Positions 1-47,519 of a stretch of 47,519 bases of DNA are shown piece after piece (within the stretch, counting starts at the first letter, position 1; every line of letters starts with the position of its first letter). The notes under the pieces are model-generated. The model ran no database searches and was not told the origin of the DNA. It saw only the letters and a program-made list of their open reading frames with translations. The position numbers and the translations under genes are program-made. The stretch comes from Candidatus Saccharimonadota bacterium (lineage in GTDB: Bacteria; Patescibacteriota; Saccharimonadia; Saccharimonadales; Saccharimonadaceae). The DNA is taken from positions 1 to 47,519 of the forward strand of contig JAFWHE010000020.1 of the NCBI GenBank assembly GCA_017512045.1, in the 5' to 3' direction.

Positions 1-126
1 ACTATACTAGATGACCAGTAGTAGCCACCCAACGCCTGGTAGTAAAGCCTACCCGTATCCCAGTAATAGTAGCCAGAATATACATACGACAATGGATAAG
101 ATCTTACACCAAGGCTACCAGTGGAG
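1..126 (-). repeat. FISUMP C-terminal cassette F (partial, cut by window start)
   Basis: On the minus strand this reads in frame as the end of a FISUMP-type domain: a RSYPLSYVYSG block, then YYYWDTGRLYYQ, then GGYYWSSSI running off the window. It aligns without gaps to the last 126 bases of the window (cassette E) with 10 mismatches, mostly in the codons that vary in the whole family. There is no promoter, no Shine-Dalgarno and no N-terminal part, so it is not an independent gene. It is either a silent cassette or an inverted segment of a gene lying left of the window. Confidence 0.8.
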
Positions 127-160
127 TCGTCGTTGTAGCCACGAGATTTAGCATCCTATT
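127..160 (+). pseudogene. Possible remnant of a FISUMP gene 3' end
   Basis: The plus strand reads R-C-S-H-E-I-stop followed by AGCATCCT. The intact FISUMP gene ends R-C-V-T-R-I-stop with the same AGCATCCT after the stop (around 14346-14368). The neighbouring cassette F lies on the opposite strand, so this may be the tail of a plus-strand gene whose variable segment is inverted. The match is short, about 25 bases with differences. The minus-strand frame of cassette F also stays open through it, so the call is tentative. Confidence 0.35.
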
Positions 161-200
161 TTTGCAAAAATTTTGCGAGGCCCGAGCAGAGGAAAATAAC

Positions 201-229
201 TTGACTAAACCCATGCGCTATGATACAAT
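201..229 (+). promoter_or_regulatory. Promoter of rplU
   Basis: A TTGACT -35 box (201-206) and a TACAAT -10 box (224-229) are separated by 17 nt and precede the L21 gene. The gene itself has a Shine-Dalgarno (AAGGA around 244), so unlike many genes here it has a short 5' leader. Confidence 0.7.
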
Positions 230-253
230 AGACCACAGTAAAAAAGGAACAAT

Positions 254-562
254 ATGAAGAAAGCAGTTATTTTGGTAGGCGGGAAACAGTATCTCGTCGC
301 TGAAAAAGAGACCCTACGGGTGGACCTCCTCCCGGCAGGCATGAAAGAGCTCGAAACTGGTGCTTTGCTCCTAATTGACGGTGACAAGACTACGGTTGGT
401 ACGCCAGAGGTCAAGGGTGTAAAAGTTTCGGCAAAGGTAGTGGAGGAAAAAGTTGCCGGAGATAAGGTCCGTGTCATCCGTTACCACTCTAAGAAGCGTG
501 TCCACAAAGAGACTGGCCATCGCCAGAAATACTCTCTAATCGAGATTACTTCTATCAAATAA
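254..562 (+). CDS. rplU: 50S ribosomal protein L21
   Basis: A 102-aa protein of normal bL21 length. bL21 is a large-subunit protein that binds 23S rRNA. The N-terminal VGGKQYLV and the C-terminal block KVRVIRYHSKKRVHKETGH are the typical conserved parts, the latter basic and RNA-binding. It has its own promoter and a terminator directly behind it, so it is monocistronic. In most bacteria rpmA (L27) follows rplU; here parA follows instead and L27 is not in the window. Confidence 0.96.
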   Translation: MKKAVILVGGKQYLVAEKETLRVDLLPAGMKELETGALLLIDGDKTTVGTPEVKGVKVSAKVVEEKVAGDKVRVIRYHSKKRVHKETGHRQKYSLIEITSIK

Positions 563-570
563 GACCAAGA

Positions 571-597
571 AGCATCTATGAAAATAGATGCTTTTTT
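571..597 (+). terminator. Rho-independent terminator after rplU
   Basis: A 9-bp perfect stem (AGCATCTAT / ATAGATGCT) with a 4-nt loop is followed by a T run. It ends the rplU transcript before parA. Confidence 0.85.
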
Positions 598-640
598 GTG
601 GTACACGCACCGGATTCTTTTTATTTTGGAATTTATATGA

Positions 641-646
641 TAGAAT
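641..646 (+). promoter_or_regulatory. -10 box of leaderless parA
   Basis: TAGAAT ends exactly 6 nt before the parA ATG, and no Shine-Dalgarno fits between. This matches the N6 spacing seen at many other genes in the window. Confidence 0.6.
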
Positions 647-652
647 AATATT

Positions 653-1423
653 ATGTCTACGGTTATTTGCATAACTAACCAAAAAGGAGGTGTAGGGAAG
701 ACCACTACGGCGGTCAACCTCAGTTTTTATCTGGCGAAGGATAAGTTCAAGACCTTAATCATTGATTTTGACCCGCAGGGAAATGCTACTAGTGGCCTTG
801 GTATTGATAAGAGTGATTTATCTGCTACTATGACAGAGGTGGTGCTGGGGAAGGCTAATCTTTCTGACGTGATTTGTGAAACTAAGTTTAAGAACCTCTA
901 TATTGCGCCTACCACGCCGGAGCTTGCTAATGCAGAAGTAGAGATGACCTCATTGAGCAACAAATTTGTTCAGCTAAAGACTGCTATTTCTGCCGTAGAA
1001 GACCAATATGATTATATTATTATAGATTCACCGCCATCACTCAGCTTGCTCACGGTGAATGGCATGATTGCAGCGCACTATCTGATTTTGCCAGTGCAGA
1101 CGGAGTTTTATGCATTGGAGGGTGTGGCACAACTCTTAGATAGTATGTCGCTAATTAAAAAAGCGATGAATCCAAACTTACGCTTGCTCGGCGTAGTGGC
1201 TACGATGTATGATAAACGGACATCTCTCAGCGGGGAAGTATTCGAAGAGATAAAGAAATACTTCAAGGACAAGACTTTCCAGACTACTATTCCGCGTAAT
1301 GTGCGCGTGGCGGAAGCACCGAGCCATGGTGTGCCGGTTGGTAATTATGATAAGTTTTCTAAGGGGGCGAAGGCATATAAAGAATTCGCGAGAGAAGTAG
1401 AACAAAGAACTGGCAAAAAATAA
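653..1423 (+). CDS. parA: ParA/Soj chromosome-partitioning ATPase
   Basis: A 256-aa deviant-Walker ATPase of the MinD/ParA family. The deviant Walker A KGGVGKTT sits at about residues 11-18, the A' segment IIDFDPQGNAT near residue 40 and the Walker B region YIIIDSPPS near residue 125. ParA binds the nucleoid when loaded with ATP and moves ParB-parS complexes to segregate chromosomes. It is followed 11 nt later by parB, the usual pair. It lacks the N-terminal helix-turn-helix of plasmid-type ParA proteins, which fits a chromosomal Soj. The mRNA appears leaderless. Confidence 0.95.
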   Translation: MSTVICITNQKGGVGKTTTAVNLSFYLAKDKFKTLIIDFDPQGNATSGLGIDKSDLSATMTEVVLGKANLSDVICETKFKNLYIAPTTPELANAEVEMTSLSNKFVQLKTAISAVEDQYDYIIIDSPPSLSLLTVNGMIAAHYLILPVQTEFYALEGVAQLLDSMSLIKKAMNPNLRLLGVVATMYDKRTSLSGEVFEEIKKYFKDKTFQTTIPRNVRVAEAPSHGVPVGNYDKFSKGAKAYKEFAREVEQRTGKK

Positions 1424-1434
1424 GAAAGGAAAAA

Positions 1435-2277
1435 ATGGCAAAAAAAGGATTGGGTAGAGGTTTTGAAAGTTTAATACCGACAGAGTTGGTAGAAGATGGT
1501 TTTGATCCAACTAGTGATGAAGAAGCAAAGGTACTCAAAGAAATAAAATTAGATATGATTGTGCGCGATAGCAATCAGCCGCGCAAGACTTTTGATCAGG
1601 CATCATTAGACGAGCTAGCACAATCCATCAAAGAACACGGCGTACTCTCCCCGATTGTGGTAGTAAAAGAAAACGGTAAATATCAAATTATTGCCGGTGA
1701 GCGCCGTTGGCGTGCTGCGAAGATTGCTGGCTTAAAGACCATTCCATGTATTGTTCGCACCGAAGATATCCAGAATAGGCTAGAGCTTTCTATTATAGAA
1801 AACGCTCAGCGCGAAGATTTGAATGCGATTGAGTTAGCCACTGCTTATGCTAAGCTAAAAAATGAGTTTAATATGACTAATGCCGATATTGCCAAGCGTG
1901 TAGGTAAGTCAGAAATTACTATCGTCAATACTCTGCGTTTCCTGAAATTGCCAGAAAAAGCAAAGAAAGCGATGCGCGATTATAGTCTGACTGAGGGTGT
2001 GATGCGCCCGTTGATTGTGGCTAGTCCAGAAGTGATAGATAAGGTTTTGCCAAAGATTATTAAAGAAGATTGGAACGCTCGCCAAGTGGAGCGCTATGTT
2101 TCTCAGACTAAGAAGATAGGATCGGAAAAAGCGAACAAAATTCATCATTACATTAAACAAGAGGATAAAATCGGCAAAAAATACGGCGTGAAAGTTCGTA
2201 TCAAGACTACTACTGTAACATTTTCTTGTAAGACAGAAGAGCAGATGCAAGAATTACTCGCTAAATTAGAAAAATAA
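1435..2277 (+). CDS. parB: ParB/Spo0J chromosome-partitioning protein
   Basis: A 280-aa ParB. The N-terminal CTPase/ParB domain carries the diagnostic GERRWRAAKIAGL motif at about residues 84-96. It is preceded by DSNQPRKTF and followed by the ENAQREDLNAIE segment and a helix-turn-helix (NADIAKRVGKSEITIVNTLRFL). ParB binds parS centromere sites, spreads as a CTP clamp and stimulates ParA. A Shine-Dalgarno (AGAAAGGA) lies just before the ATG, and it is cotranscribed with parA. I did not see an obvious parS site nearby. Confidence 0.95.
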   Translation: MAKKGLGRGFESLIPTELVEDGFDPTSDEEAKVLKEIKLDMIVRDSNQPRKTFDQASLDELAQSIKEHGVLSPIVVVKENGKYQIIAGERRWRAAKIAGLKTIPCIVRTEDIQNRLELSIIENAQREDLNAIELATAYAKLKNEFNMTNADIAKRVGKSEITIVNTLRFLKLPEKAKKAMRDYSLTEGVMRPLIVASPEVIDKVLPKIIKEDWNARQVERYVSQTKKIGSEKANKIHHYIKQEDKIGKKYGVKVRIKTTTVTFSCKTEEQMQELLAKLEK

Positions 2278-2278
2278 T

Positions 2279-3769
2279 CTACTTCTTTTTCTTGCGGGGG
2301 AGCTTCTGGGCGATTTTATGATGTGGTAGTTGATCGCTTAATTTATGTCCACTGAGTTGAGCGCGGAGTTTTTGCCGGGCATGAGCAGTGAATATCCTGT
2401 CAAACCAGGCTTCTTTGGCGGTGGGATTTTTACTGGTCAATATTTCTACTACGTCACCATGCTTGAGCTTGGTGCTGAGGCTACTCATCTTGCCATTAAT
2501 CTTCACACCAGTGACATGTTCGCCGATTTCTGAGTGCAGGCGGTAGGCAAAATCTAGTGGCAAGGAACCTTTTGGCAAGTCAATAATATCGCCCTTTGGT
2601 GTATAAACGAAAATCTTATCCGCGAAAAGATTGAGACGCAACTTCTTTATATCTACTTTTTTGCCAGCTTTTAGCTTGGCGGCGGTTTCTTGGAGTTCGC
2701 TAATCCAGAGTAGGGAAGTCGGCAAATGTTGAATTTTACCAGTGCGATAATTTTCTGTGAGCTTTTGTTCATTGTAATAGAATGATGCGGCCAGACCTCG
2801 CTCGGCAAATTCATGCATTTCCTTGGTGCGAATTTGAAATTCTACGATTCTTTTGTCTTTAGTAATAACGGTAGTATGAAGAGATTGATAGCCATTAATC
2901 TTTGGCATGGCAATGTAATCCTTGATGCGTCCACCCATCGGCACATAAAGTGAGTGAATCACGCCCAGTGTCAAATAACAATCCGTAATGTCATTGACAA
3001 TGATACGTAAGGCGATGAGGTCATAGATTTCTCCCATGTTTTGGTTGTGTTTGGCGAGCTTCTTATGTAAAGAATAAACGGATTTGACACGGCCAGAAAT
3101 TTGGAACTTAATCTTCTCACGACCAAGTGCGGCGGAGATTTCTTTTTGGATTTTCTGCATGGTTTTTTCTGCGGATTTGCTGTAATTTTCTATGAGTTCA
3201 TGTAGCTCATTGTAGCGTTTCGGATTGACATAAGAAAATGCTACGTCAGACATTTCCACGCGCAGTCGCCCCATATTGAGCCGGTCGGCTAGCGGTGCGA
3301 AAACTTCTAGACTTTCTTTGGCAATACGCTTTTGTTTGTCTGGCGGGAGGGAAGAAAGCGTGCGGAGATTATGTAGGCGATCAGCTAACTTGATGATTAG
3401 CACGCGAATATCAGAGCCAGTTGCGACAAGTAGGCGCAGGAGATTATCCTTGGTATTAGGTAAATAAGTATCTATGTCGTTCATGCTAGAACTAATCTTA
3501 GACAACTTTGTCAGTCCATCCACCATGAAAGCGACTTGTTCGCCGAATTCATTCTTCACATCTTGTAGGGTAACATCTGTATCTTCTACGGTGTCATGCA
3601 AGACAGCAGCGATGATAGTATCCTCGTCCATCCCCCAATCTTCTACGATTTTCATGACGGCGAGAGGGTGCGTGATATATGGCTCACCAGAGCGACGGTT
3701 CTGACCTTTGTGGGCATTAGTCGCAAACTCAATGGCTTTTTCTATTTTCTCGCTACGCTTTTTTGGCAT
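2279..3769 (-). CDS. RelA/SpoT (p)ppGpp synthetase/hydrolase lacking the ACT domain
   Basis: A 496-aa long RelA/SpoT homologue. The N-terminal HD hydrolase domain has HDTVEDTD near residue 59 and RLHNLRTLSSL near 131. The synthetase domain includes GRVKSVYSLHKKL and YDLIALRIIVND, and a TGS domain (IFVYTPKGDIIDLPKGS) lies around residues 385-450. Canonical RelA/SpoT proteins run about 700 residues with helical, zinc-finger and ACT regions. This one stops after TGS and a basic tail (LPRKKKK). It makes or degrades (p)ppGpp, the stringent-response alarmone. It converges on parB with one base between the genes. TATAAT ends 6 nt before the ATG, so the mRNA is probably leaderless. Confidence 0.92.
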   Translation of the reverse strand: MPKKRSEKIEKAIEFATNAHKGQNRRSGEPYITHPLAVMKIVEDWGMDEDTIIAAVLHDTVEDTDVTLQDVKNEFGEQVAFMVDGLTKLSKISSSMNDIDTYLPNTKDNLLRLLVATGSDIRVLIIKLADRLHNLRTLSSLPPDKQKRIAKESLEVFAPLADRLNMGRLRVEMSDVAFSYVNPKRYNELHELIENYSKSAEKTMQKIQKEISAALGREKIKFQISGRVKSVYSLHKKLAKHNQNMGEIYDLIALRIIVNDITDCYLTLGVIHSLYVPMGGRIKDYIAMPKINGYQSLHTTVITKDKRIVEFQIRTKEMHEFAERGLAASFYYNEQKLTENYRTGKIQHLPTSLLWISELQETAAKLKAGKKVDIKKLRLNLFADKIFVYTPKGDIIDLPKGSLPLDFAYRLHSEIGEHVTGVKINGKMSSLSTKLKHGDVVEILTSKNPTAKEAWFDRIFTAHARQKLRAQLSGHKLSDQLPHHKIAQKLPRKKKK

Positions 3770-3814
3770 AATACTATTATAGCAGTTTTTGCCGTTGTAT
3801 GTTATAATATAAGT

Positions 3815-4246
3815 ATGAAGATGCTGTGGACTGACGGGAGTGCTTCGCCCAATCCTGGGCCTGGTGGTTTCGCTGTGATTGAAGATGGGAAGCCAGTCGC
3901 ATTAGGTCGAGAAGACAACACTACTAATATCAGAATGGAGGCCATGGCGCTGATTGCTGCGATGGAATACATCCAGTCTCAGCCAGAGGATGATTATCAG
4001 ATTAACACTGATTCAGAATTTTGGATTAATGTCTTGACCAAATGGGCAGAGGGCTGGAAAGAAAATGGCTGGCAGAAGAAATCAGGCGAGATTAAGAATT
4101 TGGACCTGGTACAAAAAATATATGAATTATGGACATCTCTCGGTGATAATGTGAAATTACAATGGACCAGAGGTCATGTAGGCACTGAGATGAATGAAGC
4201 TGCGGATAAATGGGCAAATAAGGCAAGGAAAGGAGCCACTCTATGA
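3815..4246 (+). CDS. rnhA: Ribonuclease HI
   Basis: A 143-aa type 1 RNase H that cleaves the RNA strand of RNA-DNA hybrids. The four catalytic acidic residues are visible: D in WTDGSASPNPGPGG (about residue 6), E in RMEAMALIAAM, D in NTDSEFWIN and D in NEAADKWANKA. I chose the ATG at 3815 because the longer upstream frame adds non-homologous residues and TATAAT (3803-3808) ends 6 nt before this ATG, suggesting a leaderless message. It starts an operon running through the CYTH, DUF4868 and exonuclease VII genes. The next gene overlaps its stop by 4 nt. Confidence 0.93.
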   Translation: MKMLWTDGSASPNPGPGGFAVIEDGKPVALGREDNTTNIRMEAMALIAAMEYIQSQPEDDYQINTDSEFWINVLTKWAEGWKENGWQKKSGEIKNLDLVQKIYELWTSLGDNVKLQWTRGHVGTEMNEAADKWANKARKGATL

Positions 4247-4809
4247 AAAGGGTAACTATCAAAGTAAAAGTAACTAATTTAGAAGAGCTCGAAAAAAGGA
4301 TGAAAGATATCAATCTAGAGTTTGAGCCGACACTCTATCAGCACGACAGGGTTTATGTTCAGAGGGGATTCCGTCGTGGGATGAATTTGCCACGCTTGAT
4401 TATGCGCACAGAAATGAGCTCCGTAGATAAGCCAGCCGTCTATAAGTTAATTTTGAAGAGGCATATAGAAGATAGCGGTATAGAGATTACCGACCGCTCT
4501 GTAATTCGTGATTATACAGAGATAGTTAATATGTTGCATCAACTTGGATTTATCTTAATTTCCGAGGTTAGTCGTCGTCGCAAAAGGATTAAGCTATCTG
4601 ATCTTTCCCGCATTTATCTGGATAAGATTGACAAGTTAAATGATTACTACTTAAAGATTGAGACTGCATTAGATGATGGTGACAAGGTATCAGAAGTGAT
4701 GTCCGATCTCAAACGAACTCTAAAATTATTTAACTTAGATAAAGAAGATGTCTCTCAGAAGTCGTATTTTGAAATCTTACAAGAGAATGATATAATTGAC
4801 GCTAAGTAA
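4243..4809 (+). CDS. CYTH-like domain protein (class IV adenylate cyclase/thiamine-triphosphatase type)
   Basis: A 188-aa protein with the alternating basic/acidic pattern of the CYTH triphosphate-tunnel fold. It has KVKV near the N-terminus, then RVYVQRG, LPRLIMRTE, YKLILKRHIEDSG, EVSRRRKRIKL and IYLDKIDKLNDYYLKIET. CYTH proteins bind triphosphorylated substrates in a beta-tunnel lined with Arg, Lys and Glu and act as class IV adenylate cyclases, triphosphatases or polyphosphate-linked enzymes. The usual N-terminal ExExK signature is imperfect (TIKVKV), so the exact activity is unknown. It overlaps rnhA by ATGA. Confidence 0.65.
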   Translation: MKRVTIKVKVTNLEELEKRMKDINLEFEPTLYQHDRVYVQRGFRRGMNLPRLIMRTEMSSVDKPAVYKLILKRHIEDSGIEITDRSVIRDYTEIVNMLHQLGFILISEVSRRRKRIKLSDLSRIYLDKIDKLNDYYLKIETALDDGDKVSEVMSDLKRTLKLFNLDKEDVSQKSYFEILQENDIIDAK

Positions 4810-4849
4810 CGGCGATTTGCCAGTGATTTATTAAAATAAGAGAGGTAAA

Positions 4850-5824
4850 ATGGAAAAATTTGATGTTTTTCAGTGGGCGAACGAAATTGATGAAATCAAA
4901 AATAATGTATCAGTAGAATTGTTTTTGTTTAACAAAAATTATACACCATACAAGGTGCGCTATTCTGATGCGCTGACTGGTAATGTCAAAGAAATGTTTA
5001 TGAATGCCGCCATCAAATACGTGATAGAAGAGGCAGACAAAGGTCTGGAATGTCGCGACTATGAACTGAGTGATGGGGAAGATAAAGTAATTTATCGCAC
5101 GGATTTGTCGAAGGTCGGCCGAGCGGAGACTCTGATTCATCTGATAGAACAAGAATACAAAGATATTGATTTCTTCTCTGATAATGAATACGAATTTAAA
5201 AAGGTGAAGGGGATTATTGCGAAGTTTACTTATCCTGGTGGCGATGATGGAACAAAGACTTTTTACATTGCAAAGGGCGTAGCGGCATCGTCTGCCCTGA
5301 AAGGTGCGCAGGCTTGGGAGCTGAATGGAGAGAGTTTTGAGCCATTTTCCGCTGAGGTGGCAATTAAGATGCCAGCAGATAATCAGGTCGCTATCATAGG
5401 CGACACAGTGGTAATCTTTAACCAACCGAAGTTTGAAACTTTATTCCAATATGACTATAAGGCGCAGGTAATCGCAGAAGAAAAAGCCAAGGAATTGCAG
5501 GAAAAGTACAAACTCAGCTTTGCGGAGGGGTTGACTTTGGATGCATTATTGCAGGACAAGAAACCTCTACTCAAAAAAGTTCAAGCCTTTGACATTGAGG
5601 AAGAAATGGATCAGGCACAGCTGATAGATTATGCCGACAAGATGGAATTGGAGTTAATGACGGATGATGATGGTAGTATTATCATTATGGATGATAAGGA
5701 TCTGACCATGTTCGTCAATCTGGTGAACGAGGATTATTATGTCTCGCCAGTGAATGGAAAGAGATACGAGATTAAGAGTAAAAAACTGTTAGAAGATGCA
5801 GAGGGTGAACCACCTAGGGGATAG
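4850..5824 (+). CDS. DUF4868 (KwaB-like) protein
   Basis: A 324-aa soluble acidic protein. The C-terminal half fits DUF4868, the domain of KwaB from the Kiwa antiphage system: VAIIGDTVVIFNQPKFETLF, then a helical stretch, then a final segment with DLTMFVNLVNEDYYVSP and GKRYEIKSKKLL. This is recognition by eye. No KwaA-like multi-spanning membrane partner is adjacent, and the gene sits inside a nucleic-acid-metabolism operon (rnhA, CYTH, xseAB). A good Shine-Dalgarno (GAGAGG) precedes the ATG and its stop lies 1 nt before the xseA start. The function in this organism is unknown; a defence role is only suggested by the domain. Confidence 0.6.
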   Translation: MEKFDVFQWANEIDEIKNNVSVELFLFNKNYTPYKVRYSDALTGNVKEMFMNAAIKYVIEEADKGLECRDYELSDGEDKVIYRTDLSKVGRAETLIHLIEQEYKDIDFFSDNEYEFKKVKGIIAKFTYPGGDDGTKTFYIAKGVAASSALKGAQAWELNGESFEPFSAEVAIKMPADNQVAIIGDTVVIFNQPKFETLFQYDYKAQVIAEEKAKELQEKYKLSFAEGLTLDALLQDKKPLLKKVQAFDIEEEMDQAQLIDYADKMELELMTDDDGSIIIMDDKDLTMFVNLVNEDYYVSPVNGKRYEIKSKKLLEDAEGEPPRG

Positions 5825-5825
5825 G

Positions 5826-6917
5826 ATGGAAGAGCAGAAAATCACCGTATCGCAATTTATAGAGTCAGTTAACAGCTTGCTAGATTGTGGATTGCAGGAT
5901 GTTTTGATAGAGGGGGAAGTGGCGAGTTTCAAGGTAAATCAGGGCAAGTGGGTGTTTTTCGACCTAAAGGATGAGGAGAGTTCTGTGGGGTGTTTCTTGC
6001 CAGTGTTCCAGCTCCGCGCGCCGATAGAAGATGGCATGAAAATCGTGGTGCGTGGTTTGCCAAAGCTGACCAAGTGGGGTAAATTCTCTCTAACCGTGAA
6101 ACAAATTATGCCAGTGGGAGAGGGAAGCATTAAGAAAAGCTATGAATTATTAAAGAAGAAACTGACCGCAGAGGGGCTATTTGACCCTTTGAAAAAACGC
6201 CCGATTCCAGCGGATTTAACAAAAATTGGTGTGATTTCCTCTACTCAGGCAGCTGGCTATGCAGATTTTTGCAAGATTATCAATGCTAGATGGGGAGGAT
6301 TAAATATCCAGACGGCGCATACGCAGGTGCAAGGTATGGATGCAGCGGATCAGATTATTCGGGCGCTAAGGTATTTTAACGAGAAGGCAGAAGTGCAGAT
6401 TATTGCTATTATCAGGGGTGGTGGTAGTGCGGATGATTTATCAGTCTTTAATGATGAGAAATTGGTACGAGAGATTGCAGCTAGTCGTATCCCAGTGATT
6501 ACGGGCATTGGGCATGAGGTGGATGAGAGTTTGTCTGATTTGGCGGCGGATATTAGGGGCTCTACGCCATCTAACGTGGCGGAGATGCTGACCCCAGATA
6601 GGAAAGCAGAAATTGTCAAAGTACGCCAGACAGTGCAGAGACTAGGTGGCAAGATTATTCAAGAAATTGATTTGAATAGTGAGAAGGCGCGCTCGATGGT
6701 GGTAGATATTAAACGCCAAGTGGTAAGCAAAATTGATGGGGTGATAGAAACTATTCGCATCAAGAAACAAATGATAGAAAGTATGAATCCAGAGCAGGTG
6801 TTGAGGCAAGGCTATGCTATAATAGCAGGAGATATATCAGAGGGAAATGTTGTAAAAATTACAACATTTGATAAAGAGGTGGAGGCGGAAATATGCAAAG
6901 TAAAGGAGAAAAAATGA
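5826..6917 (+). CDS. xseA: Exodeoxyribonuclease VII large subunit
   Basis: A 363-aa XseA, the catalytic subunit of the ssDNA exonuclease that degrades single strands from both ends. An N-terminal OB-fold (about residues 1-100, VSQFIESVNSLL to LTVKQIMPVG) is followed by the catalytic core, with GVISSTQAAGYADF, AIIRGGGSADDLSVFND, GIGHEVDESLSDLAAD and STPSNVAEMLTP. I chose the ATG at 5826 over an upstream in-frame ATG at 5796, because the latter lies inside the preceding gene and adds a non-homologous extension. A Shine-Dalgarno-like AGGGGAT precedes it. It is somewhat shorter than E. coli XseA (about 456 aa). Confidence 0.94.
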   Translation: MEEQKITVSQFIESVNSLLDCGLQDVLIEGEVASFKVNQGKWVFFDLKDEESSVGCFLPVFQLRAPIEDGMKIVVRGLPKLTKWGKFSLTVKQIMPVGEGSIKKSYELLKKKLTAEGLFDPLKKRPIPADLTKIGVISSTQAAGYADFCKIINARWGGLNIQTAHTQVQGMDAADQIIRALRYFNEKAEVQIIAIIRGGGSADDLSVFNDEKLVREIAASRIPVITGIGHEVDESLSDLAADIRGSTPSNVAEMLTPDRKAEIVKVRQTVQRLGGKIIQEIDLNSEKARSMVVDIKRQVVSKIDGVIETIRIKKQMIESMNPEQVLRQGYAIIAGDISEGNVVKITTFDKEVEAEICKVKEKK

Positions 6918-7114
6918 CAACAAAAAAATCTATCAGCGAAAAAATGAAAGATTTGGAGGCTGCGACAGAGTGGTTTTACTCTGATGATTTCACACTAGAA
7001 AAGGCGACCGAAAAATATAAATCCACCATGAAACTAGCCGAAGAAATAGAAAAAGATTTAAACGAGCTAAAAAACGAGATTTCTGTGATAGAGAAAGACT
7101 TTACAAAAGAATAG
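6914..7114 (+). CDS. xseB: Exodeoxyribonuclease VII small subunit
   Basis: A 66-aa helical protein of the XseB size (usually 60-85 aa). The motif LEKATEKYKSTMKLAEEIEKDL is the conserved helix-turn-helix that wraps the large subunit. The ATG at 6914 overlaps the xseA stop (ATGA) and is preceded by AAAGGAG. It is translationally coupled to xseA, which fits the multi-XseB stoichiometry of exonuclease VII. Confidence 0.9.
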   Translation: MTTKKSISEKMKDLEAATEWFYSDDFTLEKATEKYKSTMKLAEEIEKDLNELKNEISVIEKDFTKE

Positions 7115-7135
7115 CATAAGAGTTATAATAATCAT

Positions 7136-7984
7136 ATGGATAATCAGCCATATCAACCTTTTCAACCATATCAGCCAAATCCACAACCTGGCGTAGCGGG
7201 TCCAGACCCATCGCAGGCTAATTTGGCACAACCTGGCGCTACGCAACAGCAGATGCCTGGTTCTTGGGCGGCATCACCGTCTATGACTGGTGGAGCTCCA
7301 ATAGCTACGGCGAATATTGCTTCTGTTGGTGGTGGCAAGGACGGCGGAGGGAACAAATCTTTGCTCCTGATGATTTTGGCGATTATCGGTGGATTAGTGT
7401 CAGTAACATTTATCGCACTATTCATTTGGATGTATGCTCGTTGGGATAGCGCGGACAAGGATGTAGAGAGTAAAATTACTGCTGCTGTTACAGAAGCAGT
7501 TAATAATAAAGCAGAAGAGATGGAAAATGAGTTCATTGAAAGGGAAAAATCTCCATATAGGACTTTTGCTGGGCCAGCAGATTATGGCGAACTATCGTTT
7601 GAATATCCAAAGACTTGGAGCGTCTATGAGGCGAAAGATGCAACCAATGGTGGAGACTATGAGGCATATCTCAATCCGGACAAGGTGTATCCGGTTGGTG
7701 TGAATACCATTAACGCTTTACGTGTCACTATTAAGGATCAAGCTTATGATACCTATGTTGCAACTTATGAGAATTATATAAAGAGTGGCAAGTTGGCCGT
7801 ATCTGTCCGTCCAATTAATGGCGAGAATGCAAACCTCTATACTGGCGAGATGCCAGGGAATAAGATTGTGGGTATTGCGGCAGTGTTCAAGATTCGTGAT
7901 AAGACTGCAATTATTCAGACTGATGCAATGCTTTTTGAGCCAGATTATCAAAAAATCTTAGATTCTATTCGCTTTAATCAATAA
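7136..7984 (+). CDS. Single-pass membrane protein with Pro/Gln-rich N-terminus
   Basis: A 282-aa protein of unknown function. About 75 residues rich in Pro, Gln, Tyr and Gly (PYQPFQPYQP repeats) lie before one transmembrane helix (SLLLMILAIIGGLVSVTFIALFIWMY, described here in two parts: about residues 75-88 and 89-100). An external domain of about 170 residues follows, with YGELSFEYPKTWSVY and a C-terminal ILDSIRF. That ending resembles the PsbP/DUF1795-like folds of secreted bacterial proteins, but I cannot assign it. TATAAT (7124-7129) ends 6 nt before the ATG, so the mRNA is likely leaderless. Confidence 0.75.
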   Translation: MDNQPYQPFQPYQPNPQPGVAGPDPSQANLAQPGATQQQMPGSWAASPSMTGGAPIATANIASVGGGKDGGGNKSLLLMILAIIGGLVSVTFIALFIWMYARWDSADKDVESKITAAVTEAVNNKAEEMENEFIEREKSPYRTFAGPADYGELSFEYPKTWSVYEAKDATNGGDYEAYLNPDKVYPVGVNTINALRVTIKDQAYDTYVATYENYIKSGKLAVSVRPINGENANLYTGEMPGNKIVGIAAVFKIRDKTAIIQTDAMLFEPDYQKILDSIRFNQ

Positions 7985-8002
7985 TGTGATAAAATTGGGG
8001 GT

Positions 8003-8689
8003 ATGGAGAGTGAGGTAAATGGTATTTTGGTGGCGGCGCACGAGCTAAAGGCTCCGCTAGGTCTTTTGCGTCAACTCGCTTTTTCACTCGACTACGCCAA
8101 GGATAAGGAAGATTTACAACATATCCAGTCGCAAATGATAGATGTATCGGATCGTGCTTTGCGCCAGGTCCAGGATCTCACGAAGATTGCGCGTCTGGAT
8201 GATGGGCTTTTTGAGATGGAGCCAGTAGCGGTGCGGGCAGTTTGTGATGATGTAGTGATGGAGCTAAGGCACTTATTCCGTTTTAATCATCGCAACTTGG
8301 AGATTGATTATTGTAACCGTTCGCGCTTGGTGGTGGCAAACAGAGACTTGTTGTATAGTGTGATTTATAATTTTTGCCTCAATGCGATGCACTATTCGGA
8401 TGAGGAAACTAAGAGCGAGCTGAAGTTGTCTGATAAAAACGGCAAAGTACGTTTAGATGTGCGGGATTTTGGCCCAGCTTTGCCGATGGATGTGTGGCGT
8501 AGTCTCAAAAACGGCTGGGTGAAGAAGCCGACCAGTATTGCTATGCGGCCGGGGTCTTCTGGGCTGGGACTCTATATTGCGTCCAAATTCTCACAATATA
8601 TGAACGCGAATGTCGGCGCAGTTAGACATCGTGATGGTACGAGCTTTTTCATCGAACTAAATCCATCTAAGCAAGCGAGCCTATTCTGA
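8003..8689 (+). CDS. Minimal soluble sensor histidine kinase
   Basis: A 228-aa protein consisting only of a kinase core. The HisKA H-box AAHELKAPLGLLRQL places the phospho-acceptor His at residue 13. The HATPase_c domain has the N-box YNFCLNAMHYS, G1 VRDFGPALP and G2 GSSGLGLYIAS. There is no membrane segment or recognisable sensor domain, which is unusual. It must sense in the cytoplasm or through a partner. The stop overlaps the start of the response regulator (TGATG), so the two are coupled. A TAAAAT box lies 7 nt before the ATG. Confidence 0.88.
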   Translation: MESEVNGILVAAHELKAPLGLLRQLAFSLDYAKDKEDLQHIQSQMIDVSDRALRQVQDLTKIARLDDGLFEMEPVAVRAVCDDVVMELRHLFRFNHRNLEIDYCNRSRLVVANRDLLYSVIYNFCLNAMHYSDEETKSELKLSDKNGKVRLDVRDFGPALPMDVWRSLKNGWVKKPTSIAMRPGSSGLGLYIASKFSQYMNANVGAVRHRDGTSFFIELNPSKQASLF

Positions 8690-9087
8690 TGATTTATGTG
8701 ATTGATGATGATGTGATAATGGCGGAGTGCATCACCAGAGTTATTGCGCAACGATTTCCAGCAGAAGAATGCGAGATTTTTACTAACGGCATCCAGGCGA
8801 TACAAGAAATCAATGGGGAAGTGAAACTGATTTTTTTGGATATTTTACTAGATGGGCCAGATGGATTCGCCTTCTTAAATGAGTTGATGTCATATAATGA
8901 CACAGCAAAGATTCCAGTAGTAATTGTAACATCACTCAAAATCAAGCAAGATTTGTCAGGCTATGGCGTGGTGAAAGTTTTGGATAAATCCACCATGAAG
9001 CCAGAAGAAATTGTTAGTATAGCAGAAAAATATTTATGCAAAAAACCGTTGCATAGTGATTCCATAGCTGGGGAGGCAGAAAAATGA
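8689..9087 (+). CDS. Stand-alone response regulator receiver
   Basis: A 132-aa receiver domain with the acidic pocket DDD near residues 6-8, phospho-acceptor D in LIFLDILLDGPDG (about residue 52), T in VIVTS and K in VLDKST. There is no DNA-binding or enzymatic output domain. It is probably phosphorylated by the kinase encoded directly upstream and acts through protein contacts, like CheY or Spo0F. Its stop overlaps the recO start (ATGA), an odd coupling of signalling with DNA repair. Confidence 0.9.
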   Translation: MIYVIDDDVIMAECITRVIAQRFPAEECEIFTNGIQAIQEINGEVKLIFLDILLDGPDGFAFLNELMSYNDTAKIPVVIVTSLKIKQDLSGYGVVKVLDKSTMKPEEIVSIAEKYLCKKPLHSDSIAGEAEK

Positions 9088-9812
9088 GAGAAATACCAAA
9101 CAGGGATTTGAGAACCAAGGCCATCGTGCTGAAGCGTACTAATTATGGCGAGGCTGATAGAATTTTAAATCTACTTACACCAGAAGGGAAAATGTCTGCC
9201 TTGGCTAGAAGTGTACGCAAGGAAAAATCACGCCTGGCTGGCGGGATAGAAATGTTTTGTCTGTCTGAAGTAGTATTGCATAAGGGGAAGAGCGACATGG
9301 CGACGCTCACTTCTGCCAAGATGCTGGAATTTTATCGTGGGATATTGACAGATTTGGATATTATGGAAATAGCCTCTGATATTCTAAAAAAAGCTTCCCA
9401 TGCAGCAGATTTGGCTGGTGATGGTGAATATTTTTCTTTGGTTCAACAGTGTCTAAAGGCATTGTCTGATATCTCATCTAGTGATTTGTCTGCGGACGCA
9501 AATGCCACGAAAAATGCGAAAATTGAATTGGTGCAGGCTTGGTTTTGTTTTAATCTGGCAAAGAATAAAGGTGAACAAATGAATTTGCTATATGATGTTG
9601 ACGGCGAAAAATTAAAAAAAGATCAGAAATATACTTGGGATAGCACAGAGGCGGCCCTACGCCCGGCCGAAAGAGGAAAGATTGGTGCGAACGAAATCAA
9701 AATGATGCGACTAATGCTGGCGGCGGATTTGCCATTGATTTTGCGCGTAGCTGGTGCGGAAGAGATGGCTGGGGAGATTTTGTATATTGCAAAAGCCATA
9801 AACCAGTTTTAA
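9084..9812 (+). CDS. recO: DNA repair protein RecO
   Basis: A 242-aa RecO. The N-terminal OB-fold starts with RTKAIVLKRTNYGEADRI and LLTPEGKMSALARSVRKEKSRLAGG, a highly typical RecO beginning, followed by a helical domain. RecO works with RecR, and RecF where present, to load RecA on SSB-coated DNA and to anneal strands. The usual zinc-finger cysteines of many RecO proteins are not obvious. It is coupled to the receiver gene by an ATGA overlap. Confidence 0.88.
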   Translation: MREIPNRDLRTKAIVLKRTNYGEADRILNLLTPEGKMSALARSVRKEKSRLAGGIEMFCLSEVVLHKGKSDMATLTSAKMLEFYRGILTDLDIMEIASDILKKASHAADLAGDGEYFSLVQQCLKALSDISSSDLSADANATKNAKIELVQAWFCFNLAKNKGEQMNLLYDVDGEKLKKDQKYTWDSTEAALRPAERGKIGANEIKMMRLMLAADLPLILRVAGAEEMAGEILYIAKAINQF

Positions 9813-9827
9813 TGTTATAATAATTAT

Positions 9828-11186
9828 ATGAGCAAAACAGAGAATAAGTTAGAAGATATTGTTAGTTTATGTAAAAGGCGGGGATTCATTTTTCCAGGCA
9901 GTGATGTTTATGGTGGTATGGCTGGGACTTGGGATTTCGGCCCGCTGGGTGTGATTTTGAAGAAAAAGTTGATGGATGCTTGGTGGAAATTCTGGGTGGA
10001 AGACAGGGAAGATATGTATGCAGTGGATGCGGCAATCATTATGAATCCTATTACTTGGGAAGCATCTGGACATACCGCTACTTTTTCTGATCCACTAGTG
10101 GAATGTGGTGCTTGCCACGGCAGATTCCGTGCAGATAAGTTAGCAGATGGTGTGAACGAGAGTGTTACGACGGAAGAATTCCTAGCGCAGAAAGTAAACT
10201 GTCCGACTTGTGGCAAATGCGAATGGGGGCCGATTCGCAAGTTCAATATGATGTTCACTACTCATGTTGGTGCAGTATTGCCGGATGATACAGACGAAGA
10301 GCTAGTAAAAAAATCTATCACATATTTGCGCCCAGAAACTGCACAGGGAATATTTACAAATTACAAAAATGTCGTTGATACGATTTATCCGAATATTCCT
10401 TTTGGTATTGCACAGCAGGGGAAAGCGTTTAGGAATGAGATTTCCCCACGTGATTTTATTCTGCGCGATCGTGAATGTTCGCAGATGGAGATAGAATATT
10501 TCGTCCGTCCAGATGGTTGGGAAAGCGCTTTTGATGATTTATTAAAGGAATATCAACGTTTCTTATCGGAAGAAATGGGGCTGAGTAGCGAGAAGATTCA
10601 TCTCTTGGAAGTACCAGCAGAGGATAGAGCGCATTATTCTAAACGTACTGTAGACTTAGAATATGATTATCCTAATGGTCGCGAAGAGTTAATGGGGATT
10701 GCCTATCGGACGGATTTTGATTTGCAGAATATTGCAAGAGCTTCTGGTAAAAATATGGAGTATCGCGACAAAAATACTGGCGAGGTCTTTGTTCCACATG
10801 TGGTAGAGCCATCAATTGGTGTAGAGAGATTGATTATGGCAGTATTGACGGATGCCTATGCAGAAGACGAAATTGACGGAAATAAGCGTGTGGTATTACG
10901 TTTGCCAGAAAATTTAGCTCCATATCGTTTTTGCGTTTCTCCTTTGCTCAAGAATAAACCAGAGTTAGTAGAAAAAGCAAAGAATGTATATCAGCTTTTG
11001 CGTGAGAAATATGGCAATGTGACCTGGGATGATTCCGGCAACATTGGCAAGCGCTATCGCAAGCAAGACGAAGTCGGTACGCCAAAATGTGTAGTGATAG
11101 ATTTTGATACGTTAGAAGATGATACGGTTACCGTGCGTGATCGTGATACGGCAGAGCAAGAGCGCGTGAAAATAGCTGAATTGTAA
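9828..11186 (+). CDS. glyS: Glycyl-tRNA synthetase (class II, dimeric)
   Basis: A 452-aa enzyme that charges tRNA-Gly. The N-terminal class II segment has SLCKRRGFIFPGSDVYGG and GTWDFGPLG. Two CxxC pairs (CGACHGRF and CPTCGKC) form a likely zinc knuckle near residues 88-130. Then come FRNEISPRDFILRDRECSQME (motif 2 region), PSIGVERLIMAVL (motif 3) and an anticodon-binding domain with DDSGNIGKRYRKQDEVGTP. This is the eukaryote/Gram-positive alpha2 form rather than the GlyQ/GlyS tetramer. TATAAT ends 6 nt before the ATG (leaderless). A terminator follows. Confidence 0.95.
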   Translation: MSKTENKLEDIVSLCKRRGFIFPGSDVYGGMAGTWDFGPLGVILKKKLMDAWWKFWVEDREDMYAVDAAIIMNPITWEASGHTATFSDPLVECGACHGRFRADKLADGVNESVTTEEFLAQKVNCPTCGKCEWGPIRKFNMMFTTHVGAVLPDDTDEELVKKSITYLRPETAQGIFTNYKNVVDTIYPNIPFGIAQQGKAFRNEISPRDFILRDRECSQMEIEYFVRPDGWESAFDDLLKEYQRFLSEEMGLSSEKIHLLEVPAEDRAHYSKRTVDLEYDYPNGREELMGIAYRTDFDLQNIARASGKNMEYRDKNTGEVFVPHVVEPSIGVERLIMAVLTDAYAEDEIDGNKRVVLRLPENLAPYRFCVSPLLKNKPELVEKAKNVYQLLREKYGNVTWDDSGNIGKRYRKQDEVGTPKCVVIDFDTLEDDTVTVRDRDTAEQERVKIAEL

Positions 11187-11219
11187 CAAAAAAAGAAACC
11201 CTTTACGGGTTTCTTTTTT
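11187..11219. terminator. Bidirectional terminator between glyS and ppa
   Basis: An A run and a T run flank the hairpin GAAACCC TTTA CGGGTTTC, between two convergent genes. It can stop transcription from both sides. Confidence 0.9.
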
Positions 11220-11229
11220 ATAGACCATC

Positions 11230-11760
11230 TTATTTCTTGTTCCAGCGTTCGATTGCGGCTTTGATGACGTCTTTGGCTTCTTTCGTGTCGCCAAATTTTT
11301 CTACCTTAGTAGTGCCAGGCTTCTTTAAATCTTTGTAATGATTGAAGTGGAATTCAATTTGTTCAATAAGACGTTTCGGTAGGTCCTCCAGAGTCTGATA
11401 GCAATCACCATTATTACGGTCATCAGCTGGGACGGCAATAATCTTGTCATCTACTTCGCCATCATCCACGAATTTCATCACACCAAGTATGCGAGCAGTA
11501 GTATAAATACCGGTCGTGAGTGGCTGCTCTGTGATAAGCAAAACATCTAGCTCATCTCCATCTTCATCAAGCGTTTGTGGAATGAAGCCATAATTGCAAG
11601 GCTTAGCAAAAGCGATTGGCTCTACGCGATCCAGCATAAAACAAGCTTTCTCGCGATCCCACTCAATCTTGTGGTTGCTACCGGTCGGAATTTCTACGAC
11701 GACATTGATCTCGCCATTTTCGTAATCACCTGGGGTTAAGATTTTGTTAAAATCTGCCAT
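11230..11760 (-). CDS. ppa: Inorganic pyrophosphatase (family I)
   Basis: A 176-aa soluble pyrophosphatase that hydrolyses PPi to phosphate. The family I signature DEDGDELDVLL contains the metal-binding aspartates, with the flanking YGFIPQTL and MKFVDDGEVDDKIIAVPADD. Length is normal (E. coli 176). A Shine-Dalgarno-like GGAG lies 5 nt upstream of the ATG on the minus strand. Confidence 0.96.
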   Translation of the reverse strand: MADFNKILTPGDYENGEINVVVEIPTGSNHKIEWDREKACFMLDRVEPIAFAKPCNYGFIPQTLDEDGDELDVLLITEQPLTTGIYTTARILGVMKFVDDGEVDDKIIAVPADDRNNGDCYQTLEDLPKRLIEQIEFHFNHYKDLKKPGTTKVEKFGDTKEAKDVIKAAIERWNKK

Positions 11761-11927
11761 TTTTTCTCCTATTTTCTCTTTTATTGCTATATATTATATC
11801 ACTCAGACACCAGAATTTGAAGATTTCATCCCGCCCATGCTTGCACTGGCATCATGATTTCGGAGAAATCAAGCGTTTTCTTGGTACTTTTTTTCAATGA
11901 TTTTTTCAAAAAACGGCCAAAAAATCC

Positions 11928-11956
11928 TTGCATAAACAATTATGTTTATGTATAAT
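11928..11956 (+). promoter_or_regulatory. Promoter with internal operator-like palindrome upstream of the FISUMP gene
   Basis: TTGCAT (11928-11933) and TATAAT (11951-11956) are spaced by 17 nt. The spacer carries a perfect 7-bp inverted repeat, CATAAAC-AATTAT-GTTTATG (11931-11950), which fills the whole gap between the boxes. A dimeric repressor binding there would block RNA polymerase. About 60 nt of leader follow before a strong Shine-Dalgarno. Confidence 0.7.
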
Positions 11957-12022
11957 AAGGTAATCAGGGAAAAGTCACAAATTGATTTTTCTGGGAGGTA
12001 AAATTATAAAAAAGGAGGTGTG

Positions 12023-14362
12023 ATGGGCGACATAAAGAAGCCTATTCAATCTAGAAAGGACCTATACTCCAAGAGGAAGGAATGGAGAGCTATAGGTACT
12101 TCGGAAAGAGGGGGATACAAAAATATCTTGTTGGGTGCCGCACCGGTGTTCTTGTTGGCTTTTGTGGTGGCGTTTTTAGCGGCTTCGATTATTACCCCGA
12201 CTAGACCTTCCGATGCCTCCACTACTAATCTCACTACTACTCAGGTTACGCGCAATGCCAATAATTATTACATTCGTCTCTGGGCAGATTCTGATGTCAA
12301 TCTGGATCTCACCTCTGGATCCAGCGCTCCGATGACAGTTGCAGAAACAACAGTCAAAGCTTTCACCAACTCTCCTTCCGGTTATAAGCTTTACCTTGGC
12401 ACGACCAGTAGTAATACCTCCCTTATCTTAGAAAATGAAACTAATGCCATTTCTAGCATTGGCGTCACACCAGATAATGCTACTGCGCTCACCGCTAATA
12501 CTTGGGGATTTGCTGTCAACGGTACTAATCCTGGTTCTCCTGCTCCATGGTATGGTACCACTCGTACCACTGGTGTTTCTATGTCTGCTAATGAGGAGAC
12601 TTTTGCTGGTGTTCCTGCCTATGGTTCGGAAGGGAATGCCTTGCTTTCTACAACTACTCGGGCCAATGGCACTGGCGGCACAGCAGAAGAGGATGAAGCT
12701 CAGGCAGATAATGTCGGTGTTTATTATGCCGTGCGGGCTAATTCTAGCTTGCCATCTGGTAGATATTCCAACACAGTTGCTTATACTGCGTTAGCAGAGG
12801 CTAGTAGTACTGGAGATTTTGAGGCGGACTTCTCGCCAGCCTACTATGTCCGTCCTACCCGTATGGAGGCGATGGGTACTATCGGAACCAGCACCGGTCA
12901 GACTTTGACAATTAATACTTCTATTTATACTACTGCTACGGCAGACATCGGCACTGCTTCTGTCACTCTCCAGGGTGGCCCACTCTCTACTGGTCATGGC
13001 GAGGATGATGTACAACAGACTTATATCTGTTCTAACCCTAATGTCGCTGTGGTGGATGATCTCGTTCAAGTTACCTGTACTTTGCCAATCGCTTACGCAG
13101 GGAAGTATAACCTAAAGGTTCACCTAGACAGATTTAATGCTGATTTCGAGACACCATATTACTACTATGTCACTTGGCAGACAGTTTCTGCGATGCAGGA
13201 AATGAGCTACGCTCCACCAACTGTGGATGTTTATAAGCTGAATCAGGCTGGCACTGACTATGAACTAACTTCGCTAGAGACTAAGGGCTCCGTCTGTGCT
13301 ACTGCAACTGATCCAACTAATAAGACACACGTTACATCCAACCCGGTGGCAGATACGCCATTCTATCGCCCAGTTGATGTGGCAGGTCATGCAACAGGTG
13401 CTCGTACTGATAATCTCAACTCTAGTACCACGGCAGCTCTCTGGACACCAAGTACGACAGTTGCAGCGAATAGCGTTCCAGAAATCTTCCTGAAGGATGT
13501 CCGCGATTATGTCTTCTACACTGAAGCGAAACCAGAAGAAACAAGTGATGGCGAAATTGGTGGCGGTTATATTCAAGCAGAGTATTACCGTATTCGCAAA
13601 CTTGCTGATGGTAACTGTTGGATGACGGAGAATATGGACCATCCACAACAGAAGGATCACTATTACTTTGCCTGGGATACCGATCTCAATTCTAAGACCA
13701 AGTGGGCACCAACGGATGACTTCATAGATGGTACGCTTGCTGGTACAAACATTTCCCATGTAGATGCAGCTTATGACCACGATCATACATATTATGGTAA
13801 CGGTTGTAGTAACTCTTGGGGTACTTCCGGTGAGGGTGGTAGTATCTACTCATGTCCAGCCACAGATGATGGTACTACTCCAGGCCATGATGGCGCCGCT
13901 GGCGGTCGCATCGTGAAGACCTATGACAACGAGGAACAGAAAAACGGTACATACTATCACTATGAAGCGGCTAGCGTAGGCGAGGGGTCTAAGATCTCCA
14001 CCAACAACGCCAATGTGCCTGACACATTCTGTCCGACTGGCTGGCAATTGCCGTATTCTGGAACCGGCGGTTCCTATTACAACGCTTCCAAATCCTGGTC
14101 CTACTTATTCACTACCTATGGGTATGGGGATAATGCGAGTGGGAATATCAGAAGTTATCAAACATCATATATACTCTCTGGCTACTATTATTGGGGTACT
14201 GGCAAGCTTTACGGTCAATCTTCTAACGGTCGCTATTGGTCACCCAGTGCAGCTAACAGCACTGCTGGATACTGTCTGGACATGTATAGTGTACGCTCGT
14301 ATAATGCTAGCGTTGGTAATAAGCTCATGGGATTTGCTTTGCGTTGTGTGACGAGGATTTAG
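12023..14362 (+). CDS. Large surface protein with C-terminal FISUMP domain (expressed variable gene)
   Basis: A 779-aa protein. A basic cytoplasmic N-terminus precedes one membrane anchor or uncleaved signal at about residues 34-58. Thr/Ser-rich external repeats follow, then a beta-rich region, then from about residue 500 a FISUMP-type domain: YYRIRKLADGNCWMTENM, FCPTGWQLP and the closing GFALRCVTRI. FISUMP (Fibrobacter succinogenes major paralogous) domains resemble the C-type-lectin/FGE fold. The last 85 or so residues are homologous to nine dispersed cassettes and hold the variable codons. I prefer the ATG at 12023 over the GTG at 12020, because AAAGGAGG ends just upstream. This is the only intact copy in the window and probably the expressed one. 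Confidence 0.85.
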   Translation: MGDIKKPIQSRKDLYSKRKEWRAIGTSERGGYKNILLGAAPVFLLAFVVAFLAASIITPTRPSDASTTNLTTTQVTRNANNYYIRLWADSDVNLDLTSGSSAPMTVAETTVKAFTNSPSGYKLYLGTTSSNTSLILENETNAISSIGVTPDNATALTANTWGFAVNGTNPGSPAPWYGTTRTTGVSMSANEETFAGVPAYGSEGNALLSTTTRANGTGGTAEEDEAQADNVGVYYAVRANSSLPSGRYSNTVAYTALAEASSTGDFEADFSPAYYVRPTRMEAMGTIGTSTGQTLTINTSIYTTATADIGTASVTLQGGPLSTGHGEDDVQQTYICSNPNVAVVDDLVQVTCTLPIAYAGKYNLKVHLDRFNADFETPYYYYVTWQTVSAMQEMSYAPPTVDVYKLNQAGTDYELTSLETKGSVCATATDPTNKTHVTSNPVADTPFYRPVDVAGHATGARTDNLNSSTTAALWTPSTTVAANSVPEIFLKDVRDYVFYTEAKPEETSDGEIGGGYIQAEYYRIRKLADGNCWMTENMDHPQQKDHYYFAWDTDLNSKTKWAPTDDFIDGTLAGTNISHVDAAYDHDHTYYGNGCSNSWGTSGEGGSIYSCPATDDGTTPGHDGAAGGRIVKTYDNEEQKNGTYYHYEAASVGEGSKISTNNANVPDTFCPTGWQLPYSGTGGSYYNASKSWSYLFTTYGYGDNASGNIRSYQTSYILSGYYYWGTGKLYGQSSNGRYWSPSAANSTAGYCLDMYSVRSYNASVGNKLMGFALRCVTRI
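14110..14350 (+). repeat. Variable C-terminal segment of the intact FISUMP gene (reference copy of the cassette family)
   Basis: It begins with the shared block YLFTTYGYGDN (around 14102-14135), continues through SGYYYWGTGKLYG and ends at GFALRCV. Nucleotide identity to the dispersed cassettes is highest in the two flanks and lower in the middle. Several variable codons here are also NNY (TAC, GGT, CGC, GCT, TAC), but the backbone is more divergent than in cassettes A, B, C, E and F. Confidence 0.75.
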
Positions 14363-14375
14363 CATCCTGAAATTC

Positions 14376-14407
14376 AAAAATCCCTCCCCCATCAAGGAGG
14401 GATTTTT
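14376..14407 (+). terminator. Rho-independent terminator after the FISUMP gene
   Basis: An A run and a T run flank the stem AATCCCTCC / GGAGGGATT, starting 14 nt after the stop codon. Confidence 0.88.
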
Positions 14408-14446
14408 GCTGGGTTCTGAGTACGGAAATTCTTACGATACGCATTT

Positions 14447-14497
14447 TATCCCAGAAGCGGAAATCAACGATAGGCAGATTTCCATGCTTCTGGGATA
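14447..14497. repeat. Long inverted repeat
   Basis: Arms TATCCCAGAAGC + GGAAATC (14447-14465) and GATTTCC + GCTTCTGGGATA (14477-14497) pair over 19 bp with a 2-nt bulge and an 11-nt loop. There is no T run, so it is not a simple terminator. It could be an RNA hairpin or a protein-binding palindrome. Confidence 0.6.
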
Positions 14498-14507
14498 ATA
14501 ATATCTC

Positions 14508-14536
14508 TCGCCGGCTTTGCCGGCCGGAACTTTTTT
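14508..14536 (+). terminator. Terminator-like hairpin
   Basis: GCCGGC-TTT-GCCGGC is followed by GGAAC and a run of six T. It lies between the long inverted repeat and the two tandem promoter/hairpin units. Confidence 0.7.
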
Positions 14537-14571
14537 ATAGCTTAGCAACCCGGTGAGTCTAAAAATCACTC

Positions 14572-14660
14572 TTCACAGATACGACTTGGTGTGCCATAAT
14601 GAAATTATTCGAGGTTACTCGCAATCCCCCCCTTCCACAACGGTTGGGGGGAACATTTAT
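14572..14660 (+). ncRNA. Putative small RNA unit 1 (promoter plus two hairpins)
   Basis: TTCACA (14572-14577), 17 nt, CATAAT (14595-14600). Then comes a small hairpin CGAG-GTTA-CTCG and a G/C stem CCCCCC / GGGGGG followed by an A/T-rich stretch. Unit 2 downstream repeats this plan with different bases in the stems. No ORF is present. The transcript would be about 50 nt. Function unknown. Confidence 0.4.
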
Positions 14661-14694
14661 TTGTAGAATATACCATGATCCAGATTTTTCTTCT

Positions 14695-14780
14695 TTACAA
14701 ATATAAGTCGGTGCGATATAATGTAAACATATTCGGGAATACCCGTCCAACCCCAGTCGCAAGATCTGGGGGCTATTTTT
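14695..14780 (+). ncRNA. Putative small RNA unit 2 (promoter plus two hairpins)
   Basis: TTTACA (14695-14700), 16 nt, TATAAT (14717-14722), then the hairpin CGGG-AATA-CCCG and the stem CCCCAG / CTGGGG ending in CTATTTTT. The first stem differs from unit 1 by a compensatory change (GAG/CTC to GGG/CCC), which supports a selected RNA structure. The T run overlaps the 3' end of the opposing PemK gene. Confidence 0.4.
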
Positions 14781-15171
14781 CGCCCAAATATAACCTCCTA
14801 AAACCATCTCTCACTAATGCGTAATCGGAATTTGGAATTATGCCCATGCGTTTGTTTAATCTAGAAACGCTCATTATCCGTATTTGAGATAAAACGGCAT
14901 ACTGTGATTTATTCTTAAAAGTAAAAGGAGCATACCAAGACCCACTATGTTCCTGCGACGTTAGTGGAACAGCTAAGAAACTGAATTTACTCAATTTTTT
15001 AAATATTAAGACTGGACGAGTAAAACTAGTACTTTTACCATTTATCTCCACTCCAATGTTCTCGCCAACTGCCGCCCACCAGATTTCGCCTTCATGTATA
15101 GCACGAACTCTACCGATATTGTGAAGCTTTGCTTTCAGTTCTATCCACTCCCAAAAATGTTTTTCCTCCAT
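14773..15171 (-). CDS. PemK/MazF-like toxin family protein
   Basis: A 132-aa protein with the MazF/PemK layout: HEGEIWWAAVGENIG at the start of the barrel, RPVLIFKK, FLAVPLTS, then QYAVLSQIRIMSVSRL and a short C-terminal helix. Members are mostly sequence-specific mRNA endonucleases. I chose the ATG at 15171 (MEEKHFWEW) because GGAG lies 7 nt upstream. The frame stays open to 15333, but that extension looks unrelated. No antitoxin lies directly upstream, so it is an orphan in this window. Confidence 0.75.
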   Translation of the reverse strand: MEEKHFWEWIELKAKLHNIGRVRAIHEGEIWWAAVGENIGVEINGKSTSFTRPVLIFKKLSKFSFLAVPLTSQEHSGSWYAPFTFKNKSQYAVLSQIRIMSVSRLNKRMGIIPNSDYALVRDGFRRLYLGEK

Positions 15172-15463
15172 AGTTACTCCAATGGTTATTTTAACATTTG
15201 CCAAAAATACTCCCAACTCCAAAATGTATAACAAGAAATCTAAGGTGCGTTGAGAGCGATTTTTGTTTGAAATTATCTTATCAAAAGAATGGCTCGATTG
15301 CAACGATAAGCGGAATAGTTCTTGTGATCTCATAGCTCAGCAATTCTGCTTATGGATGCAGAACTTTTGGCGGTGTGATATATTGAATATACTACCAGAA
15401 TAAATGCCAAATCTTCTTGCGCTGCTAATGCGCTATAAATAATAAAAGTAAACGAGGAGTATT

Positions 15464-15490
15464 ATGGCAGATTTTGTATTGACTTTGTAA
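15464..15490 (+). CDS. Possible 8-codon leader peptide
   Basis: GAGGAG lies 6 nt before ATG-GCA-GAT-TTT-GTA-TTG-ACT-TTG-TAA. It overlaps the -35 box of the antitoxin promoter, so translation or transcription through it could affect that promoter. It may be chance. Confidence 0.25.
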   Translation: MADFVLTL

Positions 15491-15518
15491 TGCATTTGTA
15501 GTAAAATTGTAGTAAAAG
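15479..15518 (+). promoter_or_regulatory. Promoter and repeat operator of the RelB/YafQ-type module
   Basis: TTGACT (15479-15484), 17 nt, TAAAAT (15502-15507). A direct repeat TGTAGTAAAA occurs twice (15498-15507 and 15509-15518) over the -10 box and start site. That is the usual place for autorepression by an antitoxin. Confidence 0.6.
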
Positions 15519-15528
15519 GAGAAATAAT

Positions 15529-15825
15529 ATGAGTACTACAATACCAACACAGATTAGAATTGATGTGGAGACGAAGCGTGAGGCTAGCGCATTATTCCGT
15601 GAGCTGGGAATAGATATGTCTGGTGCTGTGAATATGTTTCTGCGACAATGTGTGCTGAGGCAGGGCATGCCTTTTGAGGTAAAGATGCCGGAGTATAAGA
15701 AAGAAGTATTAGAGGCTATGGAGGAGGCGAAGCAGCTGGCTCACGATCCAAACGCTGAGACTTATAAAACTTTTGAAGAATATCAGGAAGCAATGAGGAG
15801 ATATGTGGAGGATGAAGAACAATGA
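15529..15825 (+). CDS. RelB/DinJ-family antitoxin
   Basis: A 98-aa ribbon-helix-helix antitoxin. The N-terminal IPTQIRIDVETKREASALF and LGIDMSGAVNMFLRQCV match DinJ/RelB, and the acidic C-terminal tail would wrap the toxin. A strong Shine-Dalgarno (AAAGGAG) precedes it. It overlaps or abuts the toxin gene. It neutralises the toxin and represses its own operon. Confidence 0.9.
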   Translation: MSTTIPTQIRIDVETKREASALFRELGIDMSGAVNMFLRQCVLRQGMPFEVKMPEYKKEVLEAMEEAKQLAHDPNAETYKTFEEYQEAMRRYVEDEEQ

Positions 15826-16108
15826 AAAGATATACACAGTTATAACTACGGCGAAGTATAAGAAAAGCTACAGAAAAATGGTCAAGCGCGGTGTGGATAT
15901 TAGAACTCTTGATAAGGTTGTCAAGAAACTGTCTTACGGGAAACAGTTAGGCTTCAAATATCACGATCATATATTAAAAGGGAAGTATAGTGGATTTCAC
16001 GAATGTCACTTGATGCCTGATTGGCTGCTAATTTACAAAATAGAAGATGACATACTAATTCTGACTTTGATTGATACTGGTTCACATGCTGATTTGTTTG
16101 ATATGTGA
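15812..16108 (+). CDS. YafQ-family mRNA interferase toxin
   Basis: A 98-aa RelE/YafQ-superfamily ribosome-dependent endonuclease. The core YHDHILKGKYSGFHECHLMPDWLLIYKI and the ending LIDTGSHADLF are typical of YafQ, including the catalytic histidines (the motif is given here in parts: HDHILKG, FHECHLMPDW). The start is uncertain between 15803 and 15812. Both overlap the antitoxin gene and imply translational coupling. Confidence 0.88.
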   Translation: MKNNEKIYTVITTAKYKKSYRKMVKRGVDIRTLDKVVKKLSYGKQLGFKYHDHILKGKYSGFHECHLMPDWLLIYKIEDDILILTLIDTGSHADLFDM

Positions 16109-16689
16109 TATAACTTTTTGTCCAATTGTCAACCCTACAAAACCGAACAAAACATAACACAAAAACAACTCCCTTTGTTCGGTAATAACTACATGAATAT
16201 ACTTATTTGACAAGGCCGTATTTCGCATAAAATCGGTGGAAAACTAACAGGGAAGGCTATAATTCTTGTGGAAAACCAACAGATAACAGGGGAAAGCATA
16301 AGAAAATTAAAAAAATGCTAAAAAAGGTCTTGATTTTTTTGGAAATGTTGTGCTAAACTAAGGACAAGTGGAAATAATAATACAAAAACCACAAAAATAA
16401 AAATAAATTGCACATTAATAAAGTTTGAGGTTGGCCAACTAGGAGTTTTGGCGCGCGTTTAGGATACGCGAAATCAAAACCGCATGTACACTCTAAACAC
16501 CTCCCAATTAACTCTAATGAACAACCAATCTAACACATATTAAGTCTCTCAACGACTACGAATTTTATATTCGTGGTGAAGAAAATATGTATAAATCACA
16601 AAAACTATACAAAAACAAACACGCGAAAATTTCTAGTTGGGCGATCTCAAACATTGTCCGATTATATTGTATTAGGTATAATATAATCA
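16109..16689. other. 581-nt gene-free region upstream of the division cluster
   Basis: No ORF of note. It holds a 15-nt direct repeat GTGGAAAAC(T/C)AACAG (16236-16250, 16268-16282) and two AACAGGG motifs. There is a GTTTTG...CAAAAC paired segment with an inner CGCG/CGCG stem (around 16453-16483), and a hairpin CTACGAAT / ATTCGTGG (around 16555-16576). The right end carries the TATAAT box for rsmH (16677-16682). I see no mraZ, which often begins this cluster. Confidence 0.5.
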
Positions 16690-17565
16690 ATGGAAGAACA
16701 CCATAAACCAGTGTTACTGTCGGAAGTATTGCAAGCATTGAATCCGCAGCCTGGTGAAAACTATTTGGATTTCACAGCAGGGTACGCAGGTCATGCGAGC
16801 AGAATTTTGGATGTAACGCAGAATTATAAGGATTCCGTCCTGGTAGATCGGGATGAAAATGCAATCAAATATTTATCGGAGAAATTTGCGAATACAAAGA
16901 TAAATATTATGCACGATGATTTTTATAGTGCGGCGCTACAGTTATGTAAGTGTGGAAATACTTTTGATATGATACTCGCTGATTTTGGGGTGTCTTCTCC
17001 GCAACTAGACGTAGGATCTAGGGGATTTTCTTTCATGCATGAAGGTCCGCTCGATATGAGGATGGATAGTAGGCAGGAATTGTCAGCTGATACCATTATT
17101 AATACATGGAGCGAGAAGCAACTGTGTGAAATATTCTCCAATTACGGTGAAATGTCGCCTGGATTTTCTCAGAAAGTAGCGCGGATAATTCTGACTCAGC
17201 GTCCATTTAGGACGACGACAGAACTGGCAAATGCAATTGCCAAAGAAACTAGAAAGTCACGGATTCATCCGGCGACTAGGGTTTTCCAGGCAGTGCGTAT
17301 TGCTGTGAACGATGAGCTTGGAATTATCACGAAAACTCTCCCACTTTTGCCGAAGCTATTGAAGCCGGGTGGTAGGGTAGCGATTATTACTTTCCATAGT
17401 CTAGAGGATCGTTTGGTAAAAGATTTTTTCAAAGATGCTTCTCAAAAAGGTGAAGAGTCGGAGCTAAAAATTATAAACAAAAAGCCAATTATTGCGGAGA
17501 AAGTGGAGTTAGTTAACAATCCGCGGGCGCGTAGCGCGAAACTACGAGTGGCTCGTGGTTGTTAA
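16690..17565 (+). CDS. rsmH: 16S rRNA (cytosine1402-N4)-methyltransferase RsmH
   Basis: A 291-aa SAM-dependent methyltransferase that modifies C1402 in the 30S P site. It starts HHKPVLLSEVLQALNP, followed by YLDFTAGYAGHASRIL (SAM motif I), DMILADFGVSSPQLD, GFSFMHEGPLDMRMD and PGGRVAIITFHSLEDRLVKDFF, all diagnostic for MraW/RsmH. It is the first gene of the division/wall cluster. TATAAT lies 7 nt before the ATG with no Shine-Dalgarno. Confidence 0.96.
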   Translation: MEEHHKPVLLSEVLQALNPQPGENYLDFTAGYAGHASRILDVTQNYKDSVLVDRDENAIKYLSEKFANTKINIMHDDFYSAALQLCKCGNTFDMILADFGVSSPQLDVGSRGFSFMHEGPLDMRMDSRQELSADTIINTWSEKQLCEIFSNYGEMSPGFSQKVARIILTQRPFRTTTELANAIAKETRKSRIHPATRVFQAVRIAVNDELGIITKTLPLLPKLLKPGGRVAIITFHSLEDRLVKDFFKDASQKGEESELKIINKKPIIAEKVELVNNPRARSAKLRVARGC

Positions 17566-17598
17566 AATAAAAACAATAAACAAAAAAGGAGGGCAAAT

Positions 17599-17664
17599 AT
17601 GCCACGTCAAATCACTGTAATGAACAAATCTCGCGCACAGAAGATTAAAGTTAATTTTCGCTAA
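17599..17664 (+). CDS. 21-aa basic peptide
   Basis: MPRQITVMNKSRAQKIKVNF-R, 7 Arg/Lys in 21 residues, behind an excellent Shine-Dalgarno (AAAAAAGGAGGG) 6 nt from the ATG. It sits between rsmH and a structured RNA-like element, in the same direction. It could be a small basic protein or a leader peptide controlling the downstream hairpins. I do not recognise it. The ribosome site is as good as any in the window, which argues for real translation. Confidence 0.5.
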   Translation: MPRQITVMNKSRAQKIKVNFR

Positions 17665-17885
17665 GAGATTTATCAACCCGTAGTATGAAGTATTAGCAGG
17701 TCGGTCAGATTCATCTGATCCACCTTGCTAAAACGGGATACCGGGTGCATATGGAGGGAAACCTCCACCAGGTTGAGTAGAGAACCTGGCAGGTGTTTAC
17801 AAAAAATAATATGACCTTCCTGGGGCGGAGCTTATAACACTTATAGCTCTGTTATTGGTGGCCGTCCCAGTCTTTTGATCACAAA
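17665..17885 (+). ncRNA. Structured RNA element in the division cluster
   Basis: Four stems are visible. CCCGT/ACGGG (17677-17737) encloses a long hairpin built on AGCAGGT...ACCTTGCT. GGAGG-GAAA-CCTCC (17753-17766) has a GNRA tetraloop. CCAGGTT/AACCTGG spans 17768-17789. CTGGGGCGG/CCGTCCCAG (17820-17870) encloses a smaller hairpin and is followed by TCTTTTGATC. It lies in the leader of the ftsL-pbp-mraY-ftsW-murG genes. It does not show the signatures of RNase P, tmRNA, SRP RNA or the common riboswitches I know. It may be a regulatory leader or an independent RNA. Confidence 0.55.
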
Positions 17886-17984
17886 ATTTTTTGTAAAAAT
17901 AGACACTTTAACTAGGGAATCTATCAAAAATGTTATCAGCAATTATTTTACTCATTGGACTTAAAAAGAAAAGGAAAGCAAACA

Positions 17985-18332
17985 ATGCGAAACGAATACG
18001 TATCTAGGCGAGGAGGAAACGTTACGAACTCTTGGTCACGCAATCAGAATATTATCCGTCACGACCATAGAAGTTTGGGCACTATGAGCAGTAGCGCAAT
18101 CATTGGTATGATGGTTTTGATTATTGGTTTGATTTATGCGACTCAGGGTGCCAAGGCTACTACGTATGATTATGAGCTTTCTAATTTAGAAGAAGAAATA
18201 TCAGATTTGGAATCTAGAAAAGAAGATTTGGCAGTAGAGCGAGCAAGGCTAACTTCTATTGCTGCGACCGAAAGTTCCTCTGTGGCGGCTAATATGCCAG
18301 ACGGATATGCATCTGGTTATGCTAATGAATAA
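17985..18332 (+). CDS. FtsL-like small division membrane protein
   Basis: A 115-aa bitopic protein: a basic cytoplasmic part of about 40 residues, one membrane helix (SSAIIGMMVLIIGLIYAT), then a heptad-like coiled coil (ELSNLEEEISDLESRKEDL). This is the FtsL/DivIC topology, and it sits directly before the class B PBP as ftsL does. Sequence conservation in FtsL is very low, so the call rests on topology and position. The ATG at 17985 is preferred (AAAGGAAAG upstream) over a TTG at 17955. Confidence 0.65.
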   Translation: MRNEYVSRRGGNVTNSWSRNQNIIRHDHRSLGTMSSSAIIGMMVLIIGLIYATQGAKATTYDYELSNLEEEISDLESRKEDLAVERARLTSIAATESSSVAANMPDGYASGYANE

Positions 18333-18357
18333 GCCGATTATGGTATAATAAGTAGGT

Positions 18358-20088
18358 ATGAAAAACCGTGCAAAGACACTCGGAATTATCTTGATGTCAG
18401 CCGTAACATTAATTTTGATACGGCTATTTTTCATACAGATTATTGAACATGATAGTTGGGTGGCACGTGCAGAACAAGAGCATATCGTTCAGAACACTAT
18501 CAAGGCCAAGCGTGGCGAAATTTATATGATGGATGGGGAAGATCCAGTGATTGCTGTGATGAATGAAAAAGTTTGGTCGGTGATCATAGATCCGATGCTA
18601 GCAGACGCGGAAAAGACTCAGACAGAAGTCACGAAAGCCGCTGGTAGTCATCTGGTAGCTGATTGGAAGGATGCCTTTGCTGATAAGACCCGTAGATATT
18701 ATGTAGTAGCGAGGAATCTCAAGAAAAATGAGGCAGATCAGATTCGAGAGGCTAATTTGACGGGTGTTTATCTGCATCGTGATAATGCTAGGGCTTATGC
18801 TGAAGGGCAGTTGGCTTCATCGCTCCTCGGTTTTGTGAATGCGGATGGAGTAGGGCAATATGGCGTGGAAGGTGCTCTGGATGATGATTTGTCTGGTGAA
18901 GATGGTATTCTAAAAACTGTGACGGATGTCAATAACGTGGCACTTTCTATTGGCGATGATAATGTGCGTATTCCAGCCAAAGATGGAAAAAACGTAGTCC
19001 TTTCTATTGATCGTAATATTCAACATGCGATGGAAAGAGTTTTGCAGGCTGGGATGGACAGATCCAAGGCGGAGCATGCAGCAGGCTTAGTAATGAATCC
19101 GCAAAACGGCGAAGTGTGGGCATTGGCTAATCTGCCGACTTATGATGCGACAAAATACGCAGAAATAGAAGATGCTTCAGTTTTTGTTAATATACCACTA
19201 GAAAGTGCATATGAGCCAGGCTCTATGTGCAAGACATTCTCTTTTGCGGCGGCAGTTGATCAGGGTAAGATGTCGCCGCAGACGACATATTATAACGCAG
19301 GATTCTTGACTGTGGATAATTGGAAAATTGAGAATGCGTATAAGGGCTTAATCGGTACGGTTAATATGCAGACAGGACTAGACTATTCGCTAAATACTAG
19401 CTCGATGACAGCGCTCAAATTATTGGGTGATGATATTGATCATATCAATCAGAAAGGTAAAGATATCCTCTATGATTATTACTATAATAAATTCGGCTTC
19501 GGGCAATATACTGGTATAGAATTATTTGAAGCAAAAGGGAATATCACAGAACCAGATGCAGAAGACGCATATAATTCTCGCTATGCTAATATGACCTTTG
19601 GCCAAGGTATAGATTTGACTATGATGCAAGTAGCAGCGGCATTTTCTAGCGTAATTAATGGTGGAAATTTCTATCGTCCGACCGTGGTGGCAGGTGAGGT
19701 TTCGCCTAGCGGAGAGTTTATTTACTATGATTCGCCAGAGCCTATTCGAGAAACCGTATCTGCCGATACTTCCGCCATAATGCGCGGGATGCTTTATGGT
19801 ACGCGTGCTAATCGCAGGATGACAGGCGTAGATAAACCGGGATATTACATCGGCGGTAAAACTGGTACATCGCAGACGATTATCGATGGCGCATACTCCT
19901 TTGCTGAGACGATCGGAAATTATATTGGCTTTGGTGGCAGTGAAGGGGAGTTGCCAGAATACGTAATAATGGTTAAAATATGGGGGGAGGGTTTGAAGAT
20001 GGGGGGTGAAGTAGATGCATTACCTATGTTTGATGATATGAATGCGTATATGCTCGACTATCTAAAAATTAAACCAGGAGGAAGCTAA
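18358..20088 (+). CDS. Class B penicillin-binding protein (FtsI/PBP2-type transpeptidase)
   Basis: A 576-aa peptidoglycan transpeptidase. One N-terminal membrane anchor (LGIILMSAVTLILIRLFFIQ) precedes a PBP dimerisation domain and the transpeptidase domain. The active-site SxxK motif is SMCK in EPGSMCKTFSF, followed by SLN in DYSLNTSSM and KTG in GGKTGTSQT. It forms cross-links at the septum together with the FtsW glycosyltransferase encoded two genes downstream. TGG-TATAAT lies 8 nt before the ATG, so it probably also has its own leaderless promoter. Confidence 0.93.
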   Translation: MKNRAKTLGIILMSAVTLILIRLFFIQIIEHDSWVARAEQEHIVQNTIKAKRGEIYMMDGEDPVIAVMNEKVWSVIIDPMLADAEKTQTEVTKAAGSHLVADWKDAFADKTRRYYVVARNLKKNEADQIREANLTGVYLHRDNARAYAEGQLASSLLGFVNADGVGQYGVEGALDDDLSGEDGILKTVTDVNNVALSIGDDNVRIPAKDGKNVVLSIDRNIQHAMERVLQAGMDRSKAEHAAGLVMNPQNGEVWALANLPTYDATKYAEIEDASVFVNIPLESAYEPGSMCKTFSFAAAVDQGKMSPQTTYYNAGFLTVDNWKIENAYKGLIGTVNMQTGLDYSLNTSSMTALKLLGDDIDHINQKGKDILYDYYYNKFGFGQYTGIELFEAKGNITEPDAEDAYNSRYANMTFGQGIDLTMMQVAAAFSSVINGGNFYRPTVVAGEVSPSGEFIYYDSPEPIRETVSADTSAIMRGMLYGTRANRRMTGVDKPGYYIGGKTGTSQTIIDGAYSFAETIGNYIGFGGSEGELPEYVIMVKIWGEGLKMGGEVDALPMFDDMNAYMLDYLKIKPGGS

Positions 20089-21120
20089 ATGTTCCAAATC
20101 AGTATCAGTGGTGAAATGTTCTATGGGCTACTTTTGGCGCTAGGTTCATTTTTGCTAGCAATGTTCCTCACTCCGATTTATACGCACTTTGCTTATAAAT
20201 ATAAGTTCTGGAAAAAACAGAAGAAAACTGCGGTAGACGGAAAGGCTTTGCCAATTATGACGAAGCTTCATGCGCATAAATTTAAGCGAGCTTTTCCAAC
20301 TATGGCCGGAATTGTCGGTATAATCACTGTTGCAGTAGTGACTTTTTGTTGCAATTGGGATAGGGGACAGACGTGGTTACCATTGTTTGGATTCCTGGGT
20401 GGTAGCGTAGTAGGTCTGATAGATGATTTGATTAATGTTTTTGGCGATGGCCACGGTGCGGCAGGCCTACGTGCGCCAGTGAAATTTGCCATGATTACCG
20501 CAGTCGGTTTGGTGCTAGGCTGGTATTTTTCTTCCAAGCTCGGCTGGAGTTCTATTCACATTCCGTTTATCGGGGAATGGATTTTGCCTTGGTGGCTGAT
20601 GACTATAGTTTTCGCCTTCGCGGTAGTTGCTACTAGTAATGCGGTTAATATATCTGATGGATTAGACGGTTTGGCTGGGGGATTATGTCTGATAGCTTAT
20701 GGCGCTTTTGGCGTAATAGCTTTATTTCAGGGGCAATGGATGCTGGTCGGTTTCTGTCTGACGGTGGTTGGGTGGCTACTGTCGTATGTCTGGTTCAATG
20801 TACCGCCGGCGAGGTTTATGATGGGGGATGTTGGCTCATTTGCACTTGGTGCAGGATTGGGCGTAGTAGCAATGATGACTAATTCATTATTCTTATTGCC
20901 AATTATTGGCGGTTTGTTCGTGGTGGAGGCTGGTTCGTCACTCTTGCAAATGATTTGGAAAAAAGCATTCAAGCATAAATTATTCATCTCCGCGCCGATT
21001 CACCATCATTTGGAGGCGAAAGGTTGGGGTGAAGCGAAAATTGTGATGAGGTTTTGGGTGATTGCAGGAGTACTTGCGTTGATAGGTGTGTTTGTAGCTG
21101 CAGCAGGGGGAATCGCGTGA
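20089..21120 (+). CDS. mraY: Phospho-N-acetylmuramoyl-pentapeptide transferase MraY
   Basis: A 343-aa polytopic membrane enzyme that transfers phospho-MurNAc-pentapeptide to undecaprenyl phosphate, making lipid I. Motifs: TKLHAHKFKRAFPTMAGI, a DDLINVFG aspartate pair, NISDGLDGLAGG, FMGDVGSFALGAGLG and APIHHHLEAKGWGE. About ten membrane helices. It starts right at the PBP stop, with GGAGGAAG as Shine-Dalgarno. Its stop overlaps the GTG start of ftsW. Confidence 0.95.
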   Translation: MFQISISGEMFYGLLLALGSFLLAMFLTPIYTHFAYKYKFWKKQKKTAVDGKALPIMTKLHAHKFKRAFPTMAGIVGIITVAVVTFCCNWDRGQTWLPLFGFLGGSVVGLIDDLINVFGDGHGAAGLRAPVKFAMITAVGLVLGWYFSSKLGWSSIHIPFIGEWILPWWLMTIVFAFAVVATSNAVNISDGLDGLAGGLCLIAYGAFGVIALFQGQWMLVGFCLTVVGWLLSYVWFNVPPARFMMGDVGSFALGAGLGVVAMMTNSLFLLPIIGGLFVVEAGSSLLQMIWKKAFKHKLFISAPIHHHLEAKGWGEAKIVMRFWVIAGVLALIGVFVAAAGGIA

Positions 21121-22319
21121 GGAAGCACAAGAGCGATCGCATCATTTCTGTATTGACTTTTGTTTTGATGGCGATTGGTTTGGTCGTGATTTTTGCGATT
21201 GGACCACAACGTGCTAACTTTATGAATTCTGCTTATGGCACGGACTACAACCAGAATTATTTCTTTATTCATCAGCTTATATCGGTTATTATCTCTACGG
21301 CTGCTTTCATTATAGCTTTCAAACTGCCGTATGAGAAACTAAGCCAATATGCTAAAATTATTATCCTAGTAGGGCTAGGAATGAATGCTATACTTGCGGT
21401 GCTTGGTTGGGCGGGGAGTTCTTTGGTACCTTGTCAGCTCGGTGGCTGTCGTTGGATTAATTTGGGTTTTCTCGGCGGGTTCCAGCCAGCAGAATTGTTA
21501 AAGTTAGGCTTAGTACTATATCTCGCAAATCTGGTTGGCAGATATAAAAAAGAAGGGAAATTGGAGACCAGAGATTTTCTCCAACCGTATGCAATTATCG
21601 CGATGATTTCTTTATTTTTTGTCGTATTCTTGCAGAAAGATTTGGGAACTGGCGTAGCGATGGTGGCGATTATCCTGGCAATACTTTATATGAGCAATAT
21701 CAAAATCGGATATTTCTTAGTAGCACTAGGGATATTGCTGGCTGGTGGGGTATTTTCTATTATCTCTTCGCCACACCGCATGGAACGTATGTTTACATTT
21801 TCCGGTGAAGGCAATTCGGACGAGAATTATCACATAGATAATGCCAAGATGGCTATTGGTACTGGTGGATTTCTGGGAGTGGGAATAGGGAATAGTGTGC
21901 AAGCTACTGGCTATTTACCAGAATCTATCAACGACTCCGTCTTTGCTGTGATGGGAGAGACTTTTGGCTTTGTCGGACTAGCCTTGATTATTGGGATATT
22001 TACAATATTATTATTCAGAATATTAAAGACGGCTACTAAGCTGGAGACAGAGAGAAGTATGGTAGCAATAGGAGTCTTTGCCTGGGTGGGGATGCAGATG
22101 ATAGTTAATATCGCAGCCATGATTGGTCTCATACCGCTCACAGGGATTACCTTGCCGCTGTTATCTTATGGTGGGACGAGCATGATGTTTATTGCGTTTT
22201 CACTTGGCCTAGTTTCGCAACTTTCGTGTTATACTGGAAGAGAGGTAAAAAATGAAAGTATTAGTAGTCGGCGGGGGATCAGGGGGACATATTACACCGG
22301 CAGTCGCGGTATTGCGTGA
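21117..22319 (+). CDS. ftsW: FtsW/RodA/SpoVE-family peptidoglycan glycosyltransferase
   Basis: A 400-aa SEDS protein with about ten membrane helices. Typical pieces: GGCRWINLGFLGGFQPAELLKL, LQKDLGTGVAMV, ESINDSVFAVMGETFGFVG and GITLPLLSYGGTSM. It polymerises lipid II with the class B PBP. I chose the GTG at 21117, overlapping the mraY stop (GTGA), because it starts the usual short basic N-terminus. The C-terminal 22 codons are read out of frame over the start of murG, a 68-nt overlap. Confidence 0.93.
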   Translation: MRKHKSDRIISVLTFVLMAIGLVVIFAIGPQRANFMNSAYGTDYNQNYFFIHQLISVIISTAAFIIAFKLPYEKLSQYAKIIILVGLGMNAILAVLGWAGSSLVPCQLGGCRWINLGFLGGFQPAELLKLGLVLYLANLVGRYKKEGKLETRDFLQPYAIIAMISLFFVVFLQKDLGTGVAMVAIILAILYMSNIKIGYFLVALGILLAGGVFSIISSPHRMERMFTFSGEGNSDENYHIDNAKMAIGTGGFLGVGIGNSVQATGYLPESINDSVFAVMGETFGFVGLALIIGIFTILLFRILKTATKLETERSMVAIGVFAWVGMQMIVNIAAMIGLIPLTGITLPLLSYGGTSMMFIAFSLGLVSQLSCYTGREVKNESISSRRGIRGTYYTGSRGIA

Positions 22320-23496
22320 GATTTTGCGTGAAAAGCCACGAACTAGGGTGGAATTTTGGACTGACCGTAAATACTACAAGAATGTTGTAAAAATTACAAC
22401 GGAAATAGGTGTAGCTTGGGGAGATGAATCACGCGTTTCTGGCAAGAGGCAATATGTGCGCGTGCGGAAGATTATGGCAGGGAAATTTCATCGCTATGCA
22501 GGTTGGACGTTAGCTGACTATTTTAAGAATTTTGGCACCACATTAAAAGATATTATCTGGGGTAATTTCGTTGGTTTTGTTGGCTTTTTAGGCGGGATTA
22601 TTCAGAGCTTCTTCCGCATGGTTTCGCGCAAGAATCGCCCAGATGTAATTTTCTTAAAGGGTGGATTCGTTGGTCTGCCAGTCGGAATTGTAGCAAGATT
22701 TTTGAAGATACCATATGTAGTGCATGAGTCGGATGCGGTGCCGGGGTTAGCAAATCGCTTATTGATAAAACGCGCGACAAAGGTCGCAGTTTCAGCAGCG
22801 GGAGCTAATTTTGCCGAGAAGTTTGGTGGCTCAGATGAAAAATTCATTGTAACTGGTGTCCCTGTCGCACCAGAGTTTCGCCGTGTAAGCGAGGTGAAAC
22901 AAGCCAGCCTAAAAAAAGCCTTTGGCTTTGCTGTGGACCAGCCATTAGTAGTGATGACCGGTGGAAGCCAAGGTTCCCAGCACATGAATGAAGCAATGCG
23001 AGAAATTTTGCCAGAAATGTTGAAGTTTACTAGTGTTGGCCTAGTAGCTGGGCGAGCGCGTTACGAAGAAATGGTAGATTTGAAAAAATATGAGGAATGG
23101 AACAAGGCGAAGTTACAATCTAACTTTCGAATGTGGGCGTTTAATTCTGCGATGAACGAGCTAATGGGCGCAGCAGATGTAGTGATTTCTCGTGCTGGGG
23201 CAACGACAATTGCAGAATTGGCGGCACTTGGTAAAGCGGTGATTCTAGTACCTTTTGAGAAACTCCCGGGTGGACATCAAACCAAAAATGCAGAACAGCT
23301 CGTAGATATGAATGCTGTGGCGATGGTCGGTGACGAGAGAATGGTAGAGCAACCTGGCATTCTGCTAGAATTAGCAAAGAAATTAATCAAAGACAAAAAA
23401 TTGCGTAATAGCCTAGCCATGAAATTGCACGAAACATACCATCCGCACGCAGCGCGGGATTTGGCGAAGATAATTTTGGAGGTAGGAACTAAATAG
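22252..23496 (+). CDS. murG: UDP-GlcNAc-undecaprenyl-pyrophosphoryl-MurNAc-pentapeptide transferase MurG
   Basis: A 414-aa GT28 glycosyltransferase that converts lipid I to lipid II on the inner membrane face. The N-terminal VGGGSGGHITPAVAVL carries the GGxGGH loop. The C-terminal half has GGSQGSQHMNEAM, ISRAGATTIAELAALGKAVILVPF (described in parts: SRAGATTIAEL, KAVILVPF) and HQTKNAEQL. It is about 50 residues longer than usual, with extra sequence around residues 45-125 that includes a hydrophobic GNFVGFVGFLGGI stretch. The ATG lies inside the ftsW 3' end, behind GAGGTAAAAA. Confidence 0.93.
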   Translation: MKVLVVGGGSGGHITPAVAVLREILREKPRTRVEFWTDRKYYKNVVKITTEIGVAWGDESRVSGKRQYVRVRKIMAGKFHRYAGWTLADYFKNFGTTLKDIIWGNFVGFVGFLGGIIQSFFRMVSRKNRPDVIFLKGGFVGLPVGIVARFLKIPYVVHESDAVPGLANRLLIKRATKVAVSAAGANFAEKFGGSDEKFIVTGVPVAPEFRRVSEVKQASLKKAFGFAVDQPLVVMTGGSQGSQHMNEAMREILPEMLKFTSVGLVAGRARYEEMVDLKKYEEWNKAKLQSNFRMWAFNSAMNELMGAADVVISRAGATTIAELAALGKAVILVPFEKLPGGHQTKNAEQLVDMNAVAMVGDERMVEQPGILLELAKKLIKDKKLRNSLAMKLHETYHPHAARDLAKIILEVGTK

Positions 23497-24018
23497 ATGA
23501 AAGTCGGTCGTACAATTGCTCAGGAGTGGGAAAAGCAAGAGTCCGAGTCTGAGCGCTTAGCCAATCGCAAAAAATCAAAGACAAAAAAAGTAATAAAAGT
23601 CCTCTCGGTTTTTGCATGTTTGGCAATTGTCACAGTACTAGCAACTATGGGTATAACGAAATGGTTTACCACCAACGAGAAGGTAGAAAAAGAGAAAACC
23701 GCAATCGTTCCAACCGTACAAATTATAGATGAAAACGGTGCTGGTATCAGTAATCGTATGAAAGAATACGTTGGTACAATAGAGAAAGATTTGCAAGATT
23801 TAGGCTACACTGTCAATCGAGCAGTCATACCAGCAGGAAAGAGCAGGGAAGTGGATGTATTTCTAAACAATTATGAGTATTATTTCAAGTTGAATATAGA
23901 CAGAGCATCAGCAGTATCGGCAGAAGATGTCTCTAGGATGGTGGCGTATCTTTCTGAGCACGGCATTAATCCAGGATATGTAGATGTAAGGGTAAAGGGA
24001 AAAGGGTATTATAAATAG
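23497..24018 (+). CDS. FtsQ/DivIB-like division protein (short)
   Basis: A 173-aa bitopic protein with a basic cytoplasmic segment of about 32 residues and one membrane helix (VIKVLSVFACLAIVTVLATM). The external domain of about 115 residues ends VDVRVKGKGYYK, reminiscent of the FtsQ C-terminus. Position after murG supports FtsQ, but no clear POTRA domain is visible and the protein is shorter than most FtsQ. It begins 1 nt after the murG stop, with GGAGG upstream. Cassette A starts directly downstream. Confidence 0.55.
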   Translation: MKVGRTIAQEWEKQESESERLANRKKSKTKKVIKVLSVFACLAIVTVLATMGITKWFTTNEKVEKEKTAIVPTVQIIDENGAGISNRMKEYVGTIEKDLQDLGYTVNRAVIPAGKSREVDVFLNNYEYYFKLNIDRASAVSAEDVSRMVAYLSEHGINPGYVDVRVKGKGYYK

Positions 24019-24030
24019 AAATATTGCCTT

Positions 24031-24320
24031 TGGGAAATGTCCAGCTTCCGTAGCTACTATCCTACTTATTCACTACCTATGGGTATGGGGATAATGAGAG
24101 TGGGAATCGTAGCGCAAGATCTTATCCATTGTCGTATGTATATTCTGGCCGCTATTACTGGGGTACGGGTAGGCTTTACCTCCAGACGGTGCATGGATAC
24201 TACTGGTCGTCTAGTATTTATAATAGCGCCGATAGTTACTACCTGGCTATAACTAGTACTCGCCTGATTAAGGCAAACCCCAATAATAAGCGCGGTGGGT
24301 TCGCTCTGTGTTGTGTGATA
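24031..24320 (+). repeat. FISUMP C-terminal cassette A
   Basis: It runs from TACTTATTCACTACCTATGG (YLFTTYGYGDNESGN) through SYVYSGRYYWGTGRLYLQ to GFALCCV. An in-frame TAG lies just upstream, and there is no start codon of its own apart from a non-initiating TTG. It begins about 12 nt after the ftsQ-like stop. Its 3' end faces the 3' end of cassette G. Confidence 0.85.
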
Positions 24321-24324
24321 TCTT

Positions 24325-24631
24325 GTCTCACAACGCAAAGAACTTCCATAGTGCTTATTGACAGTATTCGTCTTAACCAAACGTGTATTGTTCATGTTTA
24401 GGCCATAACTGTTGAATCTGTCGTAGATACTGGATGGCCAGTAGAGGCCACTTGCCGTTTGGTAATAAAGTTTACCTATATCACTCCAGTAATAGTAGCC
24501 TGACCGCACATATGACATTGGATAACTCCTAGCCCCTCTACTCCCACTCTCATTATCCCCATACCCATAGGTAGTGAATAAGTAGGACCAGGATTTGGAT
24601 AGTATAGCGCTGGATCGGTTGGATTAGGCAA
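24325..24631 (-). repeat. FISUMP C-terminal cassette G (divergent)
   Basis: The minus strand reads YLFTTYGYGDNESGS..., then SYVRSGYYYWSDIGKLYYQ and ends SSLRCET. It carries one extra codon after the tryptophan and more synonymous changes than A, B, C, E and F. Its upstream part (to 24631) contains NPTDPA, shared with cassettes D and I. It is tail-to-tail with A. Confidence 0.82.
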
Positions 24632-24856
24632 AAAACGCAACGCAGAGGGATCCCGTAGCGCTTATTATTGCTATACGCTTTAATCAGGCGTGTACTAAGC
24701 ATACCCAGGTCGTAACTATGGGTGCTACTAGCTATACTAGACGACCAGTAGTAGCCATCCAACGTCTGGAAGTAAAGCCTACCCGTACCCCAGTAATAGG
24801 AGCCAGAATATACATACGACAATGGATAAGATCTTGCACCAAGGCTACCAGTGGAG
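24632..24856 (-). repeat. FISUMP C-terminal cassette B
   Basis: The minus strand reads TGSLGARSYPLSYVYSG, SYYWGTGRLYFQ, GYYWSSSIASSTHSYDL and ends GIPLRCV. Its 5' edge carries the same CCACTGGTAGCC block as cassettes C, E and F. It follows G head-to-tail on the same strand. Confidence 0.85.
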
Positions 24857-24983
24857 TCTTTAAAACAGGGAATATATTAAGTTCGGTTTTTGTTCGGGTA
24901 GGGAATTACAGGGGTAATATGAGTCTGGTTTTTATCGGATTTGGCTTGGTAGCGGCTAAAAACAGAGTAGGGAACGAAAATAG

Positions 24984-25338
24984 GGAAATAAAACGGGGAA
25001 ATATCAAATTTGTCAAATTTGGTCGGCCAGTCAGCAAGGTAACAGGGGTGGATGCAAAAAACGAGACCCAGAAAGTCAGATTTGCCGGAGAATTAACAGA
25101 ATTGTTCAGGAATTTCTCCAGAGAGCCACCCCAGTTAGAAGAGCTTTGCCAGATGGCAACAATTATGATTTGAAAACCCTGACTGACTATGGTCATTTAT
25201 TAGATTCTTATCTTTGACAAATCAGTAACTCTAAATATATTAGCTGAGCCTCCCAATTGTTGGGTACGCGTTGAATGGCATGAGAAACGAATGAGTTTGG
25301 CTATGCAACGGGATAAATTGATGTCTACTGGACGATAG
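24984..25338 (+). pseudogene. Possible degenerate coding remnant
   Basis: One frame ends ALPDGNNYDLKTLTDYGHLL-DSYL-stop (25217). The next frame then gives LNILAEPPNCWVRVEWHEKR and ends MSTGR-stop (25338). Neither has a start codon, and the two would join by one frameshift. The composition looks protein-like, but I do not recognise a family. Low confidence. Confidence 0.25.
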
Positions 25339-25341
25339 TTA

Positions 25342-25374
25342 TTACGACTTTAATTAACAGATTATAAGTCGTAA
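25342..25374. repeat. 9-bp perfect inverted repeat
   Basis: TTACGACTT and AAGTCGTAA are separated by 15 nt in the gene-free region. It could be a hairpin or a binding site. Confidence 0.5.
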
Positions 25375-25691
25375 AAGATATATTGTGCGACATTGGAAAT
25401 AAAAAGAAAAGACGATTGTTCATACGTTTGAAATGTCCAGATTTTCTTATGGCTGGTCCTGCTTATGCTTTTTGCTGTATTTCCCCACTCACGCACGCGC
25501 CTTGCTAGCTATACTTATGTAGCTGAGTTCTTATACGTTTATGCTAAAAATCTGCTCAGAATGCGTTCTAGGGCCTCTCAGGCTAACTAACAGATATGTA
25601 ACAGGGGTGAAACAGATAAAGAACAGAGAAGCACTACCTGTTTAACAGGGGGAATTGATGATTATCCGATTAACAGGGGAATTATAGAGAT

Positions 25692-25724
25692 AAAAAAGGC
25701 AGGGTTTACTTCCCTGCCTTTTTT
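25692..25724. terminator. Terminator downstream of the TraG-like gene
   Basis: AAAAAAGGCAGGG-TTTACTT-CCCTGCCTTTTTT is a perfect hairpin with A and T runs on both sides. It is positioned to end the minus-strand gene that stops at 25727, and it would also stop plus-strand reads. Confidence 0.9.
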
Positions 25725-25726
25725 GA

Positions 25727-28564
25727 TTACGCATTTTGCTGTGGTGGCTGTTGAGGTTTTTTCTTGTAATGACGTCCGTAGCTATAACGCTTATGATTAT
25801 TGCGAGAACGCTGGTGAGCTTTTTTTGCTACATCGGTAGGTGATTTTTTGTCGCTGACAGGCTGTTCTGTGGACTCCTTATCGGCGGCAGCTTCTGCTAC
25901 TAGACGACCGAGGTCTTTTAGCCCTGGACGGTCAGTCTTGTCTTCGGCGGTATTAGGTGAGATCTTTAATTTCTTGAAATCATCCTTTGGCGTTGGCTGG
26001 AAAATTTTAGCAGAAGATTTGGACGGTTTATCGGATTGGAAAGCGAAATCTGCCTTTGTGATAGCGGTAGTTCCCTGTCCTTGATTAGTTTGTCCTGCCA
26101 TGCCTGCTTCCCTGCCAGAGTCAGAGAGGATTTGCTTGTATTTCTCTGCCTGTTCGATAGTTTCTTGGATCTCCGCTTCTACATCCGTACGAGAACGGGA
26201 GTATTTCTCTCTAGAAGAAGCAATAATTGCATCGAAATTATCTTTTGGAGTGTTTGGAATAGAGAGGGTAGTAGCAGAGAAAGCAGGTACTTTTTCTCCG
26301 TTAATAATCATAGAAATTACAAAATTACGGTTGTTCATCTGAAGTAAATCTTGCGCTTCAAAGGTTGGTTCAAATTGTTTGACGAGAAGTGGCGCATCGT
26401 CAGCAGAAACACGGAAAGAAATAGTCGTACCGACGTTACCAAAGACTGCATCGCGTACGGAATCGGTCATCTGGGAGATGTATTGGTTAGCTACGGTGAG
26501 ATTGAGGCCATATTTGCGTGCCTCAGATAGAATTACGGCAAAAGAATCAGTGGCAAAGTTCTGGAACTCGTCTACATAGAGATAGAATGGGCGACGGTCG
26601 GCTACATCTGGAATATCGGAGCGACTCATGGCGGCAAGCTGAACTTTAGTTACTAGGAAAGCGCCGAGGATACCAGCATTATCTTCTCCAATCAAACCTT
26701 TAGATAGATTAACAACCAGGATTTTTCCCTCGTCCATGATACGACGGACATCGAAGCTGGACTTTGGCTGGCCAATGATATTACGGATAATTGGATTAGC
26801 AGTAAAGGCACCGACTTTGTTGAGTACAGGGGCAATGCTTTCATTGACTTGTTTCTCATTCCATTGACCAAATTCATGTTTCCAGAACTGCAGTACCGTT
26901 ACATCTTTACAATAATTCAGGGTCTCTTTGCGAAATTCTTTATCTGTTAGCATACGAGAAATATCAAGCAGGGTAGTTTCTGGGCGGTCTAGGAGAGCTA
27001 GTAAGGTATAGCGGAGGATATGCTCGAGGCGAGGACCCCAGGAATCGCCGAACATCCGTTTGAGCACGCCAATCACCTCTGAACAGACATTAGGTTTGCG
27101 TGATGGATCAGTGATTTCCAAAGGATTAAAGGCAACTGGATATTCTGTATCAGCTGGATTAAAATAAATTACGTCTTTAATACGTTTTTCTGGCACAAAA
27201 CGGAGATTATTGATAGCAAAATCGCCATGTGGGTCAATAATACAGTAGCCCTGATCGTAGAAGATGTCAGAGAGAGCAAAGAGTTCTAGCATACCACTTT
27301 TCCCTGCTCCAGTCTGGCCGATGATATAGACATGACGTGAACGATCGCGACGAAGCATGCCAAATTGGTGGTTGATACCACGGAAATTAGTTAGGCCAAA
27401 GGCGGAAATATCCCTATCATGCTCTGCATTACCAGTGATAAGCGGAAGTTGTGCAGGTGGTTCTGCGGTCTTGCTGGTAGCCCAGACGATATTTGGTGTC
27501 TCTACGGAGGTGTGTGGCAAATGATAGACAGAGGCGAGCTCGGAAATATTGAGGATGAAACCATGGTCGGTGAATTGACGGAGCTTATAAGCGTCCAGAG
27601 CACCTTTATCAAAAGTGCCACCCGTGCCAGTGAAACCATTGAGATTAGTGGAATTATATTGCTTAAATGTGCCGACTAAAGCTTGCATATTGAGCTTGGC
27701 ATCAGTCTGGTCATTGCCGAGGTAGGCTAAACGAATCTTTACTTCATAGCCGAGCTTGGTGGCTTTTTCTTCTGCTTTTTCTACTTGAGTTTTGGCACGT
27801 TCAGAAAGTTCCACCTTGACCGGTTCACCATTTGGTCCACTCTGAGGTGGGCGAAAGAGCGCGCCGAATGCGGTAATTATCCAAACCCAGTCTATACCGA
27901 GGAAACGGAATGATTTCTGACCAGATTTAATCTGTTTAACCCACTTGTCAGTGGTGGCTTTATGCCAATCATCTGGAATTGGACGAGTGAGGATTTGTAT
28001 CCAGAGCTCTTCGCTATTGTCTGGGTTGAGCTTCGCTAGGGTTCCAGTGATACCAGCTAGGGGGTCTACCTCAAAATTTTCGAAAGTTTTAATCGGTAAG
28101 ACTTCATTCTCTGTTAGAATTATCTCCGAAGAATAGACCACTGGGTAATCTTTGCGCTTATCAACATAATCTTCTTTTACTTTATGAATCTGAACAGTAG
28201 GATACTGAGCATAAATTTGTCCTTCAACGAAGCTTTGTAGAACTTTGGGCGTCCAGACATAAAAACGAATCTGACCACCAGTAGAAACGATTTCAAAAGA
28301 GAGATGTTCTTGCACGCCACCGGAGTTTTTTAGTTCCATTTTGTCACGCAAGATACCATGTAAGCTAGCAAAAAGTTGTTCCGCAGCCAATTCCTTTTTA
28401 TCGTTGGTGCGTGGAATTTCTAGCATCAAAAGTACCGCATCTACATTCAGGACTTTTAGGCGATTAATCTTTTTGTAATTGCGATAAGTCAAAAAACCCA
28501 AGACAGCCACAATCGGTATCCAGACAATCGGCATTAAAATAAAGTGAATGATATTTGCTAGCAT
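25727..28564 (-). CDS. TraG/VirD4/HerA-like type IV secretion ATPase
   Basis: A 945-aa protein. The N-terminal membrane helix (FILMPIVWIPIVAVLGFLTY) is followed by about 350 residues of unknown fold and a P-loop ATPase. Walker A is IIGQTGAGKSGMLEL (about residue 420), followed by YCIIDPHGDFA, and Walker B is FYLYVDEFQNFATDSF. A sensor region AVFGNVGTTISFRVSADDA and a Pro/Gln/Lys-rich tail with HKRYSYGRHYKKKPQQPPQQ come last. Such coupling-type ATPases pump DNA or protein through type IV secretion systems or pili. It stands alone here, so substrate and partners are unknown. Confidence 0.85.
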   Translation of the reverse strand: MLANIIHFILMPIVWIPIVAVLGFLTYRNYKKINRLKVLNVDAVLLMLEIPRTNDKKELAAEQLFASLHGILRDKMELKNSGGVQEHLSFEIVSTGGQIRFYVWTPKVLQSFVEGQIYAQYPTVQIHKVKEDYVDKRKDYPVVYSSEIILTENEVLPIKTFENFEVDPLAGITGTLAKLNPDNSEELWIQILTRPIPDDWHKATTDKWVKQIKSGQKSFRFLGIDWVWIITAFGALFRPPQSGPNGEPVKVELSERAKTQVEKAEEKATKLGYEVKIRLAYLGNDQTDAKLNMQALVGTFKQYNSTNLNGFTGTGGTFDKGALDAYKLRQFTDHGFILNISELASVYHLPHTSVETPNIVWATSKTAEPPAQLPLITGNAEHDRDISAFGLTNFRGINHQFGMLRRDRSRHVYIIGQTGAGKSGMLELFALSDIFYDQGYCIIDPHGDFAINNLRFVPEKRIKDVIYFNPADTEYPVAFNPLEITDPSRKPNVCSEVIGVLKRMFGDSWGPRLEHILRYTLLALLDRPETTLLDISRMLTDKEFRKETLNYCKDVTVLQFWKHEFGQWNEKQVNESIAPVLNKVGAFTANPIIRNIIGQPKSSFDVRRIMDEGKILVVNLSKGLIGEDNAGILGAFLVTKVQLAAMSRSDIPDVADRRPFYLYVDEFQNFATDSFAVILSEARKYGLNLTVANQYISQMTDSVRDAVFGNVGTTISFRVSADDAPLLVKQFEPTFEAQDLLQMNNRNFVISMIINGEKVPAFSATTLSIPNTPKDNFDAIIASSREKYSRSRTDVEAEIQETIEQAEKYKQILSDSGREAGMAGQTNQGQGTTAITKADFAFQSDKPSKSSAKIFQPTPKDDFKKLKISPNTAEDKTDRPGLKDLGRLVAEAAADKESTEQPVSDKKSPTDVAKKAHQRSRNNHKRYSYGRHYKKKPQQPPQQNA

Positions 28565-28608
28565 ACTATGTAGTATTATTTTAGCATAAAAGGATTGAAA
28601 TTGCTAGA

Positions 28609-29649
28609 TTATTTTGTTTCATCGGCAAGTTCATATGCATTCTTGTCGACATTTTTGAAATATTTCTTGTTCTGCAAATTTAATAAAATGGTAGTTTCTT
28701 TTACTTTGCGAGCGCGGAGGACTTGTTTGACAATTTCTTCGCGTGTGAGTGGCTTGTTTGCTTTTCTCAAAATACCACAGATAATATCAGATACAGTTCC
28801 CTTCTTGTATCCCCAGGCATCCAAAGCATAAATACCACGACCAATCAAAACGAAGCGGTCATCTTTAATCAGCTCATTGTGAATTGCTTGGATAGTGACA
28901 TTCTTTCTCTTGAAATCTGATGCGGAAATAGCCTTGGCAATATCAGCGAAATGCATTGGCTCTTTCTTAGTTTCTAATACTACGAAAATCTTATCGCGAA
29001 TATTCCTTGGGTTGACAGTCGGCCATTTGGCTAGACCCCAGAGGCCGTTCAGGGTAGAAAGTTGTTTAGAGATGGATGCAATAGCGACAATATGTGATGG
29101 GTGTTCGTAAGTTAGTTTCGCATCCAATTCTTCGATAGTCATTGGTTTTTTGTTTTCTTTAATAACGGAGACGATTTCGTCGGCTTTTTTCTTAACCTTG
29201 GCAGCGTCACCGTATTCGGCAATACCAATGGCGGAGTAATAGTGATCGTTCTCGTCAATTACGGTTAATTGAGAAGAAATTTCGCCAATAAAAGAAAGTT
29301 CTGCCCTTTCGGCGGCAGTGGCAGTACGACCATAAACCTTATCAGCGAGGGCGGAAACGCGAGCGATGCGGCCAGTCTCTGTGAGGTTGCGGATGATAAC
29401 CTTTTCAGCGGCGGCTAGCTCTGGGATTTCTCCTTCCTCTGAGCAGACACGTAAGCGGACGAGAATTGCTTTTTCTAGCTGCCTCACGCGTTCCCGTGTG
29501 ATAGACAACATATCACCGATTTGTTCAAGAGTTTCTTTCTGCCCGTTTAGTCCAAAGCGACGAGAAATAATCTCTTTTTCGCGGTCTTGTTCAATGATAT
29601 TCAGACTTCCTTTGATCGCTTTTGCGATTGCATCCGCATTTTGGTCCAT
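28609..29649 (-). CDS. Sigma-70 region 4 plus HARE-HTH domain protein
   Basis: A 346-aa protein. Residues about 17-65 form sigma region 4 (EQDREKEIISRRFGLNG, LEQIGDMLSITRERVRQLE). The rest holds winged-helix segments of the HARE-HTH type, such as MHFADIAKAISASDFKRKNV with GRGIYALDAWGYKKGTV, and a last one near residues 295-340. Region 2, needed for promoter melting, is missing, so it is not a complete sigma factor. It may bind RNA polymerase or -35 DNA, like a delta-subunit or regulator. A Shine-Dalgarno-like AAAAGGGAAA precedes the ATG. Confidence 0.75.
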   Translation of the reverse strand: MDQNADAIAKAIKGSLNIIEQDREKEIISRRFGLNGQKETLEQIGDMLSITRERVRQLEKAILVRLRVCSEEGEIPELAAAEKVIIRNLTETGRIARVSALADKVYGRTATAAERAELSFIGEISSQLTVIDENDHYYSAIGIAEYGDAAKVKKKADEIVSVIKENKKPMTIEELDAKLTYEHPSHIVAIASISKQLSTLNGLWGLAKWPTVNPRNIRDKIFVVLETKKEPMHFADIAKAISASDFKRKNVTIQAIHNELIKDDRFVLIGRGIYALDAWGYKKGTVSDIICGILRKANKPLTREEIVKQVLRARKVKETTILLNLQNKKYFKNVDKNAYELADETK

Positions 29650-29833
29650 TAAAATATTTCCCTTTTCTCACCCCTATTACTGGTATTCATTTAGCTTATG
29701 ATATCATATTTTCTGCTAAATGTCAACTTAATATTTTTAACTTTCTATGTATATTGTATCATATTTTTTACAATGTCAACAATTTATTATTTTTTAGTTT
29801 TAAAAAAGTGGGAAATATGCTAAATGTTTATGC

Positions 29834-32185
29834 TTATTTACTACTTTTACGGCTTTTGGTAGCGCGTTTTTTGGTAGTGCTTTTGGCGCTTTTAGTGCGG
29901 CGACGTGGTGCATGACGGGCGGATTTTGGTTTTTCGGCTAGGATTTTTTCTGCCTCTTCTTTTGTTAGTTTCTTTGGATCAATTTCTTTTGGAATTTTAG
30001 CATTGTTGCGGCGGCCTGGGCCTTTGACGTAAGGACCATAAGCACCAATAATAATCATAACATCACCCCAGTCAGCAATGATTGAATCTATTTTCTTTTG
30101 ATAAATCGGTTCAGCATCATCTAGCGTGATAGTGTAAGGATCGTAATCCTTGATTGGTATGTTGTATTTGCCAGCTTTGAGATACGGCCCAAACGGCCCG
30201 GAAGAGGCAATAATTTCTGTCCCATCCGCGGCTTTGCCTAATTTACGTGGCAAAGCAGGAAGTTTTAGCTGTTCTATTGCTTGTTCCAGAGTAATACTCT
30301 TAACATTTACACCATCTGGTAGTGGCGCAAAACGTGGTTTTTCTCCAGATTCTTTCTCATTTTCTCCCAATTGGATAAATCCACCGTTTTTACCAACCTT
30401 TGCATAAATATTCTTTCCTGTTTCTGGATCTACGCCAAGAGAATTAGCATTATTATAACGTGCGATATCAGCGGAACCTTTGACTAACTTAGAGAACGGG
30501 GTATAAAAATCCTTTAGCATCTTTACTTTTTCCAGTTTTTGTTCGGCAATTTTGTCTAGCTTCCCTTCCACGTCAGCGGTAAAGCCATAATCTACGATTT
30601 TGTCAAAATGCTCAGTTAGGAAATCAGAAACTAGCTCACCAACAGGGGTAGGAAGTAATTTGCCTTTGAGGGAGCCGGTTTTCTCCGAAACCTGTTTTTC
30701 CAGAATATCAGTGTTATTCTCTAATATTAATTCAGTAACTTCGCGCTCTAAGCCTTCGCTCTCACCTTTTACTACATATCCACGCGCTTGAATAGCGGAC
30801 ATGATGGATGCATAAGTGGATGGGCGACCAATGCCGAGCTCTTCTAACTTTTTCACTAGAGAGCCTTCAGTATAACGAGCTGGTGGACGTTCAAAAGTCT
30901 CATGTGCGATAATCCTCTCCGCATCACATTTGTCGCCAACTTTCAGATCTGGTAAAGTAGTCTCTTTAGAATTGCCATAAACTTTTAAGAAACCGTCAAA
31001 GATAATTACCTCACCCTTGGCGGAAAAAGTATTTTTTGGCGCAGTGTCGGGCGTGAGTTTGATTGTGGTGCGATTAACACGAGCATTTGCCATTTGGGTG
31101 GCCAGGGTGCGGGAACGGATTAACTTATAAAGTTTTTGCTCATAAGTATTGCTCCCAGCTTCTTCTACCTCTATATGTGTTGGGCGAATAGCCTCATGTG
31201 CTTCCTGAGCGCCAGCGGATTTTGTCTTGAAATGTCTAATTTGGAGGTAATTTTTGCCGTATTTCCCCTCAATATATTTGGCGATAGCATTGAGGGCTTG
31301 ACTAGAGAGATTAAGAGAATCTGTACGATGATAAGTGATATGGCCAGCTTGGTATAACCCCTGGGCGGCGCGCATAGTAGTAGATGACGAGAAGCCTAGC
31401 CGACTATTAGCCTCTATCTGTAAAGCAGCAGTAGCAAAAGGTACTGGATTAGCCTTCTTTCCCTCGGTCTGATCAACGGCAGAAACGGTATATTTGGCCC
31501 CTTTTAGGCTTTCTAAGAGCTGCTTAGCTTTGTCTGCCGTATTTGGGCTTTCTCCATCCAATGTGGCTAAGAACGCCTCCTGAGAGCCTTTTCCGCCACC
31601 TTCTGTAAACTCGCCAGTTACTTTATAAGATGATTTTCCCTGAAATTTCTCTATTTCACGCTCTTTTTCTACGACTAAACGTAGAGCTGGGCTCTGTACG
31701 CGTCCAGCGGAAATAGCACCAGGTACTTTACGTCGTACCACTCCCGACAAATCATAACCTACCAACATATCGAGCGTTTGGCGAGCTTGCTGGGAGGATA
31801 CCATGTTCATATCTACTTTGCGTGGGTGTTTGACGGCCTCTTCTAGAGCTGGTTTGGTGATTTCGTGAAAAGTAATACGATTAGTATTATCTGGTAAATC
31901 TAACACTTCTATCAAATGCCAAGAAATAGACTCTCCCTCGCGGTCTTCATCGGTTGCGAGCCAGATTGTCTCGGCAGATTTGGCGGCTTTTTTCAGATCG
32001 GAAACAATTTTCTTGTGTCCCTCGTCAATTTCATAAGTTACTGCAAAATCTCTGTCCACGTCCACTTTGGTATCCTTGCGGATATGGCCAACAGATGACA
32101 TGACCTTAAAATCTTTACCTAAGTATTTTTCTATTGTCTTGGCCTTGGCAGGCGACTCTACAATTACCAGATTTTTTGCGCTCAT
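29834..32185 (-). CDS. topA: DNA topoisomerase I
   Basis: A 783-aa type IA topoisomerase that relaxes negative supercoils. The Toprim domain has LVIVESPAKAKTIEKYLG and ATDEDREGE. The active-site Tyr lies in GHITYHRTDSLNLS, and GRPSTYASIM follows. Instead of zinc fingers the C-terminus has topoisomerase repeats (SGPFGPYLKAGKYN, GAYGPYVKGPG) and a Lys/Arg-rich tail (KSTTKKRATKSRKSSK) for DNA binding. I chose the ATG at 32185 (MSAKNLVIVES). A longer frame exists, but TATGAT lies 7 nt before this ATG. Confidence 0.95.
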   Translation of the reverse strand: MSAKNLVIVESPAKAKTIEKYLGKDFKVMSSVGHIRKDTKVDVDRDFAVTYEIDEGHKKIVSDLKKAAKSAETIWLATDEDREGESISWHLIEVLDLPDNTNRITFHEITKPALEEAVKHPRKVDMNMVSSQQARQTLDMLVGYDLSGVVRRKVPGAISAGRVQSPALRLVVEKEREIEKFQGKSSYKVTGEFTEGGGKGSQEAFLATLDGESPNTADKAKQLLESLKGAKYTVSAVDQTEGKKANPVPFATAALQIEANSRLGFSSSTTMRAAQGLYQAGHITYHRTDSLNLSSQALNAIAKYIEGKYGKNYLQIRHFKTKSAGAQEAHEAIRPTHIEVEEAGSNTYEQKLYKLIRSRTLATQMANARVNRTTIKLTPDTAPKNTFSAKGEVIIFDGFLKVYGNSKETTLPDLKVGDKCDAERIIAHETFERPPARYTEGSLVKKLEELGIGRPSTYASIMSAIQARGYVVKGESEGLEREVTELILENNTDILEKQVSEKTGSLKGKLLPTPVGELVSDFLTEHFDKIVDYGFTADVEGKLDKIAEQKLEKVKMLKDFYTPFSKLVKGSADIARYNNANSLGVDPETGKNIYAKVGKNGGFIQLGENEKESGEKPRFAPLPDGVNVKSITLEQAIEQLKLPALPRKLGKAADGTEIIASSGPFGPYLKAGKYNIPIKDYDPYTITLDDAEPIYQKKIDSIIADWGDVMIIIGAYGPYVKGPGRRNNAKIPKEIDPKKLTKEEAEKILAEKPKSARHAPRRRTKSAKSTTKKRATKSRKSSK

Positions 32186-32249
32186 ATATTCTATCATACC
32201 ACACCATGTCAAGCACTAGTATTTTGAGTTGAAAATTATTGCAACAAAA

Positions 32250-32466
32250 ATCCCCTGGTGGGGGTTAGGCATGGGTGGGCTTCGCCTAACCTCCACTAGG
32301 GGATCTTTGGTTACCCCATAACGCTTCTTCGTCCAGATACCGGGGAAGCCCCGGAAGCGCGACCCACCTCACACAAATTGGGGCCCGCCGGTTATGGGGA
32401 TTGCTATGTTCTCAAATTATCTTTCAAAGTGGAGGTAATACTTATAAACTTATAACCTTAAAAGAA
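32250..32466 (-). ncRNA. Putative structured RNA with strong terminator, upstream of topA
   Basis: On the minus strand CCCCATAAC/GTTATGGGG (32314-32322 and 32391-32399) closes a domain containing the hairpin CCGGGG-CTT-CCCCGG. It is followed by a 21-bp stem with only two G-T pairs (32250-32270 with 32284-32304) and TTTTTG, a very strong terminator. A TATAAT box lies on the minus strand at 32467-32472, though without a good -35. It could be an independent RNA of about 200 nt or a topA leader with attenuation. It does not match the RNA families I can recall. Confidence 0.55.
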
Positions 32467-32524
32467 ATTATAAGTCCGAAAGGATTTAAGAACACGCAAC
32501 TTTTACCTTCTATTTTTGCAAAAG

Positions 32525-32600
32525 TATGCTAGAATAGAGGTAGAAATTATGATTTATTTAGGTGCAGTTTAGGGTTTTTACGCCCTAACTATTTTCATTA
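32525..32600 (+). promoter_or_regulatory. Short transcript with 7-codon ORF and hairpin before dprA
   Basis: An extended -10 TATGC-TAGAAT (32525-32535) is followed by ATG-ATT-TAT-TTA-GGT-GCA-GTT-TAG (32549-32572). The hairpin AGTTTAGGG / CCCTAACT overlaps its stop, and ATTTTCATT follows. The layout is like a small attenuator in front of dprA, but every element is weak. Confidence 0.3.
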
Positions 32601-32644
32601 TAGCACACCTGAAAAAATAAGTCAACACTTTTTTAATGTTTTTT

Positions 32645-33631
32645 ATGAAAATCAACGAAATCCCACCCCTGGAACATGATTTTACAGAGGTGTTAAAAAC
32701 GCTTGCGCTTATTCCAAAAATGTTGTATTTTTATGGAAAATTGCCGGAAAATATGCCAATAATCGGTCGCAAGAAGTGCGTAGCGATTGTCGGTTCGCGT
32801 AAAAATACTTCTTATGGTAGAGAAGTGGCCTACCAGGCGGCTTATGAGGCGGCAAAAGCCGGCGCAATAGTAATCTCTGGTTTGGCCTATGGGATAGATT
32901 CTATTGCGCATAGAGGTGCTTTGGATGCTGGTGGTATTACGATTGCAGTGCTGGGTACGCCAATTGATGATATTTACCCCAAGGCGCATATTGGGCTGGC
33001 GCGGGAAATTATAGAAAAAGATGGGGCGATTATCTCTGAATATGGCCCTGGAGAGATTTCTCATTCTAAGGGCGAAGTACAGGCACGGTTTTTGGCGCGC
33101 AACCGGATTATTGCCGGGCTATCTGATGTTACCTTGATAACAGAGGCAGCGGATAGAAGTGGTTCACTCAATACTGCTAGTCATGCTCTGGATATTGGCT
33201 CTGATTTGATGGCGGTACCTGGAGATATTACTAGACTCACTTCGCGCGGATGTAATAGATTACTGATGCAGGGCGCAATTCCCTACACCGAACCAAATGA
33301 CCTCTTGGATTTATTGTTCCCAGAAAGATTGATCGAGAAAAAATCTGGCAAATGTAACCTCGGCGGGGCGAATTGCAATGGGGAGAATTGTGATGGAAAT
33401 CTTTCGGAATCCGACGAAGAACTCCTTCGCCAATTACTAGAAAAATACGCCGAAACAGAGGTAGAGTGGCAGATTTTGACGAAAATTCTGTGTGGTACAC
33501 GAGATGGTGACCATATTATTGAGCAAATAGGAATCTCAGCTAGCGATTTTAGCCAAGCGATTACGATGTTAGAAATAAAGGGTGCAGTAAAATCCCTGGG
33601 AGCAAATAATTGGATGGGAGTAATCAGATGA
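32645..33631 (+). CDS. dprA: DNA-processing protein DprA
   Basis: A 328-aa Rossmann-fold DprA. DprA binds incoming single-stranded DNA and loads RecA during transformation. Motifs: CVAIVGSRKNTSYGREVA, VISGLAYGIDSIAHRGAL, IAVLGTPIDDIYPKAH, ARFLARNRIIAGLSDVTL, TEAADRSGSLNTASHAL and AVPGDITRLTSRGCNRLL. A C-terminal winged helix (about residues 265-325) is present. The start is uncertain: 32636 and 32645 are both ATG and neither has a Shine-Dalgarno. It supports natural DNA uptake in this lineage. Confidence 0.93.
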   Translation: MKINEIPPLEHDFTEVLKTLALIPKMLYFYGKLPENMPIIGRKKCVAIVGSRKNTSYGREVAYQAAYEAAKAGAIVISGLAYGIDSIAHRGALDAGGITIAVLGTPIDDIYPKAHIGLAREIIEKDGAIISEYGPGEISHSKGEVQARFLARNRIIAGLSDVTLITEAADRSGSLNTASHALDIGSDLMAVPGDITRLTSRGCNRLLMQGAIPYTEPNDLLDLLFPERLIEKKSGKCNLGGANCNGENCDGNLSESDEELLRQLLEKYAETEVEWQILTKILCGTRDGDHIIEQIGISASDFSQAITMLEIKGAVKSLGANNWMGVIR

Positions 33632-33646
33632 AACATTTGTATTGTG

Positions 33647-33675
33647 TTGACGTACGGCAAAACGTACGCTATAAT
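33647..33675 (+). promoter_or_regulatory. Autoregulated promoter of the YefM/YoeB-type module
   Basis: TTGACG (33647-33652), 17 nt, TATAAT (33670-33675). The palindrome CGTACG occurs twice, separated by GCAAAA, overlapping the -35 end and filling most of the spacer. That is a good operator for the antitoxin. The promoter starts inside the last bases after dprA. Confidence 0.75.
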
Positions 33676-33693
33676 GTAGCCAAAGGAGCAAAT

Positions 33694-33957
33694 ATGACTA
33701 CAATTAGCGCAACAGAGGCCAGAAAAGACATCTATAATCTGATGGATAAGGTTAATTCAGAGGAAGACCCCGTTTTGATTACTAAGAAGGATGGGAACAA
33801 TGTAATGTTGATGTCTGAGAAGAAGTGGGATTCGATAAAGGAGACATTGTATTTGTTGTCTATTCCTGGTTTGCGTGAGGATTTGATGGAAAGCAGAAAA
33901 CTGCCTCTCAGCGAGTATGAAGATATAACTGGAGGTATAGACTGGGATAATGTATAA
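33694..33957 (+). CDS. Phd/YefM-family antitoxin
   Basis: An 87-aa antitoxin with the Phd/YefM start TTISATEARKDIYNLMDKV and DPVLITKKDGNNVMLMSEK, followed by a C-terminal toxin-binding tail. The ATG at 33694 has AAAGGAG upstream; the open frame extends further but without a start signal. It overlaps the toxin gene by 8 nt. It probably represses the CGTACG promoter, alone and with the toxin. Confidence 0.9.
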   Translation: MTTISATEARKDIYNLMDKVNSEEDPVLITKKDGNNVMLMSEKKWDSIKETLYLLSIPGLREDLMESRKLPLSEYEDITGGIDWDNV

Positions 33958-34258
33958 GGTGATGCTCAAGAAAAAAGCCAAAAAAGACAAGACTAAGATA
34001 AAAGCAGCAAAATTGGATAAAAAAGTAGATGAGTTAATCTCTGTTCTAGAGAAAAATCCGTTTCAATCTCCACCTCCGTACAAGGCGTTAGCCGGTGATT
34101 TACAGGGATTTTATTCTAGGAGAATCAATTATCAACATCGTTTGGTTTACCGCGTTATCCCTGGTAATCTTGCCGAAAACGGCAAAAATTACAGCGGAAT
34201 AGTGACAATAGAACGAATGTGGACCCACTACGATGGTGTCCTTGCCCTGTTATTCTAG
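33950..34258 (+). CDS. YoeB/Txe-family mRNA interferase toxin
   Basis: A 102-aa RelE-superfamily toxin. The conserved end YSRRINYQHRLVYRV and MWTHYDG matches YoeB/Txe, including the catalytic Arg and His residues. There is an insertion (PGNLAENGKNYSG) before the last strand. The ATG overlaps the antitoxin end, so the two are translationally coupled. It cleaves mRNA on the ribosome when freed from the antitoxin. Confidence 0.9.
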   Translation: MYKVMLKKKAKKDKTKIKAAKLDKKVDELISVLEKNPFQSPPPYKALAGDLQGFYSRRINYQHRLVYRVIPGNLAENGKNYSGIVTIERMWTHYDGVLALLF

Positions 34259-34270
34259 CAAATAATTTTA

Positions 34271-34792
34271 TTATTCGGTGATAATTTCATCGATGCGTTT
34301 GCAGATTTCACGAAGTAATTCTGGGAGCTTTTCTTTCTCTTCAGGCGTGAATTTACTGAGGACAAAATCCACATCCCCGGTCTTTTTGCGGAGATCAGAG
34401 CCAGTCCCAAGTCTCAGTCTCGGAAATTCAGAGGTATTTAGCTCAGAAATAGTGGATTTTAGCCCATTATTACCGCCAGCGGAGCCGTTTTTGCGGTAGC
34501 GGACTTCACCGAATTTGAGATTAAAATCGTCACAAATTATCGTGATATGTTCTGGCTTTATCTTATAGAAATGAGAAAACGCCTGAATTGCCTTGCCGAC
34601 CTCATTATAGTAGGTTTGAGGTTTGATAAAAATTACATTGTCGCTCCTCAACCAAATAGCATTGAACTTTGGATTCTTCTCCCAAGACAAATCCTTAATC
34701 TTGGCATAAAAATCGAGCGCCAAGAAGCCAAAATTATGTCTGGTGAAGTTATATTTGCTTTCTGGATTACCAAAGCCGACAATTAATTTCAT
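34271..34792 (-). CDS. pth: Peptidyl-tRNA hydrolase
   Basis: A 173-aa Pth that recycles peptidyl-tRNA released from stalled ribosomes. It begins MKLIVGFGNPESKYNFTRHN, which contains the catalytic His (H19). FIKPQTYYNEVGKA and CDDFNLKFGEVRYRKNGSAGGNNGL complete the active-site groove (the latter in parts: DDFNLKFGEVR, GSAGGNNGL). The usual PxTYMNxSG is altered to PQTYYNEVG. It overlaps der by ATGA. Confidence 0.94.
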   Translation of the reverse strand: MKLIVGFGNPESKYNFTRHNFGFLALDFYAKIKDLSWEKNPKFNAIWLRSDNVIFIKPQTYYNEVGKAIQAFSHFYKIKPEHITIICDDFNLKFGEVRYRKNGSAGGNNGLKSTISELNTSEFPRLRLGTGSDLRKKTGDVDFVLSKFTPEEKEKLPELLREICKRIDEIITE

Positions 34793-36294
34793 AATTTTGT
34801 CCTTCCGCTAATTTTATCTCTGTTTTTGTTGGATGCAGCAGTTGTCTCGTTGTCTGATTTTTTGCTATTATCACTGCGATAAGAGAACATAATTGGTGTG
34901 CCAACATACGGATAGAATTCGCGAATTTTGCGCTCCAAGAAGCGTTTATATGACCAGTGGAGTAATTGTAAATCATGCCCGTGGATAACAAACCAAGGTG
35001 GACACACATCTGTCTGGACGATATACTTTGGCTTTGGATGGGTGTTTTTCAGGCCAGCTGGAATATGGGATTCACGTGCTTCGAGTAGGATACGGTTGAG
35101 ATCTTTGGTGGCAATTTCGTGGTGACGTGCTTCATCTATCTGTTCAGCAATCTCAAAGAGTTTGGTGACATTCTTCCCTGTCTCACTACTCGTGAAAACA
35201 ACTGGTGCATAAGGCAAAAAGTCATAATCCCGTTCCAATTGGTCCAGAAGATAATCAGCTGCGGTGCGATTTTTGATATTTTCCTCACCGAAATAATTAG
35301 TCGGTTCAGCATTCTGTAATAAATCTGATTTCGTTACAACCATGATAATCCCCTTACCAGCTTCTGTAATTTGGCCAGCGAGTGATTGGTCGAGCTTGGA
35401 ATGCGGCTCAGTAGAATCTATCAGTAGTGCGCAGATGTCGGCTTCTTCTATGGCGGCGAGGGTGCGGATGGCAGAAAATTTTTCTATCCCCACTTCGCGA
35501 CGGCCAGGCTTGCGCAGACCAGCGGTATCTAAGATTTCTATAGTGCGACCGTGGTATTTGATTTCTACTCTATTCACATCGCGAGTGGTGCCCTGTTTGG
35601 AAGAAACAAGAGCTTGTTGCTTCTTAGCCAGAGTGTTAAACAGAGAAGATTTGCCGACATTAGGTCTGCCAATCAGAGCGATTTTGAGGATTGGAGATTG
35701 TGATTTTGGCACAATTATTTCATCTTGGGCATCGGTCGCTCGGCCCGTCGTTACGGGTGAGCTCTCTATTGTTCGCTCCCGTCGTCGCGAAAGATCCCCA
35801 GATGAAACAATTTGTGTCAAAATCGCACCCTTCAGTTCTTTGATTCCTTGTCCTGTTGTCGCTGAGGTGCGGAAAATTCTCTCCTCTGGCACGCCAAGAG
35901 CGCGAAATTCATTCATGTCCAGTGCTTCACCTTTATCAGACTTGTTCAAAATCAAGAAAATCGGCTTCTTAGACCGGAGGGTTTGTTTAGCGATATTTTT
36001 GTCACGGTGGTCAAAATATTTCGTGCTGTCTAGTGTCAGTAAGATAATATCAGCGGTATCGATTGCATCGTTAATCTGGTCTTGGATACTTGCCTCAAAA
36101 TCGTCCTCTGGGTTCTTTAGGCCAGCGGTGTCTATCATTAGAAACTCATTATCTATCTTAGCGGAGACATTATCGCGGGTGGTACCTTCCTCTCTGGCGA
36201 CGATGGCAATATTTTTGCGCGCAAAACGATTTAGCAGGCTAGATTTGCCAGCGTTAGTCTGTCCAATTAGTGCAACAATAGGTAAAGATTTCAT
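34789..36294 (-). CDS. der: Ribosome-assembly GTPase Der (EngA)
   Basis: A 501-aa protein with two tandem GTPase domains and a C-terminal KH-like domain, unique to Der. P-loops are GQTNAGKSSLLNRF (near residue 10) and GRPNVGKSSLFNTL (near 210), with DTAGL in both and NKSD and TKSD as G4 motifs. It acts in 50S maturation. The first P-loop is GQTNAGKS rather than the usual GRPNVGKS. TATAAT ends 6 nt before the ATG on the minus strand (leaderless). It is cotranscribed with pth. Confidence 0.95.
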   Translation of the reverse strand: MKSLPIVALIGQTNAGKSSLLNRFARKNIAIVAREEGTTRDNVSAKIDNEFLMIDTAGLKNPEDDFEASIQDQINDAIDTADIILLTLDSTKYFDHRDKNIAKQTLRSKKPIFLILNKSDKGEALDMNEFRALGVPEERIFRTSATTGQGIKELKGAILTQIVSSGDLSRRRERTIESSPVTTGRATDAQDEIIVPKSQSPILKIALIGRPNVGKSSLFNTLAKKQQALVSSKQGTTRDVNRVEIKYHGRTIEILDTAGLRKPGRREVGIEKFSAIRTLAAIEEADICALLIDSTEPHSKLDQSLAGQITEAGKGIIMVVTKSDLLQNAEPTNYFGEENIKNRTAADYLLDQLERDYDFLPYAPVVFTSSETGKNVTKLFEIAEQIDEARHHEIATKDLNRILLEARESHIPAGLKNTHPKPKYIVQTDVCPPWFVIHGHDLQLLHWSYKRFLERKIREFYPYVGTPIMFSYRSDNSKKSDNETTAASNKNRDKISGRTKL

Positions 36295-36319
36295 AGCTAT
36301 ATTATAACATAAAATAAAA

Positions 36320-36346
36320 TAGGCCGCAAAATTTCGCGGCCTAAGT
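36320..36346 (-). terminator. Terminator after the 203-aa gene
   Basis: On the minus strand GGCCGC-GAAATTTT-GCGGCC is followed by TATTTTATTTT. It lies between der and the 203-aa gene. Confidence 0.8.
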
Positions 36347-36363
36347 AGATAATTAGGATCACC

Positions 36364-36975
36364 TCATTTCCCCGACCTTGTCGGCATTATTATTGGTGTC
36401 TCGTCCTCAATAATGCAATCTGGGACAATGTGATATCGATCAAATAGCTGACCGTATTTGTCTAAAGCTGCTTTGCGATCATCCACGGACATGGTGCGTG
36501 GAAATGGTATTGGATCTACCAAAAGATGCTCGCCACGGATAATTCTATCTCCGTCGGCACCTTCTACGTACCAAATCATGTAGCCATCTTCGTCTACGTA
36601 CCATCTCCAGGTGCCACCCCTGTCAACCAGGACGTGCCCGTTGATAATAATCGGTTGATCGCTTCTGTCGGAATAAATAAAATTCTTGTTTTTCAGACGG
36701 AAAATTGCTACGCATGGCTCCGTAATATGGTCGTTCTTGAGTGCATTTGCGATAATACCATCAAGACTGACGTGTTTTACGGACTTGTGACTAATGGGTT
36801 GGCAGCCACCAATAAATGTGCTCCAGCTACTGTAATCTCTAGCCAGTCTAAACGTCAGTCCCTCCCTTAAACGACGTTTGTTTTTAGACTTAGTCTTCTC
36901 GGTTTGCTTCTCAGCATTAATTAGCAGCTCGGCTTTGGTGACAGGTTCCCCATTAATGAAAAATAACCTTGTCAA
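36364..36975 (-). CDS. Hypothetical 203-aa protein
   Basis: I do not recognise a family. Visible features: a basic N-terminal third (KTKSKNKRRLREGL), then mixed alpha/beta sequence with WRWYVDEDGYMIWYVEGADG and GEHLLVDPIPFPRTM. There is no signal peptide or membrane helix. The start is uncertain: the longest frame begins with TTG at 36975, with AAAGGGGG upstream. It follows the 136-aa unknown gene on the same strand, with a terminator between. Confidence 0.6.
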   Translation of the reverse strand: MTRLFFINGEPVTKAELLINAEKQTEKTKSKNKRRLREGLTFRLARDYSSWSTFIGGCQPISHKSVKHVSLDGIIANALKNDHITEPCVAIFRLKNKNFIYSDRSDQPIIINGHVLVDRGGTWRWYVDEDGYMIWYVEGADGDRIIRGEHLLVDPIPFPRTMSVDDRKAALDKYGQLFDRYHIVPDCIIEDETPIIMPTRSGK

Positions 36976-37080
36976 ATAGCAGGCCCCCTTTCCTTAATTA
37001 TTCCCTAATTATTAAACTACTTGCCCTCATTTTACCATATTGTTCGGTTTTTGGCGAGATTTAAAGAATTTTTGGCAAGA

Positions 37081-37106
37081 AAAAAGGGCCGCAACCTGCG
37101 ACCCCC
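37081..37106 (-). terminator. Terminator after the 136-aa gene
   Basis: On the minus strand GGTCGC-AGGTT-GCGGCC is followed by CTTTTTT. Confidence 0.75.
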
Positions 37107-37146
37107 TCATTAATTGAGTTTTTTGAGGCTCCTCCAGCCTTTAGAG

Positions 37147-37557
37147 TTACCCGTTGGCGGCTTTCTTCTTTAAAGTTTTCTTCTTAATTGCTCTAGACTC
37201 GATGAGTCTAAAAAACGAATTCTCTTCGCCGCCTGCTACCTGTTCAATTTGTTTTTTCCATTCGGGGTCAACACCTGACCATTCCACGACATATTCGTGA
37301 TAACGATCCGTTATGACTTCGAGTAGACCACCTTCATGAACCTTAACGCCAAGAATCGTACTAATTGTTATTTTTCTGTACGGGTCTTCGTCGTGCGGAT
37401 CATCCACCTCTGTTTTGCCAGCAAGCCTGAGGTTAAACTTCCTCAGAGTCTCACTGTCGTAAGAAGCGAAGGCAAAAATGGCAGCAACATCAGTAACGTA
37501 CTCCCCCTGGGGATTACGTAAACTCCAATTCCCCATGCGGGGAGTGTTTGTATGCAT
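37147..37557 (-). CDS. Hypothetical 136-aa protein
   Basis: Not recognised. It is a soluble protein with NWSLRNPQGEYVTDVAAIFA near the N-terminus, an acidic DDPHDEDPYRK loop and a basic tail (KKKTLKKKAANG). It has one of the strongest Shine-Dalgarno sites in the window (AAAGGAGGT, 7 nt from the ATG). A full promoter and a leader hairpin lie upstream, so it is very probably expressed at a good level. Confidence 0.65.
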   Translation of the reverse strand: MHTNTPRMGNWSLRNPQGEYVTDVAAIFAFASYDSETLRKFNLRLAGKTEVDDPHDEDPYRKITISTILGVKVHEGGLLEVITDRYHEYVVEWSGVDPEWKKQIEQVAGGEENSFFRLIESRAIKKKTLKKKAANG

Positions 37558-37612
37558 AAAACCACCTCCTTTGAAAATGGTGCATACAGCTGGGTTAATA
37601 AGTTACAATAAA

Positions 37613-37679
37613 ATAATCATAGAATAGGGCTATGATTATCTTATTCTCTCATTATATCACACTTACGCTAAAAAGTCAA
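37613..37679 (-). promoter_or_regulatory. Promoter and 5' leader inverted repeat of the 136-aa gene
   Basis: On the minus strand TTGACT (37674-37679), 17 nt, TATAAT (37651-37656). Just downstream in the leader lies a perfect 10-bp inverted repeat, ATAATCATAG / CTATGATTAT (37613-37622 and 37630-37639). It could be an operator or a leader hairpin. The leader is about 90 nt, long for this genome. Confidence 0.65.
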
Positions 37680-37697
37680 GGCTAAATTTTGTGATGG

Positions 37698-37726
37698 TTG
37701 TCAGAAATAGCAAACTATGCTAAAAT
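37698..37726 (+). promoter_or_regulatory. Promoter of tRNA-Glu
   Basis: TTGTCA (37698-37703), 17 nt, TAAAAT (37721-37726), 9 nt before the mature 5' end of the tRNA. Confidence 0.75.
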
Positions 37727-37735
37727 AACGGAAGT

Positions 37736-37812
37736 GGTCTCGTCGTCTAGTGGTCTAGGACGCCTGGTTCTCATCCAGGAAATCGCGGGTTCGACTCCCG
37801 CCGGGACTACCA
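37736..37812 (+). tRNA. tRNA-Glu (anticodon CTC)
   Basis: The acceptor stem GGTCTCG/CGGGACT contains two G-U pairs. The anticodon arm CCTGG-TTCTCAT-CCAGG gives CTC, and the T arm GCGGG-TTCGACT-CCCGC is clear. The CCA end is encoded. A terminator follows at once. Confidence 0.93.
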
Positions 37813-37825
37813 TAATTTAGGATTT

Positions 37826-37863
37826 AAAAAATAAGCCAGGCGTATGACCTGGCTTATTTTTTG
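37826..37863. terminator. Bidirectional terminator between tRNA-Glu and the DUF3048 gene
   Basis: AAAAAATAAGCCAGG-CGTATGA-CCTGGCTTATTTTTT: an 11-bp stem with A and T runs on both sides. Confidence 0.92.
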
Positions 37864-37867
37864 TGTT

Positions 37868-39235
37868 TTAATATTGGACACTACCGGATGAATTTGGCAC
37901 AGCTGCTACCCAAAGTTGTCCAGGAGTGAAGGCAATTACATTACCGTCCGCATCGCGGAATTCTATCTGAGATGACTTGCTGTCTTTCTTCCAAGTGGCT
38001 TTCACGGCGGTACCATTCTGGAAGACGTAAGCATTACCAGTACCAATAGTCTTGATGACATGATGATAGTTATCAGTATCCAGATATTCATCTACCATCA
38101 TCACTGCGACGGCGGATGGAGCAATTTGCTTAGCTACACCACAGTCGGCGCGTGGAGTAGGCTGATTTTTTGCTATATCAGCACAGGAGTATACCAAGTG
38201 CTGCTCTCCGCTGGCATAGGAACGAAGATAGGTATTGGATTGTTCATCATATTGGTAAGTCGTATTGAATGTTGCAACATAACCAAAGTTTACTGCAATA
38301 TTCGTGACTAATGGAGTGGCTGGAGTTGCCTTGCAATCGGTGCCCTCTTCGCCCTCGGCGCAATCGGTTTGTTGTGGCTCGGCTTTTTCACGTGCTTCTG
38401 ACACCAGATCATCTGCCTCATCAGGAGTGAGACGAGGGAAAGAAGTTAGTGCGGATGAGTTATATCCATGATCGTTGTTAAACTTGGCAAGTAGAGCTGG
38501 AGAAGTCATCAGGTTATTAGGTGCCCAGTAGCTAGTCGTATCGCGCCACATATAATCATATGATTCCGTCAAATCACGATAGCCGCCAACGGCAAGTGCC
38601 TGAATTGCTTCATCGGAACCACCAGCATGGACAACAGTACAGTCAAACGGTGTATCCCAATCTAGATAATAGGTGCGAAGTGAACGAATTGGGCCAATTG
38701 TGGCAGATTGAGGATCTTGGAAAACGGCGGCAAATCGTGTGATGCCAGCTTCTGCAATCGCCTCAAATACTACGCCAGCTTCATCTAACCCAGTCTGTGG
38801 GCGAGCACCATCGGCACCGTTAGGAATCTGGATACAATAGGTTGGCAAAGAATTTTCACCATCATTCGCAATTTCCCGGCCGGTGAGTTTACTGTAAAAC
38901 TTTGGTTTTTCTGGTTCTTTTTGTGCTTCTGCGGCTGGTTCATCATTCTTCTTGTTAGCGAAGAAAATAAAATACACCGCAGCGCCAATGCCAGCTAAGA
39001 CGATAATTATCGCAATCACGATAATAGCTATCTTCTTATGTTTGCTTTTTTTGATTTCTTCGGCGGTTTTTGGGGCTTTCAGCTTATTAAAAGCCTCTTT
39101 TTGTTCCATTCTAGGATCATAAACCTCGTCGTCAGACGGGATATGGTTTTCTTGTTTTTCTATATTGTTGCTCTCCATAGGACCATCAGTAATCTCTATG
39201 TCGGGCTCGTTTTGCTCTACACTCATTTTGCTCAT
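37868..39235 (-). CDS. DUF3048 (YerB-like) membrane-anchored surface protein
   Basis: A 455-aa protein. An acidic cytoplasmic N-terminus of about 65 residues precedes one membrane helix (IAIIVIAIIIVLAGIGAAVY) and the extracellular DUF3048 domain. The latter has SKLTGREIAN, IPNGADGARPQTGLDEAGVV, GPIRSLRTYYLDW and VVHAGGSDEAIQAL. Bacillus YerB is the known relative; its biochemical role is unclear. TATAAT ends 6 nt before the ATG (leaderless). Confidence 0.85.
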   Translation of the reverse strand: MSKMSVEQNEPDIEITDGPMESNNIEKQENHIPSDDEVYDPRMEQKEAFNKLKAPKTAEEIKKSKHKKIAIIVIAIIIVLAGIGAAVYFIFFANKKNDEPAAEAQKEPEKPKFYSKLTGREIANDGENSLPTYCIQIPNGADGARPQTGLDEAGVVFEAIAEAGITRFAAVFQDPQSATIGPIRSLRTYYLDWDTPFDCTVVHAGGSDEAIQALAVGGYRDLTESYDYMWRDTTSYWAPNNLMTSPALLAKFNNDHGYNSSALTSFPRLTPDEADDLVSEAREKAEPQQTDCAEGEEGTDCKATPATPLVTNIAVNFGYVATFNTTYQYDEQSNTYLRSYASGEQHLVYSCADIAKNQPTPRADCGVAKQIAPSAVAVMMVDEYLDTDNYHHVIKTIGTGNAYVFQNGTAVKATWKKDSKSSQIEFRDADGNVIAFTPGQLWVAAVPNSSGSVQY

Positions 39236-39311
39236 GGTTACATTATATCACAACATTGTCAGTTGTGGCGGAAATCCGTCTGAATAGATTAAATTATGGT
39301 ATAATATACCC

Positions 39312-40832
39312 ATGTCAAATATTACACGCTTCGCACCGAGTCCGACTGGTTATATCCATCTCGGCAATCTCCGTAGTGCAATTTACCCATATCTGATTGC
39401 TAAGCAGTCCAAAGATGGAAAATATATTTTACGCATAGAAGATACTGACCAAGCTCGTTACGTTGCTGGGGCGACTGATTTGATTAAAGAGACTTTGGTT
39501 TGGTTGGGATTGAATTGGGATGAGGGCATTGATAAGGGTGGAGAACACGGTCCATACTATCAGTCTGAGCGCCGTGATATTTATCATGAATACGCTCGCA
39601 AATTGATAGAAAAAGGTCGTGCCTATGCTGACCCGACTTCTCCAGAACAGATTAATGAATATCGTCAAGCAGATAATGTGGCAAAGAAGCCATTTCTCTA
39701 TCGTAATCATCGTCCCGCTAATACACCAACTTGGGAACCTGGCATCCCGCTACGTTTTAAGTCAGAGCCGAAGGTGGTTTCTTGGCATGATGAAGTGATG
39801 GGCGATATGTCTACTGGGCCAGAAGTGATGGATGATATTATTCTGATTAAAGCTGATGGTTTACCGACTTATAATTTTGCTCACATCGTAGATGATTATC
39901 TGATGGAGGTTACTCATATTGTGCGTGGCGTGGAGTATCTTTCCAGTATGCCGAATTATCTGGCGATTTATGAAGCACTTGGGATTAATCATCCGAAGTT
40001 TGTTTCCCTACCGCATGTTCTTGCGACTACCGGCAACAAGAAACTTAGCAAGCGTGATGGGGCTAAGTCCGCTGTTGATTACAGAGATGATGGAGTCCTA
40101 CCAGAGGCGATGTTGAATTATCTGGCTTGTCTTGGTTGGAATGATGGCACTGAGCAAGAGATTTACTCCATGGATGAGTTGAAGAAAGCATTTTCCATTG
40201 ATCGCATCCAGACTTCTGGTGCTAGATTTGATGAAGTGAAGCTTCTCTGGCAAAACGGCCAATGGATTCGCAAAATCTTTGATGAACAGGGGTGCGATGC
40301 ATTGTATGAGCGCACAATTTCTCGTGATAGGGCTTCGGTAGAGAGCAACAAAGAAAATCCATCTCGTAATTCTCTAATAAATTTCTGGCCGGAGGAAGCG
40401 ATGGATTATCCAGAGGAATATCGCAAAAAAGTTCTATCTATCATTTATGACCGTCTGAAGGTTCTTTCCGATTTGCGTGAGTATACTAAATATTTCTTCG
40501 TTGATCCAGAGATTGATTTGGAATTTTTGCAGAGTAACAAGTTTATCAAGAAGCTATCAGAGACAGAACAGAGAGATTTATTGTCTGCCACAATTGATAA
40601 ATTATCAGCTATCTCTGATGATGATTGGACTGCTAATAATTTGCAAGACGCGCTTAATGATTTATTAGAAGAGACTTCCCAAAAGCCAGCTCAATTATTC
40701 TCATTGATTCGTATCGCGCTTTCCTATGCTAGCTTTTCTCCGGCATTACATTTGACGATGGAGGTGCTTGGCAGAAATACTACATTGGCCCGACTCAATG
40801 CTACTAGGTCAGCAGTAGTGAATGATTTATAA
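39312..40832 (+). CDS. gltX: Glutamyl-tRNA synthetase
   Basis: A 506-aa class I synthetase. The HIGH region is FAPSPTGYIHLGNLRSA, and the KMSKS-like loop is KKLSKRDGAKSAVDYRDDG. The C-terminal helical anticodon-binding domain is complete. It charges tRNA-Glu, and in lineages without GlnRS also tRNA-Gln. TATAAT (39300-39305) ends 6 nt before the ATG. Cassette H begins only a few bases after its stop codon. Confidence 0.95.
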   Translation: MSNITRFAPSPTGYIHLGNLRSAIYPYLIAKQSKDGKYILRIEDTDQARYVAGATDLIKETLVWLGLNWDEGIDKGGEHGPYYQSERRDIYHEYARKLIEKGRAYADPTSPEQINEYRQADNVAKKPFLYRNHRPANTPTWEPGIPLRFKSEPKVVSWHDEVMGDMSTGPEVMDDIILIKADGLPTYNFAHIVDDYLMEVTHIVRGVEYLSSMPNYLAIYEALGINHPKFVSLPHVLATTGNKKLSKRDGAKSAVDYRDDGVLPEAMLNYLACLGWNDGTEQEIYSMDELKKAFSIDRIQTSGARFDEVKLLWQNGQWIRKIFDEQGCDALYERTISRDRASVESNKENPSRNSLINFWPEEAMDYPEEYRKKVLSIIYDRLKVLSDLREYTKYFFVDPEIDLEFLQSNKFIKKLSETEQRDLLSATIDKLSAISDDDWTANNLQDALNDLLEETSQKPAQLFSLIRIALSYASFSPALHLTMEVLGRNTTLARLNATRSAVVNDL

Positions 40833-40835
40833 GGC

Positions 40836-41090
40836 GTGGCACAACGCAGAGCGAACCCGTAGCGCTTACTAGTGGTGCTCGCCTTAACCAGACGTGAGCC
40901 ATTCATATTCAGGCTGTAACTATTGGAACCATTATCAATAGTAGAGGACCAGTAGTCGCCATACAATGTCTGGTAGTAAAACCGACCAGTAACCCAGTAG
41001 TAGCGGCCCGAATAGACATACGACAATGGATAGCTTCTAGCATTCTTACTCCCACTCTCATTATCCTCATACCCATAGGTAGTGAATGGG
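40836..41090 (-). repeat. FISUMP C-terminal cassette H
   Basis: The minus strand runs from FTTYGYEDNESGSKNARSYP through SYVYSGRYYWVTGRFYYQ and DYWSSTIDNGSNSYSL to GFALRCA. It fills almost the whole gap between gltX and the convergent 363-aa gene. It has no promoter or start of its own. Confidence 0.85.
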
Positions 41091-41107
41091 ATAGCTTTTA
41101 TAATAAT

Positions 41108-42199
41108 TTACATTGATGTTGCAATATTCTTAATTTGCTCTTTAGTTAGTGTTCCACCAGAGCTGGAAATCTTGAATAAGATGCCGCCGTTCACCCAGCA
41201 AGCTTTCTCTCCGCGAACATAAATGGTGATTCCTTGTTCCCTGAGAGTGGCATAATCAGATGGATAATTCTTTTTGACGTAATTATTGAGTAACGCTGTG
41301 CTATCCCAGGTGGATTTCTCTTCTGTCAGAGTGAAACTAGCATCGCTAGAGTTGGTAAAACTAATAATAACAGTGTCATTTTTTTCTGAGCTGACATTGG
41401 ACAATGTATAGCCACGTGGGATAAATGACGGATAGGTAGCCTCTATGCCGGTTTGCATGGCGGCGACTTTTACAGAAATATCTGGCATATTGAAGTGGAC
41501 AAAGGCAACCAATGCGCCAACTGTGACTGCGGAACAGACTAGCGCTAGAAGGATGCGACGACCACGGTTTTTCTTGCGGAAGTTCTTTTCCATCTCTAAC
41601 GATTGTTCAATATCGTTCAATTTTTTGTCGGCATCAGAAGAGCTTGCTTTAATAGCGGAGCTTAGTACTTTGTCGCTCGGCGTGGTCTTTGTAACTTTCT
41701 TTGCAATAGGCTTCGCAACTGGTTTTGCTGCTCTCTGGCGTAAAAGTGGTCTGGTGATATGCTTCTTGACGGCAGCTTTTCTTTCCGCGAGGCGCTTTTC
41801 CCGGGCAGCCTTTTCTGTAGCAAGCTTCTTTGCGCGAGCAGCTTTTTCTGCTGCAACTTTTTCAGCACGGGCGGCTTTCTCTGCAGCTGCTTTCTTTGCA
41901 CGAGCAGCCTTCTCGGCTGCGATTTTTTCTTGGCGAGCCTTTTTTAGGGCTAGTTTTTCTTGCTTTCTAGCATCATCAGCAGATATCTCTATGATATTTA
42001 GTTTTTTCTTCTTCGGCGCATCGGATGGAGAAGTGACATTGATTTTCTTGGCGATAGGACGTTTAACGTAACGACGAGAAAGAGTAGTGGACTTCTGTAG
42101 AGTGCGATGAGTAGCAGAGCTAGACACAGAATGGGAAGCGGAAGATTTGGTCTTCTTATTTTCGGAACTAGCACTGACAGAAATGTTTACTTTATTCAT
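41108..42199 (-). CDS. Membrane-anchored Ala/Lys-rich repeat protein with DUF4367-like external domain
   Basis: A 363-aa protein. The N-terminal 215 residues are highly basic and cytoplasmic, including tandem AEKAARAKKAA-type repeats (about residues 90-140) likely to form a charged single helix. One membrane helix follows (ILLALVCSAVTVGALVAFV), then an external domain with YPSFIPRGYTLSNVSSE and GEKACWVNGGILFKISS, similar to the DUF4367 type. The basic repeats may contact DNA or the inner membrane face. A Shine-Dalgarno-like GTGGAGTG lies upstream, and a TATAAT further upstream (around 42234) gives a real leader. Confidence 0.7.
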   Translation of the reverse strand: MNKVNISVSASSENKKTKSSASHSVSSSATHRTLQKSTTLSRRYVKRPIAKKINVTSPSDAPKKKKLNIIEISADDARKQEKLALKKARQEKIAAEKAARAKKAAAEKAARAEKVAAEKAARAKKLATEKAAREKRLAERKAAVKKHITRPLLRQRAAKPVAKPIAKKVTKTTPSDKVLSSAIKASSSDADKKLNDIEQSLEMEKNFRKKNRGRRILLALVCSAVTVGALVAFVHFNMPDISVKVAAMQTGIEATYPSFIPRGYTLSNVSSEKNDTVIISFTNSSDASFTLTEEKSTWDSTALLNNYVKKNYPSDYATLREQGITIYVRGEKACWVNGGILFKISSSGGTLTKEQIKNIATSM

Positions 42200-42301
42200 A
42201 TATTACACTCCACAAAAAATAGGTTATTCTTATTATAACCGCAATCGGTATGAAAAAGCAATAACTTTTTTTGAGATTTTTTGTGGTAAAATATAACTAT
42301 T

Positions 42302-43684
42302 ATGGATCGCGAGCGGAAAAAGCGAATTCAGACAATTAGGCTGATTATTACAGAAGTTATTATGGTTGTGACGGTTGTCGTGGCCGTGGTGATATTGACT
42401 TTTATTGCGATGGGTTATAATGTGCGGAACGGTGAGCTTGACCAGTCTGGCTTGGTTCAAATTCAATCTAAGCCTAGTGGTGCGGTCGTGCAAATTGACG
42501 GTGAGGTGATGTCGGCTAGAACTGGTATGAGCAAGATGCTAACCGCTGGAGAACATAGGGTCCAGATTTCTAAAAAAGATTACGACACTTGGGAGAATGA
42601 TATTATCAGTAAATCTGGCTGGCTCCTTAGACTGGATTATCCAAGGCTTTTTTATCAAAATCGTACCCCAGAAGTATTGCAAGAGTATCCATCCGACATA
42701 GAGATATTTTCTACTTCGCCGAATCGGGAGAAAATAATATATGCTATTTCTAGTGTGAAAGAATGGAAAATCCTGAGTATTAGAGGCGATAACGCTGAGG
42801 AAAAAACTATTGATATAGCGGATTTGCTGGCTCAGCATGAAATTTTATCGTTGAAATGGAGTGATAATAGCGACAAAATACTAATCAAAACTGCGAAGGA
42901 TAATAATATCGAATGGATTATTGTCAACACTCGTGAGCCGGAGAAAAGTGTTAACCTGTCTCAGGCTTTTGGCATGAGATTTTCTGAGATGGATTTTGCT
43001 AATGATATCGGAGAGAGAATGCTTGCAGTAGAAAATGGCAACCTACGTTCTCTAATGGTTAATGACAAGACAGTATCACAAGCTCTAGCAAGCAATGTGG
43101 AAACTTTTGTTTTGAATGGCAAGGATGTCGTCTATTTGACGAACGGCCATGAAATTAAGCTGTATCAAGATGGTCCGGATGATATTCTACTTAGCTCTTA
43201 TCCTTTGGAGCAGAATATTAAGATATCCATCGGTGAATACCTTAGCGAAAAATATTTATTTGTGGTTAGTGATCGGAAAATTGTAGCCTATAAGGGTGAT
43301 TTTCCGACCAAAGATGATTCCCTTGCGGAGATGGAAGTGGCACTTGATACGGAGCTACCATTTAGCCCAGAGATAATTCAGACTTATACTGGAAATGAGC
43401 TCTTTTTGATGAGCAGTGGCAAGAACATTGCAGTTTTTGATGCGGAATTAGCTAAATTATCACAATACGAGATAGAAGATGATAAATATTTTTTCCTGGA
43501 TGGATATATGATTGCGACTATCGGTGACGGGAAAATGATTGTGCGTGATTTTGATGGCACTAATCGTCGAGAAATTACTGATGCAACTGGTGGTGGCACC
43601 ATCTCAAGAGATGATAAATACCTTTATTATTACAAAACTGAGCGTGGCAATACTACTATATTAAGAGAAAAAATTATAGAATAA
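42302..43684 (+). CDS. Membrane-anchored PEGA-domain protein
   Basis: A 460-aa protein. The short cytoplasmic N-terminus is followed by one membrane helix (IITEVIMVVTVVVAVVILTF) and a PEGA domain at about residues 55-100 (LVQIQSKPSGAVVQIDGEV and GEHRVQISKKDYDTW). About 330 residues of repeated beta strands follow, possibly a propeller. PEGA domains occur in surface-layer and envelope proteins. There is no Shine-Dalgarno, and an A/T-rich -10-like box lies close to the ATG. Confidence 0.8.
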   Translation: MDRERKKRIQTIRLIITEVIMVVTVVVAVVILTFIAMGYNVRNGELDQSGLVQIQSKPSGAVVQIDGEVMSARTGMSKMLTAGEHRVQISKKDYDTWENDIISKSGWLLRLDYPRLFYQNRTPEVLQEYPSDIEIFSTSPNREKIIYAISSVKEWKILSIRGDNAEEKTIDIADLLAQHEILSLKWSDNSDKILIKTAKDNNIEWIIVNTREPEKSVNLSQAFGMRFSEMDFANDIGERMLAVENGNLRSLMVNDKTVSQALASNVETFVLNGKDVVYLTNGHEIKLYQDGPDDILLSSYPLEQNIKISIGEYLSEKYLFVVSDRKIVAYKGDFPTKDDSLAEMEVALDTELPFSPEIIQTYTGNELFLMSSGKNIAVFDAELAKLSQYEIEDDKYFFLDGYMIATIGDGKMIVRDFDGTNRREITDATGGGTISRDDKYLYYYKTERGNTTILREKIIE

Positions 43685-43685
43685 T

Positions 43686-44966
43686 CTAGCCATTACCAGT
43701 GAGCCAGTTCCAAATTCGCTCAAAGAATGTCGGCTCGTTTTGTGGCATCATTTCTCCATCTTGATTCTCTGTATTGTCATCTACAATCTCGTCAGATTGA
43801 ACTGCTCCAGATGGTACGGGATTGATTTGTTCGGCTGTCACGAGTAGACGGTAGCGTGAAGTGCCAAGTGGTGTACACGTAATCAGAGTAAGCATCGGTT
43901 TGGTGGTTTCGTAAACGAGTGCAGAAACATTATCTGGCTCCACGGTTTCCATTTTTACAACGGAGTAAGTGTATCGTACCCCTGCATAGTCAATATAAAT
44001 CAAATCACCATTTCCTAGCCTCTCAAGCCCAGAGAAGATGAACTTGTATTGATTATTACTATAAATATCTCCAGCGGAATGACCAGTGATGACGAGGTTA
44101 CCAATCTGGCCGGGGAGAGCAGATGCTCCAGGAATTGCGAATTGTGCAACACCATTTTCCATCGCAGCATTAACAGTATTAGTATCATTACTGATGCCGA
44201 AATGTACTGGTACATCTACATTGAGCTTTGGAATCATTAGGCGATTATCTGGGCCAACAGCTTTTGTGACGGTCGGGTCTATCTCTGTGATGCCAGTGTC
44301 AGAAGTGTTTCCCGGAGAAATATAAGCCATAATTGGTGCGAAAATCATGCGATTGTATTGTAAGAATAATATGAGTAATACCGCTGTAGCACCAGCAATG
44401 ATTGGGATGAATTTCTTGTGACGGTGGACTTTCTTGGCCTCCTTGGATGCACGCTTTTGGACGCGCTCTTTCAGAGAAGAAATAATACTTTTTTCTTCTT
44501 CGTCGGTTGGATTGACTGGCTGATCGGAAATGATGACATCAGATTTTTTGCGAGCGTCTTTTAGGCGCTCGCCCTCAATGTATTGGTTAGCCGCTTTAGC
44601 ATAATATTCGCTGTAATATTTTTGGTAGTAATATTGCCAAGCTGAATGATATTTCTGCCAAGCGATTTTGTCTGCCGTGTTGACTTTATTTTGGGCTGTG
44701 GCGTTGGTAGGAATAGGCGTCTGTTTATAAGATGACGGAATGTTGTCGGACATATCACTGGCCAAATGCCCAAAGTCACGCAAAACTTTCGCTCTGGCAC
44801 TGATGGCGGCTTTTTCTGAGATGCTAGGAATAACACGCTTCATAGAAGAAGTTCCACTGACTTTTCCATCAGAAGAATAGGCCGCAAGTACTTTTTTGCG
44901 CGCCAATTCCATTGCAGCTTCTCTTTGTCGCTGGGTGGTATTTTGCCCACCAGTAGTTGGTTCCAT
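43686..44966 (-). CDS. Sortase-family transpeptidase
   Basis: A 426-aa protein with a long cytoplasmic N-terminus (about 195 residues, Tyr/Lys/Ala-rich), a membrane helix (FIPIIAGATAVLLILFLQY) and a C-terminal sortase domain. Catalytic residues are H in LVITGHSAGD, C in LTLITCTPLG and R in SRYRLLVTAE, in the class D/E style. Sortases attach surface proteins via a sorting signal or build pili. No LPxTG-type substrate is obvious in this window. TATAAT ends 6 nt before the ATG (leaderless). Confidence 0.9.
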   Translation of the reverse strand: MEPTTGGQNTTQRQREAAMELARKKVLAAYSSDGKVSGTSSMKRVIPSISEKAAISARAKVLRDFGHLASDMSDNIPSSYKQTPIPTNATAQNKVNTADKIAWQKYHSAWQYYYQKYYSEYYAKAANQYIEGERLKDARKKSDVIISDQPVNPTDEEEKSIISSLKERVQKRASKEAKKVHRHKKFIPIIAGATAVLLILFLQYNRMIFAPIMAYISPGNTSDTGITEIDPTVTKAVGPDNRLMIPKLNVDVPVHFGISNDTNTVNAAMENGVAQFAIPGASALPGQIGNLVITGHSAGDIYSNNQYKFIFSGLERLGNGDLIYIDYAGVRYTYSVVKMETVEPDNVSALVYETTKPMLTLITCTPLGTSRYRLLVTAEQINPVPSGAVQSDEIVDDNTENQDGEMMPQNEPTFFERIWNWLTGNG

Positions 44967-45081
44967 GGGATTATTATAGCATAAAAATATTTGGTTTAAA
45001 AATGCTTATAGTTACAATTTTAGTGTAAATTAGTTGTGAAATTATTAAAAACGAAAAAAATATGCTATAATATACAAACAA

Positions 45082-45168
45082 GGGCGAGTGGCGGAACTGG
45101 TAGACGCGCTAGACTCAAAATCTGGTTCCAGCAATGGAGTGAGGGTTCGATTCCCTCCCCGCCCACCA
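45082..45168 (+). tRNA. tRNA-Leu (anticodon CAA)
   Basis: A class II tRNA with a long variable arm. The acceptor GGGCGAG pairs with CCCGCCC with one mismatch. The anticodon loop CTCAAAA gives CAA (codon UUG), the T arm GAGGG-TTCGATT-CCCTC is clear and CCA is encoded. An extended -10 (TATGC-TATAAT, 45061-45071) lies just upstream. Confidence 0.92.
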
Positions 45169-45170
45169 GA

Positions 45171-45197
45171 AAAGAAAGACCGACGAGGTCTATTTTT
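45171..45197 (+). terminator. Weak terminator after tRNA-Leu
   Basis: A short stem AGACC/GGTCT is followed by ATTTTTATTT. It overlaps the stop of the opposing membrane-protein gene. Confidence 0.55.
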
Positions 45198-45555
45198 ATT
45201 TAGTATATTTGTAAAGTTTTTTAGAGATATCATATAGTTCTTGGATGTGATTCTCCAAGAAATAATAATGTTTGACATAGGCGATGCTCAAGGCCCAGAG
45301 AATAATTGTCACGATGGCGGCAGGAAGTAAACTAATCCAGTTGTTCCAGGCGATATCATTCGCCCACCAGATGCAAACACCAGTCATAATAAGTGTGATA
45401 AAGATGAAAAATAGCATAATCAGGAGGTGAACTAATCTTTCATGTTGGAAATTACTCACTGTGTTTTGATGATAAGAGATTAACTTATCATCGATATGAC
45501 CTTGCTTGATTTTTTCAGTAATGAATCGTTCATATTCTCTGATTCGTTTTTCCAT
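45196..45555 (-). CDS. Small two-helix membrane protein
   Basis: A 119-aa protein of unknown function. An amphipathic N-terminus of about 40 residues is followed by two membrane helices (LLIMLFFIFITLIMTGVCIW and WISLLPAAIVTIILWALSI) and a basic C-terminus. TATAAT ends 6 nt before the ATG on the minus strand, with no Shine-Dalgarno, which supports it as a real leaderless gene. Confidence 0.65.
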   Translation of the reverse strand: MEKRIREYERFITEKIKQGHIDDKLISYHQNTVSNFQHERLVHLLIMLFFIFITLIMTGVCIWWANDIAWNNWISLLPAAIVTIILWALSIAYVKHYYFLENHIQELYDISKKLYKYTK

Positions 45556-45586
45556 AAGCGTATTATATCACGAAAAAATCCATCAT

Positions 45587-45613
45587 AAAACCCCGGAACA
45601 TGACCGGGGCAAA
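45587..45613. terminator. GC-rich hairpin
   Basis: CCCCGG-AACATGA-CCGGGG is flanked by short A runs. It lies between the small membrane protein and the dehydrogenase. The minus-strand side has TTTTATG, so weak terminator activity is possible in that direction. Confidence 0.45.
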
Positions 45614-45752
45614 ACTCTACTCTACATTTTCATTATAGCATATTTTCTGATAATGCAAGTGGTTTTTAATAAATTTCCAAATTTTAAAAAAATAGTTTCG
45701 CGAATTGCCTAAAAGTAGTAAAATAAGATAATAAAGTAAAGAGAGGAGTTTT

Positions 45753-46514
45753 ATGTTTGACTTAAAAGGACAAGTGGCTGTTGTGACAGGTGCATCTAGT
45801 GGTCTTGGAAAACAAATGGCGAGAGCTTTTGCTGGTCAGGGTGCGAAGTTGGCGATTCTAGCTCGTCGCTATGAAAGGTTAGAAGAATTCGCTAAAGAGC
45901 TAAAGAAAGAATATGGAGTAGAAGTCTTCCCTGTTAAGTGTGATGTTACTTCCACTGAGAGCATTAATGATGCCGCCAAGGCTGTAGAAAAGAAATACGG
46001 TAAGGTCGATATTTTGCTAAACTGTGCTGGTTCATCTAAAGACAAAGGTGTATTGGATATGGCGGATGATGAATGGGACTTTACAATTGCCACGGATGAG
46101 ACGAGTGTGTTTAAGATGACTCGTGCTTTTGGTAATATCATGAAGAAGAAGAAATATGGCCGTATCATCAATATCGCTTCTATGTATGGCTTGGTTGGTA
46201 ATACGGAGATTCCAACGATTGCCTATCACGCATCTAAGGGTGCAGTGGTGAACTTCACACGTGCAGTGGCGGCGGAGTTAGCAACTACTGGTATTACTTG
46301 CAACGCAATTTGTCCGGGTTATTTCTATACTGAGTTGACTCAGCCAGTACTGGATACAGAGAGATTCCAGCAATTTGCTAAGCAGACTGTACCAATGCAA
46401 CGCTACGGCAAAGAAGGTGAGCTAAATGCTGCAGTAATCTTCCTCGCCAGCAAAGAAGCCAGCTATGTAACAGGTGCTATTTTGCCGGTTGACGGTGGCT
46501 ATACTTGTGTCTAG
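45753..46514 (+). CDS. Short-chain dehydrogenase/reductase (FabG-like)
   Basis: A 253-aa classical SDR. The NAD(P)-binding TGASSGLGKQMARAF lies at about residues 13-27, followed by NCAGSSKDKG. The catalytic Ser is in NIASMYGLVG, Tyr and Lys are in AYHASKGAVVNFTRA, and the end TGAILPVDGGY is typical. It resembles 3-oxoacyl-ACP reductases, but no fatty-acid genes are nearby, so the substrate is open. The Shine-Dalgarno is GAGAGGAG. Cassette C begins about 15 nt after the stop. Confidence 0.9.
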   Translation: MFDLKGQVAVVTGASSGLGKQMARAFAGQGAKLAILARRYERLEEFAKELKKEYGVEVFPVKCDVTSTESINDAAKAVEKKYGKVDILLNCAGSSKDKGVLDMADDEWDFTIATDETSVFKMTRAFGNIMKKKKYGRIINIASMYGLVGNTEIPTIAYHASKGAVVNFTRAVAAELATTGITCNAICPGYFYTELTQPVLDTERFQQFAKQTVPMQRYGKEGELNAAVIFLASKEASYVTGAILPVDGGYTCV

Positions 46515-46528
46515 ATAATAGAAATTCT

Positions 46529-46770
46529 CCCCCACTGGTAGCCTTGGTGCAAGATCTTATCCATTGTCGTATGTATATTCTGGCAACTATTACTGGGTTA
46601 CGGGTAGGCTTTACAACCAGACGGTGGCTGGCTACTACTGGTCATCTAGTATAGTTAGTAGCACCGTTAGTTACCGCCTGGATATGGGTAGTACACGCTT
46701 GATTAAGGCGGGTAGCGGTAATAAGCCCTACGGGTTTAATCTGCGTTGTATTTCAAAACTGGCATACTGA
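46529..46770 (+). repeat. FISUMP C-terminal cassette C
   Basis: It begins with CCACTGGTAGCCTTGGTG, reads SYPLSYVYSGNYYWVTGRLYNQ (in parts: SYVYSG, NYYWVTGRLYNQ), then GYYWSSSIVSSTVSYRL, and ends GFNLRCI. It is tail-to-tail with cassette D and lies directly downstream of the dehydrogenase. Confidence 0.85.
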
Positions 46771-46775
46771 AATTA

Positions 46776-47038
46776 TCACACAACGCAAGGCGAACCCACT
46801 GCGCTTATTATAGGTGCCGGCCTTAATCAGACGCGTACTACCTATACTCAAGTCGTAACTATAGGAACTATGATAAATAGTAGATGACCAGTAATAGCCA
46901 CTTACCATCTGGTAGTAAAGGCGACCAGCACCCCAGTTGTAGCGGCCTGAATAGATATATGATAACGGATAGCTTCTAGCATTCTTATCCCCACTTTCAT
47001 TATCCTCATACCCATAGGTAGTGAATAAGTAGGATTAT
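46776..47038 (-). repeat. FISUMP C-terminal cassette D
   Basis: The minus strand reads SYLFTTYGYEDNESGDKN, then SYIYSGRYNWGAGRLYYQ and GYYWSSTIYHSSYSYDL, and ends GFALRCV. It is the most complete cassette with the long head. Its head abuts the head of cassette I. Confidence 0.85.
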
Positions 47039-47312
47039 GATTTGGGGAATCCAACCGATCCAAATGCTGGTACTAACCGTATTAATGCTGTGAGTAGGGA
47101 TAATTTGATGAATGAAGTGTCGCTTGGGTATGATGGAAGCTATGGCTACTACTCACTATTTAATGTTGGAACAAATGGGATTTGGTGGACCTCGGACATC
47201 TATAATGATAGCTATTCACACTATTTAGGCTTATTTACAGATGGTCGTATTAATCCACAAGATAAGTACCATAAATACACGGGATATTCTGTGCGTTGTG
47301 CAACGCAGAACG
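47030..47312 (+). repeat. FISUMP-type cassette I (second family)
   Basis: The plus strand reads NPTDPNAGTNRINAVSRDN, then GTNGIWWTSDIYNDSYSHY and GLFTDGRINPQ, and ends GYSVRCATQ. The WW-SDIYN and SVRC features are FISUMP-like, but the sequence clearly differs from the other cassettes. No start signal. It is tail-to-tail with cassette E; the joint TGCGTTGTGCAACGCA is almost a perfect palindrome. Confidence 0.65.
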
Positions 47313-47519
47313 AACCCGAAGCGCTTATTATAGCTACCCGCCTTAATCAAGCGAGTATTATACATATTCAGGTCGTAACTACTGGCGCTACTAACTATAC
47401 TAGATGACCAGTAGTGGCCAATCACCGTCTGGCTGTAAAGCCTACCCGTATCCCAGTAATAGTGGCCAGAATATACATACGACAATGGATAAGATCCTGC
47501 ACCAAGGCTACCAGTGGAG
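47303..47519 (-). repeat. FISUMP C-terminal cassette E (reaches window end)
   Basis: The minus strand reads TGSLGAGSYPLSYVYSG, HYYWDTGRLYSQ and HYWSSSIVSSASSYDL, and ends GFVLRCT. Its last 126 plus-strand bases align to window bases 1-126 without gaps. Very close to cassettes B, C and F. Confidence 0.85.

Follow-up and report, generated by a model that had tools for sequence, protein, structure and literature searches.

The junction between rsmH and ftsL in the division (dcw) cluster of this Saccharibacteria genome probably holds two elements, namely, a gene for a microprotein conserved across the class Saccharimonadia and, behind it, a cis-acting intercistronic RNA that would set the expression of ftsL and of the later genes. 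The small ORF and the RNA are better read as two separate things. The window (the whole 47,519-nucleotide stretch of DNA analyzed) belongs to a genome of 0.73 Mb (G000:C3). Its close relatives are Candidatus Saccharibacteria, most of them metagenome-assembled genomes from the guts of ruminants and other animals. Saccharibacteria are tiny epibionts in which the control of division is little known, and a literature search found no work on their rsmH-ftsL junction, including none pairing Saccharibacteria with ftsL.

The initial annotation had placed the ORF and the RNA between rsmH and ftsL, and the gene order bears this out. The junction (17566-17984) is bounded by rsmH, recognized by its TIGR00006 match, and by an ftsL-like gene, after which family matches identify FtsI/PBP2, MraY, FtsW, and MurG. 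A profile search found no family match for the 115-aa ORF at 17985, which is assigned as ftsL from its position and size only. The features discussed below are as follows.

16654-16682, + strand: sigma-70-like promoter TTGTCC-17-TATAAT directly before rsmH (consensus match only)
16690-17565, + strand: rsmH (mraW), the 16S rRNA methyltransferase gene that opens the cluster (TIGR00006, E 4.5e-91)
17586-17594, + strand: Shine-Dalgarno (SD) sequence AAGGAGGGC of the small ORF, kept in relatives (sequence and relatives)
17599-17664, + strand: microprotein gene, 21 aa, MPRQITVMNKSRAQKIKVNFR, ATG at 17599-17601 and stop TAA at 17662-17664 (conservation, dN/dS, profile searches)
17676-17746, + strand: stem P1, a long irregular hairpin of 27 bp (predicted fold)
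17740-17876, + strand: stretch matched by covariance model R1 (26.5 bits, E 3.5e-4)
17752-17770, + strand: stem P3, 6 bp with GAAA tetraloop (hairpin at 17752-17767), reading U(-1), GGAGG-GAAA-CCUCC-A, then CCA (fold, covariation)
17768-17789, + strand: stem P4, 7 bp, enclosing a conserved GAG (GAGUAGAG loop), with an alternative form in other clades (fold)
17810-17819, + strand: near-invariant single-stranded motif UAUGACCUUC, 5' of P5 (alignment)
17820-17870, + strand: stem P5, outer 9 bp CTGGGGCGG/CCGTCCCAG (CUGGGGCGG/CCGUCCCAG) (strongest covariation)
17839-17851, + strand: near-invariant P5 loop ACUUAUAGCUCUG (alignment)
17985-18332, + strand: ftsL-like gene, 115 aa, with SD-like AAGGAAAG at 17971-17978 (position; homologous start in relatives)

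The 21-codon gene and its longer paralogue

In a DNA search against 40 relatives, the ORF was the best-conserved part of the junction. Its start at 17599 and its Shine-Dalgarno sequence had been correctly placed, and AGGAG is conserved in nearly all of the 82 distinct ORF loci read in relatives. The test of peptide conservation for which the initial annotation had called found the peptide in 68 of the 72 genomes of the genus, and the 64 distinct coding sequences gave a pN/pS of 0.25 and a dN/dS of 0.126, showing coding-type selection on the ORF. Residues P2, Q4, I5, S11, R12, and F20 are invariant among these sequences, with codons that vary for several of them. Judged by this conservation, the 21-codon ORF is a real gene, and we infer that its product acts as a protein.

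A related small ORF was found in 55 of 58 rsmH-ftsL junctions, which is every junction that could be parsed (in the other three the end of rsmH was not recognized), and in every readable junction it sits between these two genes. The peptides, of which MPIHVKSSSRAYKVHVRVL is an example from another genus, share the class-wide consensus MPIxVxxxSRAxKVxVRxx and measure 19 to 27 aa, with a C-terminal length that varies after the SRxxKVxV core. Of the 198 genomes of the order, 180 have a match to profile A5, built for the whole class; in a wider comparison it detects 12 of 15 class members versus none of 177 other Patescibacteria. Since it overlooks some genuine members (3 of the 15 class genomes), the absence of the ORF outside the class also rests on direct reading of junctions, where other Patescibacteria have rsmH and ftsL close together and no small ORF between them. 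No credible relative of the microprotein was found in Pfam, NCBIfam, or PDB, the sole weak Pfam match being IF2_assoc (E 0.031, one member only). As delimited by these searches, the microprotein family is new and its range is the class Saccharimonadia. A gene of 19 to 27 codons that holds one place in the division cluster class-wide is almost as small as conserved protein genes get; it falls below the usual annotation cut-offs and is unannotated here.

Some genomes contain a second peptide match away from rsmH, which corresponds to a gene of about 30 aa with its own Shine-Dalgarno sequence and the pattern MPIKVKxxxSRxxKVEVxVxRPSWQQFIxY. This longer paralogue, ending in RPSWQQFIxY, is set among unrelated genes in several families, with no ftsL nearby; its usual convergent neighbor we take, from its N-terminus, to be the gene of a putative thioredoxin/DsbA-like membrane protein. 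A profile of the paralogue matches in 160 of 198 genomes of the order, the weaker matches being the short form, and detects it neither in this genus (g1) nor in the related genus g53. Unannotated copies lie outside the window at loci L335-L364, among others. AlphaFold gave no confident fold for it (pLDDT 54), and a beta-hairpin is no more than suggested by the alternation of hydrophobic residues. The microprotein and this longer form make up a paralogous pair, the second of which has its gene away from the junction in most of the order. A peptide whose sequence is also found as a gene in its own right is more easily seen as a free protein than as a cis-acting leader.

Leader systems of the TnaC, ErmCL, and SpeFL type consist of a short SD-led ORF, an RNA structure, and a regulated gene, and the junction resembles them: its ORF of about 20 codons has a Shine-Dalgarno sequence and stands ahead of a structured RNA, behind which lies a gene that could be regulated. 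Leader-peptide control of the division genes, one of the two roles first suggested for this locus, would have the progress or arrest of the ribosome on the 21-codon ORF refold the RNA and thereby change the translation or transcription of ftsL. The constant order of Shine-Dalgarno sequence, ORF, structured RNA, and ftsL across the class suits such a mechanism, as do selection on both the ORF and the RNA and a chain of 19 to 27 aa that would fit wholly inside the ribosome tunnel. Unlike in the known systems, however, there is no fixed distance from a stall site to the structure (from the stop codon to the hairpin it is anywhere between about 2 and 70 nt), no run of a single residue in the peptide, and no co-conservation of the structure, the peptide being retained in other genera ahead of an unrelated hairpin. 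The varying C-terminal length, the lack of a terminator-like U-tract at the junction, and the occurrence of the paralogue outside the operon, in a context without ftsL, further disfavor it, and neither regulatory codons nor an arrest motif at a fixed distance from the structure was found in the relatives' peptides and junctions. Because the length distal to the core and the distance to the RNA both vary, and a paralogue exists, the small ORF is probably a free microprotein gene rather than a leader peptide; control by a leader is possible and, in our judgment, unlikely.

A covarying RNA behind the microprotein gene

The four stems, the GAAA tetraloop, and the final 9-bp stem described at first sight are all present as placed. 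The fold has a z score of -6.10 for 17565-17900 and of -5.07 for 17665-17885, which leaves out the ORF, and no shuffle was as stable. Across 51 aligned sequences, 14 of the 16 consensus pairs carry two-sided compensatory changes. In the main clade (25 sequences), pairing holds in 96% of cells; two-sided change is seen in 17 of 23 pairs (9 in shuffles) and in 84 cells (21 in shuffles). Pairing in these 25 sequences fell below 50% when the partner was slid by a single base. The window's own clade (10 sequences) has two-sided change in 7 of 15 pairs, and P5 covaries there too. P1 is a predicted stem whose sequence is highly variable among relatives. A lack of covariation in relatives, on which the initial annotation had staked its structured RNA, is not what we found: the tested stems covary above both the shuffled and the slid controls.

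With the window sequence left out of its construction, covariance model R1 locates the RNA as a single copy, in the same slot and orientation, in 42 of the 43 genomes sampled from the genus; the remaining genome (G049) has a variant form with a low score (L080). At default filters R1 found no RNA in other genera, and a direct search adds a diverged RNA in the related genus g53 (L211, E 5e-6). None of the 4227 families of Rfam 15 gave a gathering match at the junction, nor any match up to E 10 for 17450-18100, in agreement with the earlier remark that the RNA fits no known class. The Rfam mraW RNA motif of actinobacteria, found upstream of mraW, is alike in being a structured RNA in the division cluster; it differs in its position before mraW and in its phylum, and it too went unmatched by cmscan here even at E 10. 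A misplaced tmRNA or RNase P RNA was ruled out, the genome having its own copies elsewhere (C6:11962-12315 and C6:15472-15807, both over the cut-off), and ARAGORN found no tRNA or tmRNA gene at the junction. Fold stability and covariation show the downstream RNA to be real, and it constitutes a new family, so far confined to this genus and one related genus.

The near-invariant unpaired parts of the RNA are the GAG, a GUGU, UAUGACCUUC, and the P5 loop ACUUAUAGCUCUG. In one subclade the P5 loop becomes AGCGAUGCGGUGGUGCGG and the P3 loop becomes UUCGCUAAACGAA, and the two could kiss via AGCG/CGCU; P3 is altered in the subclade with loop AGCGAUG (L076-L082, L131). Docking of the GAAA tetraloop into an 11-nt receptor (UAUG..CUAAG) is unsupported, the GAAA clade itself having CUUAG/CUUUU. 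Three further candidate pairings, namely, an AGAG/GCUCU pseudoknot, UGACCUUC as an anti-Shine-Dalgarno element (only 4 to 5 pairs with AAGGAGG), and pairing of a Shine-Dalgarno sequence with the invariant CCUUC motif, have both sides invariant or nearly so, and covariation is uninformative for them.

The spacing between the ORF and the RNA can be large, with several hundred bases separating them in L015 and L083, where the RNA matches at 2030-2143 and 1784-1918, respectively; L083 also has a second, partial match at 1676-1726.

The hairpin slot in other genera and its RCCA tail

In the other genera, the slot behind the microprotein gene is occupied by one strong hairpin in 51 of 54 cases, followed by an A-rich leader and then ftsL. 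Many of these stems measure 11 to 15 bp, and no U-tract follows the hairpins in the sequences read. The peptide is kept while the complexity of the RNA changes across the class. The plain hairpin seems to be the ancestral state, from which the RNA of this genus seems to have grown, making its origin traceable within two genera. These two genera (g1 and g53) are the only ones with the elaborate RNA, and in neither was the paralogue of about 30 aa detected, a striking coincidence that involves two genera and perhaps one event.

An RCCA sequence stands directly after the 3' arm in 17 of 45 slot hairpins, versus 1 of 101 hairpins located elsewhere on that strand in these loci, the one exception being the same slot, misparsed (Fisher p ~2e-9). 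In this genus P3 shows the same arrangement, with U-1 in 51 of 51 sequences, G+1 in 51 of 51, and RCCA in 46 of 51. The tRNA genes in the window encode CCA.

These features suggest that RNase P, or another enzyme that processes tRNA ends, might cut the dcw mRNA at the RCCA-tailed hairpin, between the microprotein gene and ftsL, and so uncouple the fate of the two halves. Model substrates of RNase P have a 12-bp acceptor plus T-stem, to which the frequent 11- to 15-bp stems of the other genera come close, and the confinement of the RCCA enrichment to the slot and the presence of U-1, G+1, and RCCA together in P3 point the same way. PMC12710915 describes RCCA-dependent cleavage of a small model substrate, a hairpin that shares with the junction its U-1, G+1, and 3' RCCA. 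Compared with such model hairpins, the present candidate lies inside an mRNA and has a short stem (about 5 to 6 bp for P3 in the genus), and the RNase P RNA of its genome seemingly lacks the RCC-pairing loop. In the Rfam alignment, the L15 region of this genome's RNase P RNA (L178 1501-1836) is shortened, with CGUUCA in place of CGGGU, and appears to be without the GGU of the GGGU partner of RCC. The RCCA tail is also far from universal, being missing in over half of the other genera, and pairing of a leader with RCCA is reported in PMC9433436 to be able to inhibit productive binding. Given the apparent absence of an L15 loop that pairs with RCC from this genome's RNase P RNA, we keep this cut as a rival and hold it to be quite unlikely as the explanation of the junction. 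The RCCA-tailed hairpin gives a directly testable processing hypothesis for the operon mRNA.

A probable cis-acting element within the operon message

The reading we prefer, a translated gene for a free microprotein of 19 to 27 aa followed by a separate RNA, would have the latter act in cis on the polycistronic dcw mRNA, where rsmH gives way to ftsL. A consensus scan of the coding strand turned up nothing resembling a promoter from the end of rsmH to ftsL. The site directly before rsmH, the sole one on the coding strand of 16400-18400, likely drives the cluster, with the reservation that promoter-like matches in the region are as numerous in shuffled as in real sequence. The ATG of rsmH lies 8 nt past its -10 element, and the rsmH mRNA may be leaderless, with translation starting at this promoter-adjacent ATG. 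Because of the likely promoter before rsmH and the lack of a promoter-like site behind it, the junction RNA is read as intercistronic, and it is read as cis-acting because its synteny is constant and it always lies on the same strand.

In most of the class the slot is filled by the single hairpin, often RCCA-tailed, and in this genus and one other by the folded RNA of about 130 to 220 nt, made of P1, P3, P4, P5, and the fixed loops UAUGACCUUC and ACUUAUAGCUCUG. We infer that this RNA sets the output of ftsL-ftsI-mraY-ftsW-murG relative to rsmH, most likely as an intercistronic switch of processing, stability, or translation, for which an RNase P-like cut 5' of P3 (U-1|G+1 with RCCA) would be one concrete possibility. 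Selective RNA processing and stabilization (SRPS), involving intercistronic stem-loops, is described in PMC8219983 and offers a comparable arrangement, in which a stem-loop between genes of one operon presumably determines how much upstream message there is relative to downstream message. Unlike the SRPS stem-loops, the putative control element here follows a conserved gene of 19 to 27 aa, often has an RCCA tail, and is elaborated with invariant loops in one genus. The combination of a microprotein with a genus-level structured RNA would be a fresh variation on the known theme of intercistronic control.

The second role first suggested for this locus, a stand-alone small RNA acting in trans, either released from the operon or embedded in it, with the ORF as an unrelated neighbor, could draw on the compact fold and on the near-invariant loops exposed for binding. 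It found no support in the distribution of the RNA, which is present in one copy per genome in a constant slot and orientation, has nothing promoter-like on its strand in the rsmH-ftsL interval, and has a plain hairpin as its ancestral form, and we consider it improbable. Equally improbable is a bolder version of the preferred reading, in which the 21-residue product would serve Saccharibacteria as a novel factor in division or translation and would bind the RNA that follows its gene, the two forming one feedback switch on ftsL, and in which the RNA would have been elaborated in this genus and its relative upon loss of the longer paralogue. Least probable is a metabolite-binding riboswitch for the cell-wall and division genes with P3-P4-P5 as its aptamer, for which a covarying genus-level fold with invariant loops upstream of ftsL, ftsI, mraY, ftsW, and murG might speak, but which has no obvious expression platform (no terminator, and an ftsL Shine-Dalgarno sequence about 100 nt away in A-rich sequence), no Rfam relative, and only one operon, in two genera, to act upon.

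Two minor observations concern the surroundings and the fine structure of the junction. The next gene upstream of the division cluster is that of a YafQ-type toxin (window 15803-16108; Pfam PF15738, E 4e-30), with about 580 bases and no obvious gene in between. In the related genus (L211, about 2580-2760, and L113, about 4040-4160), copies of UUUUGACC (or AUGACC) are found at two to three places along the junction RNA, and a subclade of this genus (L017, L060, L062) has a second UAUGACC before P1; the recurring UUUUGACC/AUGACC may be a repeated binding site.
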